In this document: positions 1 through 64,000 of the stretch, one piece after another
Layout: each line of letters opens with the position of its first letter
Position numbering within the stretch: the stretch's first letter is position 1
Source of the DNA: Sclerotinia nivalis
Taxonomy: Eukaryota > Ascomycota > Leotiomycetes > Helotiales > Sclerotiniaceae
Assembly: GCA_029531795.1 (NCBI GenBank)
Contig: JAPEIS010000009.1
Span: 62,001 to 126,000 of the forward strand
Direction of reading: 5' to 3'
Length of the DNA stretch: 64,000 nt
Notes under the pieces: generated by a model
What the model was told of the DNA's origin: nothing
Database searches by the model: none
What the model saw: the letters and a program-made list of their open reading frames with translations, nothing else
Translations under genes and position numbers: made by a program

Positions 1-1
1 C

Positions 2-1017
2 ACCACTATCACACCTAGTCAGCCTCCTGTCCAGACTGCCACATCAATAGTTGGAACTCCAATAATTACAACTGGTATGGACCTTTTCTGATATCTGGAG
101 TCTATCATGTTTTCACTAACCGACTTTTAGTACCTGGATCTACCATCACAACCACCATGCCTGACTCGATTATCACCTCAACTATTCCTGGACCGGTCGT
201 TGTTATCACAAAGACTATCCCTCCAAGTACTGAAGTCACTTTAGTTCCATGTGATTCGACCATTACAGTAACTCAGCCTGGGACAGTTGTAAGAACAACT
301 CGTCCTGTGTCTACGATAACTCTGACGGAATCCGGAATTATTGTAACTTCCATATATCCACCATCGACTCTGTATGTGACATACACTTCAAACATCTATA
401 CTACTGTCGTAACAGCCACCGCGATCACGAGAACTATCTCAGCAAGCACAGTAACGATAACTCAAAGTGGCGAAATTGTTCAAGCTACCATTCCAGGATC
501 TACTTCCGTCATTACAGTCCCAGGATCTGTTATAACATCAATTGTTACACCCCAACCCATAACTGCCACTCTCATCCCTATAACAACCGGCTCAACAAAT
601 TTCGACCCTGGATTCACACCTACCCCCAAACCTCCATGCAAACATTGTACAGGTGTCCTCACTACTCCTCAACCTTCGATATCTCCCTCAAATGGAATAT
701 GTCCAACACCAAGCCTAGTCTTCTCTACCGTCACCACTACAATGACTTTCATCCAAACTTTGACAACGACAAATACTATTTCGGTCTCGCCGCCGACGGC
801 TTATTTTTCCAGTTCACCAAGCGCTTCTAATGGTACTTTGTCGACTCCTTATCTTGAATCATTAATGTCGAAATCGAGCTCTGTTCCACGAGTTTTGGTT
901 CTGTCCACTTCCTCTACTGCCATCCTCTCGTCCTCTACCGTTCTATCTTTGTCGATTACTCTCTCTTCTTCGCAAAGCACCAGCGCTTCACCTTCTTCCT
1001 CCAGGGCTGCACTGTGA
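2..1017 (+). CDS. Ser/Thr-rich repeat surface protein, C-terminal part (5' truncated)
   Basis: Reading is open from the left edge. An intron at 75-130 (GTATGG...TTTAG) joins exon 2-74 to exon 131-1017 in phase, giving ...PIITT-VPGSTITTT.... The protein is almost entirely Thr, Ser, Val, Ile and Pro, with a recurring motif of the type PGSxxxIT / PxSTxxxT. That is typical of O-mannosylated, mucin-like fungal wall or secreted proteins. A single Cys-containing stretch (PPCKHCTG, around 640-660) breaks the repeats. The last 80 residues are a poly-Ser/Thr tail ending in RAAL with no hydrophobic GPI signal, so the stop may not be the only 3' end in vivo. The N terminus and any catalytic or binding domain lie outside the window, so the function cannot be named. 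Confidence 0.75.
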
Positions 1018-4000
1018 TAAAGGGTGGATTTTGGATTCATCGACTAAATGTTCAACCAGACGTAACGTGAGGAGAACTATCCAAAGGGGATAACTCAATA
1101 ATGCAATATGTAGTCTCGAACTAACGTTTCTTTCATCTTTATTATCTCATAATGTTTTATTCGTTTTATCTTATTTCGGTGTGGTTGGGTACGAACAGGT
1201 ATGAAATAATATGGTATGGAGTGGTGTGGTGTGATGAAAGTGGGAATTGACATAGATAAATATGATTAGATTAATTTTGATAATTTTTTCTTCCTCGATT
1301 CATCTTGACTTAATCTTGATGTGTACTTTGACATCTTCTCAATGCATTTTCCCATTCGCATCCTCTTAGCTCTTTCCATTCCCAGTGTCTTCCACAGATT
1401 TTCTTCGCATCATATACCTGAAACGGAATTGACCAAAAACCTTACCCCTCAACTGACGCGCCGATAAATTTTAGTCCAGGCGAATACTCATACCGGGTGG
1501 GTGGGACAAAGTTAGCATCTCAAACTTAATTGTGTAACTTTTCTACCTTCGGGTTATAAGTTGTGGAATTAGAAGAAGAAGGGCAGAAGGACAACAGGGG
1601 AGAGAGGACATAAACGAACCCTATTTTCTCCATACTCTTCTTTTGCAGTGATCTAGAAATGGAGGTTGGTAAGATCTTACTTTGTGGGGTAATAGAGGGA
1701 TTAAATATTGGAGGAGGGGCAGCGAATCGAAAAGAAACCAGAAACCTCATGGAGATTGAGAAAGATTTGAGGAACCGGGTAGGAATGTGGAAATAGGAGA
1801 TATAAGATAAAGGGGCGAAAGAAAAAGTGAGATAGGGGAGTTGTGACGAACATAGATGTTCCAGAGCAAAGTACTCTGAATAAACCATTCCCATAGCATA
1901 TTTCTACCCTCACCGAAAATTGACATGTACCCTCCTTCACCCACCAGAACCGACTTCCCATTTCCATCATCCATCATCACAAAGACTGTCTTCCAAACTC
2001 ATCTTCCATAGTACGAACCCCCCCCCTCAATTCACAACTTCCGGAATTGGGATTAAGCGGATCATGAACAAGGAGAAGGAGACAGGAAATAAAATTCATA
2101 CATACCAGCCAAGCACTCCATGAACCCATCCTGCTCACTCTTAATGCTGTATTTAATCGACGTTCTGTTGATCTACGTAGGACGAATTCGAAGCAGGTGG
2201 CAACCAACCATGTTGGTGTCTATTTGGTGCGTTCATTTATTAGTATCTGAGTTTCTTCTGTTTTTTTTGCTTGGCTTCATTCATTCGTGGACGATGGAGA
2301 GTGACTGTGTATCCAATATATCAGACCAACTCCCTCTGGTCATAATGCTTTCGGATTAGTGTGAATGCAAAATCAACGGAGATAGATGAGCAAGAGAGCG
2401 CATGGGTAATTAAGAAGGAGAAAGACGAGAGTTTATATTGTCAGACTTTCATGTTACTGCTGGAAAAGGAGTTCAAGGTACAGGAAAATAGGATGGATGA
2501 AAACTTCAAACGCGTATGCTAAAGTAACCGCTCGATGTCAAGGAGACGATGAGTATCCCTTTATCTCGAGCTTCGTCAAGGAATTTACATAGCATTTCCA
2601 TTCAGAGCATTTTCTCACAACCGCGCTTTCCCATTACCCAATCAGACCTTAACTACCCCTGACAACTACTCGAGTATGACCCCATCATACACTTCACAGA
2701 TACAACCCCAGCTTCTCATCCATCACCCAGGCCCCAGATATTCCGTGCCCATACAATGGCGAATTTCAGACGTTGTATCACGAATCGAGATCTAACCCAA
2801 GATCTGCAGCCGCACTACATACAGCGGTCGATATATAATTATCGTCCATGTGCTCGATGAACGTACTCGGGCCTCGGTATCGATCCGAATCCTAGAACCT
2901 GAATCTTAACTCATGTTTAAATACACACAAAATTCATGTATGTATGGATACCATGTCAGCCGCTACTTCATGCGGCACCTTGTGAGGGCTCGGTATTGGA
3001 TTCGGCAATGGTAGTGAAGGTTAAGAATCCGGAATTGAGAGACCATGGATAAAGGAAAGGTATTAGTAGAGTCCATCACACCATTCTTCTCATGGCATAG
3101 AAAATGGATTATCAAAAGTAAGATCTAACAACGTGCGAAAACTCCAAAATTAGTGGACAAGATTGACAAAAAAACATCCATGAATGTGACACTTCTACCT
3201 TCGAGCAGAGCAAATTCCCAGCAAACTAAAGTATGGGATGACATTGTGAATTGTAATCTTACCCTCTCATCTACCTCTCGAACAATCTTCATCCTCAACT
3301 AGCACCCACCACACCGGCAGACTGCAGCCTAGCCATCTGCTCCTCCACTCTCCCATTTCAAGACGGCATCCCTATCTCCAGCTGCTAATTACATCCCCAA
3401 ATCCCTCCATATTTAACCCTCTCAGCCGGCCAGACACCATCCTTGCTATATATTCCGCACCCATTATTTTGAATCAATCACCGTCAGATCTCGAATATGT
3501 AAAGCACTAACTCTCCACCATCTTCTAAGCAATTCAATGCCGCGTCAAAATCTCAATCGATACATATCTTTGGAGGAAAAACCATACAATTCCCCAACAT
3601 TTCGCACCCCGCGCCGGCCGGTACAGGAATTAGAAGGATGTTTTGAAGAAGGCGAAAGAATATAGAGCTCCGAGGCCTTTGAGGCTCGAGAAGAAATTCG
3701 GTACCCCCTTTGTGTTTTTGATGATTGCTATATCACATCACCTAAAAAGGTTCTATGTTATGAATGCATACATAAATTGATTATGAAATGTTGGATTCTC
3801 ATTGTTCGTGATGAAAACTGCAAGGTTGCTCAGGGGCTAAAATTTATGTATAGAACGCCTGATTTTCGGGTAGATAACCTTCCTTCTCCACTACATGTAA
3901 GTAGCTCCACCATATTTGACAATGAAGGATTTTGAAAATATCAATATAGATTTACTCCGTACAGAAGAGAAACAAAATATATGCTCGACTAAAAATACAT

Positions 4001-4037
4001 GAAAGCTGAAAGAAAAGAAACGAAAACAAAAGAATGT
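1018..4037. other. 3 kb without a recognisable gene
   Basis: Short open frames occur on both strands (for example 1526-1894 minus and 2120-2359 plus), but they overlap each other, lack domain-like composition and cannot be extended through splice sites. I see no coding gene. One copy of the nonamer TACTCCGTA is at 3953-3961, just upstream of the tRNA. Confidence 0.5.
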
Positions 4038-4118
4038 CGACGTCGGCATGATTCGAACATGCGCCCCCGAAAGGAATTGATTTCTAGTCAATCACGTTAA
4101 CCACTCCGTCACGACGCC
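4038..4118 (-). tRNA. tRNA-Ser (anticodon AGA)
   Basis: On the minus strand the sequence folds as a class II tRNA. The seven-pair acceptor stem GGCGTCG / CGACGTC has one G-T pair and is followed by a G discriminator base. The anticodon arm TTGA-CTAGAAA-TCAA presents AGA. A long variable arm follows (CCTTTCGGGGG region), then a five-pair T arm GCATG-TTCGAAT-CATGC. It has 81 bases, no intron, and no encoded CCA. The AGA anticodon (read as IGA) decodes UCU/UCC serine codons. Confidence 0.93.
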
Positions 4119-4383
4119 ATATCATGTTTTATATTGCTTTGATGAATAAGCAGGAATCTTTAATAATTATATAGCACGTAAAATTGTGGAAGCTCGTGAT
4201 TTTGTTAAGACGTTGTACGCCGATTTGTATCATACTGTTTTAGGTCAATGACATGTACTCTCACTACTTTTATGATTGTCAAGATTAGATTATTTTTATT
4301 CATTCACCATTTGCACTTAACATATAGAATTGTCAGACCTTAATTTCGAGAATACTCCAACATATCGCGGCGGTATTTCGGTG

Positions 4384-6420
4384 TCAAGAGATCGTTGCTG
4401 ACTTTTTTGCCTCTTTCAAAAGTCTGCGGCTCTGTGCCTTTGCCTTTCTCGAAAGTTTGTGACTCTGTGCCTCTTCCTCTCTCAAACTTCTGCGCCTCTG
4501 TGCCTTTTCCTCTTTCAAAAGTTTGCGCCTCTGTGCGCGCGTACTTGGAATTGACATGCTCGCTAATCTCATCAATCCCTCCATAAAATCCGAATGACTC
4601 AGACTTTGTAAGAATTCTTCGTCGGACATATCATCCAAGGATCTCTGTTCTTGGGTCAAACTCTCTTCTATCTTCATCTCAATTTCTTTCTTCAAACGTG
4701 TTTCCAGCTGCAATATATTTTGCTCCAGATGGAATATACGTCCATCCTTCAATCTCCTTTCCACCTTCTGTATCTTTTGCTCGATTTGCAATATGTATGG
4801 CCCCTTCGCTATCATCTCCTTGTTCAAACGTTCTTCCAGCACCGATCGCTGCTGCATCACTTTCGCTATCTCTTCCTGCCTCAATATGGTTTTCTGCTTG
4901 ATTTCAAGTTCCTCCCTTGAAATCTCTTTCTCTATTGCCTCTTCGTCGCAGACTTTATTCGGGCTCATGTGCTTCTTTTTCCACATTCGTCCCAAGGTCG
5001 AAAAGTCTACAATATGGTCGGCCAACCCCTCCAGGCTATAATTTCCATCTTTCAATTCCCCCCAAGGTACCCGCAGATCCCCATTCAACGCCAACCTGCT
5101 CATCCATTCCGTGACAACCACAACTCCAAACCCCTTTTTCTTGGCATTCGTCAACATAGACCCATAGTCTGTATCATCCGAGACCAGAATCAACCAGGTA
5201 CGCGAGCCGGCTTTTTCCTTAAACCAGTTGTCCTGCCATGCGCGCTGTAAAGCTTTATCTGTTGCTTGAGGAGTTGGTTCCACACATTCAACGTGTACAC
5301 CAGCACGTATCAACTCTGTCTCTAACGTTGTTCTGGTTTTGGATCTGTTGATTTCTGCAGAAGCACTTTCCGGTAGGTGTTTGTTGATTCCCTCCAAGCG
5401 CTGCTGTGCATCTGCCGTTGGAGGAGGTTTGATATTAAGCTCATGCTCAAGAGAAACCAGACATTTGGCTTCGAAAGATAGAGGAAAAAAAGAAAACAAT
5501 GTTTCACTACCAAAAGCGGATATGTTGATAAGTTCACCAAATAGTCCAGCAAATTGCTGCAACGAAATTGCTATATCATAAGGTGCTGTTGGCCATTTAT
5601 TTTCAAGATCCCATAGAACCACAACTGTGTCTTGTGCTGGTACAAGGGTGTTGGCTTGTTTCTTATTTACGGACTTTTCATGTGTTGATCTAGAATTTTG
5701 ATCCGGCTTGAACTTCGACTTTTTTTGCTTTTGGGGCGATGGTCTGCGGGTTTGGAAGGTGTCTTCCTGGTTCTTAATCACAACTTTTTTTGGCCTTGGC
5801 GTAGAGGCGTCTTCCTCACGCTTGTTTAGATTTGGATTTGAATCAGAAGCAGGGCATGTAGTCTCTGATTGATGGGTTTTAGTTTTGAGCTTTGGCTTTG
5901 GAAGTTTTATTCGACGTCCCGACTTCCGAACTTGAGGTGATGAACTCAAATCCAAATTTGGAATTGAGGAATTCAAAGCTTTTGCTACGGTTGGTGAACT
6001 CAGATCTAGACTCGAAAGTCGGGAACTTGAGACCCTTGCAAAGTTTGATGGATTTGAAGCTTTAAGTGGTATTGATGACCTCGAACAATCTGATGGAATG
6101 TGGGATTCCAAAGCCCCTCCCGGAGCCGGGGAACTCAAATCCAGTTTCCATGCTCGATAACCCGAGTGCTCTGTCCATCTTTGTGAAGCATAGGGTCGTC
6201 TCGGAGATGGTGTCCTGCTGCTAACTCGCCTCGGAGTTGGATTTAAAGAAACATTGGGGGTAAGCGCAGTGAAAAATTCCGAGTCCCAAGCCCGTTTTGA
6301 TAATTTGTTGTTGGTAGCATCACGATTAATAAACCCCGGGTACAAGAAATTGAGGAACGGTTTGATGTTGGGTAACAAAGAGGCGTGAACCGTCTCTCTT
6401 GAATTGACCCGGGGTATCAT
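4384..6420 (-). CDS. NYN-domain (PIN-like) protein with C-terminal coiled coil
   Basis: A 678-residue single-exon protein. Residues 1-255 are low-complexity and basic, with three LDLSS repeats (about 94, 139 and 156) and Lys/Arg-rich patches that could be nuclear targeting signals. Residues 264-460 carry an NYN domain: VVVLWDLEN (Asp271), ATDKAL (Asp388), and SDDTDYG (Asp415, Asp416, Asp418) followed by a GFGVVVVTE strand. These acidic residues match the metal-binding positions of the NYN/PIN-like nuclease fold, so RNA cleavage or binding is plausible. Residues 485-600 are a charged coiled coil. Residues about 629-672 are four 11-residue repeats beginning with Ala-Gln, rich in Arg/Lys/Glu. 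The N-terminal Met is the first in frame. The NYN assignment is firm; the RNA target is unknown. Confidence 0.85.
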   Translation of the reverse strand: MIPRVNSRETVHASLLPNIKPFLNFLYPGFINRDATNNKLSKRAWDSEFFTALTPNVSLNPTPRRVSSRTPSPRRPYASQRWTEHSGYRAWKLDLSSPAPGGALESHIPSDCSRSSIPLKASNPSNFARVSSSRLSSLDLSSPTVAKALNSSIPNLDLSSSPQVRKSGRRIKLPKPKLKTKTHQSETTCPASDSNPNLNKREEDASTPRPKKVVIKNQEDTFQTRRPSPQKQKKSKFKPDQNSRSTHEKSVNKKQANTLVPAQDTVVVLWDLENKWPTAPYDIAISLQQFAGLFGELINISAFGSETLFSFFPLSFEAKCLVSLEHELNIKPPPTADAQQRLEGINKHLPESASAEINRSKTRTTLETELIRAGVHVECVEPTPQATDKALQRAWQDNWFKEKAGSRTWLILVSDDTDYGSMLTNAKKKGFGVVVVTEWMSRLALNGDLRVPWGELKDGNYSLEGLADHIVDFSTLGRMWKKKHMSPNKVCDEEAIEKEISREELEIKQKTILRQEEIAKVMQQRSVLEERLNKEMIAKGPYILQIEQKIQKVERRLKDGRIFHLEQNILQLETRLKKEIEMKIEESLTQEQRSLDDMSDEEFLQSLSHSDFMEGLMRLASMSIPSTRAQRRKLLKEEKAQRRRSLREEEAQSHKLSRKAKAQSRRLLKEAKKSATIS

Positions 6421-6854
6421 CGTTATCTGAAGATCCCTGGCTTTTGATTTGTCCTGACTTTAGAGTCTCGTGATGAAAAGAAAGTGGTTGAAAATAGATT
6501 TTCCCGATAACCTACCCTTGGATTTTGATTCGGTGCGCCAGCTAGCCCGATTGAATTTCACGTGGCATGAATTAGTTAATACAAAGTACTATAAACAACA
6601 CAATTAAAAAATTTCAAAACACCATCCACCAACCTCAAAAATTTACCTAATATATTTCACATGATCCATACCCATATATTCAACAACCTAACAAATAATT
6701 GTTAAAACTGTTATGATTGATTAAAACGAACCCTAGGGGGATAAAAAAAAACAAAGTCCCTTTGTTATTGATACACTAGAAGAGAAAGGTCTAAAGGGAG
6801 AGGACACTCGCGCCCTCCTCGCTTGAATACATTTCGACTATCCAAGGCTGCGCC
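6421..6854. promoter_or_regulatory. shared divergent promoter region
   Basis: This AT-rich interval separates the start codons of the NYN gene (minus) and the next gene (plus), so both promoters should lie here. There are poly-A runs near 6605 and 6748. I see no specific binding site. Confidence 0.4.
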
Positions 6855-7586
6855 ATGCGGTATTGGGGAACAGAAACAACGCAAGGTCAGGAATCCATCT
6901 GTTTACTCGTTCAGTCTGAGAATGCGAAGCAATGGGGTATATTTCAGCAGAGCCTTGGGATATATTTGATGTATGAAGTTATAACTGGCCGACCAATGAA
7001 CAGGTGTTTACGTCTTAGTTTACCAATTCGTGTGGAGCTACCGAATAGACTAAAGGTTCTGAGCTTTAGGTTTGACAGCAAAGTCTTTACTGCAGTTCGC
7101 GAGAAAGTCCTCAAAAATTGGAGAAAGTGGGAAAACAGTTGGAGACATGAGGGAATAGAAGTATTTGGTAATTGGCTGGAAGATGATGCGGCTCCATACG
7201 TGGCGGAGTATGCAGATCTAACATTTGCAGCTGTGAAGGGCCAAAATAAGGTATTTCTTGTACTAGCTTGGAATTGGGACGAAGAAGAAGTAAAAATTGC
7301 AGAGAACGACGCGAGAATATTGGAGGCTGGATTCAAAGAAGAAATGATGACTGAAGGAACCAAAGATCTCACGGTGAATGAGTTCTTGATTTCCAAGTCG
7401 GTTCAGACAAAATTCAAAACCGAAAAGAACGACTCATTTTCCGACACTAAACCTCAATCTACTGTTGATTGCCTAGCTTCGTTGCTGCGACTCTCCCCTC
7501 CACGACGTCATAGCGAGACACCAGTTGGGAACAGCCCGTATTTCTCTTTTTCTAATGACAGCAGATCGTCTGCAGGAAAACCCTGA
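6855..7586 (+). CDS. hypothetical protein, 243 aa
   Basis: Not recognised. The first 190 residues have a globular composition with several Trp (NWRKWENSW, GNWLEDDAAPYVAEYADL, LVLAWNWDEEE); the last 50 are Ser/Pro-rich and probably disordered. No signal peptide, membrane segment or known motif is visible. A second open frame (7525-7887, plus, +1 relative) begins inside the 3' end and has a similarly protein-like composition (for example TVQNLLKDFVRKTAAL). It may be a further exon or the result of a frameshift, but I found no intron that joins the two convincingly. The start is the first Met after a pyrimidine-rich leader. Confidence 0.55.
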   Translation: MRYWGTETTQGQESICLLVQSENAKQWGIFQQSLGIYLMYEVITGRPMNRCLRLSLPIRVELPNRLKVLSFRFDSKVFTAVREKVLKNWRKWENSWRHEGIEVFGNWLEDDAAPYVAEYADLTFAAVKGQNKVFLVLAWNWDEEEVKIAENDARILEAGFKEEMMTEGTKDLTVNEFLISKSVQTKFKTEKNDSFSDTKPQSTVDCLASLLRLSPPRRHSETPVGNSPYFSFSNDSRSSAGKP

Positions 7587-9243
7587 GCCCGTGGATGTCA
7601 CTTCAAAGTCTCAAACCGTTCAAAATCTTCTGAAAGATTTTGTGAGAAAAACCGCAGCTCTTACAAAGGAGCCTGGAGTCTTCAAAGTCGGTTTTCCCTA
7701 CCATTCGAATCCGTGCAGACAAGGCTTCCCCATAATGGAAGTCACAACGTTTGAAGTATCTAGCAACGCTCAAACGCAAGTCAAAACGTTGATTGTAATT
7801 TTAAACCATATCACAGCAATTACCTACAACCACTGCAACCCAGAAAACATTCAATTCGAGAATATATACAAAAGCTTATATCATTGAGAGGAAAATAGTA
7901 GAGCTTCCCATGCTTAGTTAGAAGTTGCGCTGCCTGCATCGGCGCTGGCACCGCCTTTGAGAGTCCATAGATTCTCTTTCAAAAGGAATGCTTCTCCTGT
8001 GTACCATGTGTTCTGATCGAGAAACATCGCTGTAGTGAAAAAGGCAAAGCTGTCTATATTCGTAAGTAATCAGCGTTCTTGTCCGGGCCACTAGTCTGGA
8101 TAATGGGTGGATCTCTTCAAGAATATCATTCCAGCATTCAAAAGTGCAATTTTGTTCTTGGCTTGAATGCCCTCGTCTCGAATGCCCTCGTCTTGATCGT
8201 CCGTGTCTTGAACAACCAGGTTCACGCATCCGGCCCACGAGTATGCGTTATCCACTGCGTCCAATTAACTACTGGCACAAACAGGAATTAGGAATCCGAC
8301 GTTCTGGGTACAAGAAAAACAGCAGCACTCTAGGCAGGTGTGTGAATTCGAAGATGTGCATAGTAAACTTACTTATGCAGAAACCGTTCTTGTTGTATAA
8401 TATTGCATGGATTGCTCTCCCATCTCATAACTACATCGTCGACTTCGTAGTCAGTTTTCATTGGGACCCTTATTTTGAGACCTTGCAATGTATACCGAAG
8501 CCACTTGACTTCCAGTTCATGATATTGTAGCTTCAAAAGGATATGCAGCTTACCAGCATCATCACGATATCGAAATGATATACGGTAAGTCCGAGGTATC
8601 AGCTACTGGTTGTCTTCGAAGAGCAAGCAATGCTTTCAGCTTGTCGCTAATATTTAACAAAACAATTAATTATATTTTATTGTAACGTGTAACACTAAAT
8701 TATGAAACATTGAATCAAATGAGAGGGTTTGAATATTAAGATAATGCATACGGAGTATTCGATATATATAGACACGTTCCCTCTATGATCATTATTCACT
8801 TTGAATTCTCGTGTCATATGTAACTTTGAAAAATATATCTTTTGATATCTGCATACTACTCGGTCATGCTATTTTCAGATCGAGTGATCTAGACTCTAGG
8901 ACTATTCAGTCGGTGTACGCGTCGTACAGTATATGTAGCTAGAGATCTGCTAGTCTCAAGGTTTGACGACGTGTATAATTGAGATGTTACATGACATGAC
9001 GTGAACGAGTAGCTAAGATTTCTTACGCATACCAATTCTTATCTTTCTTGGCTGCTGCAGTGCTACGAGATTTCAGGGTTTTCAGACATCCTAAGATGTT
9101 CATCTCTAATATCGAGAAGGAGCGTGAAAAAGTTTCATTCGGACTGATTAAACATGGATGGAGCCAATTTATATTTATCTGTCATCATACATTGATTGAT
9201 TCTTTCGAATATCAAAAACCACACGAGATTAACAAGCTTCATC
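7587..9243. other. intergenic region, possible gene tail then nothing
   Basis: The first 300 bases hold the out-of-frame open reading stretch described for the preceding gene. Beyond 7890 only short overlapping frames occur. A short imperfect direct repeat of about 18 bp (TGCCCTCGTC type) is at 8165-8200. One TACGGAGTA nonamer is at 8749-8757. The last few hundred bases should hold the promoter of the UstYa-like gene. Confidence 0.4.
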
Positions 9244-10206
9244 ATGTCAGAAACTCACATATACGAACCCAGTATCAGCAGAACTTCTCTACCATATCAT
9301 TCACTACTAAATCCTAAAATAGAGAACGACGAAGAACCATACCTACGAGACGTTGGAACGAGCAATTTGCGACAAAATTTTGTGTACGGAGTCATTGTCG
9401 GACTTCTTTGTGGATTGTCTATAATTCTGGTCATTTATACTGCGTTTTCATACGTTTCCAACTGGAGGTCGCCAAACACATTTCCTCCAGATTGTAAGTT
9501 TGGGAGTCCTTGGCGCGTCGAGGGCAATTAAATCTTTGACACTCATATCAAATAGTTCCCTTTCATCCCGTCATTTTTGAAGAAGACGAAATCTATGCGG
9601 CGGCCTCGAGTCCAGATACTAATGCAGCATGGGATAATTTGATGCCTCGTAAATCTCACTCATAACAATGCTTCTGAAGAAAATGCTGATGAATATTCAA
9701 AGCTGGGCGAGGTTTTGTTCTTGTCGAAAATCCGGAGAAATACGGTCTTCGACCAGGATTGCCATCAATAAACGGTCCAGATCGGTATTCCGTTTCTGTA
9801 TTTCACCAACTCCATTGCCTGGTAATTCCGCTTTCATTCATCTTCCCCTTTCACTCCTCTTCATCTTATTTGAACTCTCCTCTAACACCTCCAGGGCATG
9901 ATCCGCGAATCCTACAATTCCGCCCTCCTGGGAGTCAGGCCCCACATCCAAGGTGACGAAAACCTCTCCGACGAATCAGCTCAGGAATCAAACAAAGAAC
10001 ATATAGGTCATTGTTTTGACTACATACGTCAGGCACTCATGTGCTCTGCTGATATGACGATTGAGTGGGCAATGGAGATGCCGGATGGAAAGGCTCCATT
10101 TACAGTTGATGGATGGGGAATTACCCATACGTGTAGAAATTGGGATGATGTTCTGAAATGGATGGCCGAGCATAGGAGCCCGGTTAATTCTTCGGGGATT
10201 GCATGA
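9244..10206 (+). CDS. UstYa-family (DUF3328) oxidase-like protein 1
   Basis: Four exons, 9244-9493, 9556-9648, 9703-9821 and 9895-10206, give a 257-residue protein with every phase consistent. There is a cytosolic N terminus, one membrane segment (about 46-70), then a lumenal domain. Family hallmarks are present: an AAWDNLMPPGRGFV segment (about 106-119), a first HxxHC motif HQLHC (149-153) and a second, HIGHC (190-194), followed by FDYIRQALMC and a C-terminal GWGITHTCRNWDDVLKW. Both His/Cys motifs are intact. In ustiloxin, asperipin and cyclochlorotine pathways, UstYa proteins oxidise or cross-link ribosomal or non-ribosomal peptides. It lies tail-to-tail with a second UstYa gene and 3.4 kb before a repeat-bearing peptide precursor, which suggests it modifies that peptide. 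An alternative start at 9196 adds 16 residues but looks less natural. Confidence 0.9.
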
Positions 10207-10425
10207 GGAGTTTGCGTGGTTGATATAATGGATTATGTGAGGGGTGTTGCTGTTGACATAGTTTGGAATTTGTTTTTTTTTAGCCAGATAACCTCCTTCT
10301 TTCATATGCTCCATAAATTCAAATTATTCATTCGATGTTCTACATCTGGGTTCATGGGGAAAAATTTATCATACGTACTCCTCAATTTTCCTCCAGACTG
10401 CCCCCCTTCCAGTTCTCTTCAAAAA

Positions 10426-11400
10426 TTAACCTTCATACCCATCCTCCTCAAAAGACTCAACACTCAACCTCCACAACTCCTCCGGATCCCTACACTGTCT
10501 CTCCGTCATTCCATCCACATTTTCCTTCCCCCTCGAATCAGCTTTCGGTGGTTCAAGTGTCCCATCTGCAGTACACAATATCGTCTAGAGTTTTCAGTTC
10601 AAAATTAGCACTGAGCATTCAATATCTTTCTAAGCTCATCTGCTTTTCCTCATAATCAAAACTATAAGCCACAGCATATTCGCGCAAACTCCTTTACCTC
10701 GGAGATCCCAAAATAAAAGAAAAGAAAAGAAAATGGATAAGATGGATGAACATACCTGTCTCAAATAATCAAAACAATGCAACCAATGCAACGGATCCCC
10801 ATGTTCCAAGTGTCCAAAATTATGTCCTGCTCCCGCCCTTTTTTCCCTCCTTCCCCCCTCTCCATCTCTCTTCTCCCTCTTCCCCATATCACCCATTTTA
10901 AGCTCTCCCATTTCCATTTTCAATTCCTCCATCTCCCTAAACAGCTCCTGTACACCCCCCCTCATAATCCCCAAACAATGAAGAGAATGAAACATCGTAA
11001 TTCCATATTTATGTTTGTTTTTCTTGTCTTCTTCGCTCGCTACATCCTTCCCCTCCCCCTCCCTCCCACTTTCATTGTTACCAATAATTCTTAAAAATCC
11101 TCCATTTTCTGGAAGTAGTTCATCCCACAGCTCGTCGTATACATGCGAGAGATTTTCATAATTAGAATGTTCGGAGAAAACAACGGTTTTCGAGAAAGGC
11201 GAGTGCGAATTGAGGGAGTGAGGTACGGAGGGGTTAGATTGGTGGGATGATGGGGGTGAAGAGGTGTCTGATTTTGAGGGGGAGAAAAATGGTACAGAAG
11301 ATGTTTGTAGGAAATATATAAGTGTTGTGAGGATAATGGTTAGGAAGAGGAAAGAGATGAAAAGGGCTGAGGATTGCTCCGTGGAGCGGGGAGACAACAT
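10426..11400 (-). CDS. UstYa-family (DUF3328) oxidase-like protein 2
   Basis: Two exons, 11400-10756 and 10584-10426 (minus), joined in phase 0 (LRQ | TILCTADGTLEP), give 267 residues. A single membrane segment covers about residues 11-31. Motifs: DELWDELLPENGGFLRI, first HxxHC HSLHC (138-142), second HWLHC (205-209) followed by FDYLRQTILCTADGTLEP, and a C-terminal GMTERQCRDPEELWRLS typical of the family. Between the two HxxHC motifs is an unusual insert of about 40 residues rich in Lys, Glu, Gly and Met (153-193) that the first UstYa protein lacks. Two UstYa proteins beside one precursor is a common arrangement in dikaritin RiPP clusters, where both can be needed for cyclisation. The gene ends are 219 bp apart, so the two may share a terminator region. 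Confidence 0.88.
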
Positions 11401-13467
11401 TTCTTCTTCTTCTATGTCCTTTTGTCTAAATCATTAACTCGTGATTTGATTCCCAACCTTGCAGCATCATGAGAAACGTGTAACCAAAATCTATCTCTCA
11501 AATAATTCATAGAAATATTCCCATGATCGCTAGCTATCGATATCTCTATCAGTATTTTTTTTACCTTCCTATAAAAAACTAGTTCGTTCCTGCCAAGAAA
11601 AGAAGGGCTTGGCACCTTCCCCTTTGCTCACTCGTTTGGAAGGGGTAAAAATCCTCCTTTCGGCACCCCGCCGAGACCCGTTAGAGATGCAAGTGATCGT
11701 TCGTACTCGGCACTTAGACTTACAAGCCACTTACTGCATAAAGCTGTGGATTCACGATATGTACCCCGCTATCCCCAGCAAAGTCGTTCTCGTGGTAGTG
11801 GAATACTGGGCAGGTAGATAGAGATGATAGGTTATCACAACACAGAAGATTTTTTGTATGATAAAACTATGAAATACATGATTATTAATTCAAATCCAAG
11901 ACTGAGCTCGCGATCCTGCGTTTCCATGAATGTTATGTGCAAAATACGGTGTCTAGCACTCTTGATCTACACTACAATTCTAGATTGCTTTACCTTTCAT
12001 TATTCGTGGCCATTCTTCTCATCGCTTTTCCAGAAACTCCTAGATAAAATCAGTAACAATCAAGCCTCGTGACAACAACGAAAAAGGACAGCCCAAAAAC
12101 AAAATGCCTCATAATTACAACCAAATCTCTCCACACACATCCCAGATTCGACACTCATGCACTCCCAACTGTCAGCTGCAGCCATTTTTAGGTCCAATAG
12201 TGAAAGCAACAGCAATATTTTATAACCCATCATTATGAGCCACATAATATCCGTACAATGATCTATATATCGCAACAGTGATTCAAGTCAATAGTGATGG
12301 GCTAATAGGAGCCACATAAATATTCTTGAACAGTACTTAAACAATGTTATTCATGCAATCATGTCGAGCTTGGCGAGATAGCCTCCGAAAAGGTTCGTTG
12401 AGGGCATGTAGGTGTGGTTGAGGAGGCGAATTCGAGGATATCAAAAAGATGTTTTGGTTTGGCTGTAGAGCAAACCTTTGTTAGCGTCGGAAGTTTAGTA
12501 TTGTGCGTTTTACGACGCTGTACCCTATCATACATCTTCTAATTCCGACACATTTCTCTCTTGAAGGGATTTCGGCCTTCGAGAGGTGTATTAATGGTAA
12601 CCCTTTCGTAGGATCCTGATTCCTGAGCTGCTACATTGCTATGCGACATTAGTTGTGGCGTGGTCAACCCATTAGGTCCAGGTCATGATCCGATGGCAAA
12701 ATCGAGAAACAATCTTTGCAATCGTCTTTCCGCTTTCGGACATTGAATTATCGGGAAGGGCAGACATGATGCCCGAAAGATTCAAAGATGCCCGAATGAG
12801 AACTTAGCTCCACGTTTTCGGAAAAGACCTGGAGCCACATCGGCCGAAGGCAATGCTGTTCAACCATCCCAAAACATCCCGTTCATCTTGCAGCACACTA
12901 CTCAATCCCACATGATGCATGTCAAACATGCACTCACAGAAATGCACAGCATATCGCGTATCGCAACATGACCGTTTTCTCACCGCTGCCACAGTGGCGC
13001 CATGCACAGATGCTAAATATCACATTGTCTACTCGGCCAGAGTTTTGTGCAATAAATGGCGCCTCTAGAAAGGTCGAGCTACTTAACTTGATGGTAGCGA
13101 CTGGACTTTACTCAGTCCTTGAGCAGCTAGTTTGCAGATAAAGAAGCACGATACAATGGATGACCATGAGAGCTGGCATGGCGGAGAAAAGGCAATGCAA
13201 GTTGAATGTCTCGTTTTAGCAGCAAGGATGAAAGAGGCAATAACACGCGAGATATCAACGAACTGGACAATGAGCAAATCAGTGCTTGCGATGTTTTCTC
13301 AAAGCCCTATCAATCCATGCGGGGTGGATGAAATAATCCTCAATCAAACACTCCGAGGAACTTCTTTGACACGTCTGTCGGGACAGCGGGGGTGAAAGGA
13401 AAGTTCTCTGAGTAAAACACTACCCGGCTCGATAAGCTGGGGAGACAACATATATCCCAACTTCTGG
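11401..13467. other. 2.1 kb between the UstYa pair and the precursor
   Basis: I looked here for further RiPP tailoring genes (tyrosinase, methyltransferase, FAD oxidase, transporter, Zn2Cys6 regulator) and found none. The only open frames are below 90 codons, for example 13132-13395 (plus, 87 codons, charged, no motif). The sequence may hold promoter elements for the second UstYa gene and for the precursor, or decayed genes too worn to read. Confidence 0.5.
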
Positions 13468-13475
13468 TATATAAT
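13468..13475 (+). promoter_or_regulatory. TATA box of the peptide precursor gene
   Basis: TATATAAT lies 117 bp before the precursor ATG and is followed by a pyrimidine- and CA-rich leader (CACAACACTTTCAGTC) that looks like a short 5' UTR. A clear TATA element in a short compact promoter suits a small, strongly or conditionally expressed secreted-peptide gene. Confidence 0.5.
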
Positions 13476-13591
13476 ACCTTCCAATTACCAGTCCACAACA
13501 CTTTCAGTCAGCTTAAGACAGTCTCAGAACAATTTACTCTATCGAGCACCATTCCAACAGACCTACCTAACTCCTACAATCCGTCATCACC

Positions 13592-14024
13592 ATGCATTTC
13601 CAGTCGCTCTATTTCGCATCAGCTGCACTTGCAATGACCATCATGGCAGTCCCGATCATCGAAGCCAACTCTCTCAGTATATCCACCACTTTCTATTCTA
13701 TATTTGAATTTCACTAACATCAATATCACAGCCACGCGCACAGAGAATGTTCCTCGAGGGTTCTTCAATAACGGGGATGCAGGAGATGTGAAGCGGGGAT
13801 TCTTCAACAATGGGGATTCAACAGATGCTTCAAAGCGAGGATTCTTTAACAATGGTGATGCCGAGTCAGATGTGAAGCGGGGATTCTTCAACAATGGAGA
13901 TTCCACAGAAGCTTCAAAGTGTAGCGGAACTAAAGAAGAGCGCGGATTTTTCAACAATGGTGATGCCGAGTCAGATGTGAAGCGGGGATTCTTCAACAAC
14001 GGGGATGCAGGATCAGATGTTTAG
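13592..14024 (+). CDS. secreted multi-repeat peptide precursor (dikaritin-type RiPP candidate)
   Basis: Exon 13592-13676, intron 13677-13731 (GTATAT, branch CACTAACAT, ACAG), exon 13732-14024; 125 residues. Residues 1-25 are a signal peptide (hydrophobic core ALAMTIMAVPII). From residue 37 the protein is six copies of R-GFFNNGD, with Gly at 38, 51, 65, 79, 100 and 114. They are separated by short Asp/Ser/Glu/Ala spacers ending in Lys, so that four junctions read Lys-Arg (49-50, 63-64, 77-78, 112-113), classic Kex2 sites. Cleavage would give peptides of about 12 residues starting at or near GFFNNGD. Signal peptide, tandem near-identical cores, Kex2 sites and nearby UstYa genes match UstA-like dikaritin precursors. 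The core has Phe-Phe where known dikaritins usually have Tyr. Alternatives are a Kex2-processed pheromone-like or effector peptide. The product is unknown. Confidence 0.88.
13755..14021 (+). repeat. coding tandem repeat, six units of about 42 bp
   Basis: Each unit encodes RGFFNNGD plus a 5-6 residue spacer and Lys. Start-to-start spacing is 13, 14, 14, 21 and 14 codons. Units differ mostly at third positions, and spacers come in two kinds (A(E/G)SDV or AGDV, versus ST(D/E)AS) in alternating order. The longer gap is caused by 21 extra bases at 13920-13940. Confidence 0.9.
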
Positions 14025-14520
14025 GAACGTGATGCAGTGGAGGATAGATATGGGTATTATCCTTATAGTGATAAGCAACGAAGAGGAATTGATGGAAGAG
14101 TCAAAGGAGGTGGAATGAGAAATAATAGTATTTATCATAATGGTAGGCTTTGCTTTTGAAGTGATGGTGGAGGATGGTGGGAAACTATCATATTGATGCA
14201 GTATTGAAGTTGTGTCTATTTTCAACAAATGACAATTATCATCTTTTCTTCATCAGTCAGAATAAAGTGCTCTTCATCTGGAAAACTTGAATCTACGATC
14301 TCATCTTCTTTGGTACCTGATGAAAAAATATGCAACAAGGGAATACCACTTTGATTATTTTGGCCTTATTCGTACAGACTCGCATATAAAAATTGGTTAA
14401 ATTGATTTACAGAGTTGAGAAGTGGATAGTCTATACACGAGATAAGCCTAACTGTACGCCTTTCTCCCATTTCCCAACCTTCCATCTACACTTACAAATG
14501 TACAAGAAAGAAGTGCAGCT
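14025..14520. other. convergent 3' region between precursor and COX15
   Basis: Contains the precursor's 3' untranslated region and the COX15 terminator region. I see no gene. AT-rich stretches near 14225-14390 could supply polyadenylation signals for both. Confidence 0.4.
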
Positions 14521-16122
14521 TCAAGAAGTCTTTGCAGCTATTGATGCACTCTGCATTGCAGAATGCTTCGTCCTAACGGTTTGTGCTGTCAACTTTCTTC
14601 TCAAAATAGCCATGGTTCTTTTTGGGATCCAGACTCTACTGCCTAACACCACTACACCTGTCAATAATGCCAGACTTCCAGCTTGATGAGCAGAAGCAAG
14701 AGGAGTAGGTACTAGATATATCAAAGTACTGATACCCAAAGTAACTTGCATCATCAGAAGATGTACTACACCCATCATGCCTTGTGCCCCAGTCTTTGGG
14801 AGAGCAGCTTTAACCTTGGGATTAAAGCGTGAATATGCCCAAAGAGCGAGGATAGCCGTGAAAGATGTAGTGGCTAGTATCCGGTGGTCGAGTTGTACTG
14901 TTGATGGATTCTCGAGCATGTTACGCCACCACAAGTCACTATGATCTGGTCGTCGAGAGTAAAATTCTGAAAAGAGTTCGGATTTAGGTGGGGTGAGCCC
15001 CTTACCCATTCGAGGAAATTCGTTGTAGATAAGCCCTGCATCGAGACCCGCTACCAATCCACCAGACATAGCTGTTGTGAAGACAAGGAGAGCAAGGCCG
15101 GCAACGGATTTTCGAAATGCGGATAAAGAGGGTGAAGATAGGCGGAGAAGATGTGCATGAGCCTGAGCGGGCGTGGTACCGAATAATAAACGGTGATCGC
15201 GAAGAATCGAGAGTCCATTCCAAAGCATCGCAGTGTAGCATATAAAGGCAGTGCCAAGATGCGTGGTAAGCCTATATTGGGAAACTCGGGGATGAGAGCC
15301 AGGGGCGAAAAGATCATCCTTCAATCCTGACTTAACCATCCACCAACCAATACCTCCCTGGAAGCCAATAAGCCCTGATATTCCAAGTAGACGAAGAGCC
15401 ATGGGCTTGGAAACTTTACGGCGAGCGACGAAGTAGACGGCTGGGATGACGAATGAAAGCCCAATGAATCGTCCCCATAATCGATGAAACCATTCCATAA
15501 AATATATCTTCTTAAATTCTTCCATTGTCATATGTGGATTCAGAAGCTTAAATTCTGGCGAGGCACGATATAAGTTGAATTCACTCTCCCAATCTGCAGC
15601 GGAGAGGGGTGGAAGAGACCCGGTAACAGGTTTCCATTCGGTAATACTAAGACTTGAAGGGAGTTAGCAAGATGCTCTGTATGAAGGTATTTGCAGATAG
15701 GAAGAACGAAGTATGTATTCAAAAAGATCTTTATCATAATGCACATACCCAGATTCTGTCAAGCGTGTAAGGCCTCCAAATACGACAATTCCAAATACAC
15801 TCGCAGCGCTTCCCAATAACCAATAACCCACCGATTTCGAACTTGTTTCCGGAAATCTGCTGCGTGATGATTCTTTGTTTATTGTTTGACTCGATTTACT
15901 TAATGAATCGGCCAGTGAACTGAGTGGAGAGGCTCCATTAGCAGATTCAGTAATCGTAGCAATATTGCTATTGAACCGAATTGAGCGGGATGATGGGGAT
16001 TTGGCGGGGAATTTCGTCTGTCTCAATATGGATCGAGGTTGTTTCAAGCATTGATGACATATAAAAAAGTCCCTAGATAATCTAGGGACCGTCTTCCTCA
16101 GACCGGGTAATATTGAAGCCAT
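14521..16122 (-). CDS. COX15: heme A synthase, mitochondrial inner membrane (COX15)
   Basis: Exons 16122-15749 and 15652-14521 (minus), with a 96-bp intron splitting TESG|LSITEW, give 501 residues. The N terminus is basic and Ser/Arg-rich, a mitochondrial targeting sequence. Then follow FGGLTRLTESGLSITEWKP, the family signature, and FMEWFHRLWGR, HLGTAFI, LDHR and SAHQAGS, whose histidines are the heme ligands of the eight-helix COX15/CtaA fold. The enzyme converts heme O to heme A for cytochrome c oxidase. Length and order are normal for fungal COX15. It is a core gene and only a neighbour of the RiPP block. Confidence 0.97.
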
Positions 16123-16752
16123 TGATCAAGAATTGAAGTGAAGGAAGCCAAAATGGTAAAAAGAAAGTGGCATGGTCAGAATGGTCAAAATATGATTAAC
16201 TGGTACTCCGTAATTCGTACTCGTAACTCTAGATTTTGAAGAAATGTGGATTACCTCAGCCATCGAAAGAAGAAAACCCCGGAAAGAGGCGAAACGTTAT
16301 TCCGCCGCAAAGGCATACGGAGTAAAGGCGGTGAAATGTTCATTGCAACCTGGGTAAAAAGGTAAAAAGGTAGATATTATTGGATAGGTACCGGTAAGTT
16401 ACCCAAGTTGATCGACAACAAGGGTCTAAAAATGACTCTGTATGGGATATGGGATAAATTATTACTACCCACCTAGCCAAGGTCACCCAAACTCATCATC
16501 TCAATCCCAAATTGCAATACCGAGTACGACAACGATGACAGACTACTCCAATTAAAATAGGAGTTCTTGGTTCGCGTCTATGTTTACACAATAATATAAC
16601 CCAAATCCAGTTACTTCAGTGAAGTATATAACTTTTAACTTATGATACTATTCCGTATACTCCGTACATTCACATATACAGTTCTCACTTCATGAGTCTT
16701 TAGGCATGCACCAACTGTTCTCTCCTTTTTACTTTACATCTTAATTAATACC
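16123..16752. promoter_or_regulatory. divergent promoter with three TACGGAGTA nonamers
   Basis: This is the shared upstream region of COX15 (minus) and the transporter-like gene (plus). The nonamer TACGGAGTA or its complement TACTCCGTA occurs at 16204-16212, 16316-16324 and 16658-16666. Three copies in 630 bp is far more than chance. Function is unknown. Confidence 0.45.
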
Positions 16753-18390
16753 ATGTTTTCAGCTCGCAATACCGATACTCCCAATCCTTTCCGACCTGCT
16801 CTTCAATATCTTATCAACACCGCGAATTCGAATCTCCCGCGGACACGCTCGAATCATCGAAAAGGTCAGTCGGTTAGTAGTTTGGACTCTGATGGGGAGA
16901 CCGGTGACAAGATGTCTTCTCGAAATGCAACAACCTCATCTGAACTTCAGCCATCTATACCCCTCATAAATATATCTCGCAGCCCTTCCCCTTATCGTCC
17001 AAGAGCTGGTTCAGGCCCTACATCAGAAAGCGACGAAGAATACGAGAATTGGGGCACATCGTCTAGGCGACCTATCCTCTCCGGAGCGGAGCCAAAATAT
17101 ACAGGCTGGCGATATGTGCTTTATAGTGGAGGACTAGGTCATTTCCTTTTCAACACGACGATAGGCTGGCAGTTCTATATCGGGGTCCTCGTCTTTTGGC
17201 TTGGTGGTTGTGGCATAGGTCTTACTGTCATGAATAGGATAATTCTCTGGAGTGGGTACCTTCAAGCAAATTACACTTCGCATACTAAGCTTATGATCTT
17301 ATTAGCCGGAGTTTATAAGTTTCCCTGGCCTGTGACGACTACTTTTATCGAATTGTTGATGACCCACGGTTTTCTATGGCTTTCAGCATTCCTTACGAGA
17401 TTGGCGAGTCCAGTGTGTATCACTGCAGGTGTGTCGAGTGCGGTTGCGCCAAGTACACCTTTACAAAGTTCGAATTCACCTGGGTTTAGAGGAGACGGAA
17501 AGAAACAAGGAATACTTTCGACTCTGGGAAGATTGTCATCTGCGAGTTCTGGGGGTGTCGCTGGTGGTGGACTGTTCGAATTTGATATGGCTGTCGCTCG
17601 GCAAGTCTTACCTCTCGCCCTCATTTTTGTGGTGAAAGTTACATTGAGCAACATCTCTTTCGCCTACGCCCAACTGCCGATATATGTGATGGCTAGAATT
17701 GGGATTGTGCCATTTTCATTACTATTCACGGCACTTCTTGGACAACAGCTACATTCTGCGTCCACTATCTCATCGGCCTTGATCGCCACTCTCTCCCTAC
17801 TCCTCGGCACCATGAAAGCAGGTATCCGTGCTCCATGGGAGAGTATTGTCGCCGGTGTCTTTTCTTCAATTTTTGTCGCTTTATACCCGATTCAGATTCA
17901 ACGTACATATAAAGCCTTAGTCGCTCAACTTGTTCCCCAGGGCGATCTCATAGGTGGTTTCACTTCAAGCAACGGCCCTTCGGATTTCTCTGGTTCTCGC
18001 GAAGAAAATCGAGCCTATTGGCGTCTACTTCACTACACATCCCTTCTCTCAATCCTCATCTTCATCCCCATTCTTTTATTATCAGGTGAACTCGGGAATG
18101 TCTATCGCAACTGCTATTTCATGGATGTGTTCTTTCATTGGTTGATGGTTCTTTGTGGAGGCACCGGATCATGGGCAGTTTTTTGGTGCACAGTTGCATT
18201 GACCAAGGCAACTAGTCCACTTACGACAAGTTTCTTGTTTGTTCCAAGAGCTGCTTTCTTATTACCTATCATGGCGGGGTTCAAGATGCCAGCCTCCAGT
18301 TGGATTGGATTCGGTATGTGCTGGGCTAGTTGTGCTTGGTTTCTTTTGGGCCGGATAAGAGAGGGGAGACCTATTGAGAGATTGAGGTGA
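16753..18390 (+). CDS. nucleotide-sugar/triose-phosphate transporter-like membrane protein
   Basis: The frame is open throughout, but 17252-17305 (GTGGGT...branch ACTAAG...TTAG, 54 bp) is probably an in-frame intron. Removing it gives 527 residues and restores the familiar MNRIILW-T-GVYKFPWPVTTTFIELLMTH stretch (TM2-TM3 of the TPT/SLC35 fold, where NK(x)4F(x)FP normally occurs). A Ser-rich cytosolic N terminus (1-105) precedes about ten hydrophobic segments, with a Ser/Gly-rich cytosolic loop at about 225-265. Later segments include NISFAYAQLPIYVMARIGIVPF and LLLGTMKAGIRAPWESIVAGVFSS, typical of the family. It probably moves a nucleotide sugar or phosphorylated sugar across Golgi or ER membranes. 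The substrate cannot be read from sequence. Confidence 0.82.
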   Translation: MFSARNTDTPNPFRPALQYLINTANSNLPRTRSNHRKGQSVSSLDSDGETGDKMSSRNATTSSELQPSIPLINISRSPSPYRPRAGSGPTSESDEEYENWGTSSRRPILSGAEPKYTGWRYVLYSGGLGHFLFNTTIGWQFYIGVLVFWLGGCGIGLTVMNRIILWSGYLQANYTSHTKLMILLAGVYKFPWPVTTTFIELLMTHGFLWLSAFLTRLASPVCITAGVSSAVAPSTPLQSSNSPGFRGDGKKQGILSTLGRLSSASSGGVAGGGLFEFDMAVARQVLPLALIFVVKVTLSNISFAYAQLPIYVMARIGIVPFSLLFTALLGQQLHSASTISSALIATLSLLLGTMKAGIRAPWESIVAGVFSSIFVALYPIQIQRTYKALVAQLVPQGDLIGGFTSSNGPSDFSGSREENRAYWRLLHYTSLLSILIFIPILLLSGELGNVYRNCYFMDVFFHWLMVLCGGTGSWAVFWCTVALTKATSPLTTSFLFVPRAAFLLPIMAGFKMPASSWIGFGMCWASCAWFLLGRIREGRPIERLR

Positions 18391-18682
18391 TAGAAGTTCA
18401 GAGGGGACTTGCATGATAACTTATATACAATGTCAAATAAGAGAGTTGGATAAGAGTAGGTGTAGAATTGATGAAATATACTACGATTATATCTAAGGCC
18501 TTGTGCCTCTCCTGATTTAGGATTCGAGCCCCCGGAAAAACCTCCAAGGGATGACCGCATCACAAGGAATGTGTAACCACTCAAGCCTGAGCCGCAGCAT
18601 GTACACATGCACTCACGGTAGCATTTGCAGGACCATTAGCCCTCTTGAGCAAATCCTCGAATATACATATTCCCCTCCATAA
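18391..18682. terminator. convergent 3' ends
   Basis: This interval lies between the stop codons of the plus-strand transporter-like gene and the minus-strand membrane protein gene. It should hold both polyadenylation regions. No other feature is seen. Confidence 0.35.
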
Positions 18683-19938
18683 TTAACTCAGACATTGATT
18701 CGAGAACCAATTCCCAAAAACCATAAAAATCACCCAAAAGACTACGGGACTTGCCAAACTTTTGAAACGATGAGCCCGCAATTGAACCAACACTTCGCGC
18801 AAACGAAAGTCGGGAATCTGATCGACGGTATAATATCGGATGTCATAAAATGGCATATCAGCTGGAGTTACGAAATGATCCACTAAGGTGAACACCTCCC
18901 ACCGGAAAAGAAGAAAGCTAGAATTTAGCAGCGTCGTTGTCGTGGGGCGGTCACACCAAAAGGTGTTTGAGAAATGAGGGTATAAAATCCCAAAGAACAT
19001 AATTTGCAAGAAAAGCCAAATAGCGAGGATGCCGTGGATAGTCATAATGTCGCTCCGATCTCCAAGTTTCTCTATATTGGCTCGGATATTTGCATTACGT
19101 CGAGCATCGCCTTGCTCAGCTGGTGGATTCAAAGGGTCTAAAGAGTCCAAGTGAGCAGCTGCTTGAGATGCAGTCTCAGCTTCGTGATCCTCACCCGCGA
19201 CGGTATCAACAGTAGCATCGGTATCATGATCAACTTCGTTCTTGGACGGGGGCTCATGAATGGATTTGTAATTGGATTCGGCTTCAGACTCGACTTCAGG
19301 TGCATATCTGAGTCCTGCATCGAACTCATCGGTGGGTTGATGCGAACGACGAATCTTCTCAAATTTACCATTTCCGTTGTCCTCATCTTGGTTCTCGGCC
19401 TTCCTGCTTGGCTCAATCGAGGCACTAGATTCGGATTCGGATTCCGGTCCATCATCGTATCCACGTGTGGGAGCGGTATAAGCTCCATGAGAACGTAGAG
19501 GCGGCGGACTGCGATTCTTCTTAAATTTATCGTTTCCTTCTTCTTCGTCCTTGTTTTCAGCTTCAATCAAAGGATTGATCTCGGAATCGGAATCGGATTT
19601 TGGTTCTGCATCGGATTCTTCATAGGTAATATCGTCACCTGATGGAAGCCGAGGGCGAATTTTCTCAAATTTGCCGTTTTCTTCGTCTTTATTTTCGAGT
19701 TCCAGCTTGTCTGCTTCCTTGATAGATGTTGAGTGATCGGGGCTGGAGATTTCCGCGCGATTTTGGCTGGCTCCAAGGGAGGATTTTTGACCCCCGACGG
19801 ATGAGGAGGTTACGGCTTGTGAGTGTTGGTGATGTCAAATAAATATGATAAAGACAGGAGCATGTTTGGAAGTGCATATAAAAGAAATCACATACGAGTA
19901 TATCGAGAACGACTGGGACGGTGAGTTGCAATTGGCAT
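18683..19938 (-). CDS. acidic repeat protein with C-terminal membrane segments
   Basis: Exons 19938-19896 and 19815-18683 (minus), with an 80-bp intron, give 391 residues. The short first exon encodes MPIATHRPSRSRYT. Residues 15-240 are acidic and probably disordered, and contain three copies of a motif of the form EN(K/Q)DExxGxxKF(E/K)K(I/N)R. Residues about 275-305 form a hydrophobic helix (IHGILAIWLFLQIMFFGIL); a second (SPVVFWVIFMVFGNWF) sits at the C terminus, with a soluble domain between that contains WEVFTLVDHFVTPADMPFYDIRYYTVDQ. I do not recognise the family. Topology suggests a two-helix membrane protein with a long negatively charged tail. Confidence 0.72.
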
Positions 19939-21099
19939 GATTGCTAAGATTATTTTTCTGATTGTATTGTCCGGATTGGTGGTCTTGTTTTTAAATCAAT
20001 TTGTTTTTTCTTTTTTGCTTCTTTCTTTCTTCGAGGGGGAATGCAATGTGGTCACTAGAAATGAATTAGAACGAAATTCAGGTAGAACTTATAGAAGTTT
20101 CTTGTCTCCATCTTCGGGTGTGGTCGCGTCATAGTACATAATAAACTTTCTACTAATCCCTCTAATAATTGACAGATTGAAGATCACCCGATAATGAGAT
20201 GAATGTAGACTGCTTCTGGTATAAGTTCTAATGTATGCTGCGCTAGTAGTGCTTGGGTTTGACCAAGGTAGATAGTGGAATCGGTGATTGGTGAGATCGA
20301 GGTTCGCTATTAGGCGGGTATTTTCTAAAGCTGGTATTGCCCCCTATCGGTTCCTGGTGAGATCGAGGTTCGCTATTAGGCGGGTATTTTCTAAAGCTGG
20401 TATTGCCCCCTATCGGTTCCTGGTGAAGCCCGGAGCGGGGATTGCACATGCATCGAAGAGTATTTCCAATTTCAAATCCTCCAAACTACAAACCATTCAA
20501 TACCACGATTTACGCTTCCCCTCCATCCATATCCTCAAAACATGCTCGATAATTTTAGCCCACGCCAAATCTATCGTTTAGCGCTAGCCTCCTAGCTTAA
20601 CGGTTTCGCTAACTTTAACGGGACTACCGAAAGACACCGTCATTACATCAAAATCGCGAGACTCTAGTGTGGAAAATTAGTTGACATTTACCAAGTTGTG
20701 GTTTGCCCGCCCGACTTAGCATTTGAGCTAAGGTTCATTCAGGAAAGATTTGAGTTTGGGTTGGAGTTGCTGTGGTACTAAGCGATTGCCTTAGCTGAAT
20801 AAAGAGATGCAGAGATGTTTGATACAAGTTTATGCCATCATAGTGATTCTCCCGACTGCGTCTCCGAAGTTTCCAATCAGGAAAAGCAGACTTGCTGCAA
20901 GCGAGAGTACACAGCACATTTCACGTATCGCTGCTAGAATGAGCGAAAATCAAGAAGCCGCCAGAAGATGCCGTAGCCAGAGGCGTTTGTGTTGGATTGG
21001 AAGGAGCCATGGTTCGTAGACTCAATCTTGCACCCAAGAATTGAAAACTAAGAAGGTGAGTTCCTTGTACGTTGCCAGCATGATCGATCTCCACAACGC
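19939..21099. other. gene-poor stretch with a tandem duplication
   Basis: It starts with the promoter region of the acidic membrane protein, followed by the 66-bp duplication listed separately. I see no convincing gene. The small open frame at 20807-21019 has random composition. Confidence 0.4.
20290..20421. repeat. 66-bp direct tandem duplication, two copies
   Basis: Two adjacent copies (20290-20355 and 20356-20421) appear identical over 66 bp and are followed by the start of a third (GGTGA). Because 66 is a multiple of three, the repeat stays open in frame on the plus strand (22-residue unit) and also on the minus strand. Identity suggests a recent event. Confidence 0.9.
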
Positions 21100-21782
21100 T
21101 TCCAAGTTGTCAATGGAATGTCTTCTATAGCAACTCGTATACATCTTGTACTGTTTAATGCGCTCATTGCATTTGGAATTATGATTGCAAATATCATTGT
21201 TGGTGCAGCATATATTCCGCTTATTTACCTGATGCTCATAGGTTAGATCCTACAAATGATTCGAATGGTGTTCATATATACTGTTTCGAATGGTATGAAT
21301 ATCAATTTCGCTATGTATGGATATGTCTTGGCATTGGCATAGTTCATGAAATGGATGCTGTTATATTTCCGCATATTCTCGAAAGACAAGGCCTAATGCA
21401 AGGAACACTCTTTCATTATGAATGCCAGCCTTTCTTGCTATTATAATTTGATAGGATTTAACAATGTACATACTAATTCGATTCCCCATCCGTCCCAAGC
21501 TGTGCGCCCCTCCAATTTCGAGCCTTCGGCGGAGCGACCAACCTAGCCTTCACTTTGGCAGCGATGGGTAACTATCTATCCTCTCATCTTCAAGAAATAA
21601 TTGACCTACCACAGACAGCTGAAATTTTGCAGTCAACCTTCTCTACCGTACGCTTCTTATCTGAGATCCAAGGAAATATTCTAGAGGCTTTTGCGAAGGG
21701 TTATTCGTTGCAAATGAAAATCATGGCTGCGTTTGCTGGGCTGCAATTTCATTTAATTGGATTGGTTTGGTTCAAGCCTTAG
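21100..21782 (+). pseudogene. relic of an MFS (DHA2-type) drug efflux transporter
   Basis: Two fragments in different frames resemble one MFS efflux pump. At 21103-21245 the translation reads as membrane helices (RIHLVLFNALIAFGIMIANI then IVGAAYIPLIYLMLIG). At 21500-21782 it reads as the C-terminal part (RAFGGATNLAFTLAAMGNYL, then a segment with IDLPQTAEILQST and FAKGYSLQMKIM), which matches the last extracellular loop and helix of fungal 14-helix efflux proteins. The middle and N terminus are missing and stops interrupt the frame, so it is not functional. Confidence 0.6.
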
Positions 21783-22896
21783 ATGAGGGTATGAGATCAA
21801 GGCAAGGAAGGGGGTGGGTGTAGAAAGATGAATGATAGGGGCTAGGGTGCAGAGGGATAGGATAGAATGATAAAATGCAAGTGCAAATCCTCTTGTCGCT
21901 TATAGTAAGCCTTGAAAACAGGCAGTAATATTGCGGGCTTATTCTTGCCAAAAAATGCTTCAACAACTCTGAGAACCTCTTGCCAAAGACGATGAGACAC
22001 GTATTTGATGAGACAGCGAGTCTTGGTCTGGCGCGGGTGGTTCAAAAAGCTCGGGGTTTACGACATTCATATTTGATACGATAATACACAACCATAAGAA
22101 TTAAACCAAGCAACGGAGCCAGATCGAAAAATCATACATGATCGTTTGCCAAACAGCACGGTGCCTATGGCATGGCAAAAGTATTCTCAGCACGGGACAA
22201 GAGAAACCATGCCTCTATTGACCTTTCTAGCTCTGAAATTTTTGTCTACGTGACTCTAAAAACGAGATTACATGCAGTTAGAGGTTTTCAGTCTTGTAAT
22301 TTAGTTGTTGTTAGCTAATACACAAGTAGCACATTTCATCGAGCTTTCTTTGCTGCCTAGCTCCTCTTTACCCAAATCTCGAGCTGTTCATGTTGCCTGA
22401 ACCTGTTTTTCCAATCATTATGTCGTGTATTGATTTTTGCATATGTCTGATAGTATGAAGAACTTATTATCCAGCAACATGCACAACGCGGATACTTTAT
22501 TGACACGTGTAAGTGAATTGCCTGAAGTGATTTTGGGCAGAATGACTCTGGAATCAGACAGTCTTATAGCGCTCAGATACTCGAGTACACCGTATCGATC
22601 TTTTGAGAAGATACCAGAATGACAATCAAGATATACGGTCGAAGTTGGTAATATTACCTACCTACTTGGTAATAACAAGTTTAAATTCGCTTGAATCTAC
22701 CTAAGATTAACAACCGAGCGGACCATGAGAAGTAATCGTTTGGCGTATCATAGGAACTTGATGTACGGTGTTCAATATTCGAATACAGCAAATTTCCAGA
22801 ATTATCTGACAGGCACCATTCTCCCTAGTACGGTTTTCCCACTTCTTAAAGTTTCACTGAATTATTTTAAGTCATAAGAACCTCGCCAATCTTAAT
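21783..22896. other. intergenic region, nothing recognised
   Basis: There are short frames only. A 61-codon frame at 22437-22622 has no supporting features. Confidence 0.4.
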
Positions 22897-23550
22897 GTGC
22901 AGAACAATACAAAATATCTACATCCTCACCACATCCAACCCGACCAACCATCCATACAATCACAACACCAAGTCACTGTCAATTTTCTTCTTTTCGAACC
23001 CTTCACAGACTCATCAAAAGACACTAGCCCAAAATTAGCAATGTCTATCGACTCTTTTTTCGATTCCATTGACAATTTTGTGGATTTGTGCGCTGAGTTT
23101 TTCCTAGATTTAGCAATGTCTATCGACCTTTTTGTCGATTATATTGGCAATCTTCTGGATTTATACGTTGAGATTGTCGCAACATACGTGTATGTAGCAA
23201 CATGGATATACAAGGATATCGAGGCAATCGTTTTTGTTGTTACCTTTTTCATCATCATAAGCCTCTCTATATCTGTTGCATTGATTATTTTTTCTTGCAC
23301 TGGATATCTTGCATGGATCATTTTCAAGAGCCTGGAACGCCGTCATTTCAGACTACAAGGTGTTCAACCTAACGATCAAACGAATGTATCCTTCAAGACA
23401 AACGAACAGCTTCTTGCTACCAATAGAATCCGTCTCCCCGCGCCAGCAGCTACAGTTACGTTACACGGCACTGTATCTGATAATTCTTCCGATCAATTTC
23501 GAGCACCGCACCCTCATATCACAGCAAATGTTCCACCGAAATCGCTTTGA
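22897..23550 (+). CDS. hypothetical single-pass membrane protein
   Basis: 217 residues from the first Met; a start at 23041 (MSIDSFFDS) is equally possible because the first 48 residues look like translated leader. An imperfect internal duplication is visible: LAMSIDSFFDSIDNFVDLCA versus LAMSIDLFVDYIGNLLDLYV. It is followed by a strong hydrophobic segment (about 115-143, IVFVVTFFIIISLSISVALI) and a polar C-terminal tail. No homologous family recognised. The acidic, amphipathic duplicated segment before the membrane helix is the only distinctive trait. Confidence 0.5.
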   Translation: MQNNTKYLHPHHIQPDQPSIQSQHQVTVNFLLFEPFTDSSKDTSPKLAMSIDSFFDSIDNFVDLCAEFFLDLAMSIDLFVDYIGNLLDLYVEIVATYVYVATWIYKDIEAIVFVVTFFIIISLSISVALIIFSCTGYLAWIIFKSLERRHFRLQGVQPNDQTNVSFKTNEQLLATNRIRLPAPAATVTLHGTVSDNSSDQFRAPHPHITANVPPKSL

Positions 23551-25738
23551 CGGTCCCCCTAGCCGGTGCTCGGGAGAATGGTCGTTCCAGAGATAGTGAT
23601 ATTCAGTCTGCGCTCGACCAGCCTCCGCGTTATAGCTTTGCTGATTAATAGTCGTATATGAAATTCTGATCATCCGAGGTGCTATTTACGAGGGAGATAT
23701 TCAGTCGGTACTTGACTTTATTTGAGCGCGGGCCTATTTTCATTTCGTCACTTTATTGGTTGTTCATCGAGGGGAGATGGGATGGAGAGATGGAAGGGAG
23801 ATTTTTTGACCAAAGAAGAGGAGCTGTGATGAAATCATAGGCTCGCTTTTCACACCATCATAGGTGTTGTCTATAGATTCAGAAATGAAGACCCTGATTT
23901 ACTTCTCACGCAATGTATCCTTTTCTATGCTCATGTTGACTGATTAGCTTGTATGATATATCTATGAGTAATACTTAACTTGTGCATTTTGATGCTCTAT
24001 TGGTTGAACGGATAATAATTGCATTTTTTATTATTCACATCACACCTATCAGAACTAGACATCAGCTTTCGACTTCTTCCATGTCAAAGGAGTTTGAATA
24101 GGTAATAGGTTTGGAAATTATCATGATTACTTGACCTGATTCAAGCCTCTTCTGTCACTGGTTAGAACAAAGTCTGTCTGCCCTGTCCCTCTAGCCTTAT
24201 CCTCGAGCGAGAGAGCTTGTTTCCTGTTCATTGAGTAGTTGCACCATTGATGACTTGCTGGGCTCCGAATTCGTGTCACCTTATGGTGAGAAGTGAATAA
24301 ATCGAGAAGTCTTCATACTCAGCGAGGTAACGTCTAGTAATGGTTGAATGTGATTCTTGCGCGTAAAGGACGAAGTCGAAGCGGCAAATCACTGAAAGAA
24401 GCACTGCCATGCGGCATAAATAAGCAGTTCTCTCATTCCATTGCACGTCGCCATTTATCCAACGAGAAAAGATATATTGAGAAGTATTTAGCTTCGAAGA
24501 ATCGAAGACGTTGCCCCAGTCGTGTAGTATCCATGCATAAATCACAAGCACGTATAGATTTCTTGACACCGAATATTTGTGCTGCGTAACATTGGAAAAG
24601 ATAGTTCAATAATTACGCTACAAACACTGAAATAATGATCTGTATCTTGTTTCTTTTTTGGTTTCATGGCGAGGCTTTCCACCCGAAGTCCGAAGCACCT
24701 CGAATGATTCGTGACTCGGAACTTTTTATACCACCAGGAATGTAACACAATGTCTGATTGGCCTCACAATATCTATTTACTGAAAAATGGTAATTTACCA
24801 TTCCATTATTGCTTGTTTCAAGCCCTCTACACTCCTAGCGTGGTTCCATATGGTTACTTTAATGGTAAGAAGTTTAATTGCACAATTCTTGAATCTGGGG
24901 TTTCTACTTGAATTTAGCCCTGTAGGGCGCCTTGAATGCATGGAAGCCGTGTTACTAATGGTGCAGCATATTTGGGGGAAACCGGCTTAGAGCCTCACTC
25001 AATTACCTACATCATCGATCTTTCTTGATCACCATCAATAGACTTTCACACCTAATTATGGCAGCCCATTTCATAAAAGTCTATTCCATAATCGATCGCC
25101 ATGCCGTTGTGCGCATATTGTAAAAAGTTTCGTACTTGGATTACTTCAAAGGAAGTGATCCGAGCCTCAAGCCTCCAGGCCGCAAAATCAGTCAAGTTGG
25201 CCCGTCTCATGGAATGGTAAAGGACCGGATTTACGGCACCATCGAGACCTAGCCAGCCTCGAGTTCTCCGCTTCCAATAGTTGCCAATTATGCCAAATGC
25301 TATTCAACTTTTGGAATAGCGACCATTATTTTAACTTCGACTCGTGGCGTAAATCTCACGCAACACCTTTAACATCTGTGAAATAGACCCGGCAAGCCCC
25401 TCCCTCAGAAGCCCTAGCACGAAGCAGTGTATAAATAAGAAAAAATATCCTTCTCCCAGCACACAATAGCGACGTCTATATGCTGTCAGATTGTTACCCT
25501 ACAGCTCCAAAATAGATATAATATTTGAAATATTAAATGCTGAGGAACTGATACGAGGAAGGATTGTGGCTATGCCCCCGCTTACCGACGCATCCGCATT
25601 TGAAGATTAATGCAACCTTAATCAAAAAACCCACAACCTCGATACTGCGCCTGCTTCGAGCCTTCATCTTTATATTGCTAAGTTTATAGGTAATAGATAA
25701 TGTCCATTTGATCTGACAGCGTATTGTTCGATTTCGTT
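23551..25738. other. 2.2 kb intergenic region
   Basis: I see no gene. The open frames at 24276-24589 overlap antisense to each other and have no domain-like character. The 3' part should hold the promoter of the Ras-like gene. Confidence 0.45.
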
Positions 25739-26487
25739 ATGGACTTTTCTAGAAATCTCGAGATTGTACCGAGTTCTGGACTTAAACTTTACAATATTTT
25801 GTTCTTGGGAACTGCTGGGTCTGGAAAAGCTAGTTTGAAGAATAGCGTAAGTTACGCATACTTCAGCGTTAATTGAAGGTGGCATGCATGATAACTGGAA
25901 ACTAGATCGGTGGCAATGAATTCCTCTGGCGGAAAATTTACGACCCAACACTCGATGATTCTTTCCGAACAATTGTCACTGTCGATTCCGAACAATATAT
26001 CGTTGATATCGCGAATTTGGACAATGAACTATGTGTTATTTCTCGTGAGCAACAAATTCGAGACGCCGATGGAATAATCCTGGTGTATTCCATCTGTTCG
26101 CCCAAATCTTTCTCCGTGCTGGAATCGCTCTGGACTTCTGTGAAACTGGTGAAAGCTCAGGAAAAGAAAGGTTTATACGTTGATATAGTCGGGACTATGA
26201 GTGATTTGTGGGAGAAGAGAAGTGTGAAGACCGAAGATGGAAAAGCGCTGGCCCAGAGATTGAACTGTGGGTTCTCAGAGTGTTCTGCAAAAGAAGGGGA
26301 GAATTGTAAAGTGGTGATTGAAGATTTGGTTAGGAAGATTGTGGCTGGGCAGGAGCAAGAGAAAATATTGAGAGATGCGAGACGGAGAAAAGAAGACGAT
26401 GCGAGGGAGGAAAGAGAAGGGAAGAAAAATGGAGTGGTAAAGAGAGTTTTGAGGAGATTTCTGGTGTGGTTCTCTCGCCGTGCTTGA
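25739..26487 (+). CDS. divergent Ras-like small GTPase homologue, likely nucleotide-binding defective
   Basis: Exons 25739-25846 and 25906-26487 (59-bp intron, phase 0) give 229 residues. The order of Ras elements is kept but most are altered. The P-loop is GTAGSGKAS (24-32, Ala where Ser/Thr binds Mg). Switch I YDPTLDDSFRT (48-58) matches the Ras YDPTIEDSYR. The DTAGQE switch II is replaced by NLDNEL. Next comes DADGIILVYSI; NKxD is replaced by TMSD in IVGTMSDLW; SAK is kept as ECSAKEGEN. The C terminus is a Lys/Arg-rich coiled region ending RFLVWFSRRA with no CaaX box. So the fold is Ras-like, but GTP binding and hydrolysis are doubtful and membrane attachment would rest on the basic/hydrophobic tail. 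It converges on the oxidoreductase gene. Confidence 0.8.
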
Positions 26488-26708
26488 GTGTTATAGGGAT
26501 TTTGCTGACGGATGGTGTAGGAATTAATGGCCATGTGAACCTGACTCGAGAATAATGCGACACCAAACACGAATTTGTGGTACAGATAATGATTAACTAT
26601 ACCCATACATATGGACAGATGATAATAATATATCCAACCATTCTTACTATTGGTGTAACTGAAGATAAACAGGAATTCGCTAGTTTTAAGATTGCCAATC
26701 AAAGTCTG

Positions 26709-28621
26709 TTACTCCTTGGACGAAAACCATTGAACAGATCTTCGCGTGGATGTTGAATTCGAAGTAGTTGTGTTACCAGTCCGGCACATCCTCCCCTCGG
26801 CCGCTACATGCCACTCCTCACTACCCACAGCAGTTGTTGCGTAAAAGAGATGATCTGGATCCCATTTGTTTTTGATGCCTAGTAAGGTGTCGTAATTCTT
26901 CCCGTAAAAAGTTTCCTGCCAATTGCTCTGTCTGAAATTATCTTCATTCAGATAAGCTCCTCCACCAGGGGTAAGTGCTTCGAATTGAGGGATAATCTTA
27001 TTTACCATAAAATACTGTGCAGCTACCATTTCGGATATTGGTGCGGAATAATTCCAAGGTGTAGTCATGATCACATGGATAAGAGTGTCGCGCCAAGCCG
27101 GAAGAAGGGAATTATCCACAGTGGAGGTAATCTGAGGAGATGAGACATTCAAGGCGACACCTGTGTAGGGTATACCATAATTGGTAACATTACGGATTGT
27201 AGCGACATAGGCCTTATTTTTTTCCTGAATGACACTTCTTGGTATTAATCGGCCTCCACCAGAATTTATTCCTGGCCCACCCCAAGGACCATATGGAAGA
27301 GGGCCAAGGTAGTTGTTGTAGTGTTCAAGGTACGTTGGGTACTCTGTAAATGCCACTGTATAATTAATGCCCAAAGTCGTGAGTCCACTGGTGAAGTTGG
27401 TAAATAGACCTCGTACGTCAGATTGAGTCTTATTATATGCCGTCATACCAATTATGCGGAAAGATGTAGAGGAAACACCATATGCAACCATAGTTCCTGC
27501 ATCGACCATGGCAGGAAGGTAAGAATGGAAGGCTTCGACTCCCGTCCAGAATGTTTCGATACTCGAATTACCAGCGGCTGCTGAGAATGCCAGAGATGCA
27601 CCGCCGACGACTGTATCAGGATATACCCTAACGGTAAGAGATATGACAACTCCATAGGTACCTCCTCCACCACCGCTCAGAGCCCAATAGAGATCCGTGT
27701 TTTCGGTTCTCGAAGCAGTGACTACTTTCCCACTAGCTGTCACAACTTTCCAGGAAAGCGTCTGATCAGCACCCATACCAAAATTACTGGCGAGAGCGGA
27801 ATGACCACCTCCTTGAGTGTAACCTCCGGCGATTCCAACCGTGGGACATTCACCACCTATTGTCACGAAGCCTGCCTCGTGAGCAGCCTCTAGAGCTTCG
27901 AAGCCTTGAACGCCAGCACCAATTGTCATTGCTTTGCCAGTGTAATATTCAGATGACCAGTCAGAGAATGAGATACTCTTTAGGTTATGAGTCCAAACCG
28001 CCAATGCACTTGCACCGGTCGATTTCCCCAGATAGCTTGTAGAGATTTAGCGAAATATTAACATCGGAGTTCCATTCAACGGACGCTTACTCATGACCAG
28101 TATTTCGGATTACAAATCGAATATTATGACGCTTTGCAAAGTGAATGGCAGCAATGACGTCCTCAGCTTTCGACACGTTAACAGCATAATCGACTAAGTT
28201 TCCCAAGCGACAGGGACTTGATTCGGAAGAATAAGGATCGCAGCTCTGGTTTCCGAGTATAGCAAAGTATGGAGCTATCAATGAAGCAGATGAATTAAAA
28301 CTAAATGAACATAAGCCTACTGATATTAAAATCGGTGGCATTCCAAATGACTTACTGCAAACTTGGGTTGGCCCAGTTAGCTTGTAGATATGCGCATTCA
28401 GTTTCATTGTAATTGGGATCATGACAAGGGCTCGCGATGGGTATCGTAGCTACCAATCTACCATTAACCGTCTTGTTGAGTTTATTCCACTCTATTCCAG
28501 ATGGCCATGATGGGTCTCCAAGTAGTGCTCTGCAATTGGAATTCTCAATGTTCTGTGCAGATGCTGTACATAACAGCTGAAAAAGAAGAAATAAAAGTTT
28601 ATTCAACACCATTGTCTTCAT
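26709..28621 (-). CDS. secreted FAD-linked oxidoreductase, berberine-bridge-enzyme-like
   Basis: Exons 28621-28356, 28300-28091 and 28035-26709 (minus) give 600 residues. A signal peptide (about 1-22, LLFLLFQLLCTASAQ) precedes the mature chain. The VAO/BBE FAD-binding domain shows DYAVNVSKAEDVIAAIHFA, VIRNTGHDYLGKS (His that links FAD in BBE enzymes), TIGGECPTVGIAGGYTQGGG (Cys at the second covalent FAD site) and DLYWALSGGGGGTYGVV. The C terminus has the BBE tail NKWDPDHLFYATTAVGSEEW. Many N-glycosylation sequons are present. Such enzymes oxidise alcohols, sugars or secondary-metabolite intermediates; the substrate is not evident. The N-terminal Met was chosen because it begins the signal peptide directly, although the frame extends further upstream. 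Confidence 0.92.
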
Positions 28622-29578
28622 CACACGGGCCTCGTTCTCACCCACAGACAAAAGGTTAAACCAGAAAAAAAAGAAGTCATGTTGAAATAAACCGTACAAA
28701 TATATGTAAGCTTTTTACTTGACGGCGCGATCCGTATATGCATATCTTCAAAGCGGGGTTATATTCAGCTAAATGTAGGTACTAGTACGAGGAAGGAAAT
28801 AATTGAATCAATTGGCTTACACATGGCTACGTTCTGCGACGCATGACTAGCCACTTTAGATGAAGCCCAAACTTTGAACGAATCCAACCTGCTACCATTG
28901 AAATTTTTATCAGGAACGAGACTCCAATACCTACTACCTTTTATCTCTCAAATCGCAAAGTCGCTCAGACTCCTCAACCTTTTATGCACAAAGTAGCCGA
29001 GGCATTTCATTGTCAATTATTGATATCTATTTTACCCTAGCTTTATTAATCGAATGTATTAAATCTGCATTGTCAATCCATCGAAATTTTCGATTGATTT
29101 TCAATTGCAAAGTCGTGCCCAAGTCAAAAGCGAGCACCGAATCAGTCATTCGCAAACTTTCTGGGTATGCGATACTTTGAGGCTGATATCTAAACACGGT
29201 ATCGGCATGCCTTTTTTTCCCGGTTGGGAATGAAGGAAGGACATGTAAAATTTGAAAGGCTCGATTATGCACTTGCCCTGCTTCTTGACAGCTGAGTGGT
29301 AGAATATCGACATTGGGTTAATATCGCGTCATTGCGATTGTGCTCGAGAGATAGTCAAGAGCAATGGAATTCGTCAAGTTTCTGTTTTGAAAACGTGTGA
29401 AAGAGGAAGAATCCGCCAAAATTCAACTTCTAGCACTGGAGTGTCTGACTTTAAAGACAACATGTCAAGTATCATGACAAATACTCACTCGAGGATTATG
29501 AGTACCCAGTTTAATGAACCGAAAGGGTTAAACTTGGCCTCGAACAAGCTAATTACCTTGCCACGCGATTAACCGTCC

Positions 29579-29637
29579 ACCGCCTCCCTACCCTACCATT
29601 TTGCAAAACGTACACGTAGGGTAGGATGGGAGGCGGT
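29579..29637. repeat. imperfect inverted repeat (hairpin)
   Basis: The 18-base arm ACCGCCTCCCTACCCTAC pairs with a downstream arm at 29616-29637 that is its complement except for four extra bases, leaving a 19-base loop. It could be a remnant of a small transposon or a transcript hairpin. No flanking target duplication is evident. Confidence 0.55.
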
Positions 29638-30124
29638 AACTTACCGCTGGTAAGTAGCCGTTTATTGGTAGAAGTACGGATCCTCAGTAAGTTGTTGAAG
29701 ATGATCCCACTCTCAGCAAATTCCAAAGCAAATACACTTGGTAATTATACCACCAAGTGAAGACAAAAGCCTAAGGGACCATGAATTAAGCTTTGAAAAT
29801 TGATTGCAGACCTTCCCAGAAATTAAACTTAAAACCAAGCATATTGTGACAGAACTAGCCAAACATTAACTAGGGATAGGTAGCTTTCTCCAGTTTCAGA
29901 TATTCTCTCCCCACAAGCATCGGGCAATAATTCAAAGAGCTGCTGAAATCAACATAACCGAGGCGTGAGTATGAGAGATGTTGTATTTCACTGCAAATCT
30001 AGAACCATGAGAGACTTTCTTGGCCGCGAAATCGCCACAATGCGGGCCATGTACTTCCGTGAACAAAATTAAACATACGAGGAAATGACATGACACATTA
30101 GGCAAAAGTTCAATTTTGGCGCTA

Positions 30125-30184
30125 CCCCGGATCGCAGGATAGATTCTCCCAATCGCTAGGCCTATTAGCGACGTAAATCCGGGG
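30125..30184. promoter_or_regulatory. inverted CCCCGGAT pair, candidate CreA-type sites
   Basis: CCCCGGAT (30125-30132) and ATCCGGGG (30177-30184) face each other about 350-400 bp before the sugar transporter start codon. Both contain hexamers that fit the SYGGRG consensus of the fungal carbon-catabolite repressor CreA. For a sugar transporter promoter this is a reasonable guess, but the consensus is loose. Confidence 0.3.
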
Positions 30185-30530
30185 CCACGCAGCTACCCCT
30201 CAGTCTCAATTGAGTAAAATCTCCGACGCAAAACAAGAATCCTTGTCAACAGTTATTATTCCGTAGGATTTTGCAAACAATCATTTGATCTTTGTATGCT
30301 TCGAGGTGTTGGTGGAAAACGGAGAATACTGCTTCCGTTTCCTTTTGGGTGCCTTGGTTCTAATGTACTTTGTGCGCGTCGTGAAGGTTTGTGTAGTCAA
30401 AGCTTCAGCGAAGGAACATCTAAAACTGTACATAAGCCATTGACTTCCCGTTCGTGAAATTCATTTAAAGGTTGAATCATCCATCCATTTTTGCAGAGGT
30501 TCGCTCTCAGCCAGGGAACCACTTTTCACC

Positions 30531-32571
30531 ATGTTCGCCGACGAGAAAATAGGTGCGGAGACGCACCAAGAACATGTAGGTGACATTGCGGTAAAAAGGA
30601 GTGACAGAGCTGACAAGTTGAACGTAGAAGGACGAGAATAATGTAGCCCAAGTCAAGGTGGTGAGCGGCGATCAGGCTTTTGCGCAAGCAATGTTGAAGG
30701 AGCCACCAAAAACGTGGTCAGGTCGATCCTTCATACTATACGCCTGCGCCGTGGTAGCTTTCTTCTGCAGTACATGCAACGGATTTGATGGCTCCATGTT
30801 CAACTCCCTCCTCGCAATGGAGCAATTTAGAAAGTACTTTAACGTGGAAAACGATGGTGCTTGGACGGGCATAGTTACATCGATGTATTCGATCGGGAGC
30901 GTTGTTTCTATTCCTTTCATTGGACCAGCGATTGATACTTGGGGAAGAAAGGTCGGTATTTATATTGGAGCATCATCGATTGTCTTGGGAACAATAATTC
31001 AGTCCACCACACTCCACTCGAGTAATGCGATCGGACAATTTATGGGCGGTAGATTTCTACTTGGATTTGGTGTGGGAATAGTTGCATCGGCGGGACCAAC
31101 GTGCGTAATGACAACTCTTAAGTCAAGCTGAAAATTTTAAAAGCTAACTTGTCACAAGATATGTTGTTGAAACGTCGCATCCTGCCCATCGAGGAGTTGT
31201 CACTGCTGTAAGTCCATATAACTCTCCAAATATAGGCGGTGAAACTGACTAGCCTCATAGTTCTACAACACATTTTGGTTAGTTTATACATAATACACAA
31301 TAATTCATACCCTTCAAGACAGTCAATTTATTTCGACCTCAACTTCACCAGAAAACCCATAGCTAACCTGACCTAAGGTTTGTTGGCTCAATCCTTGCTT
31401 CTGGAGCTGCACGGGGAAGTGCAAATCTAACTGGCAATATGTCCTGGCAAGTTCCAGTCTGGCTGCAAATGGCATTTCCGGGACTTTGCATCCTCCTGGC
31501 ATGGGCTCTTCCCGAAAGTCCACGTTGGCAATATGTACACGGTCAACGAGACAAGGCGAAAGCAATGCTTACACGATTTCATGGCGAAGGGAATCCGAAT
31601 AGCGTTTGGGTCGAAATGCAGCTTAATGAGTATGAAGAGTTTTTGGAGCTGGATGGCGCCGATAAAAGATGGTGGGATTATCGAGCACTGTTTAAAGACA
31701 GAGCTTCAAGATATCGTTTAGCCTGCAACTGCACTATCGCTATATTTGGACAGTGGGCTGGAAATGGTATATCAAATACTCTACTTATGATCCAATATGC
31801 TGACTCGATGTTAAGGTCCACTTTCGTACTTCATTTCAGCTGTCCTTGACACGGCAGGAATCACGAACTCGATAACACAACTTAACCTCAATCTGGGTCT
31901 AAATGTCATGCAATTTGGGCTGGCTCTATTCGGTGCTACGCTCGTGGATAAAGTTGGGCGCCGTCCATTACTATTATTCGCAAACATCGGGTGCGCCATA
32001 GTATGGATCGGAGCCACAGTCTCATCATCCATCAATGCCAACACAGGTAGCAGGAGCAGTGGCGCAGCTGTTGTGGCTATGATATTCCTCTTCGATGCCA
32101 TCTTCAGCATAGGTTTTACACCATTACAAGCATTGTATCCTGTCGAAGTCCTGAGTTTCGAGATGAGGGCCAAAGGAATGGCATTCAGCAACTTTGCTGT
32201 GTCAGCAGGTATGTTCTTCCTAGCTTACTCTCTCACTTTTTTGAGCTAACCACAAGTGCTAGCGACTCTTGTAAATCAGTTTGCATATCCTGTGGCTCTG
32301 GAGAAGATCAAATGGAAGACGTATCTTGTTTTTGTGATTTGGTGTCCAATCCAAGCTCTTGTGATTTACTTCTTTATCCCCGAGACGAAGAACCGTACTG
32401 TAAGTTGCACTCGGAATTCTGTGAACAATGAGCACATCTGACCCTATACTATAGTTGGAAGAATTGGATAACATCTTCCGAGCCAAGAACCCAAGGAAAG
32501 CATCTCTGGAGAAAAGGAAATTGGCTCTTGACGATAGTGCAAACGTTGTGAAAGTGGAAGAAGTTTTTTGA
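30531..32571 (+). CDS. MFS sugar transporter
   Basis: Eight exons: 30531-30575, 30628-31100, 31159-31207, 31261-31277, 31378-31766, 31816-32208, 32263-32399, 32455-32571. They sum to 1620 bases, 539 residues, with all phases consistent. Signatures of the MFS sugar porter family run in order: FDGSMFNSLLAM (TM1), GRKVGIYIGAS, GRFLLGFGVGIVASAGPTYV, SHPAHRG, WQVPVWLQMAFP, LPESPRWQYVHGQRDKA (PESPR), WAGNGPLSYF, DKVGRRPLLL and PETKNRTLEELDNIF. Twelve helices are expected in the plasma membrane. Relatives in fungi carry lactose, hexoses or other sugars, and the substrate is not readable. Exon 4 is only 17 nt (FYNTF plus two bases). The first intron (30576-30627) is needed to avoid an in-frame stop. 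Confidence 0.9.
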
Positions 32572-32908
32572 GAGCGACGGCGTCAAGATGCCCTAGAGTG
32601 GCGGTGGTGACATATCAAGATTTTTAGTAGCTAGAGGGCATCAGCATCCTTGCAGTCCTCCCATAGTAAAATTTGCATTTATAACAAATAATAACAGTTG
32701 ATATGGTGCAATTACCGTTGGATATTTTTTTTAGAAATATTATTTCAAATCTATTGATAACCTAACCTTATTGGAAAGGTTGTGTAAGTCGGTAGGAGCT
32801 TTCCTCCGGAAATATAGGGTGATTGGCGCAATATTTTGGCGCAATATTTTTAGCGCTAGATGCATCGCAATTGACTTTTGTAACCTAATAGCACTGTCTG
32901 AATGAATT

Positions 32909-32975
32909 GAACACAATACAAACACAACACAACACAACACAATACAACGCAATACAACACAATGCAACACAACAA
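32909..32975. repeat. ACAAC/ACAAT simple tandem repeat
   Basis: About 67 bases of 5-bp units (ACAAC, ACAAT and variants) form a low-complexity minisatellite after the transporter gene. Confidence 0.85.
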
Positions 32976-34776
32976 TGAAAACATCTCCATAATCTTCTTC
33001 AAGCACAAAAGATTTACAAACTCACACTTTGTACCGCACTTTTCACCAAGTGCTAGGCACCACATGAAGCTCTCCGCCGCTCCAGACGGCGCATACCAAA
33101 GCAAAACGAAACCATCCATCGTGTTACATTCTAGCGACTTCCACTCTCTAAGATCTCACAATACACTTATAACCTCAATTATGGAAAATGGTGAGTTTGC
33201 GAGGTATTGAAAATGGTTCACTGCCGCATTACAGATGCATCTGTGCAGGACCGGTCATCGCACGAGAAGATGTGAATATCGTTCTCTTGCACAATTACGG
33301 ACCTGGAGAGACCCTCAACAAAGAGTTTTGCGGATTAGATCTACCCGCACAAACTTGCAGATCAACCATCTTCTTGTACTATATTCTTGGGTGTGTTTGG
33401 GCGTGATTATATTGCCTTTATTCTTCCGTCATATCAACGCACCGCCAACATGGCAGACACAATACCTTCGATCTCAAATCCCATACGCACTATCATCCAA
33501 GCTCTTCTCGCCGCTGCCGCTGCCGATCATGCTAAGCCGAATCCCGAGGTCTTTAATTTGTCCGTGATTGATAACAATAGTTTACGCACGAATTAACCCT
33601 ATTACGGTTCTTCTAGTCCAAAACGGATCAAAGGGCTACTAATTTTCAACCCACAATCTCTTTTTAGGCAATTTTATTCCAAATTAGCGTTGCAAGAGTT
33701 ATTGGAATGGGATGAAACACGGGGTTTGCATTATCTCTCCAACAAAGTACAGAGTGTTATGGAATTCAGAACGGGCAAGAAAGGCAATGAATTCGTTTCT
33801 GCGCTCTCACTACTGGATGGCTCTATGGGACCAGAGCGCGAAGTCAAGATTGACCGGAGCAAAATTCATTTTCTGTGAAGAGCTAGTAAACTTTTTGGTT
33901 AACCCGGAATCAAACTAGTAAGTGGCTATGTTTGATCCGAGAATTTAAGTTAATAGAATCCCGGGGCCGCTTGATAACTCAATCTAACCCTATGCTGTAC
34001 TTTCCTTTCGCATACTTTGGTAATGGAAGGTGTACTTCTATGACTAGCTTTTGCTGCGGCTCGAACGAACTAAGATCTAATAGTATACACAGCATGGCAG
34101 TAGTCCTGCGAGAGCAAGTCGACAAGTTGTTGGTCTTGCCACATGACGTCTAACATTCAGGTCCTTGAGACAAATGGCTAGATGAGGCTCATGCACGAAT
34201 AGAGCTGAAAACGGGATTTAGTACTTGATGGAAACATAAACATAAGCTTTGAAATTGTTTGACAGCGTACCTCCGTGAGCAGGTTGGCATGATTGTGTCT
34301 TTAAAGAGATAGGCAAGGTTCGGTCCGGTGAATAATTGTCGCAAAGTCAGTGAGTGATTCGCATGGTTTTCTTTCGTTGGTAGCTTTGAGAAGCTGTTTA
34401 TGGGATGTGATGCCTTATTTGGGGATTAATTAGTAGTCGGAAGGCAGTGCTTGCCAATCAATCCCTTAAAATCGGATACTAGCATTTACAGTACTTACGC
34501 ACAGATAATGGCCGGCCGGATTTCACCCGGAATTATTTATCAATATCATTCTATTCAATCTTATTTATTAAATCAATGTTTCATTATTTTAATATAAAAT
34601 TTTGATATATTTGAGATCTATATATATATTTTAATAATATAAAAAAAATTATATTGTTATACTATTTTAAACCTTTAATATTTAGTATGCCAGTTATTAG
34701 CTGCGATACAGGCCTTTATTCTATTCGATATACTAGTCCCCTGTTACGGGTTCATCTCCCTTCACCTGCACGTGAT

Positions 34777-34799
34777 CATGTGTGCCTTAGGCACACATG
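34777..34799. repeat. perfect 23-bp palindrome
   Basis: CATGTGTGCCT, a single T, then AGGCACACATG: 11-base arms match exactly with a one-base centre. It lies 95 bp outside the end of the Tc1-like relic and may be a terminal repeat remnant or an insertion junction. Confidence 0.75.
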
Positions 34800-34893
34800 C
34801 ATACACTCACTTCTATATAGTCAGGTCACCTCCTTGACCTTCTTCTCCTCCTCGTAGTACAACAATAGATCAAACCTACACATACCTTTTCCC

Positions 34894-35345
34894 TCACCGT
34901 GATACCCCCAATTTTTCGAATAACCTATTATCCAATGTATTCCAAGCTGCTTGTAAAGCATTCTTCAATCTTTATTTAGTATATTCTGAGATGCTTTTAT
35001 CTATAACAAGATCAGAAAACATTTCAAAAACATGTACTTTTAAATGCCATCAAATATACTCTATAGGATTCAGATCAAAGCTATAAAGAGGCCAATCTTG
35101 AACTAATAGGATACCCCTTTTTTGAAATTATGCTTTTACTTTGCAAGTAGTATGTATAGAAGCATTATCTTGTATGAATTGATACCCTGAATCCAATCTT
35201 TCGAAAATAGGTTCGATTTCTGTATCAAGCATTTCCAAATATGAATTGGTATTATACCTAAACTTTTTGGATTCAAAATCTTTATCCATAATATAGAGAT
35301 TGCTTCTTTCGGTATTACAAAAGCCTTTCCAGATTATAATCTTCA
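34894..35345 (-). pseudogene. Tc1/mariner-type transposase relic, 3' part
   Basis: The minus strand encodes YQFIQDNASIHTTCKVKA (second catalytic Asp block QDNASIH), then after a stop and frame change LVQDWPLYSFDLNPIEYI (DLNPIE, third catalytic block), and finally NALQAAWNTLDNRLFEKLGV. These are hallmark DDE motifs of Tc1/mariner transposases. Several stops and the absence of the N-terminal half show it is dead. The 5' side is cut off by a TGAT microsatellite at 35346-35370. Confidence 0.82.
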
Positions 35346-36847
35346 TTGATTGATTGATTGATTGATTTAATTAACGTCCACACTAAATCAAAGACTATCT
35401 AGGACGGTTAAGAGCTCAATCGAGCTCTTAACAGATAGCTATGGGTAGTACTATCTAAATAGCATACAGGTTTGTATATATTTTTGATAGGGGAAATGAA
35501 AACTAATACTAAAAAGCAAAGCCCGACCTCTATACGACATCGCATATAAAGATAAAAATACCAATCAAAGCATTACACTCATGATTTTCCAAATCCAATC
35601 CCTCCATCAATCAAATCCAAACAACCTTCCTTCACATCAACTCTTTGTCCTATTCGTAACTTCCCAACAATCATGCCTTGCCTAATATCGACTTCATAGA
35701 ACCCTCCAAACCATAAGAATATTAATCCTACAAGGTACCCCAATCCTATATATAGTATATCCTCCACCGAATTCTATAACAGATACATCATTAGCTCGGA
35801 TCGTTCCATATAACTCCTCTAAGTATATAAATTGTTGTTGTTTCGATTCGAATCGAAAAAGATAAAGCCTGAACCTCAAAACCGAATTTGATAAATCGCA
35901 TCCGATGCCCCAAAGGGATTTTGGAGATGATTTTGTAGTATATTATCGTAAATGATAGTGTTGTCCTTTGTTTCGTAATAAAAGTAGTATTGTAGAAAGC
36001 ACAATCCGATAATACGATTATCAAAAAACCGAGATCTGGTTTTTGCTATCAGCCAATTCGGAAGCAAAAAAACATCGCGATCGGATACCTCTTCCTCTTC
36101 CAATCACCACAACTCCATCAAATGACTCAAACTTAGCTCTGCAAACTCTAATAATTAAATAAAAGAGCTAGAGGTTCGTAAAGGACACCGCGTACAGGTG
36201 TTGAGTCTTGTCCTCCAATATAACCTTCATATTCTTCTTTGAAGAATATATTTGAATCATATTCTGATCCCATTTTTGAAAGGAAGAGCGGAAGATTTAT
36301 TTTTACTTTTTATTTTGTCTTTGTTCTATAAAGCATTTATCCGATCAGAAGATTAAATCCCATTCCTCCGTTTTAAGGCCCCTCCATACTAAGCACTATG
36401 CAAATCGTTTAAGTATATATTCTGATGTAAATTCAGGTTTCTTTCTAGCTCTCCAATTGTTTATTTCATATACATAAAAGATCCTCTTGATAATATCCCT
36501 TTTGCAATCAAGCCCACAAACTGTAATAATTTCCTAATAGATCGATTTGGGTTATAAACGTATATACTATATCATTATACATTCGTCTCTTTCTGAATAA
36601 CACTTCTGTTAGGGTTTTTTGAATAAGGATTTGCCTTCATTGTGCAATTGATTCATCTTAATAGTATTATATATAGTAGTACAGGCTATTCCAAGATTAT
36701 TCGCAATTTTAGTGGATCCTGTACCTTTTGAGGCTTTTCCAATAATTCTACTATGATCATATAGGCTAAGATGCTTTTGAGGAATATTATTATTATCAAT
36801 TGATCTTAATGGAGTGCGTTGTGATGGTATAATTAATAAATAGAATA
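35346..36847. other. AT-rich filler with a possible relic gene
   Basis: It begins with a TGAT microsatellite. On the minus strand between 36103 and 35579, overlapping frames read MEEEEVSDRDVFLLPNWLIA..., then QQQFIYLEELYGTIRANDVS..., then GGFYEVDIRQGMIVGKLRIG. These could be three pieces of one small decayed gene linked by tiny gaps, but I could not find normal introns. The rest is AT-rich and unreadable. Confidence 0.35.
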
Positions 36848-36957
36848 ACGTGGTTTATCAGTGGGTCGGCCATATCAGTGGGTCGGCCACTTTTACCTCG
36901 AATTATTGATTTAAAGCTATATTATTCAACAAAAACTAAATCAATTGATTGAAACTA

Positions 36958-38601
36958 TTAAGAATCTAATAATCTAGGATCAATTATACTATTTTGACAA
37001 ATTCTTGAATTGTGATTAGTCTTTCTATATTTACTACAGTATCGATTAGAAGATGCTTCTTTATTAGAATTCCCCCCATTTTGACGCTCATCGCATTGAA
37101 TCTGAATATCAACCTTTTGCTGAGATAATATATCTTCAGTTTCTTATTCAGTAAATACTCCTTTATTACATAATTGAATCTTTTTAGTGCATCAACATTT
37201 GCTTAATACTACATTTGCCTTCCGAAACATACGATTCTCTGTATTTAAAAGAATATTCTAATGGGTTAATCTTTCTGTATCTTTAGTTAGAGCTAATATA
37301 GTCTCGAATATAGATATAGGAAAACTTGATTGATGATAAGCCATTCAAGATTTTACTAAAATCGATTATGAAAGAGCTTTAATTGGATTATAAAGTATTT
37401 GAAAGATCCAAGAGTTTAGATCGACAAATGGAGGGGTAGGTGTACAAATCCGAATATCTAATTTTGAGAGTATAGCTTGAAGATCAAATGATATTAGACT
37501 TGCTTTTTGGAAACTAGCTTTTATATTTTGAATTGTGATTGATTATTGATATATAGCTTTAAAAGCTATAAAGAATTCAATTTTAATGATATAATTGATA
37601 TAAGCTTTAATAAATCCATCAATTTGATAACTATATACCTGTTTCAATACGCCAAAACAGCTAACGTTAAATGGTTGAATTAAATGACTTGAATGTAGTG
37701 GTAATCTTATACATATAATATTATTTGCCTTGCAATATGATTGAAAAGGTATCGATTCGTGATTTTCGTGTTTATCTAGTACTAGTATTCGATATTTGCC
37801 CTTTGTTCGATGAATTGTATGCTTATCGAAATGCTTTATCCATTCCAATCCTGTCTCATTATTCGTCTATCCATTGGAAATAGGTTTAATAGCCCAATCT
37901 ACAGGAAAACCGTTTTCTGTATACCAATTAGAAAAATGATATTACTCTTGAACCATCAGAAATGAAGATATAGTTTCCCCTTTACTATTACCATATATAA
38001 TCGCTATAACCCATTCTCTATTGTTTGATTATATTGCTTTACTTCTACCATTCCGTTCAGCACTAGTTACAACCATTCCGGGATATATTATACTTATCAT
38101 AAAACTAGTTTCGTCGAAGTTGTAGAAATCACAATCCAAGATACCATATTTCGCCTGTATATTCAATACCAATTGAAACCACTCTCCAATAAGCTTAGGA
38201 TCCTCGCAGAGAGCTCTTTGGAAGTCATAAACACAACTAAAACGCATCTTTAATTTTGTACATCGTTGTATAAAGCGATAAGCCCAAAACTTTCCAACTT
38301 TCTTCGCACCCCGCGTTTCGAGTATATAATTCGCTATATCTTCAATACTACTTAATTTAAATGAAAATCCTCTATGATCTATATCAAGTATATATTGAAT
38401 AAGTACCTCCTTTTCTAATTCAATCAAATTATGACTTTTTGGTCGAATTTCAGCTATACTAGGTTTACCTCGAATTCTATCACCCAATGTAGATCTAGAT
38501 ATACAATAGAATTGAGCTGCTTTTCGAATTGTTAATTTTTTATTTGATTCAATAGCCTGAATAGCTAAGATTATATATGCTTCTTTAGAATGAATTTCTA
38601 T
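36958..38601 (-). pseudogene. pogo/Fot1-like transposase of the outer element
   Basis: One continuous frame of 548 codons without indels, aligned codon for codon with the inner transposase. The start is ATA where the inner copy has ATG. About nine internal stops occur, for example where the sister copy has Trp (SNGWTNNE). Visible parts: an HTH/CENP-B-like N terminus (TIRKAAQFYCIS), the first catalytic block CDFYNFDETSFM, the second KYRILVLDKHENHESIPFQS, then a C-terminal Cys-rich tail. The substitutions look like RIP transitions. Not functional. Confidence 0.88.
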
Positions 38602-38639
38602 AGTTGATAATGAAGAAAACGCGTATTAAGTGTAGACTA

Positions 38640-40491
38640 ACATGGTTTATCAGTGTGCGGGTTATATCAGTGTGTGGGTCACTTTCATCTCAATTCAATC
38701 TCTTCTCTTTCAATACGCGTTTTATCAACAATCTACAATGAATTCGAATAACCAAGAAGCTTGTATACTCCTCGCTATTGAAGCTATTCAAAAAGACAAA
38801 AAAATAAGCATTCGAAAAGTTGCGAAGATATATAATATCTCGAATACAATACTACAGTATAGAATTAATGGTTTTACTCCTCGCTTTGAATATCGACCTA
38901 AATCTTATAATCTTTCAGAACTAGAAGAGAATATCATTTCTGAGTATATACTCGATATGGATATAAGAGGATTTCCATCTAAACTCAGAAATGTGGAAGA
39001 TATAGTGAATCATATTCTTGAATCGAGGGGTGCAAAGTATATTGGGAAGCTCTGAGCGTATCGATTCGTAAAGCATCGAATCGAATTAAAGATACGTTTT
39101 AGTTGTGTTTATGATTTTCAAAAAGCTCTCTACAAAGATCCTAAGCTTATTGAAGAGTGGTTTCGATTGGTTTCGAATATGCAAGCGAAATATGGTATTC
39201 TCGATAGCGATTTCTACAATTTCGACGAAACAGGCTTTATGATGAGGATTATATGTGCTGCAATGGTTGTCACTAGTGCTGAAAGATGCGGTAGAAGTAA
39301 ATCAGTACAATTAGACAATCGAGAATAGGCTACAGCAATAATATGTGGAAATGAGGAAGGTAAAACCATACTCCTATTTCTAGTAGTTCAAAGATAGGTT
39401 CATCTTTCCAATTGGTATACCGAAACTGACTTTCCTGCGGAATGGGCTATTAAACCTACATCTAATGGATGGACAAACAATGAGACAGGTTTAGAATGGT
39501 TGAAACACTTCGATAAGCATACTAAGAATCGAAGAAAGGGCAAATATCGAATGTTGGTACTAGATGGGCATGAAAGCCATGAATCAGTACCTTTTCAGTC
39601 GTATTGCAAAGAGAATGATATTATTTGTTTAAAATTACTACCACATTCAAATCATTTAACTCAACCATTTGATGTTAACTGTTTTAGTAGCCTGAAACGT
39701 TCATATGGTACTCAAATTGATGGGTTTATCAAAGCACATATCAATCATATTTCGAAAGTTGAATTCTTTATAGCTTTCAAAGCTGTATACCAAGAATCAA
39801 TTACGATTCAGAATATGAAATCAGGGTTTCGAGGAACAGGTTTAATACCATTTGATTCTGAAGCTGTACTTTCGAAACTAGATATTCGAATTCGCACACC
39901 TACTCCCCCCTTTTTCGATCAAGATTTATAGACTTCTCAAACCCCTCACAACCCAACTGAAGCTTTTTCACAATCGATTTTAGTAAGATCTCGAATGGCT
40001 CGTCATCAATCAAACTCTCCTATATCTATATTCGAGATTGTATTAGCTTTAGTTAAGGGTACAAAGAGATTAGCATATGAAAATACACTTTTAAATGTAG
40101 AGATTCGTATACTTCGGGTAGCAAATGAGGTATTAAGCAAGTGTCGACGTACAAAAAAAACTCAATTACGTCAAGGAGGAGTGCTTACTGAATAAGAGGC
40201 TATCGATATATTATCTCAACAAGAAATTGATATTCAGATTCAACACGATGAGCGTCAAAAAGGGGGGAATTCTAATGGGGAAGCATCTTCTAGTCGATGC
40301 TATAGTAAGTATGGAAAGACTAGGCATAATACAAGGACTTGTCAAAATAATGTAATAGATCCTAGATTATTAGAATCTTTATAGTTTTAATCAATTGATT
40401 TAATTGTTGTTGAATAATATGGGTTTGAAAGAGTGAATTGAGGTGAAAGTGACCCACACACTGATATGATCCGCACACTGATAAACCACGT
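38640..40491. mobile_element. inner pogo/Fot1-like DNA transposon, 1.85 kb
   Basis: It is inserted at a TA (38638-38639 and 40492-40493) only 59 bp from the right end of the outer element. Ends read ACATGG... and, inverted, ACGTGGTTTATCAGTGTGCG, about 60 bp of inverted repeat with a few differences that are all transitions. As in the outer element, each end has two tandem TATCAGTG-type blocks. It carries one plus-strand transposase pseudogene. The two families share the outermost GTGGTTTATCAGTG, so they are related but distinct. Confidence 0.93.
38738..40384 (+). pseudogene. pogo/Fot1-like transposase of the inner element
   Basis: 549 codons from MNSNNQEACILLAIEAIQKD to LLESL in a single frame with five internal stops, at 39053, 39326, 39395, 39929 and 40193. 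The first replaces a Trp preserved in the outer copy (FWAYRF); others are TAG/TAA where CAG/CAA is likely, all expected of C-to-T/G-to-A decay. Catalytic blocks: DFYNFDETGFM, MLVLDGHESHESVPFQS and HLTQPFDVNCF (DDD triad of the DDE_1 family). The tail RCYSKYGKTRHNTRTC resembles a CCHC zinc knuckle that has lost one Cys. Not functional as it stands. Confidence 0.9.
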
Positions 40492-40552
40492 TAATAATTC
40501 GAGGTAAAAGTGGCCGACCCACTGATATGGCCGACCCACTGATAAACCACGT

Positions 40553-41071
40553 TATAGGTTGTAGAAATGAAACACGTAAAAATTTATATTTACGCGTTTT
40601 CGGCCATTATCAGTGCACGGTTACTGTACGCACCAGATCGATGCGAGCATAAGCTGCTCGAAAGAAGCGCTATCCTATATGGAAGTATTTTTGTTGTCTG
40701 CGGACACTGGCAAATTTGTTTCTTTTGGAGGGAAACCACGCCGTGTTTGGTGCTCGGTCCTTTTCTCTTTAGGCACAATGAGGTGCAAAAATATCACAAT
40801 AATAAAGCTTTACATCCATGACGACTTCAAGATTTCAGCCAATCGCCCTAGAGCGAACGGTCTACCACGTTGAACTATGTAGCTGGAGTTAGTCAAGATA
40901 GTTGGGTTGAGTAACGGAAGCAAGATCGGGTATACTCAATGTTATATATCAAGAGAAGTGACTTTGTGAGAACAGATCGATCCATGTTGCTTTTTAGCAC
41001 AGCTATGCTATTGTATGGTGCAGTATTGATAAATGATAACGTACTCGTCCCTTCGTATGAATGCTGAATTC
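40553..41071. other. right flank of the transposon island
   Basis: About 500 bases of ordinary composition with overlapping short frames (40567-40873). No supported gene. Confidence 0.4.
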
Positions 41072-41464
41072 TTAGCCGTTCAGAAAGGGGATTCTCTCAG
41101 CTCTGATGAAATCGAGACTAGCAGACCAGGCTGATGGTGAGAGCAAATCTGAAGCTTCAGCGATAGTCAAACCTGTCATTCAAAAGTGTACAAAGTAGCG
41201 GGCAGCAGGTGCCGTGAACTTACATGATGGGATGTTCCATAAATGGCGCTGACCTTGAAGGAAAGACCATGAGTGAGGTTGAAGAAGTTTAAGAAGAGGT
41301 TCTAGGGGAGATGAAAGGAATTTTACAAATTGGAAACTGAATTTCCAATTGTTGGAATCTCTATCATCCATCCTGTTTGTGCCCATAGGGCAAATTCGAG
41401 TACCAGAAATGCAAAGATCTAGATTGACAGGAAATCCATATTTGAGGCACAATGGACAATTCAT
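41072..41464 (-). CDS. small hypothetical protein, 113 aa
   Basis: Exons 41464-41224 and 41172-41072 (minus) with a 51-bp intron (GTAAGT...ACAG) joined in phase give a 113-residue product. It begins MNCPLCLKYGFPVNLDLCIS and contains four N-terminal Cys in CxxC and related spacing (MNCPLC, DLC, RICP), then a helical part and a second exon ending ERIPFLNG. The Cys pattern hints at a small zinc-binding module, but no family is recognised. The perfect donor and in-phase second exon are the main support. Confidence 0.5.
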
Positions 41465-42694
41465 GATTTGATAAGTGAGAAAACAAGAATTATATTCCTG
41501 TACAAAGAGTAAAGTGGAAGATGTTTCCTGTAATATTACATGAGGTTTGAGGGTGATGAATTTCCTGTCTCTAGACTCGGACCTGCCACGTTGGTCTCTG
41601 CTGCTGCAAAGAAACCAAGCAACTCTGCGAGCTAGTCAGTCAACTTGCGTAGTAGCGTTGCCAGTCTAGATTCTCAAGGGAGTTAGTGCAACACCGCCTC
41701 TGACACTGATTAAAAAAGGACACCACCTTGACTACTGCCTCAAATTACAATTGAAATGTAACAGTGTAGAATTAAGTTCAGGATTATAAAGTACCTTTGG
41801 TCTTGTATGGTGAGTTGATTGATTAGTCCTCAAACCACATTCTCTCATTTCCAATCAAAGTTGCGCCGCAGTACTTGGATCTCTTCTTCAAATCAGTGAT
41901 GTTCATTTACTACTTGCAAACATTATGTCAATCCGGTAATCATTCGACTCGCTGCTTCAACTAACCTCTCATGTTAATAGTTTCGAGGTGGAAAATATGA
42001 TGTTATCGCATGTTTGTATGTGAGTAGAGGAAAGCTTTTGTAGATTAGTTGCGAGGAAAAGGTCACATCAATTTGCATTACTACACTGTTCCTACACAAA
42101 ATAGGACTCTGATGCTCGTGAAATAAGAACAACAAATATTTATCACGTCTATATTGAACTGCTGCAACCATAACGACTCTTTGTTAGCACATTACATTGA
42201 CCGACCCCGCTATAGACTTTATTGTGAGTATTAGCTGATTGCTCCGGAGAAATGACCGTTAAGAGAGCATTCGGCATTTAGAAAATTCTCCGTGATGCAT
42301 TCAGGTTGAAGAGGGCTGTGTCTTGAGAGATCTGATTCTGAGAGCCGAAGAGGGGCGGTTCAATATGGCTGGTTGAAATCGAAGTAATGGGAATGGATAT
42401 CAACATAGGAAATTCTTAGACCCAGACAGACAACAGTAAGCTAGCATTCTTCGCTACATCTTGGCCATCTTGGTATTTTACCTCACTTGAATTGAATCTC
42501 AAGCCAACATAAACATATATCGAATGATAATTGGAGGAGGAACACTGAAATGTACAAAAAAGAAACGCAAGTAGCTTTGATGAAGTTTATATAATATTGA
42601 TCCAGCGCGAATGGTAATAAATTACACAACCCCAAAAAGCTCCAGCCCATATCCGTGCTTATCCGACATTAATCATTAAAACAGCCATAGATGT
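41465..42694. other. 1.2 kb intergenic region
   Basis: No gene recognised. Short frames (for example 41974-42171 minus) have no features. Confidence 0.4.
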
Positions 42695-43023
42695 CTAAAA
42701 CTTGTCGACTTCATCATTGACAACGTTGTTGATTCCGGAGTCCATTTGGGAAGGCACTCCCTCTTTGCTTGCAAATGAGTCGACGGCTATGCGAAAGAAA
42801 TGTCAGAATCCAGTGAGCACAGAGTAGCTAGATGGCTAAACATACCAGAGTCTACCATGGTATCTTTGGTGCTACCGCCCATACCATTGGAGTTGTTTCC
42901 CATATTGTTTCCCATACTGTTTCCCATATTGTTTTCCATGTTGTTTCCGACGTTGTTTCCGTTATTTCCACCTTGTTGCATTTCGCTCTCTCCGAACCCC
43001 TTGATATCTTCTCCAAGACCCAT
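42695..43023 (-). CDS. small conserved-type protein with Gly-Asn repeats
   Basis: Exons 43023-42846 and 42786-42695 (minus), 59-bp intron, 89 residues. The N-terminal half is a (N)NMGN-type repeat (GNNVGNNMENNMGNSMGNNM). The C-terminal half AVDSFASKEGVPSQMDSGIN followed by NVVNDEVDKF resembles a small helical module that I recall from uncharacterised fungal proteins (KEGVP...IN..V..EVDKF). It is hydrophilic and lacks a signal peptide or membrane helix. Such small soluble proteins are often stress- or conidiation-related, but nothing in the sequence proves that here. Confidence 0.72.
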
Positions 43024-44363
43024 GATGATTGATTGAAGTGATTGGTTGTGGGGTTGGTCTTTATCAGATGTTAAAATCCGCTGAGCCCTGGTTAGGCAAA
43101 TCTTAGTATGGATAGCTCACTTGTTGTTTGTTTGAGGCGACAGGTTGAAAAACAATATTTGATGTGTTGATGAAAAATAGCGAGGAAGCAAGAGGAGGAA
43201 CAAGACTTCTTATACTTTAACATTTCCCCTAGAACTTACATTACAATTCGTGATACGAACCTGCTTGATTGTTGGTCTCCATGAACTTTGCATCCAGTTT
43301 CGACGTTGCATCACAGTTAATGCATCATGATGTAAGATACTTCCCCAATCACCCGCACTCTGATCTCCATATTAATCAATCTCTCCATCATCATGACACC
43401 CATATTTAGACTCCACGTCCTGAAATATCTACCCAATAAGGGTTTGCATCTATCTTCCATGGGTTCTTGTTCCTAAGACTTCCAACCTCAAGCAAAACCC
43501 TGGCCAAGTAGAGTTACAAGGACCTACTCCGTACAGCCAAGATAAACCTGCTCTTATCAGAAAACCCCTGCAGTCTTGCATGAACAAGCGTCATGTTTTT
43601 GATGGGCGCAGAACAAGGTTCTTGTGCCTATTTAAATGCTCGATTTCCGATCGATGTGCACGCCAATGTACGGGGAAAGGCTTGATTGAACGAATGCATA
43701 TCTTGGATTTACTTGGCCCCAGTGATGAAAGAACCAGCCAGGTTGGAGGATAGAACATCTAATTCGTTGTCTTTTCCAACATAGAACGACTAGATACCTA
43801 CTTTTGGGACCCAGTAGCAACAAAAAAATGTAGACGATTAGGGCCTGAAAGATGCCAATTATTGTCTGTAGGTGTTTTCGCATAATGTTTCGTTCTATTG
43901 CTTGATCTGATCTATTAAGGTTACTAGAGGAAAAAGAGGAGAAATAGAAAAATAGAAAATAGTAAAATAGTAAAATCGAAAAATCGTAAAATCGTAAAAT
44001 AGTAAAATAAGAGGATGGGGTTTGAGGTAACAAACACGTGACTCATCACGGGGACTTCATTTCATCTTTCTAATGCCAAGCAAATAAGGTTACTCTTATC
44101 GCGATAGGCCATCCATCGATAAGCATTCAGCAAATGAATGTTTGGAGGTCACAAGTTCAAATCAGACATCTTCATCCTGTTGACAGTTTTGTATTCGCCG
44201 TTTGACTTGATATTGATTTTGCAACCATTGTTCATTCATTATATCCTCATTGCGCAACCAAGGCACTTTCTCTCAACATTCTAGACTTATCGACCTTATT
44301 GACTCCTATCTCTACGGCTTCTGCGTACACTCCAACCTAAATCCCTAGACAACCACAATCAAC
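43024..44363. other. divergent intergenic region with low-complexity DNA
   Basis: One TACTCCGTA nonamer is at 43525-43533. A run of AAAATAGT / AAAATCGT units occurs at about 43940-44008. The minus-strand frame 43632-44033 crosses this run and is not supported. The promoter of the asparaginase-like gene is in the last few hundred bases, with a pyrimidine-rich leader. Confidence 0.45.
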
Positions 44364-45836
44364 ATGGAATACAAGATGGAATACAAACAACCTTTACCAA
44401 CATCCTCCCACAAGATAACTCCTCGCATCATTATTCATGGCGGCGCAGGTAATATTCTACCTGCGAACCTTCCGCCCGCGAAGTACAAGCTCTATCACGA
44501 CTCGCTTCTTCGCATCATCTCCAATACTCACTACTTTCTCACCTCACCATCCTCTTTCCCTCTCCACAAAACCTCTTCTTCTACCACAACAGCTCTCGAT
44601 GCCGTCACTTATGCAGTTACACAATTGGAAGATAACCCTTTATTCAACAGTGGACATGGCGCGGTCTTCACACGCGACGGAATCAATGAACTGGAGGCAT
44701 CGATAATGGTTTCTAGTGGGAAGAAAAAGAGAGGAGTCGGCCTTATGGGATTGCAACATGTAAAAAATCCTATAAAGCTCGCACGCGAGATGTTGATACG
44801 AGGAGAACAAGACCTAGAGGGTGGGAATGGAGAACATAGGGGGCCAATGAGTGTTGAGGAGGAAATATTTAAAGAGACACATGGAGCACAAGGACATTCA
44901 CAGCTACACAAATATTCGGCAGAGAAATTGGCAGAAGCATGGGGGTTGGAGATTGTAGATGAGAAATACTTCTTTGTACAAGCGAGATGGGACGAACATA
45001 TATCGGGTTTGAAAAAGGAGAAAGATGGAAACGGTCATGCATCATGGGATGCCCAAGAATTTATACCACAAGGGACTTGCGGTGCCGTTTGCCTCGACTC
45101 AGATGGAGTGTTGTGTGTAGGTACAAGTACTGGAGGTATGACAAATAAATTGACAGGGAGAATTGGCGATACACCAACGTTAGGGGCCGGGTTTTGGGCC
45201 GAGGAATGGGAGGATACATCGGCCGACGAAGATTTGCATCGACTCCAACAACTCCGTCGAAGAATGCGCAACCAAGGACCTATCATAGATTTGGGTAATC
45301 AGTTGAAAGCAATTGTGGCAGATTGCTTCCCAGGCTTAAATTTAAGAACCTACAATCCGATTTACCAAGAATGGCTAGAAGACGAAGCTCTGAGTGCCAG
45401 GAAATATATGAGGTCAACCGCTATGTCAGGTACTGGAAATGGTGACTCTTTCCTTCGCCTAGCTGCTGTACGCACCGCATCAGCGATTGCTCGTTATCGT
45501 CCTGGAACTTCCTTACAAGCCGCCATCACTGAAGTTACTGGTCCTGGCGGAGATCTTGTTAAATCGGCAGGGGACCGATGGAAGAAAACAGGTGAAGGCG
45601 AAGGAGGTATCATCGGTATTGAGTTCGAGGTTGTAGTTGATAAACATGGCCGGAGAAGGGATGCAGTGAGCCAAGTCGTCTATGACTATAATTGTGGAGG
45701 GATGTTTCGCGCAGCTATCAACGAAGATGGAAAGGCTGTAATGAGAGTATGGAGACCTGGTCAGTACGATGGCTTGGAGATATATGAAGGTGAAGGAAGA
45801 GAGTATGAAATTGTTGATTGGGTCGACGCAAAATAA
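44364..45836 (+). CDS. isoaspartyl peptidase / L-asparaginase family (Ntn hydrolase, T2)
   Basis: Single exon, 490 residues. PRIIIHGGAGNI at the N terminus, NPLFNSGHGAVFTRDGINEL with EASIM, and QGTCGAVCLDSDGVLCVGTS, in which Thr238 is the expected catalytic nucleophile released by autocleavage before it. GGMTNKLTGRIGDTPTLGAG and AMSGTGNGDSFLRLAAVRTA form the substrate loop. The family hydrolyses isoaspartyl dipeptides or asparagine. The chain is longer than bacterial forms (about 320 residues) because of inserts around 135-230 and 285-345, usual for fungal members. Two tandem MEYK starts are present; either could be used. Confidence 0.93.
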   Translation: MEYKMEYKQPLPTSSHKITPRIIIHGGAGNILPANLPPAKYKLYHDSLLRIISNTHYFLTSPSSFPLHKTSSSTTTALDAVTYAVTQLEDNPLFNSGHGAVFTRDGINELEASIMVSSGKKKRGVGLMGLQHVKNPIKLAREMLIRGEQDLEGGNGEHRGPMSVEEEIFKETHGAQGHSQLHKYSAEKLAEAWGLEIVDEKYFFVQARWDEHISGLKKEKDGNGHASWDAQEFIPQGTCGAVCLDSDGVLCVGTSTGGMTNKLTGRIGDTPTLGAGFWAEEWEDTSADEDLHRLQQLRRRMRNQGPIIDLGNQLKAIVADCFPGLNLRTYNPIYQEWLEDEALSARKYMRSTAMSGTGNGDSFLRLAAVRTASAIARYRPGTSLQAAITEVTGPGGDLVKSAGDRWKKTGEGEGGIIGIEFEVVVDKHGRRRDAVSQVVYDYNCGGMFRAAINEDGKAVMRVWRPGQYDGLEIYEGEGREYEIVDWVDAK

Positions 45837-46229
45837 GGGTTTAATCGATGGGTTTTGAAGGCTAGTATGACTAATGATTAACACGGTTCCCCGAGCCAAC
45901 GTCTGTTTCCTCATTCCAGATGTATGTTCAAGGTAAGTCATGTCCAGTGGTGCAATTTTATGAAACCTCTAGTGAGGACCGTCAAGAACAGAGTAAGATG
46001 ATTTCTCCAAATATTCTTCGATTCAAGACACAGAGGGTTGGGACTCACGTGGGAGTTACAACGTAAACCATACAATTTTCCAAATTCTTCTCCATACAGT
46101 CCATCAATTTTCCACCAACAAATAACCCAACCGACTATGCTACGCCCAACCAGCAGCATCACCCCCCTCATTAACCTTCCATCTCAAGAATCTCCATCCA
46201 AGAATCCACGTGCACCCTAATTCTTGCCG

Positions 46230-47591
46230 GGTCAATCATCCCTCCTCAAAATTATATCTCCTACCCCCGTCTCCACATCCTCCACAAAGACCTTACTAAT
46301 TTTCAGCGCATCTTCCACTGTGTCTTCTTCCACTTTAAAGATTTCTCGAACCTCAATCCTCTTCGAATACCTCTTCCCACAATTTTTCAGGGATGCCTAT
46401 CAACCGGTGGTGGGGAAGTTCTCAGCATCTCGTCTTTCCTTGTCTTCAATGGGATAGCATGGGCCATTTGCCCAGCTTCGATGCAGATTCAATCCCGCTC
46501 GGATAAGAGCTCGATGCCGGAGGCTTCGAGTTGGTCGAGAAGGTCTAGGACGTTCTGCTTGAGGATTTTCTCTTGGTTCCAGCCGGTCTTTTACCTTCCG
46601 TGCGGGGTGGATATGTTTGAGGTCTTCCGATGGTTGATGGTTTGCAGGTTTTGAATTTCGGAAGTGGCTATGATTATTTGGCCTTAGTCCTCTAGGGATC
46701 TCATGTTGCTTTATATGCGAAGCATTCAATTTGCTAAATAAAGAGCTACCTAGTTCTTTTGGATGTGAGTCATCAGTCAACGACAGGTGATTGGATGCCA
46801 AATTATACTCATCCAAAGGATGTCAGATGTCAGTCAGATGTCAGATTGCAGATATTTTTGATTAGTCTGCAGGTGGCCAACTTTGAGTTTTTGCTTCTTT
46901 GCTTCTACCAGCTCAAAAGAAATGCACTAAATTTTACATTCCTCGTTATTCGAATTCGCCATCTCCATCAACAGATACTCCCAAGTATCCCTATCCTCCA
47001 TGGTCGTTTCCAAAGCTATCACTTGCTTCTGCACATTAAATTTTACCCTTTAGTTCACACAATCCCTAAGCCCATTTCTTCAAGTCGGCAATCTTCTGTT
47101 GCAACTCAAGCTCATCTGCATTCAATACAATTGGATTCGAGAAATTCGTCACCATCACCATTAGTTTCCTAAGGTCGTGTTGCGTTTCCTTGGCGTAGAG
47201 CGATTCACCATGACCTTCCATCATCTTTGCTGAAGTTTTTATCGTGTCTTTGATGGCGGAAGAGATGCCGTTGGAAGTAACCCTTTTCCTTCACATGGCA
47301 CTGAGAATATCTTGAGCGGAATTGAATTCCTGGAGAATTACTTGAAGTGGGAGAGATGACATATCCGCGAAAACAATGGATATTATTGGGAAGCCTAAAC
47401 TTTCGAGAAATGAAGGGAAGCTACGCTTTGTATGCCAACCAATTCTTTCTCTGAAGCCGTTAAAAGTAGTTCTTATACAGTATTCAGTGATGCGTCGTAT
47501 TTCTCAGCAATTTCTCAATGGTCTTGATAGCCGTATTGAGGATAAAAGCAAGTCTATCGATTTCCTGAAGTCCTGTGTGATTTTCAAGGCT
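46230..47591 (-). pseudogene. decayed coiled-coil protein gene
   Basis: Minus-strand reading gives protein-like fragments in changing frames: MSLENHTGLQEIDRLAFILN (from 47591), MSSLPLQVILQEFNSAQDIL, IKDTIKTSAKMMEGHGESLY, RKLMVMVTNFSNPIVLNADE, QKQVIALETTMEDRDTWEYL, LKQNVLDLLDQLEASGIELL, ICIEAGQMAHAIP and KRIEVREIFKVEEDTVEDAL. Stops and frame changes separate them. Together they suggest one helical protein gene of about 400 codons that has died. Family not recognised; some breaks could be introns I failed to see. Confidence 0.45.
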
Positions 47592-48322
47592 CATGGCTTG
47601 CTCGGGTAGATGCTTCAATTTAAATACCCTAAATCAGACTGTCAAAAGAGAAAGAGCCAGGATAGTCAGTCTTCCATTTTCAAAAGATCCTCTTCCCCGG
47701 CAAGGAAACATTGACTAGTCCTTGTTCAAGATCAGTCGTGCGACATTTGATTTATTGTAGTTGACATCCGAGTCATGAGTGTGTACTCAATCATGTTATA
47801 AAACTTAGGTACCATAGTGTTATTGGCATCGATTGATTGCCAGTGAAAAGGTTTTAATTTTCATAATCTCACCGACATCGTTATCAGCAACGCGAGCTCG
47901 TCACGTGTATCGATTAATGAGTACCCATGCCCGCATGGGCATTCTGAATCTTGCTGGGTAATTGCACGACGGCCAGAGGAAGCTTTTGTTCGGTTACTAT
48001 CTGTTAAAATTGGTAGTATACTAGCAATACTTTAGTATCTGATGATTTCGAAATGCGTTCACGGGAGAATCTGGGGGCAATATTTAATGGCACCGTGGGT
48101 AAGAACAATGTCCACATTGAGGACAGCAAATTGGTAATTAACATTGCTGCAGTACACATTCGCTGATTCTGTTATTGTGCCTGTGTCCAGAGTTGGACTA
48201 TATGATATATCACTGGCAAAACATCGCAATTTTCTTCTCCCCACCATCCTTCCTAAAATTCACCCAACCACTTGACTCGTCTGCTTTACCGAATTCTTTC
48301 GGTCTCCGCCTGACTACTCTTT

Positions 48323-48571
48323 TCACCTCTTATTACCTTCCGATAAAGTGATGTTGCGTTTCAATATTTCAGTCTCTTCATCCCGAATCCAGGTCTGCTC
48401 CTGCAGCATTTTTATATATCTCTCTAATATCCTGTTGATTTCCTTGAACACCTTCGTCATCTTTGCCATGTGCTTTCTTTCCTCAATAACAGCGGATCGA
48501 AGAAGATCTATTATCTTTCTGGAGGCCGCAAGTTTTTGAGAGTTGGACTCCATGTCCCTGGTTCCAAGCAC
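48323..48571 (-). CDS. short coiled-coil open frame, possible gene fragment
   Basis: 82 codons, highly charged and helical (RKIIDLLRSAVIEERKHMAK, then EINRILERYIKMLQEQ). It sits among decayed minus-strand frames and has no visible partner exon, so it may be a surviving piece of a dead gene rather than an expressed protein. Confidence 0.3.
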   Translation of the reverse strand: MLGTRDMESNSQKLAASRKIIDLLRSAVIEERKHMAKMTKVFKEINRILERYIKMLQEQTWIRDEETEILKRNITLSEGNKR

Positions 48572-48894
48572 TAATAATCTTGAAGGCCCGCAGTGGTTTG
48601 GTGTGCGAAGTGCATAAGTTGCAATTGCTGGAGAAACTCGAACAAGACGTCCTGGAGAAGCATAAGGTTTTTTTACTTCTTGTAGGAATGGGTAGTTATC
48701 AACATTTATAGTTTAAATGCATATTTTACGAAGTTTGCGAGATGACTCTTTGATACGTTTTCCGCACAATCAGAAAGTTTCCCATCAGTCATGAAAGCTA
48801 TTTATCAGCGGGAAGAAAGAAAGACAGACAAGTTTGGTGACTACATGCAATCGTTCAAATAAAAGTTTACATCTCTACATATCTTGTGCTGCGA

Positions 48895-49505
48895 GTAAGA
48901 CCATGATATTAGCAGGATCATCGCAAGCTTCTTGAACGCCACATGTATTTCGCCGGGATTCTTGTCAGCATTCAAGCAAAGCCGAAATCATCACACACAA
49001 GCACTCATGCTTTCCGTGCAGAATATCTCTCTCTAGGGATTTATCAAGAAGTTCGCTTGTGTTTTATTCATCCATGAACCCATCTAAGAAAACCGTAATG
49101 TCATCCCCTAGGACATCTTAAAGCCCCTCTAACCCATTTCCTCCTAGCCTCATGTCCACCACCCATTCCTTTGTTGTTGAGCTGCCTTAATTTGTAGGGT
49201 TACAACTTATCTATCCTGTCTGATATTCTCTACTTCAGCCAAGTATTTGCATGTGTCTCCTCTACGCCTCTCATAAATGTTCTCCTCATGTTTTGGACAC
49301 TTCGAATACCATCTGACTCCCTAGTTTTCAAAGCACCATCCTCCATTGACTCAGCAGCCGTTTTAAAGTCCTGAGTCTTTTTCAAGAATGAATCCACCGC
49401 TTTCATAACTTCGTCCAGCTTATCTCGAAGTTCGCCTAAGCGTTGTGATATTTTATCCGGTTCCGTTGCATTTTGATTCCCGGGATTCATCGCTTCAACA
49501 AACAA
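48895..49505 (-). pseudogene. decayed gene with intact first block
   Basis: A 91-codon open block begins MFVEAMNPGNQNATEPDKIS and continues as a coiled coil (RLGELRDKLDEVMKAVDSFL). After its stop, the same strand still reads as protein with stops in between: RLGGNGLEGL, DVLGDDITVFLDGFMDE, NTSELLDKSLERDILHGKHE, and NTCGVQEACDDPANIMVLLA. This is what a recently inactivated gene looks like. No family recognised. Confidence 0.4.
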
Positions 49506-50605
49506 GGATTTGAGGGGCTTTTTAGGGGTATTGGTTTGGAATCATGGGATGCGGCTTGATGAGAATTATGGAAGGTGAATCAGAGTCTTACGCTTTGGGA
49601 GGAATGGGTTCCTATTAATACTTGCAAAAGCAAACGGGTTGGCTCTCTTCAGCGTAGGACGTCAAACCTCTTGTTCTTCTACGACAGCAAAGAATTTGTG
49701 CGCATGACTGAAACGTAGCTGTTTGTGAGAGCAAAGAAAGAGTCGCTGCTCTGATGAGTCTATGACTTTTGGGGTAGAAAAAATTGAGATGGAATCCTTT
49801 CGGTCATCGTTCCAATTTCATCTCATCAATATTACCTTCCAAAAAGTCAAGCATCACTAAATGACCAAGTAAAACGGGAAGAGCACAGCCTTGATGAATC
49901 TATCTCTCCATACCCATTCTAGAAAGCCACTGTCACAGATTTCAAGTGAATCATTAAAAAGTTTTGATCTTATCACGTATGCACTACTAATACGATAATT
50001 GATGGGAACACATGCAAGATTATGTTGTATTTGAACCAACCTTCGCAAGTGTGGTCCCATTTCCAGGATCACTTTCCCCTGGTGAGCCACGTTAGAGTTC
50101 ACGAGGCAGAGCAAAGGCATCACTATTCAAATGTAGTGTGAATTCAATGAGCCTTTAAGCATTGAGGACTATCGCGGCAGAACTATTCAACAAAATCTTG
50201 TAGCTCTGAATCTAGTGATGACATCACACAAATAATCGTTAATTAGCTTCGACTCATCAATCGCTTGTACCCTCTCCATACATATTGTGAATGAATTCTA
50301 TTGCTATTCCCACTGTTTCGAAAACATCTTGCACACTGTTTCTTATCCTTTCCATTCCAACACGCCCAATGATATCAGCATGTCAAGACCATTCCAATTT
50401 TGAAGCATATCATGTAAAATTCGGCTGGAATGTTAACATGATTGTTCCTTCTCACCCCTAAATTCATCGCCACGGTCTATTTCCACATATCCCTAAATTT
50501 TCAGTACTCAGTACTGGGCAGCGTCAATACACCCTCCTACTATTTGTTTCCCCCCCCGGCGCGCGGGGTAAAGTCATTATATCATCTGGTAGCCCCTTCA
50601 ATCCA

Positions 50606-51037
50606 TCAATTGACACCAATTTCTTTCAGGTTCGCCAATGAACCGTCAAGCTTAATGATCTCGAGGCATTTTACCTGCAAAATCATGCTGAACTGTTGCA
50701 TTTGTTTTATCCAGACGTTGAGGGTCGATCGTCGATTAGCATGCTCTGCATTGAGGGGCATTACAGAAGAGTTGGGCCGAGACGCTTTCTTGCGATGATT
50801 CCTGAGCCGGATCTTCTTTTCTTTACCCCAAAGAATATACTGCTCAGTCTCTGCGATCGCACCGACGGTATAAATGCCCAGACTCTTTGAGTCAAAGCTG
50901 TTCGGTAGAGGGCTTTTTGGACCCAATGTTCTTCGGATGACATCAGATATAGCGGGCGACTTTGAAAGACTTTGGGGTTTACCCAATTCATCCTCAAACT
51001 CTCCAGACCATCCCACACTTGAATGTTGATTTGCCAT
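50606..51037 (-). CDS. hypothetical protein, 143 aa
   Basis: An open frame starting MANQHSSVGWSGEFEDELGK, with a Ser/Pro-rich first third and a basic middle (KEKKIRLRNHRKKASRP). No motif or signal peptide. It may be an intact small gene or the leftover 5' part of a larger one, since its surroundings are full of decayed frames. Confidence 0.35.
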   Translation of the reverse strand: MANQHSSVGWSGEFEDELGKPQSLSKSPAISDVIRRTLGPKSPLPNSFDSKSLGIYTVGAIAETEQYILWGKEKKIRLRNHRKKASRPNSSVMPLNAEHANRRSTLNVWIKQMQQFSMILQVKCLEIIKLDGSLANLKEIGVN

Positions 51038-52445
51038 TTTTCATTCAAGAAAGGAGGGTTTTTTTTGCTGATTAAGAAACGTCAAGAATGTATGAGAAAC
51101 AAAGTCTTGCTATGGAAATAAGGATTACGGATTTGCGAGCGATCAATTTTATACTTCAAAGTACGTTACGCCAGTTGTAAAACTGGAGATCTGGTTAAGT
51201 TAAAGATTCATTTCACGATGATAAACATTTTCAAGAGTCATCTTGAAGTTTTGACTACTGTCTAATAGCAATAGCAAACCTACAAGGTATTTTATTTGAT
51301 TACCAGTTTGCTAATTTTATGGTTGGCTAATCTCTATTTCAGTTTGCTGTCAAACAATGCTATGAAAAATTTGTATGTTTTTCATCCTCACTTCCAACGA
51401 ACACCAGTGTAATCGCTTGCTAGCTAACCATGTCTTAATATTCAAGACATCCTCCATGTCATCATGGATTTCTTCAATTAGCACTCCAATGACCTCTACA
51501 TATTCAATTACTACTACCGTTACCATTATGGCGATGCATTTACAAGCAATCGAGTCATAATTTTGGGATACTATACCCCGTCCATCCATGAATATTGCAA
51601 ACATTTCTCAGCCACAAGTGCCTGACCTGTTGCATCCACTAAAGGATGCAGAGGGCACCATAGTTCATATCCTTCTCCCTTCTCCACAGTAAGTTGGACG
51701 ATTGCGTCCCATTTTCAGCGGCAAAATAATCTCTAAAGAGGACGTTCCTCCCAGCATGGTCTCATATCGGTAGGTGAAAGCTCAAACTTCTCATTGACCG
51801 ATTTTGTCAAACGGTACTTTTTTGGTGGAGAGTCTTTTCCAACAAACAGGCCTTCCATATTTGGATTCCTTTTCTGAAAGATCTAGAATTATTGCGTGAC
51901 CGCTAGGCTATATTTTATTACTTGTCCATCAATTCATATCTTTTATGATTTTCAGTTGCTAGCTACTGGAGTTTCAACGGAAACAATAATCACTTCCTCT
52001 TGCCGCCCAAAGATAAGACAGAAAGGATGAGGATATGTTAGTTGAGCTCTTTCCCTGATAACGATGCCGAATGTCTATTTACAGAAGTTCTTTCTTCTGA
52101 CCACGAGCAAATGTTTCTAGGCGGATTTTGTCATAGACTGCCACGCATAGCAAACTTCACGTTTTGCAGATTTATATTCTTAGTCCTTTTATAACGTCGG
52201 ATGTTTCTCAAATGCAAGGTGTATAACAGTCCGGACCATAGTTTAGATACGAAAAGTCTTATATTCGTAAGAACTTTCACCATTGAATAAGATACAAAGA
52301 TGTGACGGGATTCAGTTTTTCGAGTACTTTCAATATACAATAGTGATTTAATGACTGGAGTAAATTGATGCCTGAACTCCATGTAACGTATGAAATAAAC
52401 GGAAGAATCAATACCATCTCATTGCCGACTTTCAGCAACCATTAA
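51038..52445. other. decayed coding DNA, minus strand
   Basis: Between about 51870 and 51600 the minus strand reads GLFVGKDSPPKKYRLTKSVN, EKFELSPTDMRPCWEERPL and, after stops, VEKGEGYELWCPLHPLVDAT, clearly protein-like but broken. The frame 52131-52382 (83 codons, basic, Ile/Leu-rich) may belong to the same dead gene. Nothing here looks functional. Confidence 0.4.
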
Positions 52446-53849
52446 TTAGAAGCTCCCGATCACATTCGTCACTGGTGGTCCCCATAACTGCTCGATAACT
52501 CCTTCTTCCAGCTTCAGGCCCTTTCCTTTCTGCTCAAGAATGAGAATCTCATCCTTCTTCTCGTTCTTTTTACATAACACTACTGCCTTCCTTCCCTCAG
52601 TTTTATTTACTGTATTTTTTATAGCGCTGATTAGTTGTAAAAGTTTCTGCAACTTTCCCTGGTTTGCTCCTTCCCACTTTCGCATGTCTTCGCTCTTGTC
52701 AGATTCCGTGATATATGATTTTTCAAAAACTCCCCCATTGTGATTGGCTATAATCAGATGCTTGACTTGAGAGAAGTAGAGCTGCGGCATCCATTTAGCT
52801 CGCGTCGGAGATTTTCCCACTTTCGCAGTTTTGACCTCTATCATCGGAAGAGTGCACATTTCGATTTCGCTTTTGACAATTTGGATGCCCTGGTAACTTG
52901 ATTCCTTCACGTTTGGATTGATATTCAGGGCTTGTAGGCCGTATCTTGTCTGATCCAGATCCAAACTTTGAAAACTTCCTGTAAGATCCTTTGTACTTCG
53001 CACGTCATAACATCCATCAACCTCAAATCTCACCATCCATTTCATCCCTCCAATTTCGTAAGCAGCCATTCGGTAGTGTCCACTAGTCCCCTTCAATGAG
53101 TCGTCCTCGTACCTTAAGAACGCCCTCTCAAATGGAATACCATAACCCTGAGAACTATACCTGGCAACTCCTTGCTCATTCTTCTCAAAGACCATAGTGT
53201 TTCGGACCATCTCGATATTGAGTTCCCATGGCTGGTCAACCTTTCCACCAACGAAGTCTAATAGTTTCCGAAGCACATTGCGATCTATGATAAGATCCGT
53301 GGAGGGGAGAGTATGTATATCTGTATGCGCAATACTGACGGAAAGTGCAGCAAATAACGGGTTCATCGATACTTGCGTTTGATATGCTTCTTTATCAGTC
53401 AATTTACTGCCAATGCCCGGCTGTAGCGTGATTGGCAAAGCCGGCGGAGACCATTTTGGTGGAGAGCCGGGTACCATGATAGTAATCGATTTTCCATTTA
53501 AGATGTTGTAGGACGCGACATATTTAAACCCCGTAATTGTGATAAAGTTTTCGGCATCGTAGGCCTCGAGGGAAGAAAGGCTGACAGTGGCAATGGCTGC
53601 GCTTATGTTTCTGGAAAGCTGTGCTGACGTACGTGCTGTGCCGGTGGGATAGAAAATCTTGCGACCATCGGCATCGCAGCCATCTGTCAAGAATCATCAG
53701 TACATCAATTCCACTGTTCAGTGAGCTTCATTCAAGAAATACGAACCAGTATTAGGCTCAAAAGAATGTGAAAATTTACAATTTGCGCCTCTCCAGCATT
53801 TGCCCTGGCGCTTCCAGGTGTGGCAGGGCTTTGTGATTTCCACATTCAT
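52446..53849 (-). CDS. CCCH zinc-finger protein of an uncharacterised fungal family
   Basis: Exons 53849-53747 and 53683-52446 (minus), 63-bp intron, 446 residues. The first exon encodes a CCCH finger, C9-x8-C18-x5-C24-x3-H28 (PCHTWKRQGKCWRGANCKFS then H), the RNA-binding type. The rest is one globular domain: ITGFKYVASYNILN, IMVPGSPPKWSPPALPITLQ, DLIIDRNVLRKLLDFVGG, GYGIPFERAFLRYEDD, HYRMAAYEIGGMKWMVRFEV, WMPQLYFSQVKHLIIANHNG. I recognise this as a common but uncharacterised ascomycete family often carrying misleading database names; its biochemical activity is not established. The finger suggests an RNA-related role. The zinc-finger exon was found only by joining across the intron. Confidence 0.8.
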
Positions 53850-54277
53850 CTTGTGATTTTCTGTCTGAGTAGTTCTGGATATTTTTGGAGGTGAGAAAGT
53901 TTGAATCGAAGATATAAACAGAGAATTGATATACTGCTGTGCACCCTTTATAGCAAGAGAAAAGAGTGATGGAAAAGTTGTGAAGCATAATCAGAACTCG
54001 GAAACCGGTCGAAGGGTGATCAAGATCTTGAACATTCCAATCAAGAAGATTCGACGCAATTCCTAGTCAGGTAGTCATCGACAGATTCTGTGTATGGATA
54101 AGTGAATTTTTCACGAGTCCGTGATTAAATATTGATAGAATTGATTGGATAGTATCTAAGGCACTTCATTATTTATGAAATCGACTTTTCCTCACAGCAC
54201 TAATCAATGCACTGTACAAGCCAAACCATGGCAATTCCAGATGAAGCTTTACAATATCAAATGCAAAAGAAAGCATA
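53850..54277. promoter_or_regulatory. upstream region of the CCCH gene
   Basis: No gene. It should hold the promoter of the minus-strand CCCH gene and ends at the MITE insertion. Confidence 0.35.
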
Positions 54278-54944
54278 AGTCTAGTACCCTACTTTCGGGC
54301 CACCCCCTCTTTTGGGCCACCGTTACCACCAAAATTAACGATTTTTCGAATTTATAACTCCACGAAAAATCAATATAATCAATTGAGATTTAAATTATAA
54401 ATTCTTTATATAGTTATTGATCAATATTGAAAATATTAGAATTTTCGCGATTTTTTATAAAAAGTTATTAATATTTAAAATTTCGAAGTTTTAATTTGTA
54501 TATGATTTTGTAACAACTTTTTAATCAATTTGTTAACGAATTTTATAAATCTAAATAAATCAATAATTACAAATTATAATACTATTAAATAATATATTTT
54601 TGAAAGCTTTAAAGATCAAAGAATCATTTAAATTTTATGATTTATTTTTAATTATTTTTATTGAAAAGTTATTCAAAATTAAAAAAAAAAAAAAAAAATG
54701 AAATTTGTATAGGATTTATATACAAATCGAAAATTGAAATTTCAACATTTTATTTTCAACGATTCAAATTGTATAATATATTTCTAAACTCCTAATTCTA
54801 TATATAATTATATAAAGAATCTATAATTAAAATTTCAATTAATTATATTAATTATTGGTAGAGTTATTAATAGGTCAAAATCGTGATTTTTGGTGTAAAT
54901 GGGTGGCCCAAAAGAGGGGTGGCCCGAAAGTAGGGTACTAGACT
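54278..54944. mobile_element. 667-bp non-autonomous MITE
   Basis: The ends AGTCTAGTACCCTACTTTCG... and the exact inverse form terminal inverted repeats of about 45 bp, differing by one base in a run of C. TA flanks both ends (54276-54277, 54945-54946). Each terminal repeat contains GGGCCACC twice. The interior (54355-54890) is extremely AT-rich with an uninterrupted A run and no open frame. TA duplication and doubled subterminal motif resemble the pogo-like elements at 36.8-40.6 kb, but the terminal sequence is different. Confidence 0.92.
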
Positions 54945-55484
54945 TAATGAGCAAAGCGCTAATCACAGCCAATAACAAATAAAATCATGAGTCTACATCT
55001 TGCCTCGTTTCTCAACTTTCCCATCAAATCAATGCGACATCAATATCCCCCCTTGTGCCGTTTCATCCCCTGCTCTAATCCCCCATCAACCCCATCTATC
55101 ATTTCTTCCTTCACACTGTTACATTTACAGGATAGTATTTTCTTATCAGATTCGATCCACCTATTCACATGAAAACATCTATTCTCCTTGTGATTTGAAA
55201 GTAGATAGCTCTCCACATTCACATTCCATCCAAAAAATCCATCACCAAACTCATCACCTAAGCTACAGCACACACAGAACTTCGCAAAGTAAGAAAGCTC
55301 GCCTACCAGGCTGGTATCATTCAACTATAATATATCACAATGCTAAGCCAACTCCTTTCTTCTTCCGCACTCATTCTTCAAACGCCGACGCATCCACGCA
55401 CTCATTCCTCCATTCAAAATCATTCGACCCCTACCTCCTCCATCAAGCTAAAAATGCACCCCGTTCCATGCTGGCCAGCCCTTT
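54945..55484. other. 3' flank of DUG2
   Basis: An open plus-strand frame (55000-55590) overlaps the last DUG2 exon in antisense and is probably not a gene. No other feature. Confidence 0.4.
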
Positions 55485-58400
55485 TTATTTCCTGGGCAAC
55501 TCCCTAAACACTTTCCTAAAGATCAACCGACTATTATACAGATTATTAACTCTGATTCTTTCGTTGTCTGTTTGTTTTATCACCCATTAGCAAGATTCTT
55601 ATCATGAATAACCAACCCCCCTCCTCCCCTAGCTCACTTGACCTCTCGACGAAATATAATAGAGAAAAGAAAGCTCACCCAAATGCGCACTATCACTCGC
55701 CTGTCCGCATGGCAAATGTGCTGCTGGCGCCCCGAACTCCTTCTCTAAAAACCGAATACTAGGAATTGAACCTCCTTCCCTAATATACAACGGTTTCCTC
55801 CCCATCCCCGTCCTATTTTCAGCGCTTAATCCCCTGCGGTCTCTACCTTTACCACCTATCTCATCATATCCATTCCCAGACCCCTCATTTTCTTTCTCAC
55901 CCCTTCCGCTAGAAATGTCTTCTGCATCTAATGATAATGATGCAAGATCTACCGGTGCAGTCGCCAAACTCGTATGGTCACTCCCCCCAGTTAGACTCGT
56001 GGTCGTCGCTGGTGTAGGCTTAAGACTCGGGGATGCGCTGATTGGACTCGTAGGTGAGTTTTCCTTTTCTTTCTCTACATACTTAGGACCCTGCACACTA
56101 CTCCTCCTCGTGTGATTCGTTATCGGTCCCCAGACCTCCATGATCGCTTCCTCTAACGTCCTAAAGATTTCATTCTCAGGGTCACCAAGCCATGCATCTG
56201 CTTGGTTGTCGATCGATATTGTGAGATGATTATGTGTGTCGAGCTTCGCAAAAGCATCTTGGAGGAATTTTGAAAGGGATTTGATGACGTCGTCGACTTC
56301 TTGGTTGGGCACTAGACGAAGGGAGATAGCTGCGCTGGCATGTGATGAAACAAGGGAACCATCTGGTCCAGAGACTTTATAACGATGGACTGTCAAATTT
56401 GGTTCTCTCCATCTTGCCATAATTGATTGCTTGAGATTTTCGGCCGGTCCAAGTTCTGGGTTGCGACGGAGGAGAGTTGACACAATATCATCGTATCGAG
56501 CTTCTTCGGCTGGAGTTATGGGAAGGATATCATCGTAGAATCCAGGGATTTGGATCCTGTTGTGAAGTCCTTTGAGTTTGGCCAAGATAGCAGTCAGATC
56601 AAAAAGTGGCTCATCCATCATGAAACTTCCGTCAACTCCACTATGAACATCTGGATGTTTGCTATTGACCCTGATAGTGGCGTGAAGGACACCTCTCAGG
56701 CCATAAGTCAAACAAGGAACCTCATCATCAAGCCAATAACTATTAGCAAGAATGATGTAATCAATATCCCCAATCAATTCCTTATGCTTCCTCACAGCAT
56801 CCTTGAAACCTCTCGATCCACTCTCTTCCTCTCCCTCAATCAAAAAAGTGATATCGGAATCCAAAGCTTTCTCGTGAACCAAGTCCACAACTCCATAAAG
56901 AGCAGCCATAATAGGTCCCTTATTGTCACTTACTCCTCGTCCGTAAAGATAGCCGTTTACCCCCTTCATGTGGAACGGATCAATGATCCATTTCTTTTGC
57001 TTGTCATCCGCAGGCACGACATCATAGTGTCCATAAAACAATATCTTCTTTCTCTTTCCAGCCGTCTCCGGATTCCCCTTGAACTTGGCATACACAATTG
57101 GATTGTGATGAGCTTCGGTGGTTAGCATTTCAGTAACCGCACCATGTTTCTTGAACAATGTTCTGAGAAACGTAGCACCACGTCGACAATCCTCGGCATG
57201 ATCCGGTCTTGCAGAAATCGTCTTGAAAGCCACAAAATCTTGCAACGACTTGATGAGTTGATCGTCTTGAAGTGACTCGCGTTTCGGATATGTGCCCGTG
57301 TCACAGCCAGTAATATCCCATATCGAGACCGAACAATCATTTGCACCAGTTATGTAAAGTTGTTGACCACGGAACGTGGTGACTGCCGAAGCCAAGATTC
57401 TTCCTTCATGTGCTTTCCATCGTTTGACGCATTGATATTTTTGACTGAAATTCGAGGTTTTATATTGTCCATATTGTACCGTGCTGTACTTCTGCCACAT
57501 GTTAGCCCCCTCATCATACGAAATCAGCACACCAACCACAGAAAGCAAACTCACTCTAGCATGTCCTGTACTTCCTCCACTCCAAAGATAACCCCACCCC
57601 ATTTGCAACGTCATAACATCCCCCTTATTCGTCCTGATAACCCTCAACTTCTGTCTCGTGTCCAAATCCCACAGCTCAATCACCCCTTCCAATTTACTGC
57701 TGTAGAGAAAACTCCCATCTACTGCCAAACTCAAGACACTTTCGGCATCATCTTCCCCAAGTCTTTCAATCTCGTTGATCCCTTCGTCTTGATCCTTGCT
57801 CAATTTCCACAACTTAATTGTCCCATCTCCTCCACCAGAAATGAGCATATCCTCATCCGCATCGACTTGTCTGCAGACGCCCCGAACCATGAGCATACAA
57901 TACACATAGCCAAAATGAGCATATTGTTTCATATGCGCCTTATCAATTTCCAGCACATCTCCTTGATCTGCAGCCGCCCGTCCAACTTGTCGCGGCCTTG
58001 GTGTACTCGTACCTCCATGCTGCACACTATCAAAAAATCGATGATTCCTCCTATCCGGGTGACGTTCCGGGTTTGGGGTAGGTCTCGCCGCAGAATCCCT
58101 TAGACTGACCCATTGTATGCTGGTATTTTGCGCTCCCAAATACACCGTCTCGAATTGAGGGGAATAGGCTACGGAAAATACATCGCCGACATCGTAGGTA
58201 CTGTAGATGTGATATTTTCGGACTAGAGTCGTAGGACACCATGCATTAACAATGGCGTCACCGGCGGATGAGAAGAGGAGTTTGCCATCTGCGGATAGGA
58301 AGAGGGAGAGTACGCTGCGGGTATGTGCTTGGATGCGCGAAACGAGTTCGTAAGATGCGAGGGACCAGACTATAATCTCTCCATCTTGAGTACCTGCATA

Positions 58401-58661
58401 GATATATTTGGATCCGACAGCGAGAGTGAGGATTGATGAATCGTTCTGGAGGTGGTGAAGGAGTTGAGGACGAGAGGGGTCGAGGTCATCTTCCGAGCTG
58501 GTTCGTTGACTGGGATCGCGGGATGATGAGTCAATTTGCTCATTTTCGTCTTCGGTACTGGCTGGAGGATTGTTAGTTGATGGTGAATTGGGATTGTTTG
58601 TTTGTGAAGCTGTAGATTGAGCAATTGAATTTGAATTTCTTGATCCAAAGATTGAGGTCAT
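55485..58661 (-). CDS. DUG2: glutathione degradosome subunit Dug2 (WD40 plus M20 metallopeptidase)
   Basis: Exons 58661-57555, 57491-55679 and 55567-55485 (minus), 1000 residues. The 63-bp intron 57492-57554 (GTGAGT...CTAACATGTGGCAG) is in frame and can be misread as coding; the last intron (55568-55678) leads to the true C terminus DNERIRVNNLYNSRLIFRKV...RK. After a Ser/Asn-rich start, residues about 75-410 are WD40 repeats (for example SGGGDGTIKLWKLSK and YITGANDCSVSIWDITG). From about 430 there is an M20 peptidase: FYGHYDVVPADD (metal His, catalytic Asp), GRGVSDNKGP, EGEEESGSRG (general base Glu), and LPCGQASDSAHLDNER (C-terminal metal His). With Dug1 and Dug3, yeast Dug2 degrades glutathione. 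A disordered acidic insert (about 850-930) is extra to the peptidase core. Confidence 0.95.
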
Positions 58662-58796
58662 CTTTTATTTGATTGGAGAGTTGAGGGGGAATGTAAGAAG
58701 TAAGAAATAAGATGATTGCTAGGTTTGTACGGAGTAGTCAGGGATGACTTGGATTTTGGGGGTGGGGGGGAAACTAGGTAGGAGCCCTATGGAGTT

Positions 58797-58920
58797 AGAG
58801 GCTTATACTCCATAAATGAAGCCGGGAGAATGAAGCCGGGAGAATGAAGCCGAAGAATGAAGCCCGAGAATGAAGCCCGAACTTTAGCCCAACACCCAAC
58901 ACCCAACACCCAACACCAAC
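58797..58920. repeat. two adjacent minisatellites upstream of DUG2
   Basis: About five 14-bp units GAATGAAGCCGGGA (with variants) are followed by four 7-8 bp units CCCAACA. Both lie 140-260 bp before the DUG2 start codon, so copy-number change could affect its promoter. Confidence 0.85.
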
Positions 58921-59072
58921 CCCCGAAGCTCATCCTTATAGAGTATCCAACATACCCATCCTCATCCTCATCCTGCCTCAATACTCACACAATACTCACA
59001 CAATACAAATGACTCGATAAGAGTCTAAAACAAATGAAATAAATAAGAATAATAATAAAAATCAAAGAAAAA

Positions 59073-59504
59073 TCAAAGAAAAATCAGGGGGGTCATAAAC
59101 TCACTATGATTTTCAATATCATCATCTTCTTCCTTTTCCCACACATCAAATGTTTGTTGAATACCTCTGTGATCCCTATCATCCCTATCCCCATCATCCC
59201 CATCATCATCACTAAATCCAGGGACATAATCACTACCGACGACCCTAACACCCCTATCATTAACATCCTTCCCCATAATCAAATTCATCCTCGCACAACA
59301 ATTCCACCTTTCCAGATCCAAATCAATCTCAGGATAAGAATGTTGATGATTCTTATTCGTACTTCTGTACCCGTTCGTGTACCTATTTGTCGGTATTCCT
59401 TCAATACTTTGTTTCTGTCCCAATCGTATATCTTTCTCATATATTTCGTATTTCTCGTTGCTTGTGTCAATCGCATCCAGGGAGGTTGCAACGTGGAAAG
59501 CCAT
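59073..59504 (-). CDS. hypothetical acidic protein, 143 aa
   Basis: Starts MAFHVATSLDAIDTSNEKYE and contains a run of Asp/Gly/Arg (DDDGDDGDRDDRDHRG) near the C terminus. The GTGAGT at 59099-59104 (minus) inside the end of the frame could be a splice donor, so the true C terminus may differ. No family recognised and no signal peptide. Confidence 0.4.
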   Translation of the reverse strand: MAFHVATSLDAIDTSNEKYEIYEKDIRLGQKQSIEGIPTNRYTNGYRSTNKNHQHSYPEIDLDLERWNCCARMNLIMGKDVNDRGVRVVGSDYVPGFSDDDGDDGDRDDRDHRGIQQTFDVWEKEEDDDIENHSEFMTPLIFL

Positions 59505-60748
59505 GGCGTAAAGGATGAAATTTATGGACGGGATGGATATTCGACTTCAGCTCAATCTATTACACAATCCGAGAGGTAAATTGGATAATATCTATCACCC
59601 GAATTTGAATCGGAGGATTTGCAATCATTAAGGTAGAATTGCGTAACTAATGATCATTATTGCGCCTTCGAAGGTAATATGAGTGAGTATCCAGCACATA
59701 CCAAACACCTTTACGGAGTACTCTCGAGGTTATTTCACCTCGCTTTATAACCCTTTACTTTATAACAGTACTTGTACTCAAGTAGTCTCACCCAACAATC
59801 ACACCCTTCGCCCCTTTCCGCAACTGTCCAGCTCTCCAGCCCTCCAACGCCAATATACTACGAGGTACTTAATACCAACATAATCTTACCTACTGCATAA
59901 CGTGATGTTGGGTTGGAATCTAAGGAACATAGTAACATTCATTGGCCGTTGCTTACCCGTTGTGACATAATGGTCCTGCATCTCCCACTGCATCTCCCAC
60001 TGCATCTCGTGCATCTTTTTGCTTTGTACGTATACCCAATTTGTACCTCACACCCTATGCGATAATGCTACACCGCATTCTTACTACCACAAGACTACCA
60101 CGGCATACGTATCGCCCGCATCAGTTAAATGGTCATCATAACGTATTAGATGCTGAATATTCAGGTGCTTCGTTTGGGTGGTGCAAATTCAGCCTTGTAT
60201 CAAAGGGGATGCATGTACAGGAACGTGGCTGGCTCTTTCACACAAATATGATCTTTAGCGTTTTTGAAGGTTGGTGGACGAAAGAAGATAGAAGGAAAGT
60301 TCTTCATGAATGGTGAGGCAAGTGGTAGGTAGGTGTGTAGGTGTGTGGAATCATAAGTATAATAAGACGAGATCGAGTACACGTATTTATTAATCAATAA
60401 GAATCGTAGGAATTTTGTAATCTATAGTCGATCGTTTTATTGTTAAACTATATAGCCCTAAAGAGACTGTTTAAGATCCACGAGTGTGACGCTATTACCG
60501 CAAAGAGCTGATAAATCAGGGTTCAATTGTTCCTTAAAATCATATAATTAACGATCGAAAGATGGGTTGCAGGCATCTTAAACGATTGGGCTGATGCTAG
60601 CAATATGCGAATCAATCTATGATTCGTCGCAAATTATTCATTAATAATTGATTTAGATCGACTATGTGACATGATTGGAAGGGTGCATTTACAAAGTAAC
60701 TTATAAATATATTTTACTGATATTAATTAATACATGTCCGAATCTATA
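59505..60748. other. 1.2 kb intergenic region
   Basis: No gene recognised. One TACGGAGTA nonamer at 59712-59720. A direct triple of CTCCCACTGCATCT-like units is at about 59984-60010. Confidence 0.4.
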
Positions 60749-62485
60749 TTATCTGTTTTCCATCATCATCTCTCGATACCCATATGCCCTCCCAGCGCAA
60801 ATTCGGTCTGAACGAGACTTAAGCAAAGGTTCGGATAGAAATGCATCATATAATTTCAAAGCCAGAAACCACCACTGGCGTATATCCTCTTCATCGGAAA
60901 GGTAGATCATAGATGCTTCGGCACAGATATAGATCAGGTGTGCTAAACTCTTATTAGAGATTGCTACCATAGAGTCTTCATCATCTTGCTCTCCTTTCAA
61001 GTGTTGAAAGTCTGTCTTGAATAAATTATTATCTAAAGGAACCTTATTAAAACCCTCCTGCCTATCTTTGTTTTCTTCGTGTATAATAGTTCGATTCGGA
61101 GTATTCTTTGTATCGTTCTTATCTCCATTCGCATTATCGACTTCGGTAAGAATTGAACTATACTGAGAAACATTACTGTTGTTAGTATCGTTACCAACAC
61201 CTCGTCCTTGCCGTAAAACTTTTCGATAAAACGCACAAATGTCCAGAGGTAAATGGCGAGAAGAAAGAGGGGGTAAAGGGACTAAACTACTATCACACTT
61301 CGGAAAGAAAACATCGAAAATAGCACAAGCTTTGGTTCCCTCCTTTCTCAAAGCATAATGATAAGATATACACCGAGTAAGCTCAAACGTCATAGACGCG
61401 ATCTTTTCGCTACACAGATCGAAATGGTATCCATATCGTTGTTCGAATTTGAGATATTTAGTTAGGATACGATTGTCGCGAGTATCGAGGGAAATTTTGT
61501 TAGGTGAGTCGCGGAGTTTAATGAGCAACTAGGGGTAGAAATATTAGTCATTTTTGCTACAGTGTTTTGGTATTCAGAGCCAGACGTATACCTTTGGGAG
61601 ATGGAAAAGCGAGCCTGCATGTTCGATCTCGTCAGATCGCCAAGTGGCAGATAGATTATCTGACATCCACGAGGCATGTTCATTATATCCCAGGAGTAGT
61701 CTCAAAGTTGCTTTTTCTGTGTTGCTTTTTCTCAGAGAACGGGTATAGACGAAAAAAGGCTGTTCAGTATTCTTGATAGGATACGATATATGTTTGGTAT
61801 GGAGGTGGGAAATGGTAGAAACGAGAGTTTCCTCCAACATATTGATAATATCAAGTTTCATTTCGTAAGTATGGTGATCATGGATGCGAGAATTTGGGGG
61901 GATCCTGATCAAATTCAGAATATCCTGAAATTCAAGGATCTTATCAAATCCACCAAAATGAAGGGCAGGTTCGATATAATCACACGATACGAATGTTTCA
62001 ATAGAACAAAATGTACATAGTTGTATATTCATATAGGAATAGGTATATAGATAAATGGATAGCTGCTTCTGAAGAAAAGAATTAATCTTCGCTGCAGAGA
62101 TCTAATAAAGAAATGTTAATTAGAATAATGATGATATAAACTATACAAAGTGTAATAGCGAAACTGGTATACACGAAATAAAATCGAAGGAATTTTCAAA
62201 TACCTTCAACGAAGCGATGTAGACTCTCCACCACGAAGATGGAATTCCTCGTTTACTGGTCTTTTCAGAATCAGGTTGTTTTCCCAGTTTAGAATGCCTC
62301 TTGATGTTCGTATTTCTTTTGCTCTTCGATTCAGATATAATGATTCGACGATCACTATCAGAAGCGACGGCACCAGCATTTCTAACTGTTGCGCAAAATA
62401 GAAGGCTCTTGTGTGATTGTTCTAGCGTAAAGCCGTTGCGTCTAGCAAATAAGCGACGATGATTCCTCGTTGGCACTGAATCCAT
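60749..62485 (-). CDS. hypothetical protein, 523 aa, three exons
   Basis: Exons 62485-62204, 62101-61592 and 61528-60749 (minus); all junctions phase 0. The first exon is basic and Ser/Arg-rich (MDSVPTRNHRRLFARRNGF), a candidate nuclear signal. The second reads as a folded domain with LCTFCSIETFVSCDYIEPAL and HDHHTYEMKLDIINMLEETL. The third includes FDLCSEKIASMTFELTRCIS, CAIFDVFFPKCDSS, a disordered Asn/Asp stretch and a helical end SLAHLIYICAEASMIYLSDE...REMMMENR. Several Cys and His residues are spread through exons 2 and 3. I cannot assign a family. The three-exon model is supported by good donors, acceptors and long open frames. Confidence 0.65.
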
Positions 62486-62520
62486 GACTGATTGTTGTGG
62501 TCGGTCACAATTAGAGAGGA

Positions 62521-62605
62521 AGATCAATTAGAAAACAAGATCAATTAGAAAACAAGATCAATTAGAAAAGAAGATCAATTACAAAGGAAGATCAATTAGA
62601 AAGGA
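62521..62605. repeat. 17-bp tandem repeat, five copies
   Basis: Units AGATCAATTAGAAAACA and close variants repeat five times with partial copies at the edges, 36 bp before the start codon of the preceding gene (which is on the minus strand). It must lie in that gene's 5' leader or core promoter. Confidence 0.9.
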
Positions 62606-62610
62606 AGATC

Positions 62611-64000
62611 CATTCAGCCTTACCATATAAGTATGAGCTCGGGCCTTAATATTATCAGGGAGCCAGTCACGTGGATCCCCATCTTCCCCACACTTTCATA
62701 GTTTCCTATTTGGGGAAGCCCTCCATCTTCCGAATCTCTTCAAGTGGGTCATGTTCATATACGGGCTCAAGACTTACTTCATCATGAACTCACTTCATCA
62801 TGACTCGCTTTGTTAAGAAATAACACATAGCATTGTTATTTACTGCTTCTTGCCTGCTCCTGACGCTAAAATAGCTATTCGGCCAATGAAATACAATGAA
62901 TGAAAATAACCGAATTTTGAGAAGATATAAGTTTTTAGTACATCGAAAGTTGTATACTATTTGAGCCTGTGCACAGACCACTTGAGAGGAGCTTACAGTA
63001 CTTATAGGGATGGGATGATAGCCACAAGAATTTATTTCGTAATCTTCAACTTTCTTTCAATCATTCACTTCTTCCCACTTCCCTCTCTCTTAGTCTCTTC
63101 TCTATTCACCCCTCCTCTTATTCATTCAATCATTCAATCATTCAATCCACATCGGATATCAATATCAATATTCATCTGAATTTTGAATTTTATCTTTTTT
63201 TTTTTTTTTTTTTTATCTATCTATCTAAAGGTTATCTAACATCACATCTAACATCACATCTAACATCACATCTAACGTCACATACACATCGCATCTCATC
63301 ATCCACGATTTGAAACACAACTCAACACAGCATCACTTCACTTCAATCCACTTCACTCCAATCCGCCCTCCCGCCTCAAAAAAAAGAAAGGAAAAGGTGA
63401 AATATAATTACACAAAATAGATTAAAGGTAAGAAAAGAAAGAGCAAAGTATCATTCATCTTTTCAAAAATATTTATCTTATGAAACCTAAAAAAGAGCAA
63501 GGTATCATTCATCTCTCAAACATATCTATTTCATAAAAGCTATCCCAAAGGTATCTAACTTAAAACCATTATCCCTTAATTTCACCGCCTTCAAACTAGT
63601 AAATCCACCGTTACTATCATCAAACCATTCATTCAATAACCGACTCGATCGATCATTTATCATGCTACCGGAGATCATATACCACCCTCATCCCCCCGTT
63701 TACCACCTTCTCTTTAATATAATACATTTCCCCCCCACGAGCGGACTCTCTCTCATCATCCACACAAGCAAGTGTTATATAGATCTCCGGTTTATCCTCA
63801 TCCACATCAACATCTTCCTCATCTTCATAAAGAACGTAAATAGATATAAATCTCCTTCCAAATCCCTAAACCACAAAGAACCACCTCAAAACACCATCAA
63901 AGTATGTAATTCATCGCTGATAAATACCTCCCATTGGAAATTCGCCCTCAAATATACAATCAAATCCAGATTATACGCCCACTCGGAATTTCTTAAAATC
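62611..64000. other. right end of window, probable long 5' leader of a gene beyond the edge
   Basis: No coding region recognised. The sequence becomes CT-rich from 63050 onward with a run of 18 T (63196-63213), four copies of a 12-bp unit CATCTAACATCA (63237-63285), and many CATC/TCATC strings to the edge. Pyrimidine-rich DNA like this precedes highly expressed or regulatory fungal genes, so a plus-strand gene may start after 64000. Confidence 0.4.

What the first reader, a model, noticed from the sequence alone, without database searches (positions are those of the whole stretch)
9244..14024. Candidate new dikaritin-type RiPP cluster: six-repeat precursor plus two UstYa oxidases
Seen: a 125-residue protein with a signal peptide and six GFFNNGD repeats, four preceded by Lys-Arg, lies 2.2 kb from two UstYa-family genes, each with two intact HxxHC motifs. 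Known: ustiloxin, phomopsin, asperipin and epichloecyclin pathways combine Kex2-processed repeat precursors with UstYa proteins. Inferred: this locus makes a modified peptide from the Phe-Phe-Asn-Asn-Gly-Asp core. No core of this sequence among the dikaritins I know.
Basis: partly seen in the sequence, partly recalled or inferred. Interest (0 to 1): 0.92.

Follow-up and report, generated by a model that had tools for sequence, protein, structure and literature searches.

The report
Likely Phe-Asn-core UstYa peptide locus
A relative of the white-mould fungus carries a small gene set that probably makes a secreted, enzyme-modified peptide from six copies of one seven-residue motif; this kind of gene set is known and common in moulds, but I found no description of this family or its tyrosine-free motif.

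Summary
In Sclerotinia nivalis a 125-residue secreted-type protein (13592-14024) carries six GFFNNGD repeats, four after Lys-Arg. Two UstYa genes (PF11807), each with two HxxHC motifs, lie at 9244-10206 (+) and 11400-10426 (-). Homologous precursors occur in six Botrytis/Botryotinia species and one unnamed record; in B. sinoallii precursor and second UstYa gene bear consecutive locus tags. Across 40 repeats from eight precursors F2, F3 and N5 never vary; all six variable core sites in the window are third codon positions. Of 16 other UstYa loci sampled in this genome 3 hold Kex2-type repeat frames; 0 of 5 arbitrary 9-kb regions do. Very probably a UstYa-type ribosomal peptide pathway, a catalogued kind (22% of 7878 such precursors lie near a UstYa gene). 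Distinctive: no tyrosine in the repeats, no tyrosinase match in the window. Against certainty: seven of seven relatives carry a constant Tyr-rich tail that a stop codon removes here, one Kex2 site is absent, and two close UstYa1 relatives lack a motif histidine. No expression, product or chemistry is shown.

The parts
13592..14024 (+). Repeat precursor gene: exon 1 13592-13676, intron 13677-13731, exon 2 13732-14024; 125 aa, six GFFNNGD repeats
   Evidence: homologues P0001-P0007; no Pfam family for the window's protein
13758..14006 (+). Six 21-nt GFFNNGD copies (13758, 13797, 13839, 13881, 13944, 13986); all 6 variable core sites are third codon positions
14022..14075 (+). Stop codon TAG, followed in frame by sequence resembling the Tyr-rich C-terminal tail of the related precursors
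9244..10206 (+). UstYa1 (S. nivalis OCU04_007991), 4 exons, 257 aa, long N-terminal helix in the model, HQLHC and HIGHC
10426..11400 (-). UstYa2 (S. nivalis OCU04_007992, 100% identical), 2 exons, 267 aa, long N-terminal helix in the model, HSLHC and HWLHC
13468..13475 (+). TATA-like sequence about 120 nt upstream of the precursor ATG (seen by eye)
   Evidence: Sequence printed; inference only
14521..16122 (-). COX15 (haem A synthase) gene: housekeeping neighbour to the right of the set

Best explanation
The three genes form a minimal UstYa-type ribosomal peptide pathway. The precursor enters the secretory route by its signal peptide (inferred). The Golgi protease Kex2 cuts after Lys-Arg and releases peptides that begin G-F-F-N-N (sites shown, cleavage inferred; 11-12 residues once the KR is trimmed, repeats 4 and 5 perhaps staying joined). 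UstYa1 and UstYa2, probably membrane-anchored, with the paired HxxHC motifs thought to be the active site, oxidise side chains of the F-F-N-N block: dehydrogenation or a Phe- or Asn-centred cross-link (inferred; the bond is unknown). The product is exported. Because neither tyrosine nor, as far as seen, tyrosinase is involved, the chemistry should resemble victorin's Phe cross-link more than the Tyr ethers of ustiloxin.
For: Gene models and motifs. Related precursors keep G-F-F-N-N: G 38, F 40, F 40, N 39, N 40 of 40 repeats in eight precursors, the window's included (related species, not independent). Within the window's six copies 6 of 6 variable core sites are third codon positions (P = 1.3e-4), while linkers differ in amino acids. 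Before the 40 repeats: KR 29, PR 8, ER 2, RR 1. Repeat-precursor scan: 3 of 16 other UstYa loci sampled in this genome (about 23 others by my grouping) hold Kex2-type repeat frames; 0 of 5 arbitrarily chosen 9-kb regions do. A Kex2-type P-domain gene is present on C5. Prior: 22% of 7878 repeat precursors lie within 15 genes of a UstYa gene, most often at the next position; pheromone precursors do so with three exceptions only (PMC7329392, passages). Victorin is described as cyclised through a Phe side chain (PMC9233826, passages).
Against: No transcript, peptide or mass is available. The repeats lack Tyr, whereas 65.6% of UstYa-associated repeats contain it and the three other repeat precursors found in this genome all do. 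All 7 of 7 related precursors have a C-terminal tail with GYYYTYTD that the window's gene lacks, so the tail could be the real substrate. One Kex2 site (before repeat 5) is absent here (...SKCSGTKEER), against SKR at that place in P0003. S. trifoliorum UstYa1 (P0009) and unnamed record P0014 lack the first His of the second motif, hinting at decay in parts of the group. Sclerotinia and Botrytis genomes are generally collinear (recalled), so shared adjacency is weaker than it looks. No precursor was returned from B. cinerea, S. sclerotiorum, Monilinia or Ciborinia, although each returned UstYa1 or UstYa2; unannotated short genes or clustering of the database at 90% may explain this. The scan's threshold was set after seeing its output, and 0 of the 8 narrowly seen UstYa loci held a repeat frame.
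Confidence: 0.52

Rival explanations
1. The real UstYa substrate is the Tyr-rich C-terminal tail of the precursor, as in Botrytis; the GFFNN repeats are by-products or recognition elements. S. nivalis, which lacks the tail, is then a non-producer with a decaying pathway.
For: Tail GYYYTYTD identical in 7 of 7 related precursors and preceded by KR in 6 of 7; ustiloxin, phomopsin and asperipin cross-links use Tyr; tail-like sequence lies in frame after the window's TAG; one Kex2 site absent in the window; motif His lost in two close UstYa1 relatives.
Against: The repeats are also strongly constrained at F-F-N-N (40 of 40 at three positions, 39 of 40 at one) and are multiplied, as expected of a core. 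Both UstYa genes in the window keep both motifs. The window's six copies differ only silently in the core.
Confidence: 0.2
2. The precursor is an ordinary Kex2-processed repeat protein giving unmodified peptides (signal, surface-active or structural, like pheromones or smut repellents); the UstYa pair is an unrelated neighbour acting on another substrate.
For: Most repeat precursors (78%) have no UstYa gene within 15 genes. UstYa-family proteins also occur in non-ribosomal and polyketide pathways (PMC12048977, passages). The repeats lack Tyr.
Against: Adjacency also in B. sinoallii; no other biosynthetic core gene among the window frames scanned (19 of 34 frames of 150 aa or more); in this genome 3 of 16 other UstYa loci sampled hold repeat precursors against 0 of 5 arbitrary regions.
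Confidence: 0.18
3. A relic locus in S. nivalis: inherited pathway no longer expressed or productive.
For: Tail absent, one Kex2 site absent; precursor not returned as a deposited S. nivalis protein.
Against: Open frames, canonical GT-AG introns, both HxxHC pairs kept, silent-only change in the cores.
Confidence: 0.1

Closest known systems
Victorin pathway (Cochliobolus victoriae)
   Same: Multi-core, probably Kex2-processed precursor; cyclised through a Phe side chain rather than Tyr (review PMC9233826, passages); UstYa-type proteins in the victorin cluster (recalled)
   Different: Different core; victorin is chlorinated and its cluster has further enzymes; here only two UstYa genes are seen and no product is known
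Dikaritins: ustiloxin, phomopsin, asperipin-2a
   Same: Signal peptide, repeated cores with Kex2 sites, one or more UstYa proteins close by
   Different: Their cores hold the Tyr that is cross-linked; ustiloxin and phomopsin clusters also carry a tyrosinase and further enzymes; none seen here
Epichloecyclins (Epichloe GigA)
   Same: Multi-copy secreted precursor of a plant-associated fungus, cyclic products
   Different: Tyr-containing cores; identified products
Catalogued Kex2-processed repeat proteins with a DUF3328/UstYa gene nearby (Umemura 2020, 1758 cases)
   Same: This locus fits the catalogue's definition; Botrytis and Sclerotinia are among the genera in its Table 2
   Different: Whether the GFFNN type is in its supplementary table could not be checked (no supplement access); the main text has no FFNN

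Membership tests
Dikaritin / UstYa-type fungal RiPP | Precursor with secretion signal and repeated cores separated by Kex2 sites | tested here: met
   Six repeats, four after KR; signal peptide judged by eye only
Dikaritin / UstYa-type fungal RiPP | One or more UstYa (DUF3328, PF11807) genes with two HxxHC motifs close to the precursor | tested here: met
   distances 2.2 and 3.4 kb
Dikaritin / UstYa-type fungal RiPP | Tyr in the core as cross-link donor (ustiloxin, phomopsin, asperipin) | tested here: not met
   No Tyr in any of the six repeats; one Tyr in the whole protein, in the signal region. Not universal: victorin uses Phe, and about a third of UstYa-associated repeats lack Tyr
Dikaritin / UstYa-type fungal RiPP | Tyrosinase in the cluster (five-gene definition of Ding et al., as told in PMC12048977; later found not to be required) | tested here: not met
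   18 tyrosinase pieces in the genome (20 candidates scored), none in C9:62001-126000
Dikaritin / UstYa-type fungal RiPP | Cluster-encoded peptidase or transporter | tested here: inconclusive
   19 of 34 window frames of 150 aa or more were scanned: an M20 peptidase domain and a sugar transporter lie about 42 and 17 kb away behind other genes; the only S41 hit of the genome is on C8. Short exons were not scanned
Dikaritin / UstYa-type fungal RiPP | Modified, cross-linked peptide derived from the core | not testable with these tools
   Needs LC-MS/MS and deletions
Kex2-processed repeat protein (KEP) | Secreted precursor with near-identical repeats and Kex2 sites | tested here: met
Fungal alpha-type pheromone precursor | Known pheromone family match; no UstYa neighbour | tested here: not met
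   No Pfam family at E 0.1 for the window's precursor; only a weak Integrase_2 hit (best E 0.063) in 2 of 8 members; UstYa neighbours present

The most novel reading that the evidence does not exclude
A tyrosine-free UstYa pathway in which two UstYa oxidases alone, without tyrosinase, install new Phe/Asn side-chain bonds (for example Phe beta-carbon to Asn amide, or a Phe-Phe link) on a conserved Phe-Phe-Asn-Asn core across Botrytis and Sclerotinia, with the Tyr-rich tail serving as a recognition segment dispensable in S. nivalis.
Probability: 0.25. Interest if true: 0.62.

Novelty: new member of a known kind. Interest (0 to 1): 0.45.

Why it matters
Only five dikaritins had been reported by late 2022 (PMC10512285, passages) against 1758 catalogued precursors with a UstYa gene nearby. 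A three-gene, tyrosine-free example present in a widely studied group of plant-associated fungi would be a clean test of what UstYa enzymes do to Phe and Asn. The contrast with the Tyr tail of the Botrytis precursors gives a natural comparison of which segment is the substrate.

Tried and rejected
Rejected: chance repeat or misread frame (silent-only core changes). Rejected: alpha-type pheromone (no family match, UstYa neighbours). Considered and left out of the set: the BBE/FAD oxidase at 26709-28046 and sugar transporter at 30628-31849, because COX15 and other open frames intervene. Led nowhere: PDB sequence search with UstYa1, 0 hits at E 0.1; fold search of the UstYa1 model (mean pLDDT 77.1), best E 2.1; UstYa2 model of low confidence, 55.7; a bacterial promoter scan, not meaningful for a fungus. 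Literature (listings only unless said): 'GFFNNGD' 0 papers; 'GFFNN' 6 papers, all unrelated by title; 'UstYa'+'Botrytis' 12, 'Kex2-processed repeat proteins' 14, 'Sclerotinia'+'RiPP' 194 with 30 listed, 'DUF3328'+'Sclerotinia' 8, 'victorin'+'UstYa' 3, 'UstYa'+'phenylalanine'+'macrocycl' 3, 'Botrytis'+'Kex2'+'RiPP'+'repeat' 1, the Umemura survey, 'Sclerotinia nivalis'+'genome' 26 with 15 listed; I saw none by title that describes this family. PMC6339444 has no Botrytis, Sclerotinia or FFNN in its main text. Supplementary tables could not be opened. PMC12143957 and PMC7533671 are not held. Fungal genomes other than the window's own could not be searched, so adjacency in relatives rests on locus tags.
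Full report
Where it is. The window's UstYa2 protein is 100% identical over 267 aa to Sclerotinia nivalis OCU04_007992, and UstYa1 matches OCU04_007991 (93% identity as listed; the deposited model is shorter). Contig C9 of the window's genome has the same length (2,654,634) as the contig listed for both. S. nivalis belongs to Sclerotiniaceae, Helotiales. The window is C9:62001-126000 of a 50.3-Mb, 31-contig assembly.

The observation. The precursor gene has two exons (13592-13676, 13732-14024) and encodes 125 aa: a hydrophobic N-terminus, a short pro-part ending VPR, and six GFFNNGD repeats with linkers AGDVKR, STDASKR, AESDVKR, STEASKCSGTKEER, AESDVKR, AGSDV. Four repeats follow KR, one PR, one ER. 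The six 21-nt cores differ at six sites, all third codon positions (hypergeometric P = 1.3e-4); the linkers differ in amino acids. The degenerate DNA pattern occurs nowhere else in the genome. UstYa1 (257 aa, four exons) and UstYa2 (267 aa, two exons) match Pfam UstYa and hold two HxxHC motifs each. My UstYa1 model is 17 residues longer near the N-terminus than the deposited S. nivalis protein (P0008, 240 aa); homologues P0009-P0013 and P0015 carry the same stretch, P0014 lacks it like P0008.

Relatives. A search of about 5.8 billion proteins (clustered at 90%) returned 7 with E <= 0.1 among 388 candidates: Botrytis deweyae, B. hyacinthi, Botryotinia calthae, B. paeoniae, B. byssoidea, B. sinoallii and one unnamed record. 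The window's own precursor was not returned as a deposited protein, so it seems unannotated. Counting all eight precursors, 40 repeats show F2 40/40, F3 40/40, N5 40/40, N4 39/40, G1 38/40, while position 6 is N, G, A, E or D. In B. sinoallii the precursor is EAF02_001157 and the UstYa2 homologue EAF02_001158, on contigs of the same length. That is the only species for which both tags of one annotation were visible (1 of 1). B. cinerea, S. sclerotiorum, Monilinia and Ciborinia each returned UstYa1 or UstYa2 but no precursor. UstYa1 homologues: 63 at E <= 1e-20, 59 with two HxxHC; UstYa2 homologues: 18, all 18 with two. The four UstYa1 exceptions are P0009 (S. trifoliorum, Tyr for the first His of motif 2), P0014 (Asp there), P0015 (Ciborinia, motif 1 missing, possibly a gene-model gap) and P0025.

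The missing tail. All 7 relatives have a C-terminal tail containing GYYYTYTD. The window's gene stops at TAG (14022-14024); the same frame then continues with a tail-like stretch to about 14075. The S. nivalis protein thus has only one Tyr, in the signal region. This cuts two ways: it leaves the Phe-Asn repeats as the only candidate core here, or it means that the pathway's real substrate has been lost here.

Context within the genome. The UstYa family gave 47 matching pieces from 50 scored candidates (a lower bound), which I group by position into about 24 loci including this one. A script looked for open frames with repeated short words (5-mers, 4-mers); I took as repeat precursors those with at least three copies and at least three dibasic sites, a threshold set after seeing the output. 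Of 16 other UstYa loci sampled, 3 hold such a frame: C4:1047935-1048627 (KRFVPTVVPYADY..., ten copies), C7:1583645-1583875 (YPDYRR, four) and C16:1010013-1010312 (VAYAWAVDAEE, four), each with a signal-like first exon upstream. All 3 were among the 8 loci seen with wide flanks; 0 of the 8 seen narrowly. None of 5 arbitrarily chosen 9-kb regions had one; L047 has a seven-copy word frame but no dibasic site. In the rest of the window the nearest miss is a three-copy frame with two dibasic sites (a 66-nt tandem repeat near 20289); L042 also has a three-copy frame with two, and L051 a second frame over the threshold that is the antisense of its precursor. All three precursors have Tyr in the repeats; the window's does not. 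The C7 locus also has a tyrosinase (C7:1585494-1586134), the classical dikaritin set; no tyrosinase or S41 peptidase match lies in the window. A Kex2-type P-domain gene is on C5 (two pieces).

Literature. Umemura 2020 (PMC7329392; section 6 part 1 and passages): of 7878 Kex2-processed repeat proteins, 1758 (22%) have a UstYa/DUF3328 gene within 15 genes, mean distance 3.09 genes, peak at the next gene; 65.6% of their repeats contain Tyr against 38.2% without a UstYa gene; Botrytis and Sclerotinia are among the genera of its Table 2. Graham-Taylor et al. 2020 (PMC6941272; passages; authors' names recalled): four adjacent pairs of DUF3328 genes in S. sclerotiorum, two in co-expressed clusters, one proposed as a RiPP cluster on chromosome 3; whether the present pair is one of the four was not determined. 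PMC9233826 (passages): victorin is cyclised between a Phe side chain and an internal Leu. PMC12048977 (passages): the double HxxHC motif is the suspected active site and UstYa-type proteins are not exclusive to ribosomal peptides. PMC10512285 (passages): five dikaritins reported, and UstYa homologues are also needed for desaturation in phomopsin. A reference list (PMC12186524, passages) cites a 2025 paper on a copper-dependent DUF3328 macrocyclase, which I could not open.

Mechanism. Shown: gene structure, motifs, repeat constraint, adjacency in one relative, sister loci in the genome. Inferred: secretion, Kex2 cleavage after KR, UstYa oxidation of the F-F-N-N block, export. The bond is unknown; with no Tyr and no tyrosinase seen I expect a Phe- or Asn-centred oxidation. 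AlphaFold2 gives UstYa1 (deposited form P0008) an N-terminal helix of 38 residues (pLDDT about 97 in its middle) and a mixed domain (mean 77.1 overall); UstYa2 is poorly modelled (55.7). No solved structure was matched by UstYa1, by sequence or by fold; UstYa2 was not searched.

Verdict. A probable UstYa-type peptide pathway, about 0.7 for the three genes being one unit and 0.5 for the GFFNN repeats being the modified core. It is a new member of a known and catalogued kind; the specialist interest is the tyrosine-free core, the absence of a tyrosinase, and the tail that is constant in the relatives and lost here.

Noticed in passing
L051 (G000:C4:1047935-1048627), near UstYa pieces at C4:1050740-1054142: Second repeat precursor of this genome: ten copies of KRFVPTVVPYADY..., Tyr in each, signal-like first exon; another candidate UstYa peptide locus.
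   Followed up: partly
L042 (G000:C7:1583645-1583875) with UstYa pieces C7:1584470-1590022 and tyrosinase C7:1585494-1586134: Repeat precursor with four YPDYRR copies, several UstYa pieces and a tyrosinase: looks like a classical dikaritin cluster.
   Followed up: partly
L041 (G000:C16:1010013-1010312), UstYa pieces C16:1011470-1012832: Repeat precursor with four VAYAWAVDAEE copies beside two UstYa matches.
   Followed up: partly
window 14022-14075: Stop codon before a tail whose GYYYTYTD is identical in 7 of 7 relatives; tail-like sequence persists in frame after the stop.
   Followed up: partly
P0009, P0014: UstYa1 of S. trifoliorum and of an unnamed record lack the first histidine of the second HxxHC motif, a hint of pathway decay in parts of the group.
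   Followed up: no
window 36845-40555: An inverted pair of pogo/Fot1-like elements (HTH_psq/Tc5 domains at 38029-38625, DDE_1 at 39398-39931): 1607-nt arms 78% complementary, 63-nt ends 100%.
   Followed up: no
window 26709-28046 (-) and 30628-31849 (+): Berberine-bridge-type FAD oxidase and a sugar transporter; possible small metabolic set, separate from the finding.
   Followed up: no
G000:C1:3885081-3887552 and C11:1286621-1287954: Tyrosinase matches within about 2 kb of UstYa matches; possible further dikaritin loci not inspected.
   Followed up: no
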